38,275 nt of DNA from NCBI GenBank assembly GCA_036262515.1, contig DATAIT010000105.1, positions 1-38,275 on the forward strand, in the 5' to 3' direction. Of this stretch, positions 1 through 38,275 are shown piece after piece (positions within the stretch are counted from its first letter, which is position 1; the number at the start of each line of letters is the position of its first letter). This DNA comes from Acidimicrobiales bacterium (lineage in GTDB: Bacteria > Actinomycetota > Acidimicrobiia > Acidimicrobiales > GCA-2861595). Below the pieces are notes generated by a model, which saw only the letters and a list, made by a program, of their open reading frames with translations, searched no databases and was not told the origin of the DNA. Made by a program: the position numbers and the translations under genes.

Positions 1-1431
1 TGCGGCCCCTACGACACCCTCGGGTTCGCCGGGTTCTTCGGTGTCCCCGTGCGCTGGCGGCCATTGGGCGCGCCGGAGAGCTCGCCGCGCTGCCCGCCGC
101 TGCTGACCGCCGACCACGAGGTCGCCGAGCAGCCGCTGGTCCCCCAGGACGCCCTCCGCTACCTGAGCGCGCAGCGAGCCGCCGGTGCAGGACACGAGGC
201 CTTCCACGCCTCGAAAGGGAGCCTGGCCGGTCCGTTCGCGCTGGCCGAGGCGGCGGGATACGTCATGGGTCCTGCGGCCGCCGTCAGGACGCTGGCACCG
301 GGCTTGGTGCGAAGCCTGCGGGAACTGGCCACGCGCTGAGCCGCCCGCCTACGGACACGACCGGCGATCGCGGCGGAACAGGACGCCAGCTCCGGCTTCG
401 CGCTCGACGAGCGGGTCACGTTCGCCGAGAACGTCGTCCGGACCATGGGCCTGACGCGCTTCGCGCCGCTCATCGTGCTCTGCGGGCATGGCAGCTTCAA
501 CATCAACAACCCGCATGCATCGTCGTATGACTGCGGCGCGTGCGGCGGCGCCCCCGGAGGTCCGAGCGCCCGAGTGGTCGTGGCCATCCTCAACGACCCT
601 GCGGTCCGTGCCGGCCTCCGAGAGCGGGACGTCGTGGTGCCCGACGACACCCTGTTCGTCGCCGCCCAGCACGACACCGTCTCCGACGTCGTCACCGTGC
701 TCGACCGGGCGGCCGTGCCGGAGTCCCACGAACGGCTGGTGGCGGCCTTCGAGCGAGACGTTGCCGTGGCCGGTGAACGGCTTGCCGTCGAGCGCGCCGG
801 GCGGCTGCCGGGAGAGCCCGCGAAGGTCCGGGTCCGTGGGCACGACTGGGCGCAGGTGCGTCCCGAGTGGGGGCTGGCCAGCAATGCGGCGTTCGTCGTC
901 GGGCCTCGCTCGATAACCGCCGGACTCGACTTGGCATGCCGCGTGTTCCTGCACTCCTACGACGCCGAGAGCGACGGAGACGGCAGCGCCCTGGAGACGA
1001 TCATGACCGCACCACTCGTCGTCGCCCAGTGGATCTCGGCTCAGTACTACTTCTCGGCTGTCGACCCCGACCAGTTCGGCGCGGGAGACAAGACGCTGCA
1101 CAACCCGGTGGGTGGCATCGGCGTCGTCCTCGGCGAGGGGGGCGACCTCCAGGTCGGTCTCCCCGCGCAGGCGGTGGGTGTCGGGCACCGCCGCATGCAC
1201 CAGTCGCTGCGCCTGCTGGCGGTCATCCAGGCGCCCCTCGAGCGCATCGAGGCCATCATCCAGCGCAACCAGGTGCTCCAGGAGCTATTCCGCGGGAAGT
1301 GGCTGACCCTGGCCGCCCGTGCGAACGGCGACGAGCCCTGGTCCATGCGCAGCCCGGGCGGCGCGTGGGAGCCGTGGCGTCCTGCCGACGACGGCGTCGA
1401 TCACACCAAGGCGTCGCTCGAAGTGCAATGA
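1..1431 (+). pseudogene. dabA: DabA-type inorganic carbon transporter subunit, 3' part, interrupted by in-frame TGA
   Basis: Frame 1 is open from the window edge, so the 5' part lies outside. The C-terminal part shows the DabA (DUF2309/UPF0753) signature: GHGS at about 485-496, NNPHAS, then DCGACGG at about 529-549. In characterised DabA the His of GHGS and the first Cys of CGACGG are two of four zinc ligands of the beta-carbonic-anhydrase-like site; the other two would be upstream of the window. The family is the cytoplasmic partner of the NuoL-like membrane protein DabB in energy-coupled CO2/bicarbonate uptake; dabB is not visible here. A TGA at 337-339 interrupts the frame, yet recognisable family sequence (EQ...FAENVVRTMGLTRFAPLIV) resumes in the same frame directly after it, so this is a point nonsense change and not a frameshift. 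An ATG at 445 could restart a 328-aa fragment. Confident on family; less sure whether the stop is biological or an assembly error. Confidence 0.85.
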
Positions 1432-1434
1432 GAG

Positions 1435-1453
1435 GCGTCCCGCTGCGGGGCGC
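1435..1453 (+). terminator. Hairpin just after dabA
   Basis: A 7-bp stem (1435-1441 with 1447-1453, one G-U pair) and a 5-nt loop start four bases after the dabA stop codon. No T-tract follows. It sits between convergent genes, which fits a terminator. Confidence 0.4.
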
Positions 1454-1505
1454 GGCTTGCGCTCGAACACCGGTGATGCGTCGGGACCGCAGCGCCGGGC
1501 GCGCG

Positions 1506-2075
1506 TCAGGAGGAGCTAGGCGGAAGAATCGACGACAGCGGTGCGATCGAAGATAGCTGCGCCTTCTGACCACCGGTGCCCATCAGAGCAGCCGGTTGGT
1601 GCGCGAGCCCCATCAAATCGGCCTTCTTGAAACAGCCGGCAGCTTCGACGACCGCACTGCTCAGTGTCACGCCCGCGTCAACGGCGGTGCGGAAGGCCAC
1701 CGTGGCTGCGCTGGCGGCAGGAGCTCTTGGCTTCGAGGCGGCATTCCTCGTTGAGCCGCCAGGCGGTGAGGTTGGCAACGCGATGGCGGACGCCGCGATG
1801 AGACCGAAGGCGGCCACGCCGGACCGGACCCGCCGTCCACCCGTCGACGAGGCGACAGCGGCAGCCGTGGCGACGGTGGCACCTTCGGCGAGGGAGTGGA
1901 TGATGCCGTTTCCGCGAGCGAGCGCGAAGAGGACCAGTCCGACGGAGTGGAGCCACAACAGCGTCACCATGGCGTGGTGGCGACGCTGCCACACGTCGTC
2001 AGGCAGTGGGCGCCCCTTCGGCAGAACGCGCCTCAGTAGCGATCCCTGCCCGACGTCGCCCGGACCCGTCGACAT
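1506..2075 (-). CDS. Short membrane protein resembling the N-terminal membrane region of a sensor protein
   Basis: Predicted 189 aa starting at ATG 2075, just inside the end of the YHYH gene (overlap 1999-2075). Residues about 15-45 (LPDDVWQRRHHAMVTLLWLH) followed by hydrophobic segments at about 38-52, 65-82 and 90-110 resemble the membrane module found ahead of diguanylate cyclase, chemotaxis or kinase domains in actinobacterial sensors. In those proteins the third helix leads to a conserved His-rich segment; here the similarity fades after about residue 115 and the remaining 75 residues match nothing I recognise. No catalytic output domain follows. I infer a truncated or degenerate sensor, possibly not functional. 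The alternative is a genuine short membrane protein of unknown role. Confidence 0.5.
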   Translation of the reverse strand: MSTGPGDVGQGSLLRRVLPKGRPLPDDVWQRRHHAMVTLLWLHSVGLVLFALARGNGIIHSLAEGATVATAAAVASSTGGRRVRSGVAAFGLIAASAIALPTSPPGGSTRNAASKPRAPAASAATVAFRTAVDAGVTLSSAVVEAAGCFKKADLMGLAHQPAALMGTGGQKAQLSSIAPLSSILPPSSS

Positions 2076-2901
2076 GCCAGCACAGGTGTAGTCGGTGTCG
2101 GTCGGGCTTTCGGGCGTCTTGAGCGCTCGAGGGCAGGGCGCCGCCCGCTGTTCGTTGCACGTAGATCCCGAAGCCGTCGAGGGCATAGCCGAACAGGCCC
2201 GGGTCGAAGCCGGCGACATCGGACCAGCACGACGACAACGAGTGGTAGTGGTACTGGCCCGTCCGCTCGGGATGGCCGTCACAATCGTCCTGCACCTCGT
2301 GACCGGCGGCGTCCCGGCCCATGGCGTCGAAGGCGCTGTAGATCGCCACCCCGAGCACGCTGACCCCGATGGTGCCCCCGACGCACGACGGTGCCGGCGC
2401 CGTCTCGGGAGCGGGCAGGTCGACATCGAGCGTGTAACCCGTGACGGAATTGGGGTTGCGGTCGTACCGATAGGCCGGGTCGTCGGCGGCGATCGGGAAC
2501 GTGCCGGTGGGCACGGTGGGCAGCCCGTTGCCCGTGAGCGTCTCGCCGCCTCCGGACGTCCGGCCCGTGAGACTTCCGTGGCGGTCGATGGAGCCCCGCA
2601 CGGCGAGCTTGGCGGCCGGGTCCCATGTGCCGGCCGCGACGTCGATCCACGGACCGTCGCGGAAGGCGCCTCCACCGCCGCCGAATCGCTGGCAGCTGAA
2701 CACCGATCCCTTGGCGGGCGCCGTCGTGTACTTTCCGTCGCCCAGCGGCAGGGAGGCCGTTCCGAGGGCACTCGGAGGAGAGGGCGCCTCCTCGGCCTGG
2801 GTGGTGCTCGAGGTCGCCGTCGAGTCATCGGTCGTGGAGCACCCGGCGAACAGGGCCATCGCCACCAGGGCAGCGGGAGCGAGGCGCGGCACGCCGGGCA
2901 C
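1999..2901 (-). CDS. YHYH-domain lipoprotein
   Basis: The GTG at 2901 was chosen because it puts a lipoprotein signal directly at the N-terminus: hydrophobic stretch, lipobox LFAGC with Cys about 21, then a Ser/Thr/Asp-rich linker. A GTG at 2892 is an alternative; the frame is open to 3006 but those residues would precede the signal. The body carries the YHYH-family hallmark GQYHYHS near residue 210, with the upstream GVAIYSAFDAMGRDA segment and the downstream GYALDGFGIY segment usual for the family. Typical members continue with a second His-rich part (DECHGH...YHYH); here the sequence after GFGIY becomes Arg-rich and ends early, overlapping the next gene by 77 nt, which suggests a 3' frameshift or truncation. 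YHYH proteins are exported and their function is not established; the His pairs suggest metal binding. Confidence 0.7.
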   Translation of the reverse strand: MPGVPRLAPAALVAMALFAGCSTTDDSTATSSTTQAEEAPSPPSALGTASLPLGDGKYTTAPAKGSVFSCQRFGGGGGAFRDGPWIDVAAGTWDPAAKLAVRGSIDRHGSLTGRTSGGGETLTGNGLPTVPTGTFPIAADDPAYRYDRNPNSVTGYTLDVDLPAPETAPAPSCVGGTIGVSVLGVAIYSAFDAMGRDAAGHEVQDDCDGHPERTGQYHYHSLSSCWSDVAGFDPGLFGYALDGFGIYVQRTAGGALPSSAQDARKPDRHRLHLCWHVDGSGRRRAGIATEARSAEGAPTA

Positions 2902-3130
2902 CGTACCGCCGCTCGGAGCAGCGCGACTGTGCGCACGACCCCACGCCCCGATCGGTGGGCCGCGCATTGACAGGTGACTCCGACGGGGGCCGTTCGAGCG
3001 TGGCATCGGGAGGCGCCACCACCACTGGCGTGCGCCGTGTCTGCACTCCGGCGGGGGGTGGTGGCATGAAATCCTGCGCGTGCGGGGCGTTCACGGGAAG
3101 GTGGGAACACGACGCGGCCTTGAACTGCCC

Positions 3131-3856
3131 GTGAACACCGAAACGAAGACGAGGTCATCCGACCGCGGCCTGTTGCCCACTCCCGCGACGCCGGTCGGCG
3201 TGGTTCCCGGGTCCGGGGGCGAGCGATCCGACGGGGCGACCAGACCGGCCGCCGCCAGGCTGACGACGGCCGTGGGGATGGGCGCGCTGGCTCTGGGCAC
3301 AACCGTCCTTGCCCGGCTCGTGTGGCGGTACGGCGCCGACATGGGGTGGGACGGCTCCGGCTCGCGACTGCGCCACCCCGCCGTCGCCCTGCTCCTGTGC
3401 GCCACGGCGACCGTCGCGGTCGTCCTCGCGGGTGCGACCATGGTGCTCGGCCGTCGCAGCCGGCGCGGGCCGTTCGAGCGGGCCGTCATCGCCGTCACGG
3501 CGGCGGTCGGCGCCCTCGTCCCGCTGACCCTGACGGCCTACCCCCACAACCGATCCGCGACGCTGACGTCCGCCGAGGCCCCCGGCTGGAGCGTCCGCCT
3601 CCCGCTCACCGAGGTCCTCGGCTACCGGTCCCGGTCGGACACGCACATCGTGCTCGAGGGTCGGGCCGACGGGCGCCACTGCTCGTCCGTGCTGCGAGCG
3701 GTGACCCTCGACCTGGCCGACGGCACCGTCCTCGAGGTCAGGAGCCTCCCCACGCTCTACCCGGACGAGTCGCACGTACCGCCGCCCCCGCTTCCCCTGG
3801 ACGCGATCCGCTTTCGCGTGGACCAGGGATCGTCGGCGGTGGTGTGCTCGAGCTGA
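3131..3856 (+). CDS. Hypothetical two-TM membrane protein
   Basis: I do not recognise a family. The GTG at 3131 gives 241 aa; an upstream GTG at 3080 (258 aa) is equally open and neither start has a clear ribosome binding site. A hydrophobic segment lies near residues 45-65 and another at about 85-105, then a weaker one near 118-135. The C-terminal hundred residues look extracytoplasmic, with two isolated Cys residues (one in GRHCSS, one four residues from the end in VVCSS) that could pair. A hairpin follows 50 nt downstream. Reading frame and codon bias look genuine. It is transcribed divergently from the YHYH gene, with about 230 bp between. Confidence 0.6.
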   Translation: MNTETKTRSSDRGLLPTPATPVGVVPGSGGERSDGATRPAAARLTTAVGMGALALGTTVLARLVWRYGADMGWDGSGSRLRHPAVALLLCATATVAVVLAGATMVLGRRSRRGPFERAVIAVTAAVGALVPLTLTAYPHNRSATLTSAEAPGWSVRLPLTEVLGYRSRSDTHIVLEGRADGRHCSSVLRAVTLDLADGTVLEVRSLPTLYPDESHVPPPPLPLDAIRFRVDQGSSAVVCSS

Positions 3857-3905
3857 GCCGACGGCGCGGCCGAGGGTCCCGAGCAGCTGTCCCGCCTGTA
3901 ACGGA

Positions 3906-3929
3906 GCCGACGGTGGAAGGACCGTCGGC
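3906..3929 (+). terminator. Hairpin after the two-TM protein gene
   Basis: A perfect 9-bp inverted repeat, GCCGACGGT (3906-3914) and ACCGTCGGC (3921-3929), with a 6-nt loop, lies 50 nt after the stop at 3856 and before the next ribosome binding site. No U-tract, as is common in high-GC actinobacteria. Confidence 0.5.
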
Positions 3930-3982
3930 GCAATGAGAAGGTGTCGTCGCCGTGGAAACGGCGGAGGAGGAGGAGGAAGCCC

Positions 3983-5202
3983 ATGACCAGCGACTACGAC
4001 GCCATCATCGTGGGGGCGCGCTGCGCCGGCGCGCCGACGGCGATGCTGCTCGCCCGCCGGGGATACCGCGTGCTGCTGGTGGACAAGGCGTCGTTCCCGA
4101 GCGACACCGTGTCCACCCTCGTCATCCATGCGAGGGGCGTGTCCGCCCTTCGGTGATGGGGGATCCTCGACGACGTCGTCGCCTCCGGGGTCCGCCCATG
4201 GACACCTACAGGTTCGACTTCGACCCCGTCGTCCTCTCCGGTACACCGCATCCCGTCGACGGCAGCTCCGTTGCCTACGCCCCGCGGCGCACGGTGCTCG
4301 ACAAGGTGCTCGTCGATGCCGCAGCCGCCGCCGGAGCGGAGGTACGCGAGCGATTCACCGTGGACGAGATCCTCATGGAGGACGGTACCGTCGTGGGTGT
4401 CCGAGGCCATGGTGACGGCGGCGGGACGGTCACCGAGCGAGCACGTGTGACCATCGGGGCCGACGGCTGGAACTCCCAGGTGGCCCGGGTCGTCGACGCT
4501 CCGCGGTATCGGGAGAAGCCCGTGCTCGAAACGGCCTTCTACACCTTCTGGAGCGGTCTGTCCGTCGACGCGTTCACGTCGTTCATCCGAGGCGACAAGG
4601 GCTTCGCCGCCATTCCCACGAGCGATGGGCTGACGTTGGTGCTCGTCGGCTGCCCCTTCGCCCAGGCGAGCGCCTTCCGGGCCGACGTGGAGGGGACGTA
4701 CCTGAAGACGGTCGAGCTGGTGCCGGAGTTCGCGGAGGACCTGCGGGGCGCCACCCGCGAGGAGCGCTTCATAGGCGGCGGCGTCCCCAATTTCTTTCGC
4801 AAGCCCTTCGGGCCGGGCTGGGCACTCGTCGGCGATGCCGCGTACACAAAGGATCCGATCACCGCCCAGGGCATCACCGATGCGCTGACGGGTGCGGAAG
4901 GGTGCGCAGCGGCGATCGACGAGGCGTTCACGGGAGCGCGCCCGTACGAAGACGCCATGGGGGCCTACCAGGCGGACCGTGACGCCCGGGCGTTGCCGAT
5001 CTTCGAGTTCACCACGCAGCTGGCGACGCTCGAGCCACCGCCGCCCGAGATGCAGCACCTCCTCGGCGCGATGCAGGGAAACCAGGCGGCGATGGACGGC
5101 TTCGCCAGCGTCGTCGCCGGCAGCCTCTCGCCGGGCGAGTTCTTCGGTCCCGACAACGTGGCGACGATTCTGTCGGCGGGAGGGACCCAGTCGGCGCCGT
5201 GA
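3983..5202 (+). pseudogene. FAD-dependent monooxygenase-like oxidoreductase, in-frame stop plus frameshift
   Basis: The ATG at 3983 follows a strong purine-rich ribosome binding site (about 3963-3976). The N-terminus has the Rossmann FAD motif YDAIIVGARCAGAPTAMLLAR, then DKASFPSDT typical of geranylgeranyl-reductase/monooxygenase-like flavoproteins. The frame meets TGA at 4154-4156; family sequence (WGILDDVVASGVRP) continues in the same frame to about 4197. There one base appears lost in the C-run 4195-4197, because from ATG 4198 the homologous sequence (MDTYRFDFDPVVLSG) runs in frame +1 to 5202. The later part has the second FAD motif WALVGDAAYTKDPITAQGITDAL. Two independent lesions make loss of function likely unless they are sequencing errors. 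The intact protein would be about 406 aa. Confidence 0.85.
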
Positions 5203-5221
5203 CCACGGTCCGGCCGCCTGC

Positions 5222-5258
5222 GTGACATTCGGCCCGCATTTCACGGGACTGCGGACCC
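5222..5258 (+). promoter_or_regulatory. Tandem DosR-box-like pair upstream of the 83-aa gene
   Basis: Two sites resemble the mycobacterial DosR consensus (14-mer GGGACTTTNGNCCC): GTGACATTCGGCCC at 5222-5235 and GGGACTGCGGACCC at 5245-5258. Their starts are 23 bp apart, and they lie about 80-115 bp ahead of the ATG at 5337. A DosR-like regulator is encoded 3.6 kb away. Regulation is inferred from motif and spacing only. Confidence 0.45.
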
Positions 5259-5336
5259 TGTCTCCGCCGACCGCCCGGGCGCACCCTTGAGGCGAGGCCC
5301 CGGCGACGGACCGGGGACCGCAAGGAGGTGGAGGAA

Positions 5337-5588
5337 ATGACTGAGCGCTACACCGCCCGTGAGGACCATCCGGTGATGACCATGGCCGGGATCATGCCCG
5401 GAGGGTCCGAGATGAAGACCTGGTACAACCACGTGCCGTTCCCGACTCCCGAGCAGCTCGAGGTCAGGCGCGAGGAACTGCTCGGCGAGATCGAGGCGTG
5501 GAAGGCCGAGAAGGCACTTACCCAGGCCGGCCACACGACGCCGGAGATCACCTCCGGCCAGGTCGCTCCGACCGACAACGCGGCGTAG
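5337..5588 (+). CDS. Hypothetical small protein (83 aa)
   Basis: The ATG at 5337 has an AAGGAGG ribosome binding site at 5322-5328, a good 8-nt spacing; a GTG at 5328 is in frame but would bury that site. The protein is soluble and charged, with a Met-rich early part (VMTMAGIMPGGSEM), then a conserved-looking KTWYNHVPFPTPEQL segment and a likely amphipathic helix (EVRREELLGEIEAWKAEK). No known domain is recognised. It ends 17 nt from the convergent DUF1003 gene. Two DosR-box-like sites lie upstream, suggesting induction by low oxygen or NO, but this is inference. Confidence 0.7.
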   Translation: MTERYTAREDHPVMTMAGIMPGGSEMKTWYNHVPFPTPEQLEVRREELLGEIEAWKAEKALTQAGHTTPEITSGQVAPTDNAA

Positions 5589-5604
5589 ACACCGCGGAGC
5601 GGAC

Positions 5605-6012
5605 TCAGGTCCCCGGGGGCAAGCCCCCGACGACCTGGCGGTGGATCTCGAGCGCAAGCGCGTGGACCGCCCGAGTGAGCTCCGTGTTGACTTTGAGCTC
5701 CTGCTCCTGCTCCTTGAAGTCGTGATCAGCCTTTTCCTGTTGGAAGGTGGCCTGGCGATTCTGGCCGATCAGCACGAACGTGGACAGAAAGATCGCCTCG
5801 AGCGACACGACGAGGGTCAGGGCGGGCCATGGGTGTGTCTCCACGGCGAGCATCCACACCGAGAATGCCACGGCGTGGAGATACACGAAATTCATCGAAC
5901 CGGCGAACGACGTGATGGCGTCGGCGATCCGCAACTGCACGTCGGCCGCTTTGCGGGCCATGTGGGCAACCACAACGGGATGATGCGGGCGCGGCGGTTG
6001 CACTTCGGTCAT
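5605..6012 (-). CDS. DUF1003 membrane protein
   Basis: The 135-aa frame begins at ATG 6012, preceded by a clear GAAGGAG ribosome binding site; the longer frame to 6063 lacks one. Two membrane segments are visible (around residues 44-60, FVYLHAVAFSVWMLAV, and 66-86, LTLVVSLEAIFLSTFVLI) with the family signature SLEAIFLSTFVLIGQNRQ between helix 2 and a C-terminal charged coiled-coil-like region (QQEKADHDFKEQEQELKVN). DUF1003 proteins are inner-membrane proteins of unknown function. The gene is convergent with the 83-aa gene. Confidence 0.85.
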   Translation of the reverse strand: MTEVQPPRPHHPVVVAHMARKAADVQLRIADAITSFAGSMNFVYLHAVAFSVWMLAVETHPWPALTLVVSLEAIFLSTFVLIGQNRQATFQQEKADHDFKEQEQELKVNTELTRAVHALALEIHRQVVGGLPPGT

Positions 6013-6262
6013 GTGTGCTCCTTCGTCCGGTACGCCAGCAGCCTGCCTGCTCGGCCGCGACAAGAGACTCGTGCCTGCGGGTCGGCGCCCGCACGCGGGA
6101 TCCTATTGATCGAGTCCCGCGAAAGCGGCCAGACCATCTTCTTGTCGTCGCACATCCTCATCATCCTGGCCGTCGATGCGCAGCGCCACGAGGAGACGTT
6201 GGAGCCCGAGGTGATCGGCGCGCGGCTCCGCACTGCGTCCTCGGGGTCCGGTCGACGTCCTC

Positions 6263-6643
6263 GTGGGCTATGACCGCTCACCGGAGTCGGTTGCCGCCCT
6301 GCACGCGGTGACCGGGATCCTCGGCGATCGGCTCGGACGCCTGACCGTGGCCACGGTCGCCCCGTTCGGCGACGTCAGGGAATCGGAGCGCAAGCACGAA
6401 GAGTTGCTGCGCCACCTGGTCACCGACGTCCCGGGCTACCACCTCCGGCTGGAGATCCTCCACGGGCACCCGGCGACTGCGCTTCGCGAGCGCGCCGCCA
6501 GTGGTTCCTACGGGTTGCTCGCCCTCGGGACCCGCGGCCGAGGGCTGGCAACGGCCATCGTGGGCAGCACCGCGGACAGCCTGGCCAGCGAGAGCACGAC
6601 GCCCGTGCTTCTGTCGGCGGTTCCGAGCGGTTGGTCGACGTGA
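6263..6643 (+). CDS. Universal stress protein (UspA family), start uncertain
   Basis: The frame carries the first-strand motif VGYDRS, which provides the adenine-side Asp, and the ATP-binding signature GTRGRGLATAIVGSTADSLA near the C-terminus (G-x2-G-x9-G-S/T), so an ATP-binding class Usp. Usp domains normally begin four to six residues before VGYD; the matching residues VDVL are encoded at 6251-6262, but the only orthodox start is the GTG at 6263, since the frame upstream has no ATG/GTG/TTG before a TGA at 6212-6214. A CTG at 6233 might serve, or the 5' end is damaged. Such proteins are common DosR-regulon members in mycobacteria, and a DosR-like pair lies just downstream. Confidence 0.7.
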   Translation: MGYDRSPESVAALHAVTGILGDRLGRLTVATVAPFGDVRESERKHEELLRHLVTDVPGYHLRLEILHGHPATALRERAASGSYGLLALGTRGRGLATAIVGSTADSLASESTTPVLLSAVPSGWST

Positions 6644-6800
6644 CCGTTCGTGGGACCGAGGACGCCAACTCGGTCGCATGATGGGTTCGGAGCCGCAGCC
6701 GAGCCCGCCGGCGCTCGGCAGCGACCCGGACCTTCGCTACCGCTGACCCGGCGAGGACGGCCGGCGTGCCGCGTCATGCCCGCCCTCGCAAACACCGGGA

Positions 6801-6836
6801 GGGACTTCGGTCCTCAGTGGCGGGGACCTTCGCCCC
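6801..6836 (+). promoter_or_regulatory. Tandem DosR-box-like pair upstream of the two-TM protein
   Basis: GGGACTTCGGTCCT (6801-6814) and GGGACCTTCGCCCC (6823-6836) fit the DosR consensus GGGACTTTNGNCCC closely, with starts 22 bp apart, two helical turns. The downstream site lies about 65 bp before the ATG at 6901, where an activator would overlap the -35 region of a start near 6870. Binding is inferred from the motif and from the DosR-like recognition helix encoded at 8851-9510. Confidence 0.6.
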
Positions 6837-6900
6837 GTGTGCTTCCGGAGTCGTTTCCCTACCGTCGAAACCAACACCAGACCTGACAAGGAGCCGAGCG

Positions 6901-7569
6901 ATGAAGACCTTCGCAACGAAGCAGAAGACAGGAGTGCAAACCAAGGCCAAGAGCACCGAGCCCGTGATCGCCCTGAAGCGCCGCACGATCGACAGCGTGC
7001 TGATCGCGTTCGGGGGGGTTCTCACCGCCGCTCTCGTCGTGGCCGGTGCCCTGTTGACCTGGGGCGCCAACTTCGCCGGCGACTACGTGGGCGACGAGCT
7101 GTCCTCGCAGAACATCACGTTTCCCCCTGCGGCCGATCTCCGCGAGGAAGGTCGCACCGACCTGCTGAAGTACGCGGGCCGTTCGGTCGACACGGGCCCC
7201 GAGGCGGAGGCGTACGCCAGCTTCATCGACGGACATCTCCAGAAGATCGCAGGCGGCGCGACCTACGCCGATCTCGGAGCCCCCGAGGCGGCCGCCAAGG
7301 AGGCCGTGAAGGCCGCCACCACCAAGGGTTCCGATCAGGCCACCATCGCCGGGCTGCAGGGCAAGGCCGATGCCATCACCGCCCAGCGGAACACCCTGTT
7401 CAAGGGAGAGACGCTCCGCGGCCTGCTCCTCACCGCCTTCGCCTGGGCCACGGTCGGGAAGATCGCCGGCTACGCAGCGTTCGGAGCGTTCCTCGCCGGT
7501 GCCGCGATGCTGGTCCTCGTCCTCCTGGGCCTGCGCCATCACCACAAGGTGCTGGTGCACCAGAGCTAG
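6901..7569 (+). CDS. Hypothetical two-TM membrane protein, candidate DosR-like target
   Basis: The ATG at 6901 has an AAGGAG site at 6888-6893. The 222-aa protein has a basic N-terminal tail, TM1 at about 34-55, an extracytoplasmic middle of roughly 120 residues (containing QNITFPPAADL and several Ala-rich helices), and TM2 at about 185-212, ending in a His-rich LRHHHKVLVHQS tail. There are no cysteines or catalytic motifs. Proteins of this layout are common in actinobacteria, but I know of no assigned function. Two DosR-box-like sites lie upstream and a strong hairpin follows. Confidence 0.75.
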   Translation: MKTFATKQKTGVQTKAKSTEPVIALKRRTIDSVLIAFGGVLTAALVVAGALLTWGANFAGDYVGDELSSQNITFPPAADLREEGRTDLLKYAGRSVDTGPEAEAYASFIDGHLQKIAGGATYADLGAPEAAAKEAVKAATTKGSDQATIAGLQGKADAITAQRNTLFKGETLRGLLLTAFAWATVGKIAGYAAFGAFLAGAAMLVLVLLGLRHHHKVLVHQS

Positions 7570-7604
7570 CTCCCGGCACCCGACGGCCGAGAGGCCGTGG
7601 GAGC

Positions 7605-7638
7605 AACGAGGCAGCCCTTCCCCGGGGGCTGCCTCGTT
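7605..7638. terminator. Strong bidirectional hairpin between convergent genes
   Basis: A perfect 13-bp inverted repeat (7605-7617 AACGAGGCAGCCC, 7626-7638 GGGCTGCCTCGTT) with an 8-nt loop stands between the stop of the two-TM gene at 7569 and that of the sensor kinase at 7658. It can act on both strands. Confidence 0.8.
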
Positions 7639-7655
7639 CGCGCGCGCTCCTGCAC

Positions 7656-8786
7656 TCACCCCTTGGGGACGCGCCACTCCAGCACCGTGCCGGAGCCCTC
7701 GCCGGCGCGCATCGTCCACGTCCCCCCCAGCTTGGTGGCGCGTGCGGCCATGTTCGAGAGGCCCTTGCCTCGGTGCGTGTCGCCCCTGGGAGGGCCGACA
7801 CCGTTGTCGGTCACGCGCAGGCTCACGTCACCCTCGACGACGACCTCCACGTCGACGCGCGTTGCCTGAGCGTGGCGGGCCACGTTGCTCAGGGCCTCCC
7901 TGAGCGTGGCCAGCAGCTCGACGGCCACGCGCTCGTCGACGCCGGTGTCGAGGGGCCCGTCGAGCAGGACCCGAGGCTCGAACCCGAGCGGCCCGGCCGC
8001 CTCCCGAGCCACCGACAGGACGAGGTTCCGGACGCTCTCGGCGTCACCCCGCAGTTGCTCCAGGCCGAAGATCGCCGTGCGAATGTGCTTCACCGTGAGG
8101 TCGAGGTCGTCGACCGCCCCCTCGATGCGAGCGATGGCCGCGGCCGGGTCGGTCCGGACGAGGCGGATGCTGCCCTGGAGCGACATGCCGGTGGCGAAGA
8201 GCCGTTGGATCACGGTGTCGTGGAGGTCGCGGGCGATGCGCTCGCGGTCCTCCACCAGCGCCAGCTCGTGCAGCTTGGTGTGCAGCCGGGCGTTCTCGAT
8301 GGCCACGCCCGCGGCTGCCGCCAGGCCGACGGCCAGTTCCTCGTCGACGTCGGTGAACACCTCCCCCGACTTCTTGTCGGTGAGGTACAGGTTGCCGAAC
8401 ACCTGGTCCCGCAGGAGGATTGGGACGCCGAGGAACGAGCGCATGGGTGGATGGTTGGGGAGGAAGCCGTAGCTGTCCGGGTGCTCGGTGAGGTCGGGCA
8501 GGCGGAGCGGCTTGGCGTCGATGATCAGCAGGCCCAGGATCCCGTGGCCCTCCGGCAGGTTGCCGATGGCACGGTGCTGCTCCTCGTCGATGCCGACGGT
8601 GATGAACTGGGCGAGACGGGTGCCGGTGTCGTCGAGAACGCCCACTGCGCCGTAGGTGGCGTCCACCAGCTCGACCGAGGCCTCCACGATCCGTTGGAGC
8701 ATGGCGGGCAGATCGAGATCGGACCCTACCGTGAGCACGGCGTCGAGCAGCTGTCGCAGGCTCCGGGGGCCGGCCATCGAGCTCAC
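7656..8786 (-). CDS. DevS/DosT-like GAF sensor histidine kinase
   Basis: The frame opens further upstream into the response regulator, but GTG 8786 or ATG 8777 fits the family. A single GAF domain occupies residues about 20-170 and closely follows the heme GAF of mycobacterial DosS/DosT, including HP-x8-HPPMRSFLGVP; the His of HPPM (about H112), the proximal heme ligand in DosS, is present. Next come the HisKA_3 dimerisation helix with phospho-acceptor His about 189 (RIARDLHDTVIQRL) and a HATPase_c domain with the N-box EALSNVARHA, DNGVG and GKGLSNMAARA. No membrane segments, so cytoplasmic. DosS/DosT carry two GAF domains; this has one. It is predicted to sense O2, NO, CO or redox state and to phosphorylate the divergent regulator at 8851. 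Confidence 0.9.
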   Translation of the reverse strand: MSSMAGPRSLRQLLDAVLTVGSDLDLPAMLQRIVEASVELVDATYGAVGVLDDTGTRLAQFITVGIDEEQHRAIGNLPEGHGILGLLIIDAKPLRLPDLTEHPDSYGFLPNHPPMRSFLGVPILLRDQVFGNLYLTDKKSGEVFTDVDEELAVGLAAAAGVAIENARLHTKLHELALVEDRERIARDLHDTVIQRLFATGMSLQGSIRLVRTDPAAAIARIEGAVDDLDLTVKHIRTAIFGLEQLRGDAESVRNLVLSVAREAAGPLGFEPRVLLDGPLDTGVDERVAVELLATLREALSNVARHAQATRVDVEVVVEGDVSLRVTDNGVGPPRGDTHRGKGLSNMAARATKLGGTWTMRAGEGSGTVLEWRVPKG

Positions 8787-8850
8787 GATGGAAGCGTAAG
8801 GGGGACACGGATGAATATCTACATCGAGGCGAGCCGCGCCAGAATGTGCT

Positions 8851-9510
8851 GTGGCGACTCGCGTCTTCCTCCTCGACGACCACGAGGTCGTGCGTCGCGG
8901 CGTGCGGGAGCTCCTGGAATCGGAGGACGACCTGGAGGTCGTCGGCGAGGCGGGAACGGCCGAGGAGGCCCTCGCCCGGATCCCGGCCACGTCACCTCAG
9001 GTGGCCGTGCTCGACATCCGCCTCCCCGACGGTGACGGCATCGAGGTGTGTCGTGAGATCCGGTCGCGCCACCCCGACATCGCCTGCATCATGCTGACCT
9101 CGTTCTCCGACGACGAGGCGGTCTACGCCGCCATCATGGCCGGCGCCTCCGGGTACCTGCTCAAGCAGGTACGGGGCAACGATCTGGTGAACGGGATCCG
9201 CAGGGTGGCGGCCGGCGACTCGCTGCTGGACCCGTCGGTGACCTCCCGTGTGCTCGAGCGACTCCGCCACAAGGACGACGCCGAGGAGCTCGCATCCCTC
9301 ACCGAGCAGGAGCGCAACATCCTCGGGTTCATCGCCGAGGGCCTCACGAACCGCCAGATCGGCGAGCGGATGTTCCTCGCCGAGAAGACGGTGAAGAACT
9401 ACGTGTCGAACGTGCTGGCCAAGCTGGGCATGACGCGGCGCACCGAGGCCGCCGTCTACGCCGCCCGGCTCTCCGAGCGCCGGAATCGCGAGGGCGGCTA
9501 TCAGGAGTAG
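8851..9510 (+). CDS. DevR/DosR-like NarL-family response regulator
   Basis: The 219-aa protein starts at GTG 8851 with no obvious ribosome binding site, so the message may be leaderless. The receiver domain has the acidic pair DD at 9-10, phospho-acceptor Asp 55 (VLDIRLPDGDG) and Lys 105 (GYLLKQ). The LuxR-type output domain begins about residue 148 with LTEQERNILGFIAEGLTNRQIG, and its recognition region FLAEKTVKNYVSNVLAKLGM is almost that of M. tuberculosis DosR. It should therefore bind DosR-type boxes, and such sites occur at 5222-5258 and 6801-6836. It is transcribed divergently from its presumed sensor with a 64-bp gap. The actual signal and regulon are inference. Confidence 0.92.
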   Translation: MATRVFLLDDHEVVRRGVRELLESEDDLEVVGEAGTAEEALARIPATSPQVAVLDIRLPDGDGIEVCREIRSRHPDIACIMLTSFSDDEAVYAAIMAGASGYLLKQVRGNDLVNGIRRVAAGDSLLDPSVTSRVLERLRHKDDAEELASLTEQERNILGFIAEGLTNRQIGERMFLAEKTVKNYVSNVLAKLGMTRRTEAAVYAARLSERRNREGGYQE

Positions 9511-9664
9511 ATCGGCGGCGGGGCACCCCATGAGCCGCTACTCGGCGGCTGACCGCGAGGGCGCGTCAGCGGGCCCAGAAGAGCGCCGGCCACGTCATCC
9601 ATGCCGCACGCGTGCTCCGGTGGCTCGCTCCGCCGCAGCGACGACGGTGCGAGTGGGCGTCCGC

Positions 9665-10300
9665 CTAGTCATCTCCGTAGGCGACGCTGATGCGTTGTCC
9701 GTCCTCGAGTGGGACCTCCCGGGGGTCGCCCGTGATCTCTTTGCCGTTGCTCTCGACGTTGAGCCGGCGGCCCCCACCCGCGCAGTAGCCGCCGATGCGA
9801 TCCTGCGTCAGTGTGACCCCCCACACGTCGAACAGCTGGCCGAGGGTGTAGGGACGGACCTCGGGCGAGTGCACGTGTACCAGACCGCTGTCGTCGTGGG
9901 TATGGATCGCCGAGACGAAGCCGCTCACCATCCTGCCGCCGGTGGCCTCCTCGCCGTTGAGCCCGATCGACGACGGAACCTTCACCTTGTCGCCGTCGAC
10001 CTCGACCGACAGCTGAACGTGCAGGTCGAGCGCCGAACCCTCCTGGGTGAGGCGAGGCAGCCCGATCTGATCGAGCCGCTCGCCCAGGTGCTCGAGCTCC
10101 GCCGGCCAAGGCGCCTCTCCGGTGCGCATCCCGGGAAGGGCGGCCTCGGCGGCGGGGCAGACCGGTAGCTCGGCCGGCGGGCTCTTGCCACCGTCATCCC
10201 CGCATGCCGCCATGGCCAGGCCGCTGAGCGCGGCGGCGAGAATGGCTGCGCGCCAACGGTTGGTCCGGGTCGTGGAAGCGGTGCCGACGATCCTTCGCAT
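9665..10300 (-). CDS. Lipoprotein of unknown function with His-rich motif
   Basis: ATG 10300 (GTG 10303 immediately before) gives 211 aa. The N-terminus has a basic stretch, a hydrophobic core and lipobox LAMAAC, so it is probably a lipid-anchored exported protein. The body contains IHTHDDSGLVHVHSPEVRPYTLGQLFDVWGV, a pattern of clustered histidines I have seen in uncharacterised exported actinobacterial proteins; it could bind a metal. The end (NGKEITGDPREVPLEDGQRISVAYG) looks like the closing strands of a beta domain. It is convergent with the response regulator gene. No function is proposed. Confidence 0.7.
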   Translation of the reverse strand: MRRIVGTASTTRTNRWRAAILAAALSGLAMAACGDDGGKSPPAELPVCPAAEAALPGMRTGEAPWPAELEHLGERLDQIGLPRLTQEGSALDLHVQLSVEVDGDKVKVPSSIGLNGEEATGGRMVSGFVSAIHTHDDSGLVHVHSPEVRPYTLGQLFDVWGVTLTQDRIGGYCAGGGRRLNVESNGKEITGDPREVPLEDGQRISVAYGDD

Positions 10301-10638
10301 CACGTGGGTGCCCCGACTCTCGGCCTCATCTGGTCCCGCACGTCCCCGTCGCTCCGATGGGTCGCGACGCTACTTCCGCCGTATGGAGAGCGCATGGACG
10401 AGGAGCGTGCCGTTGCCGGTGATACGCGAAGAAAGGGCCTCGGCGGGCCCCTTCTTCATCCTCACCCCCGGAATCCTGTTGCACCGCCACCGGACTCCCC
10501 CACTTCCCAGCGGCGTACTAAGAACATGTAGCCAAGAACGTGGCCAAGTTCAACCCATTCTTGCAAAGGGCTGGAAAAGAATCTTACGGCGCCTCCACGG
10601 CCCGCCCTGCGGACGGGCGCCCCTACGGGCCTCGCCGC
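10301..10638. other. Intergenic stretch without a gene, with inverted and spaced repeats
   Basis: I see no credible reading frame here. A 12-bp inverted repeat with one mismatch (10428-10439 and 10446-10457, 6-nt loop) could be a terminator or transcript structure. At 10520-10551 there are three similar hexamers, AAGAAC, AAGAAC and AAGTTC, starting 14 and 12 bp apart. The stretch around 10505-10590 is relatively AT-rich for this genome, which fits a regulatory region for the flanking divergent genes. Confidence 0.45.
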
Positions 10639-10686
10639 CTGTCAACGATGATTGACAGAGCGAATCTGTCAACGTAGGATGACACC
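10639..10686 (+). promoter_or_regulatory. Consensus promoter with overlapping TGTCA/TGACA palindromes, probably leaderless
   Basis: A near-ideal sigma-70-type promoter is visible: -35 TTGACA (10652-10657), 17-bp spacer, -10 TAGGAT (10675-10680). A start about seven bases on falls at the ATG 10687, leaving no room for a leader. Palindromes overlap it: CTGTCAA-6-TTGACAG (10639-10658) and TGTCA-8-TGACA (10667-10684); the arm TTGACAG (10652-10658) also pairs with CTGTCAA (10666-10672). These look like operators covering both promoter elements, plausibly for the HTH protein encoded next. Confidence 0.75.
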
Positions 10687-10908
10687 ATGACGGAGGCGAC
10701 GGAGCTGGCAGCCGAGGCGAGCAGCCGCGACCCGGTGGTCGGACTGCGTGCTGTCGCCGCCCTGCGCCGGCTGCTCGACACCCTGGAGGTACTGCAGGTT
10801 CGCAATGCCCGGCAGCTCGGCTGGTCGTGGCAGGACATCGCCGCCCAGCTCGGCGTGAGTCGCCAGGCCGTGCACAAGAAGCACGCCGCCTCGTGGAGAC
10901 GGAGGTAG
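10687..10908 (+). CDS. Small HTH protein (73 aa)
   Basis: The ATG at 10687 coincides with the predicted transcription start. An N-terminal helical half (VGLRAVAALRRLLDTLEVLQVRNAR) is followed by a helix-turn-helix, SWQDIAAQLGVSRQAVHKKH, and a basic tail. It is probably a dimeric DNA-binding protein that controls itself and the next gene through the TGTCA/TGACA palindromes upstream. Four bases separate its stop from the ClpN-domain gene, and its last codons supply that gene's ribosome binding site. Pairing of such an HTH protein with an isolated Clp N-domain protein is, to my knowledge, recurrent in actinobacteria. Confidence 0.85.
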   Translation: MTEATELAAEASSRDPVVGLRAVAALRRLLDTLEVLQVRNARQLGWSWQDIAAQLGVSRQAVHKKHAASWRRR

Positions 10909-10912
10909 ACGG

Positions 10913-11485
10913 GTGTTCGAGAGGTTCGACGACGAGGCGCGCGCGGTCGTCGTCTCGGCCCAGGAGGAGGCCCGCAACCTCCGGCACGGGTGGATCGGCA
11001 CGGAGCATGTGCTGCTCGGCGTGCTGCGCACCAGCGGGACTCGGGCGGCGGCCGAGTTGGAGCGGGCCGGGGTCACCCTCGACGTGCTTCGCGAGCACGT
11101 CCGGCGCCGGGTGGGGCCCTGCGATGCCGACGCCCTCCGGTCCATCGGCATCGATCTCGACGCCGTCCGCACCGCCATCGAGGACGTGTTCGGGCCGGGT
11201 GCGCTCGATCCGCCCCGATGGATCAGGGGGCGCCGCGGCCGGCGTCGTCACCGCTTCGTGCCCGCCCGCCCGTGCTCCCCGGCGTTCACGCCGAGGGCCA
11301 AGAAGGTCCTGGAACTGGCGCTACGCCACGCCATGCGGACGGGATCCCGTCACATACGCCCGGAGCACATCGTGCTCGGAATCCTGACGGAAGGCGAAGG
11401 TCTCGCCGTCCAGGTCCTGGTCGACAGCGGCATCGACGTCGGGCGCCTTCGCGCCCGCATCGAGGAGGGGCTGCGCGCGGCGTGA
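10913..11485 (+). CDS. Clp N-terminal domain protein without ATPase
   Basis: The GTG at 10913 follows GGAGG at 10901-10905. The 190-aa product has two copies of the ClpC/ClpA N-terminal repeat: residues 1-65 (MFERFDDEARAVVVSAQEEA, then GTEHVLLGVL) and about 122-188 (FTPRAKKVLELALRHA, then RPEHIVLGIL), joined by an Arg-rich linker (RGRRGRRRHRF). In full ClpC this module recruits substrates and adaptors such as McsB or ClpS; here no Walker A/B module follows, and no clp gene is in view. It may act as an adaptor, decoy or stress sensor for the ClpCP protease. Co-expressed with the upstream HTH gene. Confidence 0.9.
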   Translation: MFERFDDEARAVVVSAQEEARNLRHGWIGTEHVLLGVLRTSGTRAAAELERAGVTLDVLREHVRRRVGPCDADALRSIGIDLDAVRTAIEDVFGPGALDPPRWIRGRRGRRRHRFVPARPCSPAFTPRAKKVLELALRHAMRTGSRHIRPEHIVLGILTEGEGLAVQVLVDSGIDVGRLRARIEEGLRAA

Positions 11486-11498
11486 CCGAACGCGACGG

Positions 11499-12314
11499 TC
11501 AGACGATCTCCACGTCGGTGGAACCCCACGACGAGTACTGGCCGGGCTGGTCGAAGGGAAACGACGTCGCCAGCGACACCTGCGCGCCTGGTGCAAGCTC
11601 GGTCGTCGCCCCGTCGACCAGATCGAAGGTCCGCCAGGGCCGGCCGTCGAGGGTCACCTCGGCGACGACGTGCACACCGCCCTCGAAGCGCATGGTCCGT
11701 CCGCTCATGTTGACGAGCCGGGCGGTGAAGCGGCCGGTGTCGCCGTCGTCGGCGACCGTGACGTCGAAGCGCAGGCGCTCGGGACCGGAGCCGACCGACA
11801 ACGCCGAGCCCGCCGATCCGGCCGGCATCGCCGGGCGGACGACGTAGTTCCCGGAGTCGGGCGTCTCGTGGTACCGGCCCGGCGAGACCGACTCCCCGCT
11901 GTCCGTGCCGGCCCGGACGGCCGCCGCCGGGGCCGGTCGGGTGTCCCCACTCGGAACGGTTGTCGCAGACGACGGCGCAACGGCCGGCGCCGGGGCGGCG
12001 GTCGCGGGCGCTGGCGAGGCGGGGGCGGGAGCAACGACGGCGGCGGGAGCAGCGCTGATAGCGGGAGCAGTGCTGGCGGCTGCCGGGCCCGGTTGCGGGA
12101 ACGTGCTGACGACGGGGGCGGACGCGGGAGCGCTCTGCAGGATGCCGTCCTCGCCGGTTCCGGTGAAGGTGACGTCGAGAGAGTCCCGGCTTGCGCCGGC
12201 TCGCAGGGCGGCGCCGGCAACCAGCACGGCCACAGCTACGGCGAGCGTCCAGAGCGACCGTCGATGCGTCATCTCCAAAGCGTCCCCGACTCGAGGTGGC
12301 GTTGCATCGGCCAT
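11499..12314 (-). CDS. Exported or membrane-anchored protein with Ala/Pro-rich linker
   Basis: The frame is open to ATG 12314 (271 aa); ATG 12272 (257 aa) would put a conventional signal/anchor (THRRSLWTLAVAVAVLVAGA) right at the N-terminus and may be the true start. A low-complexity Ala/Pro/Ser/Thr linker of about 90 residues follows, as in cell-wall-spanning proteins. The C-terminal ~110 residues (LRFDVTVADDGDTGRFTARLVNMSGR, ending SSWGSTDVEIV) look like an immunoglobulin-type beta domain. There are no cysteines and no catalytic motif. It is convergent with the Clp N-domain gene, 13 nt away. Function unknown. Confidence 0.7.
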   Translation of the reverse strand: MADATPPRVGDALEMTHRRSLWTLAVAVAVLVAGAALRAGASRDSLDVTFTGTGEDGILQSAPASAPVVSTFPQPGPAAASTAPAISAAPAAVVAPAPASPAPATAAPAPAVAPSSATTVPSGDTRPAPAAAVRAGTDSGESVSPGRYHETPDSGNYVVRPAMPAGSAGSALSVGSGPERLRFDVTVADDGDTGRFTARLVNMSGRTMRFEGGVHVVAEVTLDGRPWRTFDLVDGATTELAPGAQVSLATSFPFDQPGQYSSWGSTDVEIV

Positions 12315-12419
12315 ATGGCCGTTCTCGTGGGAGCGGTGCGCTCGGCGGGAGAGCGATCCGCACTGCGACGATCCGCCGGCACACCGCCAGCGGTGGGGCG
12401 GTGCGGGGCGGACGCCGGA

Positions 12420-12659
12420 TCAGCCGATGGCGAGCGCCGCCTCGATCGTGGCGACTGCACGGTCATCGAGATGCCCACGCCGTTCGACGAGGGTGCGGAT
12501 GACGCGTGCGTGCACGCGGCGCAGCACCGCGTCGTCGGGGGTCGCCTCCCGCAGTCGTTCCCCGGCGCTTGCCGGCGACCAGTCGTCGTCGACGACGAGG
12601 CGGACGAGGTGGAGCATCGCCACATCGACGGATGATCGGCCCGCACGGACAGCCTTCAT
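12420..12659 (-). CDS. Hypothetical small protein (79 aa)
   Basis: ATG 12659 has a GAGGGGG site 5' of it and was preferred to the longer frame reaching 12806, whose extra part lies in promoter-like sequence. The product looks all-helical: an initial helix (SVDVAMLHLVRLVVDDD), SPASAGERLREATPDDAVLRRVHARVIRTLVERRG and a closing segment DDRAVATIEAALA. I recognise no domain. A likely promoter sits 70-105 nt upstream on the same strand. Confidence 0.55.
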   Translation of the reverse strand: MKAVRAGRSSVDVAMLHLVRLVVDDDWSPASAGERLREATPDDAVLRRVHARVIRTLVERRGHLDDRAVATIEAALAIG

Positions 12660-12735
12660 GTGCCCCCTCGGTGTGGATGGCAGTGGCCTCGCCGAGGCAT
12701 TCGCCGGGGACCGCGGCGGACAGCAGGTTGCTCCG

Positions 12736-12764
12736 AACGTAGCAATGTCGTCCTGCGAGTTCAA
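12736..12764 (-). promoter_or_regulatory. Sigma-70-like promoter for the 79-aa gene
   Basis: On the minus strand TTGAAC (12764-12759), a 17-bp spacer and TACGTT (12741-12736) form a plausible -35/-10 pair, giving a start near 12729 and about a 70-nt leader. It also faces the divergent PIG-L gene. Confidence 0.4.
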
Positions 12765-12853
12765 CGACATGTTTCGGTCAAAGTTCCGCGCCCCGGCATT
12801 TCCCATAGGGGCAGACGGCGCGGCGCCGGGCAGACTGTGCCATCGCCGCCATC

Positions 12854-13603
12854 GTGTTCTTCCACGCCCACCCCGACGACGAGTCGATCTTCACCGGAGG
12901 GACCATTCTCCGGTTGGCCGCCCTGGGTCATCGCGTCACGCTCGTCGTGGCCACCAGCGGCGAGCTCGGAGAGCCGCACGTCACAGGCTCCACCGAGGAG
13001 CTGGGCGCCCTACGGCGTGACGAGACCCGAAGGTCCGCGGACCTTCTGGGCGTGTCCCGGGTCGAGTTCCTCGGGTACAGGGACTCGGGACTGGCGGGCC
13101 ACGCCGGCAACTCGGCGCCCGGGTGCCTTGCCTCCGCCGACGTCGCCGAGGTGGCGGAACGTCTGGGCGCTGTGCTCGTCGACGAGCGGGCCGACGCGCT
13201 CGTGGTGTACGACGAGACGGGGATCTATGGACACCCCGACCACATACAGGTCCACCGTGCCGGTCACGGCGCAGCCGCCTTGGCGGGCGTGGCCACGGTG
13301 TACGAAGCGACCGTCGACCGCGAGTACCTCCATTTCGTCGAAACCCACCTCGTCGAGCAGGCCATACTCGCCGGCGACCTCGGGCTGGCCCGATCGCACA
13401 TCGGGATGCCGACGGTGATGGTGACCTCGACCGTCGACGTCACCGGACACCTCGACGCCAAGCGGTCGGCCATGGCCGCCCATGCCAGCCAGATCCCCGA
13501 GACCACGTCGGCGCTCCAACTCGGTCTGGAGCAGTTCGCCGCCGTCTACGGGTGGGAGTGGTTCGTACGCCACGGCCCCCCTGGCCCCATCGACGAGCTG
13601 TGA
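12854..13603 (+). CDS. PIG-L/LmbE family deacetylase
   Basis: The GTG at 12854 leaves only three residues before the first metal motif, FFHAHPDDE, so the usual first beta strand is barely covered; no ATG/GTG lies in the few codons before it. The motifs are AHPDDE (residues 5-10, Zn ligands and catalytic base) and GIYGHPDHIQVH near residue 125 (third ligand). The 249-aa size fits MshB/Mca/LmbE-type zinc N-deacetylases acting on GlcNAc-linked substrates such as mycothiol intermediates or conjugates. Nothing nearby identifies the substrate; the exopolysaccharide operon starts 156 bp downstream but after a hairpin. Confidence 0.85.
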   Translation: MFFHAHPDDESIFTGGTILRLAALGHRVTLVVATSGELGEPHVTGSTEELGALRRDETRRSADLLGVSRVEFLGYRDSGLAGHAGNSAPGCLASADVAEVAERLGAVLVDERADALVVYDETGIYGHPDHIQVHRAGHGAAALAGVATVYEATVDREYLHFVETHLVEQAILAGDLGLARSHIGMPTVMVTSTVDVTGHLDAKRSAMAAHASQIPETTSALQLGLEQFAAVYGWEWFVRHGPPGPIDEL

Positions 13604-13609
13604 GGGCGA

Positions 13610-13632
13610 GGATCGCCGTACGGCGGCGATCC
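13610..13632 (+). terminator. Hairpin after the PIG-L gene
   Basis: A perfect 9-bp stem, GGATCGCCG (13610-13618) with CGGCGATCC (13624-13632) and a 5-nt loop, begins seven bases after the stop. It separates this gene from the exopolysaccharide operon. Confidence 0.65.
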
Positions 13633-13759
13633 CGACGAAGTCGAGACGCCCGACAGAAACCGCTTACCACCGATTGGTGACGCCAGGGACGCGCCGTCTC
13701 AAGGGGCCGGAGGGCGGGACCGAACTCCTCTCCACCCCCACCAACGTGAAGGACGATTC

Positions 13760-15208
13760 ATGACGCCTCCGCACCTGGTCGAAACCGCTGATTCCGGGCT
13801 GAATCAGACGTCGGTCGGTCATGACGAGCACGCCGTGGCGCCGCTCACGCCGCCGCCGCCTTCGCCGCCGACGACACCGCTCGCCGTCCTCGCCCGCCGT
13901 CTGGAGGACCGCTCGGCCATGGTCGCCGTCGTGGGCCTCGGCTACGTGGGCCTGCCCCTTCTCGTCGCCGCCGACGGCGGCGGCTTCGGGGTGATCGGGC
14001 TCGACGCCGACCAGACGAAGGTGCAGGCCCTGCGGGCGGGAAGCTCGTACGTCGGCGACGTGACAGGCGAGGAGCTGGCCGGCCTCGACCGGGTCCAGTT
14101 CACCACCGATCACCGTGTGCTCGTCGCCGCCGACGTCGTCGTGATCGCCGTCCCGACACCGTTGCGCGACGGTGGCCCGGACCTGTCGTCAGTGCGGGCG
14201 GCGACGGAGGACGTGGCTCGTGTTCTGCGCCCGGGGCAGCTGGTCGTGCTCGAGTCCACCACCTATCCGGGGACCACGGAGGATCTCGTGCGCCCCATTC
14301 TGGAGCGCCGCGGGCTGCTGGCCGGGCGGGACTTCGCGCTTGCATACTCGCCGGAGCGGATCAACCCGGGGAGCGGCCGCTCGGTGCGATCGACCCCGAA
14401 GGTGGTGGCCGGTGTCGCTCCGGTCGACACGGACCTGGCGTGCCGGTTCTACGGAGCGCTGGTCGACGCCGTCGTCCCGGTGTCCGCGCCGCGCAACGCC
14501 GAGATGGCCAAGCTCGTCGAGAACACGTTCCGTCAGGTCAACATCGCCCTGGTGAACGAGCTGGCCACCATCGCGTCGGCCATCGGCGTCGACATCTGGG
14601 AGGCCCTCGACGCCGCCGCCACGAAGCCCTTCGGGTATCTGCCGTTCTGGCCTGGCGCGGGCGTGGGAGGCCACTGCATCGCCATCGACCCGAGCTACCT
14701 GTCGTGGAAGGTGGAACAGCGGCTGGGCTTCGGGATCGGGTTCATCGAGCACGCCCGCTCCGTCAACAACCGGATGCCCGCCTACGTGGCCGGCCGGGTG
14801 GCCGAGGCGCTCAACCAGGTCGGCAAGGCGGTGCGGGGCGCACGGGTCCTGGTGTTGGGACTGAGCTACAAAGCCGGCGTCGACGACGTGCGCGAGTCCC
14901 CTGCGCTACGGGTGCTGCGCCACCTCGTGGACGCCGGCGCCGACTGCTCCTACCACGACGACCTCGTCGACTCGGTGAACGTGAGCCGTCGGCGCGGCGG
15001 CGACGCCATGCCGGCGACCGACGACGGCGAGCGGCTGCTCTCCTCGGTGGCCTTGACGCCCGAGGTCCTAGGCGGTGCGGACTGCGTGGTCATCCTGACC
15101 GCCCATCCGGACGTGGACTACGACACCGTCGTGCGGGAGTCGACCCTGGTCTTCGACGCCACTGGGACCACACGTCACCGCCGTCGCGACCACGTCATCC
15201 TCCTTTGA
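13760..15208 (+). CDS. UDP-sugar 6-dehydrogenase (UDP-Glc/GlcNAc/ManNAc dehydrogenase family)
   Basis: The 482-aa protein has a non-conserved Pro-rich N-terminal extension of about 50 residues, then the NAD-binding Rossmann motif VAVVGLGYVGLPL (about 54-66). The central domain has KLVENTFRQVNIALVNE, and the catalytic cysteine is C306 in GVGGHCIAIDPSYLSW. The C-terminal domain contains GLSYKAGVDDVRESPA. The IDPSYLSWK stretch after the Cys is typical of the WecC/WbpA-like subgroup that oxidises UDP-HexNAc, although UDP-glucose cannot be excluded. It supplies uronic acid precursors, and it is first of three tightly packed genes (2-nt gap to the synthase). Confidence 0.9.
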   Translation: MTPPHLVETADSGLNQTSVGHDEHAVAPLTPPPPSPPTTPLAVLARRLEDRSAMVAVVGLGYVGLPLLVAADGGGFGVIGLDADQTKVQALRAGSSYVGDVTGEELAGLDRVQFTTDHRVLVAADVVVIAVPTPLRDGGPDLSSVRAATEDVARVLRPGQLVVLESTTYPGTTEDLVRPILERRGLLAGRDFALAYSPERINPGSGRSVRSTPKVVAGVAPVDTDLACRFYGALVDAVVPVSAPRNAEMAKLVENTFRQVNIALVNELATIASAIGVDIWEALDAAATKPFGYLPFWPGAGVGGHCIAIDPSYLSWKVEQRLGFGIGFIEHARSVNNRMPAYVAGRVAEALNQVGKAVRGARVLVLGLSYKAGVDDVRESPALRVLRHLVDAGADCSYHDDLVDSVNVSRRRGGDAMPATDDGERLLSSVALTPEVLGGADCVVILTAHPDVDYDTVVRESTLVFDATGTTRHRRRDHVILL

Positions 15209-15210
15209 CC

Positions 15211-16647
15211 GTGCAGCGGTTGCTCGGCGGTCTCCTCAAGGCCGTGGTCGTGGTGTACGCGGCAATGGTGCTCGGCTTCATCTGGCTCACCAAGGACCTG
15301 ACGTTCGCGACGCTCACCCGCGACCCCCTCTTCGCCGGGTACTCCATCGCCGTGGTGCTCTACGTCTTCGGCCGGTTCCTGCTGGCGCTGTTCTATCGGT
15401 CCGCCCCCGACCGGGGGCACCGGCCGACCGTGTCGATCGTCATCCCTGCATTCAACGAGGAGGACGGGATCATCGGGACGATCGCGTCGTGCCTGGCCGT
15501 CGACTATCCCGGAGCCCTTCTCGAGGTGATCGCCGTCGACGACGGATCGACCGACGCCACGTGGGCGCGCATGCAGGAGGCCAGGGCGCGCTGGCCCCAG
15601 CTCCACGTGCTGACGCTCGGGCGCAACTACGGCAAGCGGGCGGCCATGGCCGAGGGAATCCGGCGGGCACGGGGGGAGATCCTGTGCTTCGTCGACTCCG
15701 ACTCGTATCTCGACGCCGACGCCGTGATCGCCATCGTCGCCCCCTTCGCCGACCGGCGGGTCGGCGCGGTGGTCGGCCACGCCGACGTCCGCAACCACTC
15801 CGTCAACTGGATGACGAAGATGCAGCAGGTGCGCTACTTCTCGGCCTTCCGGGTGATCAAGGGCGCCGAGTCGTTCCTGTCGGGCACCGTCACCTGCGCG
15901 TCGGGTTGCTGCGCCGCCTACCGGCGCTCGGTGGTGCTCCCGCTGCTCGATGCGTGGGAGTTCCAGACGTTCCTCGGCCGGCCCGCCACGTTCGGGGACG
16001 ACCGTGCGCTGACCAACCGGATCCTGGCCACTCACCGGGTCGTTTACCAGGCGTCGGCCCGCGCCGAGACCATGGTTCCCCAGACCATGCGCGTGTTCTT
16101 CCGCCAGCAGCTGCGCTGGAAGAAGTCCTGGCTGCGGGAGTCGCTGCAGGTGCTGCGCTCCTTCTGGCGCAAGAACCCCGTGGCCGCCGTGTTCACCTAC
16201 GCCTCCATCGCCTTCCCGTTCATGGCGCCGTGGGTCGTGGTCCACGCAGTGGCCGGGCGCCTTTTCGGCGGCCAGCCGGGCGGACTGTGGTTCTACGTCA
16301 TCGGCACCTATGCCATGGCGCTGGTGTACTCGCTGTTCTACGCCTTCAAGCGCCACGACGGCCTGTGGTACCACGGCATCACCTTCGTCGGCCTCTACAT
16401 GAGCGTGCTGGTCTTCCAGACCTATTGGGGCATCCTCACCATGCGGGACACGCGGTGGGGGACCCGCGCATCCACCGTCGAGCACGCCCGCGTCGACCAG
16501 AGCCTCGTCGTCGCGTTGCCACCCGGGGCGGATCCGGTCGACGCGGGCGTCCGGCGTCGGGACCTGCCCGCACGCTTCGGGACGGCCGAGGACTACGAGC
16601 GCGGGCGGCGGGAGCAGACCGTCGATCCGGTCGAGCTGCGCACGTGA
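15211..16647 (+). CDS. Membrane-embedded family 2 glycosyltransferase (hyaluronan/chitin/PNAG synthase type)
   Basis: GTG 15211 begins two bases after the preceding stop and gives 478 aa. Two N-terminal membrane segments (about 5-25 and 43-63) precede the GT-A domain. Processive synthase motifs are present: DDGST with D110/D111, DSDS at 162-165 (metal-binding DxD), GDDRALTNRIL as the catalytic acidic motif, and QQLRW at 299-303 (QxxRW). Three or more C-terminal helices (about 325-425) would form the translocation channel. This arrangement matches hyaluronan synthase, NodC and PgaC/IcaA. The product is probably a beta-linked HexNAc or HexNAc/uronate polymer, given the dehydrogenase before and deacetylase after it. 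Confidence 0.9.
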   Translation: MQRLLGGLLKAVVVVYAAMVLGFIWLTKDLTFATLTRDPLFAGYSIAVVLYVFGRFLLALFYRSAPDRGHRPTVSIVIPAFNEEDGIIGTIASCLAVDYPGALLEVIAVDDGSTDATWARMQEARARWPQLHVLTLGRNYGKRAAMAEGIRRARGEILCFVDSDSYLDADAVIAIVAPFADRRVGAVVGHADVRNHSVNWMTKMQQVRYFSAFRVIKGAESFLSGTVTCASGCCAAYRRSVVLPLLDAWEFQTFLGRPATFGDDRALTNRILATHRVVYQASARAETMVPQTMRVFFRQQLRWKKSWLRESLQVLRSFWRKNPVAAVFTYASIAFPFMAPWVVVHAVAGRLFGGQPGGLWFYVIGTYAMALVYSLFYAFKRHDGLWYHGITFVGLYMSVLVFQTYWGILTMRDTRWGTRASTVEHARVDQSLVVALPPGADPVDAGVRRRDLPARFGTAEDYERGRREQTVDPVELRT

Positions 16648-18068
16648 GCCGGGGCCGCCACCGCCGCCCCGCGCCGCGCCGGTGGCTCCGCCAGCTGCTC
16701 TCGGGGCTGGTGGCGCTCCCACTCTCGGCGCTGCCGTTCGTGGCCTACGCCAGCCTGACTCCGGAGGGCCGCCTGGTGCGGGACCGCGCTCTGGTGGCCC
16801 TGTTCCCACCGAAGCTGCCGTCCCTCGACGGGGCGCAGCTGGCCGCGGCCCGGGCGGCCGCACCGAGCTTCTCGGGCAGGGTGATGGCCCTCGCCTATCA
16901 CGGCATCGGGTCGGCGTCCGACGGGGACGGCGGCTTCGTCGTGTCGCCGGCGCGCTTCGCCGAGCACCTGGCCACCTTGCGGGCGGCCGGAATGCACGTC
17001 GTGACCGCCCGTCAGATCGCCCGGTCGTTCGAGGGAGGTCGCCCGCTCCCGGCCAACGCCGTGATGATCTCGTTCGACGACGGTCGGACCGACGCCATGA
17101 TGTTCGCCGACCCTCTCCTCGAAGATGCGCACATGGCGGCCACCATGTTCGTCATCACGGGCGCCGCCTCAAAGCCCGGCATCTACTACGCGTCCTGGGA
17201 CAAGCTGGAGGGGTACGCGCGCAGCGGGCGCTGGGACCTCGAGTCGCACACCGACCGGCTGCACGTCGAGCGCGAGGCGGCAGGCGGAAGGGATCTCCCG
17301 GCGCTCACCAGCCTGGAGCGGGGAGAGTCGTTGGCCGAGTACCGCTCGCGGGTGCGAGCCGACCTCGGGCGGGCGAGCGCGGCCATCGCGCAACACACCG
17401 GTCAAGCCCCGGTGGCCTTCGCCTACCCCTTCGGGGCCTACGGCGCAGAACGGACCAACGATGCGGCGCTTCGCACCGTGCTCCGCCAGGAGGTGGAGCG
17501 CCGCTACGCCGTCGCCTTCCACCAGGACGACCAGGCGAGCGTGCCACTGGCCGGAGCGGACGACGACCGTCTCGGCCTGCGCCGGCTGGAGGTGGGCGAC
17601 TGGTCCGGACTGCAACTGCTGAAGCGCATCAGGGACGCCTCCCACAACACGGCAGGATTGGAGCAGCCGGCCCCGTCGCCCGAGAGCGCCGGCGCTCCGG
17701 CGGGGACGGGCGGTGCCGAGCCGGTCCCGCCGGCGGCGTCGATCCCGCCGTCCCCGTCGACCTCGGCACCTCGGTCGCCGTCGTCATCCCCGGCTCCGCC
17801 GGGCACGACGCCGCGGAGCCCGACCCCTTCCACGACGCCGCGGGCCCCGGCCCCGGCCACGACCCTCCCGCCCGGAGCCGTCACGCCGCCGATCCCGGCC
17901 ACGCCGACCACGACAGTGCCTCCGCCGTCCACCACCGTGCCGCCGACCACGGCCCCGCCCGTCGTCACGACCACCACGACCACCGCTGCGCCGACGACCA
18001 CTACGACGACCACCGACCCGCACGGTTGCCGGTCGCACGGCGGTGGTGACGTGTGCTCGTCCCGCTGA
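16644..18068 (+). CDS. Exported polysaccharide deacetylase (NodB/PgaB-like) with Thr/Pro-rich tail
   Basis: The start GTG 16644 overlaps the synthase stop by 4 nt (GTGA), implying translational coupling. A basic start and a hydrophobic segment (about 14-35) act as signal or anchor. The NodB domain spans roughly 75-320: MALAYHGIG, SFDDGRTD with D145/D146 (base and metal ligand), SHTDRLH with H202 and H207, and FAYPFGAYG. The H-x4-H spacing differs from the classical H-x3-H but I have seen it in relatives of this group. From about residue 340 the protein is a Pro/Ser/Thr tail with runs of threonine, closing in GCRSHGGGDVCSSR with two cysteines. It presumably deacetylates the polymer made by the synthase outside the membrane. 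Confidence 0.9.
   Translation: MSRGRHRRPAPRRWLRQLLSGLVALPLSALPFVAYASLTPEGRLVRDRALVALFPPKLPSLDGAQLAAARAAAPSFSGRVMALAYHGIGSASDGDGGFVVSPARFAEHLATLRAAGMHVVTARQIARSFEGGRPLPANAVMISFDDGRTDAMMFADPLLEDAHMAATMFVITGAASKPGIYYASWDKLEGYARSGRWDLESHTDRLHVEREAAGGRDLPALTSLERGESLAEYRSRVRADLGRASAAIAQHTGQAPVAFAYPFGAYGAERTNDAALRTVLRQEVERRYAVAFHQDDQASVPLAGADDDRLGLRRLEVGDWSGLQLLKRIRDASHNTAGLEQPAPSPESAGAPAGTGGAEPVPPAASIPPSPSTSAPRSPSSSPAPPGTTPRSPTPSTTPRAPAPATTLPPGAVTPPIPATPTTTVPPPSTTVPPTTAPPVVTTTTTTAAPTTTTTTTDPHGCRSHGGGDVCSSR
17890..18022 (+). repeat. Low-complexity Thr/Pro codon repeat in the deacetylase tail
   Basis: The DNA is dominated by ACC/ACG and CCG/CCC codons, encoding TTTVPPPSTTVPPTTAPP and then long threonine runs. 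It is a wall-spanning or glycosylation-type linker. The near-repetitive DNA makes it prone to length variation and assembly error. Confidence 0.7.
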
Positions 18069-18083
18069 CCGGGGCGCGACCGT

Positions 18084-18105
18084 CCACCGGTGCGAGAGCC
18101 GGTGG
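18084..18105. terminator. Hairpin between convergent deacetylase and MBL/rhodanese genes
   Basis: CCACCGG (18084-18090) pairs with CCGGTGG (18099-18105) around an 8-nt loop in the 45-bp gap between the two stop codons, so it could serve both strands. Confidence 0.5.
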
Positions 18106-18113
18106 GCGGTTCG

Positions 18114-19529
18114 TCAGGTCGGCGACGACACCGTGCGCTCGCCGGGCTTCTCCACCGGGAGCCCGGCGCCCGCCCAGGCCCCGAACCCGCCCTGCACGTC
18201 GGCGACCTGGCTGAGGCCGAGCGATCGGAGGAGCGACGCCGCCGCCGACGAGCGGTACCCCCCGGCGCAGTAGACGACCGTCGGTGCCCGTGCGTCGAGC
18301 ACCTGGTGGCGGTCGAGCAGGGCCGCCAGCGGGATGGCGATCGCGCCCGGGACGACGCCGGTCGCCTGCTCGCCCGGGTTGCGGACGTCGACGACCTGCA
18401 GGCCGGGCTCCACGCTGCGCCAATCGGCGACCTCGGATGCGGACATGCGGCGGGCCCGGTCGGCCAGGTCGGGGCGCTCGGCCAGGAGACGGTCGATGTC
18501 GGCCACGGCGCCGACCACCCTGTCGAAGCCGATGCGGGCCAGCCGGACCCTGGCTTCGAGCTGGCGGCCCACCTCTGTCACCACGATCAGCGCCTGGTCG
18601 GGCCGGACGACGTCGCCGGCGTACTCGGCGAAGCGTCCGTCGAGACCGATGTTCACCGAGCCGCGCAGGTGGCCGGACGCGAACGACTCGGCCGACCGCC
18701 CGTCGATGACCACGGCGCCCTCGCGGCGGAGACGTCGCACCTCCTCCAGGTCGAGCTCGGGAGGCGGTTGGGCGTCGTCGAGGAGCTCGTGCAGCCGGTG
18801 GTTGGCCTCGGCCGTATAGGCGAAGTGGAGCGGCGCCACCGACTGCCCCTCGGTGATGGCGTGCACGAAGGCGTCCTCGCTCATGGCCCGCAGCGCGTAG
18901 TTGGAACGGCGCTGCTCGCCGATGGTCGACGACACGGCGTCGGACATCGCCCGTCCGCACGCCGACCCGGCACCGTGGGCGGGGAAGACGCGGGTGGAGT
19001 CCGGGAGGGAGAGCAGCTGGTCCCGGAGCGAGTGGTAGAGGCGACGGGCCAGCGTGTCGGCGCTCCAGCCGGCGGACGTGAGGAGGTCGGGCCGGCCGAC
19101 GTCGCCGACGAAGAGCGTGTCGCCGGTGAGCACGGCCCACGGTTCGGCGTCGGACGCATGCTCCCACACGACGATCGAGATCGATTCGGGCGTATGGCCC
19201 GGTGTGTGGCGGATCTCGAGGACGACGTCGCCCAGCGCCAGCCGCTGGCCTGCCGCCAGCGGTTCCACCGGGAAGTCCGGGTCGGCCTGGTCGCCGTACG
19301 AGACGGCTGCCCCGGTCGCCTGCGCCAGCTCGAGGTGGCCGGAGAGGAAGTCGGCGTGGAAATGGGTCTCGATGACGCGCTCGATGACGAGGCCCTCGGC
19401 CCGCGCATCGTCGAGGTAGCCGGCGATGTCACGCTGCGGGTCGACCACGACCGCCCGGCCCGTCGACTCGTCGCCGATCATGTAGCTGAACAGCGACAGG
19501 CATGCGAGCTGGTACTGCCGGAAGATCAC
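18114..19529 (-). CDS. MBL-fold persulfide-dioxygenase-like protein fused to two rhodanese domains
   Basis: GTG 19529 has a GGAGGG site before it; 471 aa. The metallo-beta-lactamase domain (about 1-245) shows THFHADFLSGH, HTPGHTPES, GDTLFVGDVGRPDL and PAHGAGSACG, the pattern of ETHE1/CstB-like persulfide dioxygenases with mononuclear Fe. Two rhodanese modules follow. The first (about 265-350, VVIDGRSAESFASGHLRGSVNIG) has no Cys in its active loop; the second (about 370-465) has the catalytic loop YCAGGYRSS. CstB and related fusions convert persulfide sulfur to sulfite or thiosulfate in sulfide detoxification. Cytoplasmic; divergent from the lipase gene. No sulfide:quinone reductase gene is in view. 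Confidence 0.9.
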   Translation of the reverse strand: MIFRQYQLACLSLFSYMIGDESTGRAVVVDPQRDIAGYLDDARAEGLVIERVIETHFHADFLSGHLELAQATGAAVSYGDQADPDFPVEPLAAGQRLALGDVVLEIRHTPGHTPESISIVVWEHASDAEPWAVLTGDTLFVGDVGRPDLLTSAGWSADTLARRLYHSLRDQLLSLPDSTRVFPAHGAGSACGRAMSDAVSSTIGEQRRSNYALRAMSEDAFVHAITEGQSVAPLHFAYTAEANHRLHELLDDAQPPPELDLEEVRRLRREGAVVIDGRSAESFASGHLRGSVNIGLDGRFAEYAGDVVRPDQALIVVTEVGRQLEARVRLARIGFDRVVGAVADIDRLLAERPDLADRARRMSASEVADWRSVEPGLQVVDVRNPGEQATGVVPGAIAIPLAALLDRHQVLDARAPTVVYCAGGYRSSAAASLLRSLGLSQVADVQGGFGAWAGAGLPVEKPGERTVSSPT

Positions 19530-19702
19530 CTTCGCCCCTCCTCGGCCGCTCGACGCCCACGACGGCTCCTCCCGGTGTACTCCCGACACCGTGCGCTGGC
19601 AAGGGCCGCGACGCCACGGAGGACGCCCCCCCGGACGAGCATCAGGGGGCGCGGAGCACGCCCGCGGTATTTTCTGGGCTCCCTCGGGACAGGACCCTTG
19701 TC

Positions 19703-20755
19703 GTGTTGATCGCACACTGCACAGCCCCCGGCCTCGAGGTGCTGCGGCCGCTCAGGCCGACCCGAACGCCGTCGTTTCCCGTGTACGGCGCTCTGGCCGA
19801 CCACCTGGCCTCGGTGACCGCACACCCGGACGCCACGGTCGCGCACGCGCTGGCCACCTGCTCGGGCTACTCCTACTCCGACGCCGCCACGCTGGCCACG
19901 ATCATGGCGCGCCTGGGCCTCGACGGGAACCACTGCGTGCAGATCTCCACGACGGTCGACGCCATGTTCATCCGGTCCACGGCGTTCGTGGTGCAGAGCC
20001 GAGACGGTCGTGTGGTGATCGTGTCCTACCGGGGAACGGAGCCGACGAACATCGTCAACTGGCTCACCGACGTCGACATCAATCCCGAGAAGGTCTCCAT
20101 CCCCTTCCCGGGATCCGACGGTACCTTCGACGTCCACGGCGGCTTCTACCGCAACGTGCGGGCCACCCGTTTCGAGGTCGTGGCCACCGTCGAGCGGGCC
20201 CTCGACGGCAAGTCGGTCCGCCCCGGTGGGCCGCCCATGCCGAACGCGTGCGAGGCGCTCTACCTCACCGGCCACAGTCTCGGGGGTGCGTTGGCGGCCA
20301 TGCTCGGCGTCATGGTCGTGGCCGAGCGCGACTACGAGCCGTTCGCTCGGAGGCTCAGGGCCGTCTACACCTACGGCCAGCCGATGGTCGGAGCGCCGGA
20401 CCTGGCGGCGGCGAGCGATCGTGACCCCTTCCTCGGCCGGAACGTGATCCGCTACGTCTACGGGAACGACGTGGTCACCCGATTGCCACCGCGCGCCACC
20501 GGCGACTTCTCCCACTTCGGGCGCGAGCTCCGGTGCGACCGCCGATCGGCGACCCGGAGCTGGGTCCCGAGCCCGACGCCGAGAACGCAGATCGGGAACC
20601 TCCTCGAACTGGCCATGGCGCCCCTCGCCTTCGTGACGCGCCAGGTTCCGTGGCTGGCCAAGCTCCACACGGGTGCGTCCCTGCACGACCACCTGCCCCA
20701 CCACTACGTGTCGGCGCTCACACCGGCGGGCGTTCGCAGCGAGTTCGGCGACTGA
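19703..20755 (+). CDS. Class 3 lipase family protein
   Basis: The frame opens well upstream, but coding character begins near 19690; GTG 19703 follows a GGGACAGGA stretch and gives 350 aa. The alpha/beta-hydrolase core shows VIVSYRGTEPTNIVNWLTD (lid and oxyanion region), the nucleophile elbow TGHSLGGALAAML with S192, a probable Asp in YGNDVVTRLPP, and a His in the late LPHHYV. These are the triad positions of lipase_3 (Rhizomucor-type) enzymes. There is no obvious signal peptide, so a cytoplasmic or peripherally membrane-bound acyl hydrolase is more likely than a secreted lipase; substrate unknown. Confidence 0.85.
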   Translation: MLIAHCTAPGLEVLRPLRPTRTPSFPVYGALADHLASVTAHPDATVAHALATCSGYSYSDAATLATIMARLGLDGNHCVQISTTVDAMFIRSTAFVVQSRDGRVVIVSYRGTEPTNIVNWLTDVDINPEKVSIPFPGSDGTFDVHGGFYRNVRATRFEVVATVERALDGKSVRPGGPPMPNACEALYLTGHSLGGALAAMLGVMVVAERDYEPFARRLRAVYTYGQPMVGAPDLAAASDRDPFLGRNVIRYVYGNDVVTRLPPRATGDFSHFGRELRCDRRSATRSWVPSPTPRTQIGNLLELAMAPLAFVTRQVPWLAKLHTGASLHDHLPHHYVSALTPAGVRSEFGD

Positions 20756-20794
20756 CGGAGCGACGCCCCGCGGGCCTGCCTCCGCCTCGGGTGC

Positions 20795-20824
20795 TGGCAA
20801 TCACCGAGGAGAACCGCGTAGACT
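20795..20824 (+). promoter_or_regulatory. Probable promoter of the hybrid kinase gene
   Basis: TGGCAA (20795-20800), an 18-bp spacer and TAGACT (20819-20824) form a plausible pair, giving a start about 50 nt ahead of GTG 20878. The -10 TAGACT recurs ahead of the genes at 31141 and 34356. Confidence 0.4.
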
Positions 20825-20877
20825 GCGAACACACCCCCGAAATGCATTAAACCGGACACGGGGGCGGGGCCCGGCGG

Positions 20878-23800
20878 GTGAAGGGATGGAAGGGCGTGGG
20901 GGACGCCAAGGGCAACACCGGTCGCAGGCTGGCGAGTCGGTGGGTCGACCTCCGCCTCCGCACCAAGGGTCTGGTCGTCGTGGCGATCCCCGTCACCGCC
21001 CTTCTCCTGGTCGGCGGGGTCTTTCTCGCCCTCCAGGTCCAGGCGCAGTCGAACCGGGAGCGCGTGGACGAGAGCTTCGCCATCCGCCGCCAGATCGCCG
21101 CGGTCACGACCGACCTCATCAACGCCGAGAGCGGCGCGCGCGGGTTCGCCATCACCCGCCAGGACGAGTTCCTGGAGCCCTACCGGGCCGCCCGTGCCAA
21201 CGTGGGCCGGGATCTGGCGCGCCTGGAGGCGCTGGTGGCCGGGTTCACGCCCCAGGAGGGGCGGGCCAGGCGGGTCCAGACGCTGGCGGCCGCCGAGTTC
21301 GCCGCGCTGAAGCCGCTGGTGGCGGGCGCTGAGGTCTCCGGACCGGCGCTGGCCGACCTGCTGCGCCGCAGCAAGGAGCCCATGGACGCCGTGCGGGCCG
21401 AGCTGGCCCGGATGGACGGCACGGCCGGCGCCCGGCTGTCGGCGAGGCTGCGGCGGGAGGATCGCTTCACCACGGTGCTGAGCTGGGTCATGAGCGGTGT
21501 CGTGGCCGTCGGCCTTGGCGGCGGCTTCATCGCCGCCAGCCTGTTCGCGACGGGTGTGGCCCGGCGTGTGGAGCAGCTGGAGCGATCGGCCCAGGATCTC
21601 GAGCAGGAGCGGCCTCTCGACGACCTGCCGGCCGGGGACGACGAGGTCGGCCGGCTGGGCGTCGCCCTCGGCAGCGCCAGCGCCCTCCTCGCCGAGCGGG
21701 CCAGCAGCATCCGAGAGGGTCGCGCCTTTCTTGACCACGTGGTCACGGCCAGCCCGGTCGTGGTCGTCCAGTCGGGGGTCGAGGACCCGATCATCACCTA
21801 TGTCAGTGCCAACGTGGAGGAGATCCTCGGCTACCGGCCCGACGAGATCGTCGGCCAGCGGAGCTTCTTCTCGGAGCGGTCTCATCCCGACGACCGCGCC
21901 GCCCTGCTCGATGCGGCTCGCGAGGCTCGCCCGGAGCACGAGTTCCGGGTCAGGAGCGCCGGCGGCGACCACCGGTGGATGCGCGCCGTGAGCCACATCG
22001 AGCAGCACCGTGACGGCGCACCCGAGACGAGGCTCACCTACCTCACCGACGTCACGCCGGCCAGGCAGATCGGGGAGGCGCTGGCGGCCGCCCACGAGGA
22101 GGCGCTGACCGCGTCACGGCTCAAGTCGGAGTTCGTGGCGAACATGAGCCACGAGATCCGCACGCCCCTCAACGGCGTCATCGGCATGACCGGTCTGTTG
22201 CTCGACACCGAGATGACCCCTGAGCAGCGCCAGTACGCCGAGATGGCTCGGGCGTCCGGTGAGGCGTTGCTCACGGTGATCAACGACATCCTCGACTTCT
22301 CCAAGATCGAGGCCGGCCGCATGGATCTCGAGGAGCTCGATTTCGACCTGCGCAGCGTCATCGAAGGGGCGGCCGAGCTGGTGGCCGAGCAGGCTCATGG
22401 CAAAGAGCTCGAGCTGGCCGTTCTGGTTCGGCCCGATGTCCCGGTCGACGTGCGCGGGGACCCCGGGCGGGTGCGCCAGATCCTGATCAACCTGATCGGC
22501 AACGCCGTGAAGTTCACCGACCAAGGGGAAGTGGTGGTGCGGGTCGGGATCGACGACGCAGACCCGGCGCTCGTGCGCTTCGAGGTCTGCGACACCGGGA
22601 TTGGGATCGGGCCCGACGAGCAGGCTCGACTCTTCCAGAGCTTCTCCCAGGCCGACTCGTCGACCACGCGGAAGTACGGCGGGACCGGTCTTGGGCTCGC
22701 CATCTGCCGGCAGCTGGTCGAGCTCATGGGCGGTCGCATCGGCGTCGACAGCCTGCCGGGAAAGGGATCGACCTTCTGGTTCACGGCTCGCCTCGGACCG
22801 GCGTCTGAGCCGGTCGCCGGCCTCCAGGCCGACGCCCCGGGTCTGGACGGCCTGGCCGTGCTGGTGGTCGACGACAACGCCACGAACCGGATGATCCTCG
22901 AGCAGACACTTCTGGCGTGGAACCTGCGCCCGGAGATGGCCGAGGGTGGTGAGCCGGCGCTGGCGATGCTGCGGGCGGCCAGTGCCCGCTCGCAGCCCTT
23001 CGACCTGTCGATCCTCGACTACCACATGCCCGGGATGGATGGCCTCGAGCTGGCCAGGGCGATACGGGAGGACCCCGCGCTGTCGGCCACCAAGCTCGTG
23101 CTGCTCACCTCGTCCGGGCGCTGGAGCCACGCCCAGACCGCCCAGGGCTCCGACATCGACGCCTTCCTGACCAAGCCGATCCGCCAGTCGGCGCTCTACG
23201 ACGCCCTCGTGACCCTCACCGGCCTCCCCGCGGCCGCCCGCAGCGACATCGTCACCGCAGCGACCGTGGCCGACGTCCGGGGCAAGGCGCGCCCCCACGT
23301 CCTGGTGGTCGAGGACAACGCCGTCAACCAGATGGTCGCCGCCGGCATGCTCGAGCGGCTGGGCTACCGGGTCGACGTCGCCGCCGACGGGCGCGAGGCC
23401 GTGGAGGCGCTCGAGCGGGTGCCCTACGCCGCCGTGCTGATGGACTGCCAGATGCCGGACATGGACGGCTACGAGGCCACCGCCGAGATCCGCCGGCGTC
23501 AGGCCGGAGGCCCGCGGACGCCGATCATCGCCATGACGGCGGGGGCCATGCGCGGCGACGAGGAGCGGGCGCTCGACGCCGGTATGGACGAGTTCGTGAC
23601 GAAACCGGTGAAGCTGGCCGAGCTCAGCGCCGTCCTCGCCCGCTGGATCGAGGTGACGGGGGGTCGGGCCCCGGTCCCTGGCCCCGCGGCCGGATCACGG
23701 TCGGTCCTCGACCAGGAGATTCTGGCCGGGCTGCACGATCTCGAGCGCGGCGGCCGCCCGGGCGCCGTGGACGAGCTGGTGCGCCTCTTCCTGTCCACCG

Positions 23801-24057
23801 CCCGGGAGCGGTCCGCCGAGCTGCGTGAGGCCGTCGATGCCGACGACCTGCGGGCGGCGGGACGACTGGCCCACAGCCTCCGAGGGAGCAGCGGCAACCT
23901 GGCCGCCACCGCCATGGCGGGCATCGCCGGCCAACTGGAGGTGTCGGCCAACGCCGACGACGGCACAGGCGCGGCCAGGGCCCTGGGCCGCCTCGAGGCC
24001 GAGCTCGAGCGGGTGGATGCCGCCCTCCGGGCCGAGTTCCCCGGAGCGTCGGAATGA
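20878..24057 (+). CDS. Hybrid sensor histidine kinase (CHASE3-PAS-HisKA-HATPase-REC-REC-HPt)
   Basis: The start is GTG 20878; a GTG 18 nt later is possible. The 1059-aa order is: TM1 (about 31-53), CHASE3-like extracytoplasmic helical domain (about 60-195, with NAESGARGFAITRQDEFLEPY), TM2 (about 200-228), HAMP-like linker, PAS (about 285-395, ILGYRPDEIVGQ), HisKA with H425 (NMSHEIRTPLNG), HATPase_c (about 525-640, DTGIGIG, GTGLGLAI), REC1 with D714 (SILDYHMPGMDG), REC2 with D856 (LMDCQMPDMDG) and HPt with H999 (LAHSLRGSSGNLAA). A complete internal His-Asp-His relay is thus visible. The HPt could pass phosphate to a separate regulator; the OmpR-type gene tail-to-tail with it is a candidate. 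Confidence 0.95.
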   Translation: MKGWKGVGDAKGNTGRRLASRWVDLRLRTKGLVVVAIPVTALLLVGGVFLALQVQAQSNRERVDESFAIRRQIAAVTTDLINAESGARGFAITRQDEFLEPYRAARANVGRDLARLEALVAGFTPQEGRARRVQTLAAAEFAALKPLVAGAEVSGPALADLLRRSKEPMDAVRAELARMDGTAGARLSARLRREDRFTTVLSWVMSGVVAVGLGGGFIAASLFATGVARRVEQLERSAQDLEQERPLDDLPAGDDEVGRLGVALGSASALLAERASSIREGRAFLDHVVTASPVVVVQSGVEDPIITYVSANVEEILGYRPDEIVGQRSFFSERSHPDDRAALLDAAREARPEHEFRVRSAGGDHRWMRAVSHIEQHRDGAPETRLTYLTDVTPARQIGEALAAAHEEALTASRLKSEFVANMSHEIRTPLNGVIGMTGLLLDTEMTPEQRQYAEMARASGEALLTVINDILDFSKIEAGRMDLEELDFDLRSVIEGAAELVAEQAHGKELELAVLVRPDVPVDVRGDPGRVRQILINLIGNAVKFTDQGEVVVRVGIDDADPALVRFEVCDTGIGIGPDEQARLFQSFSQADSSTTRKYGGTGLGLAICRQLVELMGGRIGVDSLPGKGSTFWFTARLGPASEPVAGLQADAPGLDGLAVLVVDDNATNRMILEQTLLAWNLRPEMAEGGEPALAMLRAASARSQPFDLSILDYHMPGMDGLELARAIREDPALSATKLVLLTSSGRWSHAQTAQGSDIDAFLTKPIRQSALYDALVTLTGLPAAARSDIVTAATVADVRGKARPHVLVVEDNAVNQMVAAGMLERLGYRVDVAADGREAVEALERVPYAAVLMDCQMPDMDGYEATAEIRRRQAGGPRTPIIAMTAGAMRGDEERALDAGMDEFVTKPVKLAELSAVLARWIEVTGGRAPVPGPAAGSRSVLDQEILAGLHDLERGGRPGAVDELVRLFLSTARERSAELREAVDADDLRAAGRLAHSLRGSSGNLAATAMAGIAGQLEVSANADDGTGAARALGRLEAELERVDAALRAEFPGASE

Positions 24058-24103
24058 CGCCACCGGACCCCGACGTCGAGGCTCGGCAGTGTCGCAGCCG
24101 CCG

Positions 24104-24880
24104 TCAGGCGCCGACGGCCCGCCCCTGGTCCGCCTGGGCGTCGCCGGTGGAGTTGAAGCGGTAGCCGATGCCGCGGGCCGTCTGGATCCAGCCGGGGTTC
24201 TCCGGGTCGATCTCTATCTTGCGGCGGAGGCGGCGCACGTGTTCGGTGACGGTGGCGGGGTCCTGCCAGCCTGGCGCCGAGCCCCACACCTGGGCGAGCA
24301 GATCGGCACGCGAGAACACCCGGCACGGAGCCGCCGCCAAGCAGGCGAGGAGGTCGAACTCCTTCGGCGTGAGCTCCACGGACATGCCCGACACGAGCAC
24401 CCGGCGCTCCTCGGCGCGCAGCTCGAGGGTGCGGGCCGGCATGGGGCCGACGTCGGGGACGGCGGCGCCACCGGTTGCGCCGACGGCGCCGGCGGTACCG
24501 CACCGGCGGAGCACCGACGCGGCCCGGGCGCCCAATTCGGCGGGGGCGAACGGCTTGACAACGTAGTCGTCGGCGCCCATCTCCAGGCCGAGCACCCGGT
24601 CGGACTCGTCGTCGAGGCTCGTCACGAGGATCACCGGTACCGCGGAGTCCTGGCGCAGGCGGGTCAGCACCGCCAGCCCGCTCATGCGAGGCAGGTTCAC
24701 GTCGAGGAGGACGAGGTCCACGTTCCCGGCCCACACCATCGCCACCGCCGTCTCGCCGTCCTCGGCTTCTGCGACGTCGAACCCGCGACGCTCGAGTGCC
24801 ACCCGCGCCAGCAGCCGGACGTCGGCCACGTCGTCCACGACGAGCACCCGGGCGGTCGGACGGCTGGGATGTCGTTCCAC
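24104..24880 (-). CDS. OmpR/PhoB-family response regulator
   Basis: GTG 24880 is preferred: GAGGAG lies about 10 nt upstream and the receiver begins ten residues later (ARVLVVDDVADV). The 258-aa product has an N-terminal receiver with phospho-acceptor Asp in LVLLDVNLPRMSG, the Lys in YVVKPFAPAEL, a Gly/Ala-rich linker, and a C-terminal winged helix (LTPKEFDLLACLAAAPCRVFSRADLLAQVWG, then VTEHVRRLRRKIE and GIGYRF). It may be the output of the neighbouring hybrid kinase (46 nt between stop codons) but could be an orphan. The CAP-domain gene ends 85 nt upstream on the same strand. Confidence 0.92.
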   Translation of the reverse strand: MERHPSRPTARVLVVDDVADVRLLARVALERRGFDVAEAEDGETAVAMVWAGNVDLVLLDVNLPRMSGLAVLTRLRQDSAVPVILVTSLDDESDRVLGLEMGADDYVVKPFAPAELGARAASVLRRCGTAGAVGATGGAAVPDVGPMPARTLELRAEERRVLVSGMSVELTPKEFDLLACLAAAPCRVFSRADLLAQVWGSAPGWQDPATVTEHVRRLRRKIEIDPENPGWIQTARGIGYRFNSTGDAQADQGRAVGA

Positions 24881-24965
24881 GCTCGCTTCGCTCCTCACGC
24901 CGCCCGTGCGGCTCTTGGGTAGCTTCGGCGGGTTTCGGGGGAAACCGTAGCGATCGTTCCCACGC

Positions 24966-25658
24966 TCAGCGGGAAGCGGCCCGGCGCGGACGCCGCGATG
25001 CCGGGCGGCGGGCCGGAGCCCGTCGCGGCGCCTTGGCCTTCGGGGCGACCCGGCTGTCGACGAAGTCCTCCGTGATGAACACGGCACCGCTGCCGTCGCG
25101 GACGACGGCGATCCCCACGGCATCGAAGCGGCCGTTCAGGATGTTCGCCCGGTGGCCGGGGCTGGCCATCAGCCGGAGGTGTGCGACCTCGACCGAGCCG
25201 TTCACCGCCACGTTCTCGCCGAGGGCCCGGGCGGCCAGAGCGGCGTGGATCGCCGGCTTGAAGTACGCATCGTTGTGCCAGATGTCTCCCCGCTCGGCCA
25301 TGGCCTGGCTCTGGCGGGCGGCGATGGCGACGATGGCGGGGCGGGACTCGAGGGCTCCGAGCCCGGCTCTCGCTCGCTCCTGGTTCACCAACGTGAGCAG
25401 CGTGGCGGCGGCGTCGGGAACGTCACCGGCACCGACGGCCTCCGCCGGCTGCGCGGCGGTGGCGGGCGCCGGATCCGTAGCGGGTGCGGTGGGGGAGGCC
25501 GGCTCGGCCGGGGGTGCGACCGGAGCGGTCACCGCCGGGGCCGGCGGTGGCGAACAGAGGAGGTTCAGCAGGCCGCAGCTGGCCGCGAACGCAGGGGTGA
25601 CGGTGAGAAGGGACAGCGAGGCCGTGATGGCGGCGGCGGAGGCGAGGCGCTTGAGCAT
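24966..25658 (-). CDS. Secreted CAP-domain (SCP/YkwD-like) protein
   Basis: ATG 25658 places a clean Sec signal peptide at the N-terminus (basic start, LASAAAITASLSLLTVTPAFA, cleavage after AFA); a GTG at 25682 would add eight residues. After cleavage come two Cys (CGLLNLLC), a Pro/Ala/Thr linker of about 50 residues, and the CAP domain from about residue 85 with LVNQERARAGL, GENVA and PGHRANILNGRFDAVGIAV. The His and Glu of the CAP site are recognisable (WHND, GENV). The C-terminus is a strongly basic Arg/Lys/Ala/Pro tail that could bind wall polymers or DNA. Bacterial YkwD-like proteins are exported, and their function is poorly defined. Confidence 0.9.
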   Translation of the reverse strand: MLKRLASAAAITASLSLLTVTPAFAASCGLLNLLCSPPPAPAVTAPVAPPAEPASPTAPATDPAPATAAQPAEAVGAGDVPDAAATLLTLVNQERARAGLGALESRPAIVAIAARQSQAMAERGDIWHNDAYFKPAIHAALAARALGENVAVNGSVEVAHLRLMASPGHRANILNGRFDAVGIAVVRDGSGAVFITEDFVDSRVAPKAKAPRRAPARRPASRRPRRAASR

Positions 25659-25812
25659 GCCCGAGATGTCGGGATGGACCACCTGTTGGCTTGATCAACG
25701 CCCGCCCAACGTGTGGCCAACAACCGTCGGTCGACGACCATGGCCGTGGACGGGGCGGCCGCTCCCGAACGGCGTCCCGCCGAACCGGCGGAGGCGTCGC
25801 CGGCCCCGGGCG

Positions 25813-26832
25813 TCAGCCCCGGGCGTCGGCGGGGCCGGCCGCGGCGACAAAGGCGCCGCCCGCCGCTTTCATGCGCCGCCCGGGCACTGGCGCGCCGGGC
25901 TCGGTGAGGGCGACCACGCAGCCGCCGAAACCGGCGCCCGTCAGCCGGGCGCCGTGGACCCCGGGACGCGTGAGCAGGTCGTCGACGATGCCGTCGAGGG
26001 CCGGCGTGGAGACCTCGAAGTCGTCACGCAGGCTGGCGTGGCTCTCGGTCATGAGCCGTCCCGCCTCCGCCCCGTTGCCGGCGCGGAGACACTCGGTGAA
26101 CGCGAGCACCCGCGCGTTCTCGGTCACGACGTGGCGGGCCCGCCGGCGGACCACGGGATCCCCGATGTGGGCCACGGCCTCGACGGAGGCATCACGAAGC
26201 GGCCCGATCACGGCCGCAGCCGCCTCGCACTGGCTCCGCCGCTCGGAGTACGCCGAGACCGCCACCGCCCGTCGCTGGCCGGAGTCGACCACCACGACCT
26301 CGACCGCCTCGGGGATGGGGACCGGCGTGACGCTGAGGGTCGTGAAGTCCATCAGGAGGCCGTGACCGGCGCGTCCCGATGCCGACGCCAGCTGGTCCAT
26401 CACCCCTGTGAGCACCCCCCAGGCGCGCTGCTCGGCCCGCTGGCACGCCAGGGCCAGCTCGAGCGGCGTCCCCTCGAATCCCAGCGCCAGCGCGACCGCC
26501 ACCTCCAGGGCGGCGCTCGACGACAGCCCGGCACCGAGCGGCAGCGTGGTCGACACGGTCCCCGTCCCCCCTTGCTCGGGGCGTACCTCGGCCACAACGC
26601 CGGCCACGTAGCGTCCCCAGCCGGCCGCCACCTCGGCGGGGTCTGCGATGTTGATCGGCACGACGATCGGCGTCCGATTGTCCGCCGATCGAAGCTGCAC
26701 GGCGGCACCGCCCCGTCGCAGGACGACGGTCGTCCCCAGCTCGACCGCCATGGGCAGGGCGAACCCACCGGTGTAGTCGGTGTGGTCGCCGATCAGGTTC
26801 ACACGGCCGGGGGCGAAGGCATGGACCGTCAT
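25813..26832 (-). CDS. galK: Galactokinase
   Basis: ATG 26832 gives 339 aa beginning three residues before the GHMP signature, matching short actinobacterial galactokinases; the longer frame to 26934 has no conserved residues. Motifs are the galactokinase signature GRVNLIGDHTDYTGGFALPMA, ATP-binding PLGAGLSSSAALEVA, the catalytic Asp in GVMDQLAS, and motif 3 TGAGFGGCVVAL. It phosphorylates galactose to galactose-1-phosphate with ATP in the Leloir pathway. No galT or galE is adjacent, so it stands alone. Divergent from the hemerythrin gene at 27095. Confidence 0.93.
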   Translation of the reverse strand: MTVHAFAPGRVNLIGDHTDYTGGFALPMAVELGTTVVLRRGGAAVQLRSADNRTPIVVPINIADPAEVAAGWGRYVAGVVAEVRPEQGGTGTVSTTLPLGAGLSSSAALEVAVALALGFEGTPLELALACQRAEQRAWGVLTGVMDQLASASGRAGHGLLMDFTTLSVTPVPIPEAVEVVVVDSGQRRAVAVSAYSERRSQCEAAAAVIGPLRDASVEAVAHIGDPVVRRRARHVVTENARVLAFTECLRAGNGAEAGRLMTESHASLRDDFEVSTPALDGIVDDLLTRPGVHGARLTGAGFGGCVVALTEPGAPVPGRRMKAAGGAFVAAAGPADARG

Positions 26833-27094
26833 GGAGCCGGCGTCAGCCGTGGTCGCCGCAGGGTTCGCATCGGGACGCCATGGGGAGACCCAGTGTCGCG
26901 CTCGCGGCCACGCGGCGAGCAGCCGAACCTCCACGGACCGGACGACGAGGGGCTGTCGGGCGACCGCAGTTTCCGGCCGTTGTGGACCGGGTAGGACGGC
27001 AGGCGCAATTGAGCAGAGAGCCTGCGTGGAGCGCGATCCGCGGCCCTCGGCCGCCGGCGCTCCAGCTTCCCGATTTCAGGGCAGGGAGATCACC

Positions 27095-27664
27095 GTGTCC
27101 GTTTCCACGAGCAACCAGTCCTCCACCGGCGACGCCGTCGACCTACTTCTGGCCCAGCACCAGGAGGTCAAGCGGCTCTTCACACAGGTCCACGGCGCCG
27201 CCGGCGACAGGGCCGAGGCGTTCGAGTGCCTCGTGCGGCTGCTGGCCGTACACGAGACGGCGGAGGAGGAGGTCGTCTATCCGGCGCTGCGCTCGATGGG
27301 CGCCGAGGGTGAGCGGGTGGCGGAGGCGCGCAAGGCAGAGGAGGGCAAGGCCAAGACCGACCTGGCCGAACTCGAGAAGATCGGCGTGGACGGCGCCGGG
27401 TTCGACGAGAAGCTCGGGGTCTTCCGCGTCGCCGTCCTCCAGCACGCCACCAACGAGGAGCAGGAGGTCTTCCCGTTGCTACGCGCCTCACTCGATCCCG
27501 AGAAGCTGACCTCCATGCGCTCGAAGCTCGAGAAGGCGGAACGGATGGCGCCCACCCATCCGCACCCGCACGGCCCCGAGAGTGCCCTTGGCAACCTGAT
27601 CGTCGGACCCTTCGTCGCCGTCGCCGACCGGGTGCGCGATGCCCTGCGGGGCGGCAAGGGCTGA
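27095..27664 (+). CDS. Hemerythrin HHE-domain protein
   Basis: GTG 27095 follows GGGAGA by 5 nt. The 189-aa product is a four-helix HHE protein: LLLAQHQEVKRLFTQVH (first His), HETAEEEVVYPAL (His and Glu ligands), and LQHATNEEQEVFPLL (His plus Glu in the last ligand helix). These residues normally hold a non-heme diiron site for O2, NO or redox sensing. The basic/His-rich segment THPHPHGPE near residue 155 and an amphipathic C-terminus are extra. A second HHE protein is encoded at 31293-31808; both may belong to the same stress physiology as the DosR-like pair, but no DosR box precedes this gene. Confidence 0.9.
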   Translation: MSVSTSNQSSTGDAVDLLLAQHQEVKRLFTQVHGAAGDRAEAFECLVRLLAVHETAEEEVVYPALRSMGAEGERVAEARKAEEGKAKTDLAELEKIGVDGAGFDEKLGVFRVAVLQHATNEEQEVFPLLRASLDPEKLTSMRSKLEKAERMAPTHPHPHGPESALGNLIVGPFVAVADRVRDALRGGKG

Positions 27665-27848
27665 GACGTCGGCGGATCAGCGCAACACCGGCTCGGCCCC
27701 GAGGATTCGAGAGGTCCCGAGCACCCGGTCGGGGTCGGCCTCGGCGCCGCCGCCACACGGAGCGAGCAGGGCCAGTACTGCCGATCGCCCCGGCGCGCGC
27801 AGCCCACCGGCCTCGTGCCCGGCCGGCGTCGGACCCTCCGAAGAGGCT

Positions 27849-28580
27849 CTACGCCTGGCCGGAGCTTGCTCTCGGGCGCTGGCGACGGGCGACGATCTCC
27901 TCGGCCACGTCGTGCAGCTTGCGATTCGACCGCTGCGACGCTCGCCGGAGCACGTCGAACGCCTCGTCGGACGAACGGCCCTCGGCCGCCATGATGATGC
28001 CCTTGGCCTGGCCGATGATGTCCCTGTTCTCCAGGGCGACCGCCAGCTGTTGCGCCAGGGACTGTGCCCGGCGGAGAGCGACGGCGTTGGTCAGCGTGAC
28101 CGACGCCTGACGGGCAAAGGCCGCACCCTCGTTCTCGGCGTCGACGAACGCGTCCTCGCCGGACGAGTAGAGGTTCAGCGCGCCCAGCAGCTCACCACCG
28201 GCGTGGAGCGGGAACGACAGCGAGCTCAGGATGCCTTGCTCGACCGCCTCCTTGGCGAAGGCGGGCCAGCGATCGTCGCGCCTGAACGAGTCGACCCGCA
28301 CGACCTGGTTGCTCTCGATGGCACACAGGCAAGGTCCTTCGTGGTTGTCGTACTGCGACTGGTCCACCCGCTTGGCCAGCTCGGCCGAGCAGACGGGCGT
28401 GGCGGGGCGACCTCGCTCGATGAGGCTGACGCTGGCCGCATCGCAGCCAGGCAGGGCGGCAGCGGCCAGTGAGGTCACGCTGGCCAGGACGGCGTCGTGG
28501 TCCTCCGTGAGCAGCATCTCGGCAAGCCCACGAAGGCCGGCCTGGAGCGGCTGTTCGTCGCTGCTCAGGTCTTCGCGCAC
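27849..28580 (-). CDS. GAF-ANTAR RNA-binding transcription antiterminator
   Basis: GTG 28580, 243 aa. An N-terminal GAF domain occupies about residues 15-165 (SLIERGRPATPVCS, YDNHEGPCLCAIE, SFPLHAGGELLGALNLYS). A C-terminal ANTAR domain at about 170-235 (LAQQLAVALENRDIIGQAKGIIMAAEGRSSDEAFDVLRRAS) has the conserved Ala and aromatic/hydrophobic pattern that binds paired hexaloop hairpins in RNA. Such proteins relieve transcription termination in response to a ligand at the GAF domain. The three Cys residues in the GAF (VCS, PCLC) could sense redox state. No paired ANTAR hairpins were recognised near the gene; the target is unknown. Confidence 0.92.
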   Translation of the reverse strand: MREDLSSDEQPLQAGLRGLAEMLLTEDHDAVLASVTSLAAAALPGCDAASVSLIERGRPATPVCSAELAKRVDQSQYDNHEGPCLCAIESNQVVRVDSFRRDDRWPAFAKEAVEQGILSSLSFPLHAGGELLGALNLYSSGEDAFVDAENEGAAFARQASVTLTNAVALRRAQSLAQQLAVALENRDIIGQAKGIIMAAEGRSSDEAFDVLRRASQRSNRKLHDVAEEIVARRQRPRASSGQA

Positions 28581-28704
28581 GGCGGGCTCTGGTGGATGGA
28601 TGAGTTCATTCGGCGTGGTTCCTCTCCGGTGGTCGGAAGAGTCACCGGTCCCCGGTCCGAAGGGAGAAACGCGGAACCACAGGTGCCTGTGCCATCAAGC
28701 AGTG

Positions 28705-28732
28705 CGAAAAAGAGCGAGCTTCGGTGCTCGCT
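28705..28732 (-). terminator. Intrinsic terminator of the radical SAM gene
   Basis: Read on the minus strand, AGCGAGC and GCTCGCT (28732-28726 and 28719-28713) form a 7-bp stem with a 6-nt loop, followed directly by a CTTTTTC run. This is one of the few classical hairpin-plus-U-tract signals in the window. It lies 120 nt after the stop at 28853. Confidence 0.75.
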
Positions 28733-28852
28733 GGGATCATAGCGACTCGCCGACCATACTACTCGTCTCGAGGCCGGGACCCCGGCCCGCGGCGACGACG
28801 CGCCACAGGGGACTGCCACCGTGCCCTCGCCGTCTCCTTCTCTCCGTCCGCC

Positions 28853-29911
28853 TCAGACGCCCAAGTCCAGTTGCCGGGCCGGCGGCGCAAGGGACGCCTG
28901 ACCGCACGACCCGGCCCGATCCGCGCCGCGGGGTGGGGCAACACGTGGTCGGGAGTCGGGTCGAGGGTGCCGTCTGCGGGCCGCCGCCACCAAGCGGCGC
29001 ACGAGCGAGGTCACGTCGTCCTGCTCCCGACCCGGGAGATAGGCGCGCCGGTAGCGGCGCCGGTAGTCCTCGACCAGCTCCGGCCGTGCCCCGGCCAGCC
29101 ACGAGAGGAAGTGGTCGCGGACGCCCGGGCGCAGGTGGAGGGGCACGGCCGTGATGGAGACCGCCCTCGCGGCCACACATGCCTCGACGACCTCCGTCAG
29201 TTGGTCCCGCCGGTCCGACAGCCCAGGGAGCACGGGGGCGATCAGCACGCCGCACGGGACGCCCGCCGCGTTGAGCTTTGCCACCGCCTCGACGCGGCGC
29301 CGCGGGTGCGGGGTCCCCGGCTCGGTGGCCTTCCACACGGCCTCGTCGAGGGTGGCGACGGAGAGGTTGGCGCGCACCGTGGTCCGCTCGGCTGCGGCGC
29401 GGAGCAGCGCGATGTCGCGCAGGATCAGCGTCGACTTGGTGAGGATGGAGAACGGGTTCGCCGCCTCGGTCAGTACCTCGATCAGGCCACGGGTGAGGTG
29501 GTACCTGGCCTCGCAGCGCTGATAGGGGTCGGTGTTCGTCCCCATCGCTATGGCGTCGCCTCGCCACCGCGGCGCGCGCAGTTCGGCGCGGAGCCGCTCG
29601 ACGGCGTTCACCTTCACGACGAGCTTCGTGTCGAAGTCGTCTCCGCTGTTCAGTCCCAGGTACGCGTGGGTGGGGCGGGCGAAGCAGTACACGCAGGCGT
29701 GGCTGCAGCCCCGGTAGGCGTTGATCGTGAAGCGGAAGGGCATCCGCGAGGCATTGGGCAGCTCGTTGACGATCCGGGAGGCGTTGACGTGCAGGAACTC
29801 CATCCCCCGGTACACACCTCTGCCGACGTGTCGCTCGACGAGCTCGTCGTCGGAGAAGAACACGCCCTGTCCCCCTCGGTCGCCCGCCAGCTTCCAGCGC
29901 AGCTCGGTCAC
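28853..29911 (-). CDS. Rv2578c-family radical SAM protein
   Basis: GTG 29911 starts 352 aa. The radical SAM cluster motif is C69-x3-C73-x2-C76 in YRGCSHACVYCFARP, followed by HAYLGLNSGDDFDTKLVVK, MGTNTDPYQRCE, SILTKSTLILRDI and VLPGLSD, the pattern of the Rv2578c/SplB-like branch (often annotated as spore photoproduct lyase-related). It should bind a [4Fe-4S] cluster and S-adenosylmethionine. The C-terminus is Arg-rich. Direct evidence for a DNA-repair role is lacking for the family, but the SOS-box-like site over its promoter supports a role in DNA damage. Confidence 0.9.
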   Translation of the reverse strand: MTELRWKLAGDRGGQGVFFSDDELVERHVGRGVYRGMEFLHVNASRIVNELPNASRMPFRFTINAYRGCSHACVYCFARPTHAYLGLNSGDDFDTKLVVKVNAVERLRAELRAPRWRGDAIAMGTNTDPYQRCEARYHLTRGLIEVLTEAANPFSILTKSTLILRDIALLRAAAERTTVRANLSVATLDEAVWKATEPGTPHPRRRVEAVAKLNAAGVPCGVLIAPVLPGLSDRRDQLTEVVEACVAARAVSITAVPLHLRPGVRDHFLSWLAGARPELVEDYRRRYRRAYLPGREQDDVTSLVRRLVAAARRRHPRPDSRPRVAPPRGADRAGSCGQASLAPPARQLDLGV

Positions 29912-29919
29912 CGCCGCCC

Positions 29920-29941
29920 ATCCTATCGAACACGCGTTCGG
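29920..29941 (-). promoter_or_regulatory. SOS (LexA) box-like site adjoining the -10 of the radical SAM gene
   Basis: TCGAACACGCGTTCGG (29926-29941, plus strand) matches the actinobacterial LexA consensus TCGAAC-N4-GTTCGA with one mismatch. Immediately downstream in the minus direction is TAGGAT (29925-29920), a good -10, giving a start within a few bases of GTG 29911. Repressor binding here would block the promoter. Confidence 0.65.
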
Positions 29942-29965
29942 AGTGGGGGAGCCCTGCGGTGCCCG

Positions 29966-31141
29966 CTATCCGGCCTCGAGGTCGACCGGCGAGTTGGGGT
30001 CTCCCACCACGGGTACGGCGGCGCCCGGCGTCGGCGCAGGCGCGGCGGGACCGGCCGGCGCGCCGGCGACGGGCGTCGGCGCAGGCGGCGGCGGTCCTTC
30101 GATGATGGCCACCGGCGTTCCCTGGTCGACCTGGTCGAACAGCTCCTCGACGTCCGGCATGGCCATGCGGATGCACCCGTGGGACGCCGAGTGCCCGAGG
30201 GACGCGACGTTCGCCGTGCCGTGGATCCGGATCCCCGACACGTCGAGGTTCATGGCGCGCGTGCCCAGCGGGTTGCGTGGCCCGGGGCCGATGCGTGCCG
30301 GGAGACTCTTCCCCCAGCCCCCGGGGTCGGGGTTGACCCAGACCGGGTTGCGGCGCTTGAGCACCACCGAGAAGCTGCCCTTCGGGGTCGGGTACCGGGA
30401 CGACCCGGTAGCGACCGAGTAGGTCTTGACCAGGGTGCCGTGGTCGTAGTGGTAGAGCTTGTTCTCCGCCGTCCGTACCAGGATGACGTCGGTGAACCCG
30501 GTGATCTTCGGGGCGAGCGCGGTGATCGGCGCCTCGACGGCGGCCGGGGCCGCCGCTCCGTTCGCCACCCGGCCCGCCAGCTCGAACACCCGGGCCGTGG
30601 TGGCCGTCACGTCGAGGGCCCGGCCTTCGGCCGCAGGGACGACGGCGACCATCCCGCTCGACGTGTCGATGCGCGCGTCCACCGGCGCCAGGGCCACCTG
30701 GGCGGCGAGGTCGGCGACATGGTGGCGCACCGCGTCGCGGTCGACCTGGAAAAGCACGTCGTACGACCGCGCCACGGGCTTGTCGAGGAGACGGTGCCAG
30801 ATCCGCCGGGGGAGGCCCATGCGTTCGGCCTCGGTTCGCGCTCTGGCCAGGGTCGCTTCGGCGTCGGAACGCAGGCCCAGCTCCGCCAGGGTGACAGTGG
30901 CGTCGCGATCGCCGGCGACGATGCGCAGCGCCGTCTCGCCCACCGGAGGAAGCTCGGCGTCGAGGGCCCGCATGACTGCGGCCACCGGGCGGCCGCCCGC
31001 CGCCACGTGGCCGACGGTGACGCCGGGCAGGAACTCGTCGTCATGGGCGGCGTCGTACCAGAGGGCGGCGAGGGCCACGACGCCTGCGACCAGCAGGAGG
31101 CCCGCAACGGCGAGGACGGCGCCTCGAAGGGACCTGGTCAT
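29966..31141 (-). CDS. L,D-transpeptidase (YkuD) with VanW/PG-binding-4-like domain
   Basis: ATG 31141, 391 aa. An N-terminal membrane anchor (about 8-29) is followed by a domain with GVTVGHVAAGGRPVAAVMRAL and repeats of the PG_binding_4/VanW-associated type (about 35-205), then the YkuD catalytic domain (about 215-350): KLYHYDHG, TPKGSFSV, GTRAMNLD, and the signature HGTANVASLGHSASHGCIRM with catalytic C323. A Pro/Ala-rich tail ends the protein. It should form 3-3 cross-links in peptidoglycan or attach proteins at the outer face of the membrane. A -10 box 10 nt before the ATG suggests a leaderless message. A hairpin isolates it from the upstream hemerythrin gene. Confidence 0.92.
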   Translation of the reverse strand: MTRSLRGAVLAVAGLLLVAGVVALAALWYDAAHDDEFLPGVTVGHVAAGGRPVAAVMRALDAELPPVGETALRIVAGDRDATVTLAELGLRSDAEATLARARTEAERMGLPRRIWHRLLDKPVARSYDVLFQVDRDAVRHHVADLAAQVALAPVDARIDTSSGMVAVVPAAEGRALDVTATTARVFELAGRVANGAAAPAAVEAPITALAPKITGFTDVILVRTAENKLYHYDHGTLVKTYSVATGSSRYPTPKGSFSVVLKRRNPVWVNPDPGGWGKSLPARIGPGPRNPLGTRAMNLDVSGIRIHGTANVASLGHSASHGCIRMAMPDVEELFDQVDQGTPVAIIEGPPPPAPTPVAGAPAGPAAPAPTPGAAVPVVGDPNSPVDLEAG

Positions 31142-31150
31142 CGGCTGCGG

Positions 31151-31156
31151 AGTCTA
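31151..31156 (-). promoter_or_regulatory. -10 element of the L,D-transpeptidase gene
   Basis: TAGACT on the minus strand ends 10 nt before ATG 31141, placing the transcription start within about three bases of the start codon. No clear -35 was found. Confidence 0.4.
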
Positions 31157-31220
31157 AACGCCAGGACCGGCCCGGGCACCCCCCAATTCGGTCGTTCGGT
31201 CGCCCGATGTGCTCGCACGC

Positions 31221-31261
31221 GCAACGGCCCGGCACCCCAGTCGGGCGTGCCGGGCCGTTGC
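31221..31261 (-). terminator. Strong hairpin after the hemerythrin gene
   Basis: A perfect 15-bp inverted repeat (31221-31235 with 31247-31261) and an 11-nt loop lie 32 nt after the hemerythrin stop, between two minus-strand genes. It is the longest perfect stem I noticed in the window. Confidence 0.75.
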
Positions 31262-31292
31262 CGTCTGCGTCGGGACCACGCGGGATCGGCAG

Positions 31293-31808
31293 TCAGAACC
31301 CCATGTTCGAGGTGTTCGACCGCCGCCGCCGGGCAGACCACCCGACGTTGGCTGTCTGCGTCACCATGGTCTTGCGCCGCGGCGGACGGGCCCCGAGGAG
31401 CTCCTGGCGCAGGGCGAAGGCCTGGCTGCCCATCTCGAGGAGCTGATCGGGATAACCCCGCTCGAGGACGGGGAAGACCGTCTTCTCCTCCTTGTCGACG
31501 TGGCGCATCACCGCCTTCTGGAGCTGCGTCATCATCGTGCGGACCGCCGGATCGTCGGGGTCGAGATCCTCGATCTCGGCGATGAGCTCCTTGGCCGCCT
31601 CGTGGTCGTCCTCGGAATCGTCTGCCAACGAGCTGTTCAGCTCCCGGAGCGCCGGGTAGACGATCTCCTCTTCGATCGTGGCATGGATCGTGAGTTCGTC
31701 ACAGACGTCCAGGGCGATGTCGAGGTCCTCGGACGCCTGGTTGGCGCGGAGAAACAGGCGCTTGACCCGGGCATGGTCGTCCCTGAGCACCTTTGTGATG
31801 TCGGACAT
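31293..31808 (-). CDS. Hemerythrin HHE-domain protein (second copy)
   Basis: ATG 31808 with GGAG about 9 nt upstream; 171 aa. The HHE ligands are visible in VLRDDHARVKRLF, HATIEEEIVYPAL and MRHVDKEEKTVFPVL. It is more acidic in the middle (SLADDSEDDHEAAKELIAEIEDLDPDD) than the copy at 27095, and ends in a basic tail (RPPRRKTMV, then SARRRRSNTSNMGF) that could bind nucleic acid or wall. Its start is 138 nt from the end of the J-domain gene on the same strand. Predicted diiron O2/NO-binding or redox protein. Confidence 0.9.
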   Translation of the reverse strand: MSDITKVLRDDHARVKRLFLRANQASEDLDIALDVCDELTIHATIEEEIVYPALRELNSSLADDSEDDHEAAKELIAEIEDLDPDDPAVRTMMTQLQKAVMRHVDKEEKTVFPVLERGYPDQLLEMGSQAFALRQELLGARPPRRKTMVTQTANVGWSARRRRSNTSNMGF

Positions 31809-31946
31809 CCGTCGGTTCTCCTCTCAACCGGCCGTCACGGCCGGGTCACGTCTGCCCACCTGGGGGAGACACGTCGTGGTTGCGCTCGCAAATCTACCGC
31901 GCCGCAACCCTGCTGAACAGGGCATCTGCCGGATGTGCGCGCGCCG

Positions 31947-32483
31947 TCATTCGGCGGCGGACTGCCGCCCGATCTCGGCCACCAGGGCATCCCGGACGGC
32001 ACGAACCGTCGGGCAGACGCCGAAGTGCCGGGGCCCGATGTCGATGGTCACCGTCGTGCCACCGGCGTCGGGAAGGAGCTCGAGGACGCACTGGCACGGT
32101 CCGGGGTCGTCGAGGAGAACGGCGAGCAGGTACGGCTCCTCGGCCCGGATGACGTCACCCAGGTTCACGGCGGCGAGGAGCGTCAGCTCGAAGGCGTCCA
32201 CGGGAAGCACCTCGATCGAGAAGGCGGCGTCCTCGAACTCCTCCGCCGATCCGGAGGCTGTCACGGTCGACCGCCGTCCGGAATCGGGCGACGGCAGGGG
32301 TCCCGCCGCCACGAGGGCGTCGAACGCCTGGTTCACCAGGGCCATCCGCCGCCCGGCGTCGGCGCGCGCCGCTCCCGCGGTGAGGTCGGGGTGCAGCTCC
32401 TTGGCCAGCCGCCTCCTGGCCCGACGGATGTCGGCGTCGCTCGCGTGGGGCCCGACGCCGAGGACCGCGCGCGGGTCGTCCAT
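31947..32483 (-). CDS. J-domain protein
   Basis: ATG 32483, 178 aa. The N-terminal 60 residues form a J domain: DDPRAVLGVGPHASDADIRRARRRLAKELHPDL with the HPD motif at 31-33 needed to stimulate DnaK ATPase, then the fourth helix with VNQAFDAL. Cys/Gly-rich zinc repeats of DnaJ are absent. The C-terminal ~90 residues (FSIEVLPVDAFELTLLAAVNLGDVI, GTTVTIDIG) form an uncharacterised alpha/beta domain with a few Cys. It may recruit Hsp70 to a specific client. No dnaK is nearby. Confidence 0.88.
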   Translation of the reverse strand: MDDPRAVLGVGPHASDADIRRARRRLAKELHPDLTAGAARADAGRRMALVNQAFDALVAAGPLPSPDSGRRSTVTASGSAEEFEDAAFSIEVLPVDAFELTLLAAVNLGDVIRAEEPYLLAVLLDDPGPCQCVLELLPDAGGTTVTIDIGPRHFGVCPTVRAVRDALVAEIGRQSAAE

Positions 32484-32537
32484 CGGTCCATGATGCCGGA
32501 GCCGCCGTCCCGAACGGCGTGGGCCGCCGCCCGCGGG

Positions 32538-34187
32538 CTACGAGTCCGGCGTCGCAGCCCCTCGGTCGATCACCTCGAGCACCGCCGTCTCGGCCCCGGG
32601 GTCGAACACGGCGCGGACGGTGTCGCCCAGCTCGGCACCCGCTCGGCGCAGGAATCCGGTCCACCCCCAGGAGTTGCCATGGGTGTCGACCCCCAGGGTG
32701 GTCATCTGCGTGCCGTCGGCGTCGAGGCACGGGAAGTGTCGGCCCTCGAGCGACGGGCGCAGCTCGGCGGGCACGTGCACGACGCCGTTGGCCCACACGC
32801 TCGGCGTCACGCGCCAGGAGAGCCATGGCTGGCCCTCCGGGGTCCAGCCGTGCACAGGGCCCTCGTCGCTGCGGGTGGGCCGGCGCCTGGCCGCCGTGTG
32901 GTCCTCGGGCCCGACCACGGTGCCCCGGGGGGCGAAGAGCCCGGGTCCGACGCGCTCCAGGCACTCGGAGTACGTCGTGTAGAGGTTCACCGAGGTGAGG
33001 TTGAGGCCCGCACCGTGGCAGGCGTCGAGGAGGTGGGCCCGGGCCAGGACGCCGCCGGGCGAGGCCCGGAGGATCTCGACCATCCGCTGGTTGAGCGGGC
33101 CCACGACGGCGGGATCGATCGGGTCGACCGCCGACACGTCGGTGCCCTCGACCCGGAAACAGGGATGGCACGCGTAGATGCGTGTGAGCACCGACACGGG
33201 TGGGGGAGGCGGCAGCCGGCGGAACGAGTTGTGCCGGCGCAGCCCGTCGTGCAGCGACTCCACCGACAGCGACGGGGTGACCGCCAGCATGCGCATGGAC
33301 GCCCGCACGAACGGGCCGGACGACCTGGCGTCGCGGAAGGTGAACCACCCGTCCTGGAGGCACTCCAGCGATCTGCAGGTCTCGAGGACCACGCGCAGCT
33401 GCCGCCTGGTGACCTCGACGCCGTCGCCCTCGACGAGCTCGCGCTCGAGCCGCTCGAGGGTGCTGGCGCCGCAGCGCTCGGCCTGGCGACGGGCTCGCGC
33501 CTCGATGGCGGGTGCATGGGCCACCGCGGCCGACGCCAGCCTGGGCAGGAGCACGGTCGTCCGCCCGGCGCCGGAGAAGACGAACGGAAGCTCGCGCCCG
33601 AACAGCTCGGCGGCGCAGCGCAGGCTCTCGGCGCAGAACGCGCCCACCGTGAGGCGCGCCTCGAGGAGCAGGCGCGGCACCTGCGACGCCGGCAGGGGAA
33701 CCGCCTTGGCCACCGCGTCGATGGCGGCGTCGAGCTGCGGCAAGCTGACGGGCCCGTTCGTCTCCTGCTGCTTGCGCAGCCGCGACTCGAGCTGACGGAC
33801 CCGTTCGCCGCTGAGCCCTGCCACCCGTCCCGAGTCGGCCAGGGTGAGCGGCGGCCGGCCGGCGAGGCCCAGCCGGTCGATCACGGCCTGGAGGCGCCTG
33901 TGCTTCAACCGGTTGTGACCCAGGCCCGCCACGTGTGCGGCCAAGGCGTCCTCGAGCAGGGGTGGCCGGACGGCGGGCCGGCGTGGCGAGCGGGCCCGCC
34001 TTTGGTCGGCGGGGGCGAGGGAGCCGTGGGCGGTGGCGCCGTCGTCGAGGAGCAGCGGGGTGCGACGGCTCACCTCAGGCGCCAGCGAGCCGTGGCCGGC
34101 CGAGGCGTCGCCCAGGAGCAGCGCGGTCGTCGCGGACCGCGCCGAGGCGTCGGTCTGCGGGGACGTCGTCGTCGAGACTGGGCTCAT
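32538..34187 (-). CDS. Putative DNA-binding protein with sigma-70 region 4-like HTH and C-terminal barrel-like domain
   Basis: ATG 34187 has GGAGGA about 8 nt upstream; 549 aa. Residues 21-85 contain three related segments of the pattern LLxDxxAxHgSLAP (about 23-37, 45-59 and a weaker one at 77-86). At about 113-140, LTLADSGRVAGLSGERVRQLESRLRK matches the sigma-70 region 4 recognition helix (ERVRQLE). A long helical middle follows. Around 365-420 there is a winged-helix-like segment (GGVLARAHLLDACHGAGL ... TTYSECLERVGPGLFAPRG). The last 110 residues (VHVPAELRPSLEGRHFPCL, GWTGFLRRAGAELGDTVRAVFDP) suggest a small beta-barrel of B3/AbrB style; this is a weak fold guess. No core sigma region 2 is present, so it is unlikely to be a sigma factor. 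Confidence 0.75.
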   Translation of the reverse strand: MSPVSTTTSPQTDASARSATTALLLGDASAGHGSLAPEVSRRTPLLLDDGATAHGSLAPADQRRARSPRRPAVRPPLLEDALAAHVAGLGHNRLKHRRLQAVIDRLGLAGRPPLTLADSGRVAGLSGERVRQLESRLRKQQETNGPVSLPQLDAAIDAVAKAVPLPASQVPRLLLEARLTVGAFCAESLRCAAELFGRELPFVFSGAGRTTVLLPRLASAAVAHAPAIEARARRQAERCGASTLERLERELVEGDGVEVTRRQLRVVLETCRSLECLQDGWFTFRDARSSGPFVRASMRMLAVTPSLSVESLHDGLRRHNSFRRLPPPPPVSVLTRIYACHPCFRVEGTDVSAVDPIDPAVVGPLNQRMVEILRASPGGVLARAHLLDACHGAGLNLTSVNLYTTYSECLERVGPGLFAPRGTVVGPEDHTAARRRPTRSDEGPVHGWTPEGQPWLSWRVTPSVWANGVVHVPAELRPSLEGRHFPCLDADGTQMTTLGVDTHGNSWGWTGFLRRAGAELGDTVRAVFDPGAETAVLEVIDRGAATPDS

Positions 34188-34290
34188 CCTGTGTTCCTCC
34201 GGTAGGCCACTGGGCGCGGGCCCGGTGCCCTACCTGATTTGGCCACATCTTCTCAGATACCGAAAAGGGCGTGGTCATGTGTTCCTCGGA

Positions 34291-34331
34291 GGGGGTGCCA
34301 GCACCCCCCTCGGCCGCGGCGTCCCTAGACT
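34291..34331 (+). promoter_or_regulatory. Palindromic operator plus -10 of the NarL-type regulator gene
   Basis: GGGGGTGCCAGCACCCCC (34291-34308) is a perfect 18-bp palindrome. TAGACT at 34326-34331 is a good -10, with a start near 34338, so the palindrome centre lies near -38, where an activator or repressor would meet the -35 region. A GGGGGGAG ribosome binding site at 34341-34348 precedes the ATG 34356. Confidence 0.5.
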
Positions 34332-34355
34332 CCGCCCGACGGGGGGAGCGCACGA

Positions 34356-35051
34356 ATGTCGTCAGACCGACCGCAGACGGTGAGGGTCCTCATCGCCGAC
34401 GACGAGTATCTCGTGCGCGAGGGTGCCCGCAGCGTCCTGTCGTCGGTGGCCGGGATCGAGGTGCTGGGCGTCGCCGGCGACCCGAGCGAGCTCCACGCCG
34501 CCATCGAAGGGAGCCCTCCCGACGTGGTGGTGCTCGACATCCGGATGCCGCCGACGTACCAGACCGAGGGCATCGACGCCGCCCGGCTCATCCGCACGAC
34601 GCATCCGGACGTCGGCGTGGTGATCCTTTCGCAGTACGCCGACCCCGAATACGCCCTGGAACTGCTCCGCGACGGGTCCAAGGGCCTGGCCTACCTGTTG
34701 AAGGAACGGCTGGGAGAGCCCACCAAGCTGGCCGCCGCCATACGCGAGGTCGCCCGTGGTGGCTCCGTTCTCGACCCGAAGGTGGTCGACGGGCTCATCG
34801 AGGCCCAGCACCGGCGCGCCCGGTCGCGCCTGCATGGGCTCACCACCCGCGAAGGGGAGGTGCTCGAGATGATGGCCACCGGGCGGACCAACGCCGCCAT
34901 CGGCGAGGCCCTGTTCCTGAGCGAGCGGGCGGTGGAGAAGCACATCAACTCGATCTTCCGCAAGCTCGGGCTCAGCGAGGAGCTCGACATCAACCACCGT
35001 GTGGCGGCCGTCCTGTTCTTCCTCCAGCGCAACATGGGCACGCCGGACTGA
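34356..35051 (+). CDS. NarL/LuxR-family response regulator
   Basis: ATG 34356, 231 aa. The receiver has DDE at the acidic pocket (VLIADDEYLVREG), phospho-acceptor Asp in VVVLDIRMPP, and the Lys in YLLKERL. The LuxR output domain (about 160-225) reads LTTREGEVLEMMATGRTNAAIGEALFLSERAVEKHINSIFRKLGL. It ends 4 nt from the stop of the convergent histidine kinase gene, which is its probable partner. It is unlike the DosR-type regulator at 8851 in its recognition helix, so it should bind another site; the palindrome over its own promoter is one candidate. Confidence 0.92.
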   Translation: MSSDRPQTVRVLIADDEYLVREGARSVLSSVAGIEVLGVAGDPSELHAAIEGSPPDVVVLDIRMPPTYQTEGIDAARLIRTTHPDVGVVILSQYADPEYALELLRDGSKGLAYLLKERLGEPTKLAAAIREVARGGSVLDPKVVDGLIEAQHRRARSRLHGLTTREGEVLEMMATGRTNAAIGEALFLSERAVEKHINSIFRKLGLSEELDINHRVAAVLFFLQRNMGTPD

Positions 35052-35055
35052 GGGC

Positions 35056-36840
35056 TCAGGGCATCGGAGGACCGCCGACCTCCATGGCGGCACGCACTGG
35101 GAAGCTGGCCCGCACCCGCGTGCCCAGCCCGGGAGCGCTGTCGATGGTCAGGTGCCCGCCGAACGATCGGGTCCGGTCGTCCATGTGGAGCAGGCCGCCG
35201 TTGCGCACCTGCGAGTCGGCGGCGAAACCGCGGCCGTCGTCGCCGATCTCCACGACCAGCCAGTCGTCCGTGACCTCCAGGCGCACGGTGATCTCGGTGG
35301 CGTCCGCGTGCTTCAGCACGTTGGCGAGGGCCTCGCTCACCAGGAAGTAGGCACCACTCTCGATCTCGGCCGGTACACGAGGAAGCGGGTCGGGCACGCA
35401 GACCAGTCGGGCGGACAGCGGCAGGCGACCGAGCGTGCTCCGCAATGCGGCGGCCAGGCCGCGATCGACGAGGATCGACGGGTAGAGGTCGTGGCTCACC
35501 TCACGGAGTCGCTCGATGACGGCATCGAGCTCCGCGCTCAGCTCGGCCAGCGAGCCGTGGATGGCGCCCGGCGACCGCTCGGCCGCCTCGGTCGCCAGGC
35601 CGAAGCCCATGCGGAGGACGACCAGATGCTGCTGGATGCCGTCGTGAAGGTCGCGGGCCAGGCGGTGGCGCTCCTCGTCCTGGGCGGCCACGATGCGCTG
35701 CGAGCTGTCCTGGAGGACGGCCGCCTGGCGGGCGATCAGGTCCAGCTGGTCGCGGAGCTCGAGGCGCATCTGCTCGAGGGTCTGGGCCAGCACGGCCACT
35801 TCGTCGCTCCCGGTGGTGGCGAAGGAGGCCTCCAGGTCGCCTCCCGCGATGCGACGGGCCGTCGACGTGAGCCGTTCCAGAGGGCGTACGAGGACGCGGA
35901 AGCACAGCCACCCCACGACCAGGGCGATGGCGGCGAGCAGGGCGGCGGCGACGAGGCGGGTCCGCTCCAGAGACCGGTCGAGCGGTGCCTCGGGATCGGC
36001 CAGGGACACGCCGAGGGCGCCGACGACCCCGCCACCGGACCCGCTCACGGTGCGGTAGACCACCAGCGTCTCGACGCCGCGGAAGGGGACCACGACGGGC
36101 TCGGTCGGCAGCGGGCCACCGGGCGCCCCCACGGTGGGCGGCGAGGTGAGCGGATCGACGAACGTGGAGCCGACCACCTTTCCGTTGGCCACCAGCATCA
36201 CGTGGCCGACGTCGCCGAGCTGGCGACGAAGCCGGTACGCGAAGCCGTCACCGAACTTGTACCCGCCGACGAGCACGGGAGCGTCGGCACCGGTCCCGAT
36301 GGGCACCGTCACTGCCTGGATCCAGTGGCCGTCGGCTGCCGCCAGGAGACGACTGACCGGTGTCCGCCGGTCGTCGGGCGTGATGGCCGGGGGCCCTTGG
36401 AGGACGTCGCCGACGTGTGCCTCCTCGGCCAGCGGGCGTCCGTTGGGCTGCTCCACCTCGACCACGTCGAGCTCGAGGTTCCGGTACACGCCTCCCAGCT
36501 CGCCCACCAGCTCGTTGTGGTGGTCAGGATCGATCAGCCGGTTGGCGGTGAGCGACTGGCTGAGGTTGCGCAGCGCCCCCACCAGGGTGCGCTCACGTTC
36601 GGCGTACGCCTGGGCCAGCACCCGCAGGTTGCTGACCGCGACCCGGCGCGCCTGCTCGTGCAGCGCCGAGCGGGTGAGTCTGCCCTCGAGGAAACCGGTG
36701 AGGGCGCTCGAGCCCACCAACGCCACGACGAGGGCAGCGAGGATCTTCAACAGGAGCGACGAGCGCAGCCGGGCGACGGGATCGCGGCGCCGAGCCGGGT
36801 TGCGCGCTCCGTCCCGGCGCCGGCCCGTCGGGGTGGTCAC
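35056..36840 (-). CDS. Membrane sensor histidine kinase coupled to a solute-binding protein
   Basis: GTG 36840 overlaps the preceding stop (GTGA), giving 594 aa. A basic N-terminus leads to TM1 (about 27-50), an extracytoplasmic sensor region of about 230 residues with Cache-like features (LSQSLTANRLIDPDHH, VTVPIGTGADAPVLVGGYKFGD, VLVGG strands), TM2 (about 290-312), HAMP (RPLERLTSTARRIAGGDLE), and a HisKA_3 helix with H399 (RLARDLHDGIQQHL), then HATPase_c with EALANVLKHA and GDDGRGF. This is the NarX/DesK-type kinase layout. Its coupling to the binding protein suggests ligand-loaded lipoprotein is sensed by the outer domain. The regulator at 34356 is the likely phosphate acceptor. Confidence 0.92.
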   Translation of the reverse strand: MTTPTGRRRDGARNPARRRDPVARLRSSLLLKILAALVVALVGSSALTGFLEGRLTRSALHEQARRVAVSNLRVLAQAYAERERTLVGALRNLSQSLTANRLIDPDHHNELVGELGGVYRNLELDVVEVEQPNGRPLAEEAHVGDVLQGPPAITPDDRRTPVSRLLAAADGHWIQAVTVPIGTGADAPVLVGGYKFGDGFAYRLRRQLGDVGHVMLVANGKVVGSTFVDPLTSPPTVGAPGGPLPTEPVVVPFRGVETLVVYRTVSGSGGGVVGALGVSLADPEAPLDRSLERTRLVAAALLAAIALVVGWLCFRVLVRPLERLTSTARRIAGGDLEASFATTGSDEVAVLAQTLEQMRLELRDQLDLIARQAAVLQDSSQRIVAAQDEERHRLARDLHDGIQQHLVVLRMGFGLATEAAERSPGAIHGSLAELSAELDAVIERLREVSHDLYPSILVDRGLAAALRSTLGRLPLSARLVCVPDPLPRVPAEIESGAYFLVSEALANVLKHADATEITVRLEVTDDWLVVEIGDDGRGFAADSQVRNGGLLHMDDRTRSFGGHLTIDSAPGLGTRVRASFPVRAAMEVGGPPMP

Positions 36841-38150
36841 GGGCTTGCGGGGATCAGCGCCTGAGCCCGCTGTTGGGCCTCCGCCATCACGGTGGCGGCG
36901 TCGGCGCCCCTGCGCAACACCTGGTCGACGGCGTCGGCGAATATGTCGTGCGCCTCGGGGAACGCGCTCAGCTTGAACGGGCTGGCGGTGGGCAGCTGGT
37001 CGATCACGGCCTTGAGGTCCGGCGTGGCGAAGAAGGGGTCGTCGTAGACCCGCGGCCGCACGGGAAGACGGCCCTCCTCCTTCGCGAGGCGCAGGGCGTA
37101 CTTGTCGGACACCAGGTGGGCCATGAACTCGAACGCCAGCTTCTCCTGGTGGGAGGCCTTGGGGACGAACATGCTGCTGCCCCCCATCACCGACCCCTTG
37201 CTGGCGGAGGTGCCCGACGGCATGAGCGTGGAGCGGTACTTGGCCCCGGCCTCGTCCTTCTTCAGGATGGCGAGATCCCACGAACCGCTGGCCAGGGCCG
37301 AGGCACTGCCCGAGCGGAACAGCGCGAGCGCATCGCCGCTGTGGGAGTCGGCGGCCCGGGGTGGGAACGCCAGGTTCTCGCGCACGAGGCGGCCGAGGTA
37401 TGCCAGCGCGCCGACCACCTTGGGGTCGTCGAAGGTGAGTTGCACCTTCCCGTCGCTGCCCACCTTGATGACCTCGCCACCGTTGGCCTTGATCCATCCG
37501 TACGTCCACCAGGTGCTCGTGGGCATGGCCAGGGCCCGGTGCGAGCCGTCGGGGGTGCTCAGGGCGCGGGCGGCCACCTCGAAGGTGTCGAAGGTGAACG
37601 GGCCTTCCGGCGGGGTGACGTTGGCCGCCTTGAACTGATCGCCGTCGAAGAGCAGGAAGAGCGCGTTGGTGTCGAGTGGGACCCCGTAGAGGTGGCCGGC
37701 CCACGTGACGTCGTCGATGGCCCCGGGCAGGAACTCGTGGGTGTCGAGCGGCTGGCCTTTGGCCCACAGGTCGTCGAGCGGCTTGGCCAGGCCCTGGGCG
37801 GCGGCGGAGAAGGCGTGGGCCTGCACGACGTCGGGGGAGACGCCGCTCTTGATGGCGGCGGTCACCGTGTCGATCATGTGGCTGATCGGGGCCCGGTCCA
37901 CGTCGACGCGGACATCGGGGTGGCTCCGCTCGAAGTCGCGGACGGCCGACACGAAGGGATCGGTCACCCAGTCGTCGGTCATGAGGACACGGAGGATCGT
38001 GGGCTGGTCGGGCGTGGCGTCGCCGCCACTGCCGCACGCCGCCGCCACGACGCCGAGGACGAGGCAGCAGGCGACGACCGACGGCAGGCCGCGATGGTGA
38101 CGCCGGGACCGCCTGGCGTCGCTTCGGCGGCCCGAGCTCTCAGTTCCCAT
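36837..38150 (-). CDS. Extracellular solute-binding lipoprotein (family 1, sugar-type)
   Basis: ATG 38150 lies 7 nt after a GAGGGGG site; 437 aa. A basic twin-Arg-rich start, hydrophobic core and lipobox VVAAAC with Cys about 39 mark a lipoprotein. The mature part follows the family 1 fold of ABC sugar-binding proteins: LRVLMTDDWVTDPFVSAVRDFERSHPDVRV, PDVVQAHAFSAAAQGLAKPLDDL, YGVPLDTNALFLLFD, GGSSMFVPKASHQEKLAFEFMAHLVSD. No permease or ATPase gene is visible before the window end. Its stop codon overlaps the kinase start, so it is probably a sensory receptor and not (only) a transporter component. Confidence 0.92.
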   Translation of the reverse strand: MGTESSGRRSDARRSRRHHRGLPSVVACCLVLGVVAAACGSGGDATPDQPTILRVLMTDDWVTDPFVSAVRDFERSHPDVRVDVDRAPISHMIDTVTAAIKSGVSPDVVQAHAFSAAAQGLAKPLDDLWAKGQPLDTHEFLPGAIDDVTWAGHLYGVPLDTNALFLLFDGDQFKAANVTPPEGPFTFDTFEVAARALSTPDGSHRALAMPTSTWWTYGWIKANGGEVIKVGSDGKVQLTFDDPKVVGALAYLGRLVRENLAFPPRAADSHSGDALALFRSGSASALASGSWDLAILKKDEAGAKYRSTLMPSGTSASKGSVMGGSSMFVPKASHQEKLAFEFMAHLVSDKYALRLAKEEGRLPVRPRVYDDPFFATPDLKAVIDQLPTASPFKLSAFPEAHDIFADAVDQVLRRGADAATVMAEAQQRAQALIPASP

Positions 38151-38190
38151 CGTCACGCCCCCTCGTCGAGGACCACAAACCCCTCGTCTT

Positions 38191-38221
38191 GCACCAAGGA
38201 AAGCACCGGGCACGCGCGTGC
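38191..38221. promoter_or_regulatory. Repeats upstream of the solute-binding gene
   Basis: Two GCACC pentamers (38191-38195 and 38203-38207), 12 bp apart, precede a perfect 12-bp palindrome GCACGCGCGTGC (38210-38221). GCACC is the half-site core of the palindrome ahead of the regulator gene at 34291. A shared operator is only a guess. Confidence 0.3.
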
Positions 38222-38275
38222 GCAACCAACCACGACCGGGCGCCGGTCGGTGGGACGCCGCTGTCAGGGCGCCAC

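What the first reader, a model, noticed from the sequence alone, without database searches (positions are those of the whole stretch)
36837..38150. Solute-binding lipoprotein translationally coupled to a sensor kinase, no transporter
A family 1 sugar-type binding protein overlaps a NarX-type kinase by 4 nt (GTGA), and the kinase is tail-to-tail with a NarL-type regulator (4-nt gap). No permease or ATPase is in view. This looks like a three-component system in which the binding protein acts as ligand receptor for the kinase. Few actinobacterial examples are described, to my knowledge. Permease genes could lie past the right edge, but the binding protein is the first gene of its transcript, so they would not be in this operon.
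Basis: partly seen in the sequence, partly recalled or inferred. Interest (0 to 1): 0.72.

Follow-up and report, generated by a model that had tools for sequence, protein, structure and literature searches.

The report
Receptor lipoprotein wired to sensor kinase
A sugar-type binding lipoprotein on the cell surface is encoded, in 34 of 34 related gene sets, directly in front of a sensor kinase and almost never near a transporter, so these bacteria most likely use it as the ligand receptor that switches the kinase and its partner regulator, although contact between the proteins and the ligand itself remain untested.

Summary
In detail: a family-1 binding lipoprotein (36837-38150, -) overlaps a HisKA_3 kinase (35056-36840, -) by GTGA, and a NarL-type regulator (34356-35051, +) converges on the kinase with a 4-nt gap. 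The right edge is an assembly end 125 nt from the lipoprotein's ATG. Starting from the kinase or, separately, from the binding protein, 34 distinct loci in several lineages of Actinomycetota were found. The kinase follows the binding protein in all 34, and the regulator is convergent in all 31 that reach it. Permeases lie within 1.5 kb in 1 of 32 loci against 16 of 25 ordinary family-1 homologues; one genus does carry a Pot-like transporter upstream. The kinase's outer domain models as a tandem CACHE, like LuxQ. It is poorly conserved (32% mean identity), whereas the binding protein is well conserved (48%, 53 near-invariant positions), which places specificity in the binding protein. New here: an 18-bp palindrome (window 34291-34308) in the regulator's promoter region at 20 of 29 loci, a candidate operator. 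Protein contact, ligand and regulon are untested. A new, transporter-poor variant of a known kind, not a new principle.

The parts
36837..38150 (-). Family-1 (SBP_bac_1) solute-binding lipoprotein, 437 aa; proposed ligand receptor
   Evidence: Pfam PF01547 4.6e-31; AlphaFold model pLDDT 87.3, Z 36-40 to UgpB, MalE, CbpB and other sugar-binding proteins
38034..38036 (-). Codon of Cys39, predicted lipidation site
   Evidence: Cys39 invariant in 19 of 19 homologues, after a hydrophobic signal segment
36837..36840 (-). GTGA overlap of the binding-protein stop and the kinase start (translational coupling)
   Evidence: sequence; binding protein and kinase abut or overlap at all loci, exactly -4 in 15 of 32
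35056..36840 (-). Membrane sensor histidine kinase, 594 aa (HAMP, HisKA_3, HATPase_c)
   Evidence: catalytic part models like DesK, VraS and DosS
35971..36693 (-). Outer (extracytoplasmic) domain of the kinase, residues ~50-290, tandem-CACHE fold
   Evidence: VIA-align Z 13.5-14.0 to PctA, DctB, LuxQ and other tandem CACHE domains, model residues ~52-291; no Pfam match; only one near-invariant column
34356..35051 (+). NarL-type response regulator (receiver + GerE HTH), convergent with the kinase
   Evidence: convergent in 31 of 31 loci whose contig reaches it
34291..34308 (.). 18-bp palindrome GGGGGTGCCAGCACCCCC, candidate operator of the regulator
   Evidence: equivalent of GGTGGTGCTAGCACCACC upstream of the regulator at 20 of 29 loci; only match of the degenerate pattern in the genome
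34326..34331 (+). TAGACT, -10-like element of the regulator's promoter
   Evidence: TASNCT or TAGAAT downstream of the palindrome at 13 of 23 sites, shuffle mean 0.37
32538..34187 (-). Gene divergent from the regulator across the palindrome (sigma-70 region 4-like HTH suspected); possible co-target, membership uncertain
   Evidence: 62% identical homologue in the same place in L113; similar divergent ORF in G001; no Pfam match of its own

Best explanation
This is a dedicated ligand-receptor / two-component cassette. The lipoprotein is anchored at the outer face of the membrane, closes on a small solute, probably a carbohydrate or a glycerol-phosphate-type compound, and in its closed (or open) form docks on the tandem-CACHE outer domain of the kinase dimer. 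Through HAMP this changes the balance of autophosphorylation and phosphatase activity at the HisKA_3 histidine. The kinase phosphorylates the convergently encoded NarL-type regulator, which binds the palindrome in its own promoter region and so controls itself and perhaps the divergent neighbour. Shown by computation: the parts, the 1:1 gene association, the coupling of the two genes, the conserved lipid anchor, the folds, the conserved palindrome. Inferred: docking, ligand class, direction of the signal, and that the regulator is what binds the palindrome.
For: Association: kinases whose sensor part matched always have the binding protein directly upstream where the contig allows, while 60 kinases matching mainly in the catalytic part have none in their loci. 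The independent binding-protein search gave the same cassette 15 of 15 times, 34 of 34 in all. Separation from transport: permease within 1.5 kb in 1 of 32 against 16 of 25 controls (Fisher 4.8e-7). Cys39 invariant. Near-invariant positions are many in the binding protein (53) and only one in the kinase's outer domain. Outer-domain fold as in LuxQ, the partner of LuxP. Palindrome and -10-like element. Precedent with a family-1 lipoprotein: CuaDSR, where the SBP binds the sensor and the sensor alone does not bind cellobiose (PMC10384115).
Against: No complex could be modelled and no ligand is known. Gene proximity can mislead: SBPs encoded near AgtS and AruS did not activate those kinases (PMC11113362). 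Two genomes of one genus have an ABC transporter immediately upstream, so transport is not wholly absent from the family's context. Low conservation of the kinase's outer domain could also reflect the usual drift of sensor domains. The palindrome consensus was derived from the same loci, several of which are close relatives, and it is absent from the f123 loci.
Confidence: 0.72

Rival explanations
1. Dual role: the binding protein feeds a sugar-type ABC transporter encoded elsewhere and also informs the kinase.
For: The genome has 26 permease domains on other contigs; two relatives have a transporter upstream; SBPs with both roles are described as widespread (PMC9602780).
Against: The clade is separated from permease genes (1 of 32 against 16 of 25). 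The transporter next to L149 and L208 is Pot-like with its own binding protein and is absent from the sister L148.
Confidence: 0.16
2. The kinase senses its own ligand through the tandem CACHE, and the lipoprotein is an accessory inhibitor or a co-expressed target.
For: Many tandem-CACHE domains bind small molecules directly (fold matches include PctA, Tlp3 and DctB).
Against: One near-invariant column in the outer domain against 53 in the binding protein; such a target would not be expected to track the kinase 1:1 over this divergence.
Confidence: 0.09
3. An ordinary transport binding protein that happens to lie in front of a kinase, with no functional link.
For: The fold is that of ordinary family-1 transport binding proteins.
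Against: 34 of 34 conserved order with overlapping or abutting genes, and no member without the kinase.
Confidence: 0.03

Closest known systems
CuaDSR of Ruminiclostridium cellulolyticum (PMC10384115)
   Same: Family-1 SBP lipoprotein gene adjacent to kinase and regulator genes; SBP binds the sensor's outer part; kinase with two TM helices and HAMP
   Different: Class-I kinase and YesN/AraC-type regulator in one co-directional operon beside its target transporter; here HisKA_3 kinase, NarL-type convergent regulator, usually no transporter
LuxP-LuxQ of Vibrio
   Same: Binding protein as receptor for a kinase whose outer domain is a tandem PAS/CACHE fold (receptor role from general knowledge)
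   Different: LuxP is a soluble periplasmic protein of another SBP family and LuxQ is a hybrid kinase (general knowledge)
XylFII-LytS (cited in PMC10384115 and PMC11113362)
   Same: Sugar-binding SBP forming a complex with a kinase outer domain in Gram-positive bacteria
   Different: LytS-type kinase and a different SBP family (general knowledge)
GlnH-GlnX-PknG of mycobacteria (PMC6069109)
   Same: Actinobacterial SBP lipoprotein proposed as a receptor rather than for transport
   Different: Amino-acid SBP acting through a membrane protein on a Ser/Thr kinase; the interaction is proposed there
HbpS-SenS-SenR of Streptomyces (PMC4991794)
   Same: Actinobacterial three-component system: extracellular protein, membrane kinase, response regulator
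   Different: HbpS is a secreted redox-sensing protein, not an SBP

Membership tests
SBP_bac_1 (family-1 solute-binding protein) | Match above the Pfam cut-off over the domain | tested here: met
   PF01547 109.4 bits against 26, residues 63-351
SBP_bac_1 (family-1 solute-binding protein) | Two-lobed fold of this group | tested here: met
   Model pLDDT 87.3; Z 36-40 over ~370 residues to UgpB, MalE, CbpB
SBP_bac_1 (family-1 solute-binding protein) | Partner ABC permeases encoded nearby, as usual for transport members | tested here: not met
   None on the contig; 1 of 32 clade loci within 1.5 kb against 16 of 25 controls. Membership rests on sequence and fold; this concerns the transport role only
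NarL-type (HisKA_3 / GerE) two-component system | HisKA_3 + HATPase_c kinase and receiver + GerE regulator | tested here: met
NarX nitrate sensor | Equivalog-level match | tested here: not met
   89.7 bits against the cut-off of 578
SBP-dependent three-component system | SBP gene stably linked to kinase and regulator genes | tested here: met
   34 of 34 with the kinase, 31 of 31 with the regulator
SBP-dependent three-component system | Kinase has an extracytoplasmic domain between two TM segments | tested here: met
   Tandem-CACHE model, residues ~52-290, flanked by helices continuous with membrane segments; TM assignment read from sequence and model
SBP-dependent three-component system | SBP binds the kinase's outer domain | not testable with these tools
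   No complex prediction available
SBP-dependent three-component system | Ligand acts through the SBP on kinase output | not testable with these tools
   Needs binding and reporter assays
LuxPQ | Receptor SBP of the Peripla_BP_4 type | tested here: not met
   P0002 matches SBP_bac_1 and SBP_bac_8 only; the genome's PF13407 matches lie on another contig

The most novel reading that the evidence does not exclude
A family of surface receptors in several actinobacterial lineages in which a sugar-type binding protein has left transport altogether and works only as the input of a NarL-type kinase, with one conserved ligand and a self-regulating palindromic promoter, and controls lineage-specific neighbours such as lipid-modifying or molybdenum-enzyme genes.
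Probability: 0.4. Interest if true: 0.65.

Novelty: new variant of a known kind. Interest (0 to 1): 0.5.

Why it matters
SBP-driven kinases are known mostly from Proteobacteria and Firmicutes (general knowledge), and where a transporter shares the binding protein or the locus it is hard to separate sensing from uptake. A conserved, nearly transporter-free set in Actinomycetota, with a lipoprotein that can be tested on its own, a defined outer domain and a predicted operator, would let the receptor function be measured directly and could assign a ligand to an uncharacterised signalling family.

Tried and rejected
Sugar-SBP family PF13407 as an alternative: its matches lie on another contig. Natural SBP-kinase fusions: none among the loci; always two genes. 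Known sensor Pfam on the outer domain: none in 19 members even at E 0.5. Canonical sigma-70 promoters: none found near the cassette. Palindrome as intrinsic terminator: T-run absent downstream at 21 of 22 sites (L113 has TTTTT), and the site lies between divergent starts where both starts are visible. Known RNA family: none. Palindrome upstream of the binding-protein gene: not found except a weak 13/18 match in L115. Genome-wide regulon from the strict pattern: about one other site per genome, at the level of the reversed-pattern control; in two g223 genomes a second site is at the same gene (L194, L195), not shared with the third. The first permease screen was insensitive and was replaced. 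The review of SBP signalling PMC8050422 was not held. Ligand from neighbours: neighbours change between lineages, so no ligand was assigned.

Full report
WHAT IS THERE. The lipoprotein gene occupies 38150-36837 on the minus strand, the kinase 36840-35056 on the minus strand and the regulator 34356-35051 on the plus strand. The GTGA overlap and the 4-nt gap between the convergent stops are exact. Domain content is SBP_bac_1; HAMP, HisKA_3 and HATPase_c; Response_reg and GerE. NCBIfam gives no equivalog for any of them; the best are far below cut-off, including NarX. The window is one complete contig, so the right edge is an assembly break 125 nt upstream of the lipoprotein's ATG, and nothing can be read there. 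In a genome of the same genus (L003, called G001 in the genome set) 4.7 kb upstream are visible and hold a SpoIIE-type phosphatase gene ending close before the lipoprotein; in the family relative G003 (L113) a GlgX/isoamylase-like gene lies upstream on the other strand. Neither has a permease.

CONSERVATION, BOTH DIRECTIONS. A scan of 84,980 species genomes with the kinase gave 78 loci. In L003 to L020 the sensor part matched. All of these except L008, whose contig starts inside the kinase gene, have the binding protein directly upstream (37-75% identity), and the regulator is convergent where the contig continues. The other 60 loci, matching mainly in the catalytic region, contain no such binding protein. 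An independent search with the binding-protein profile across the phylum returned 15 genomes besides the window's own, and 15 of 15 have the same three genes in the same order; three of these 15 loci are the same contigs as L011, L017 and L020. For the same-genus genome the two contigs appear to break at the kinase/regulator junction, and its regulator is 90% identical. The spacing of lipoprotein and kinase is -4 in 15 of 32, and between -38 and +13 in the rest apart from L148 and L149, where the kinase start is ambiguous. Distribution is patchy: 3 of 395 genomes of the window's own class, 22 of 66 in the class of G489 (which includes the Nitriliruptoraceae loci), 4 of 8 in the order of G594.

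NOT A TRANSPORT CONTEXT. Using 26 permease domains of the window's own genome as queries, permeases were found near the cassette only in L149 among the 32 loci, and later in L208 of the same genus. Within 1.5 kb the count is 1 of 32 for the clade against 16 of 25 for more distant family-1 homologues from relatives (Fisher p 4.8e-7; the loci are not fully independent). The L149/L208 transporter has Pot-like permeases and ATPase and its own binding protein, and is absent from the third member of that genus (L148). It is the exception to remember, because it would fit a dual or linked transport role.

WHERE THE SPECIFICITY SITS. Across 28 complete cassettes the mean pairwise identity is 48% for the binding protein, 32% for the kinase's outer domain, 49% for its catalytic part and 66% for the regulator. 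The binding protein has 53 positions at 95% conservation or more; the kinase's residues 50-290 have one. Distances between the three genes correlate (r 0.64 to 0.85 for the binding protein against the others; no permutation reached them), which is expected of co-inherited neighbours and is weak evidence by itself. The lipidated Cys39 is invariant.

FOLDS. The binding-protein model (pLDDT 87) matches UgpB, MalE, CbpB and the beta-1,2-glucan binding protein at Z 36-40, close to each other, so the ligand class is only 'carbohydrate or glycerol-phosphate-like'. The kinase model (pLDDT 80, pTM 0.47) has an outer domain matching tandem-CACHE domains at Z 13.5-14.0 over about 185-220 residues, among them DctB, PctA and LuxQ; LuxQ is the textbook partner of a binding protein. 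No Pfam sensor family matches it.

A CANDIDATE OPERATOR. Upstream of the regulator an 18-bp palindrome close to GGTGGTGCTAGCACCACC scores at least 15 of 18 at 20 of 29 loci, against 3 of 9000 Markov-resampled sequences. The window's version is GGGGGTGCCAGCACCCCC at 34291-34308; L113 has the same sequence, and L205 of the same genus a slightly broken copy in the same place. A -10-like TASNCT (or TAGAAT) follows at 13 of 23 sites, shuffle mean 0.37. In the window's genome this is the only exact match to the degenerate pattern; in the other genomes tested extra sites are at background level. The most economical reading is that the regulator controls its own promoter region, perhaps with the divergent gene; that the regulator is the binder is inference. 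The f123 loci, with more divergent regulators (48-50% identity), lack it. Caveats: the consensus was derived from these loci, and several are close relatives.

NEIGHBOURS. In many Nitriliruptoraceae loci a sulfite-oxidase-like molybdopterin enzyme gene lies 12-81 nt upstream of and co-directional with the lipoprotein, and across the regulator's divergent side lie an FAD-dependent amine-oxidase-like gene and cyclopropane-fatty-acid-synthase-like genes (homology grouping, Pfam checked in L135 and L143 only). In Acidimicrobiia relatives the neighbours differ. These are possible targets, not established ones.

HOW IT MOST LIKELY WORKS AND HOW SURE. Ligand-loaded (or empty) lipoprotein docking on the tandem-CACHE dimer to set the kinase/phosphatase balance is the best-supported reading (0.72). 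It works like CuaDSR, XylFII-LytS and LuxPQ; in CuaDSR the SBP binds the sensor and the sensor alone does not bind the sugar (PMC10384115). It is not a member of LuxPQ or NarX by the features tested. A caution from the literature: SBPs encoded near AgtS and AruS failed to activate those kinases, although 10 of 11 characterised pairs were gene neighbours (PMC11113362). In Actinobacteria, GlnH-GlnX-PknG (PMC6069109) and HbpS-SenS-SenR (PMC4991794) are related ideas with different parts. I found no paper on this family in the held library, which is not proof that none exists.

VERDICT. Observation confirmed; interpretation supported by conservation, not by biochemistry. New variant of a known kind; interest 0.5.

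Noticed in passing
L010:6031-7914 with L010:7750-8427, and most other Nitriliruptoraceae loci: The kinase reading frame runs 150-219 nt into the convergent regulator gene on the opposite strand. In GC-rich DNA this can be just an absence of stops, but it would make a convergent gene overlap.
   Followed up: partly
L115:5287-6416: Two small genes lie between regulator and kinase, one looking like an XRE-type repressor and one like a nucleotidyltransferase-type toxin partner (by eye only): an apparent insertion of a toxin-antitoxin-like pair.
   Followed up: no
L004 and L005 (one genome); L114 and L115 (G033): Two genomes carry two copies of the whole cassette.
   Followed up: no
about 20-50 nt upstream of the palindrome, e.g. 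L013, L015, L143: Further conserved blocks, GGAACCGTG and CACCGCTCTT in the direction of the regulator, precede the palindrome in Nitriliruptoraceae loci.
   Followed up: partly
L194:3926 and L195:4124: In two genomes of genus g223 a second strict palindrome lies at the same gene junction, a possible second target of the regulator or an unrelated element.
   Followed up: partly
L149:10220-16380 and L208:10372-16442: A Pot-like ABC transporter operon with its own binding protein and a DUF5995/cNMP-binding protein gene lies upstream of the cassette in two of three genomes of one genus.
   Followed up: yes
window 445-1431: C-terminal part of a DabA-type inorganic carbon transporter subunit.
   Followed up: no
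window 20878-25123: A CHASE3/PAS hybrid kinase with two receivers and an Hpt domain, next to a convergent OmpR-type regulator.
   Followed up: no
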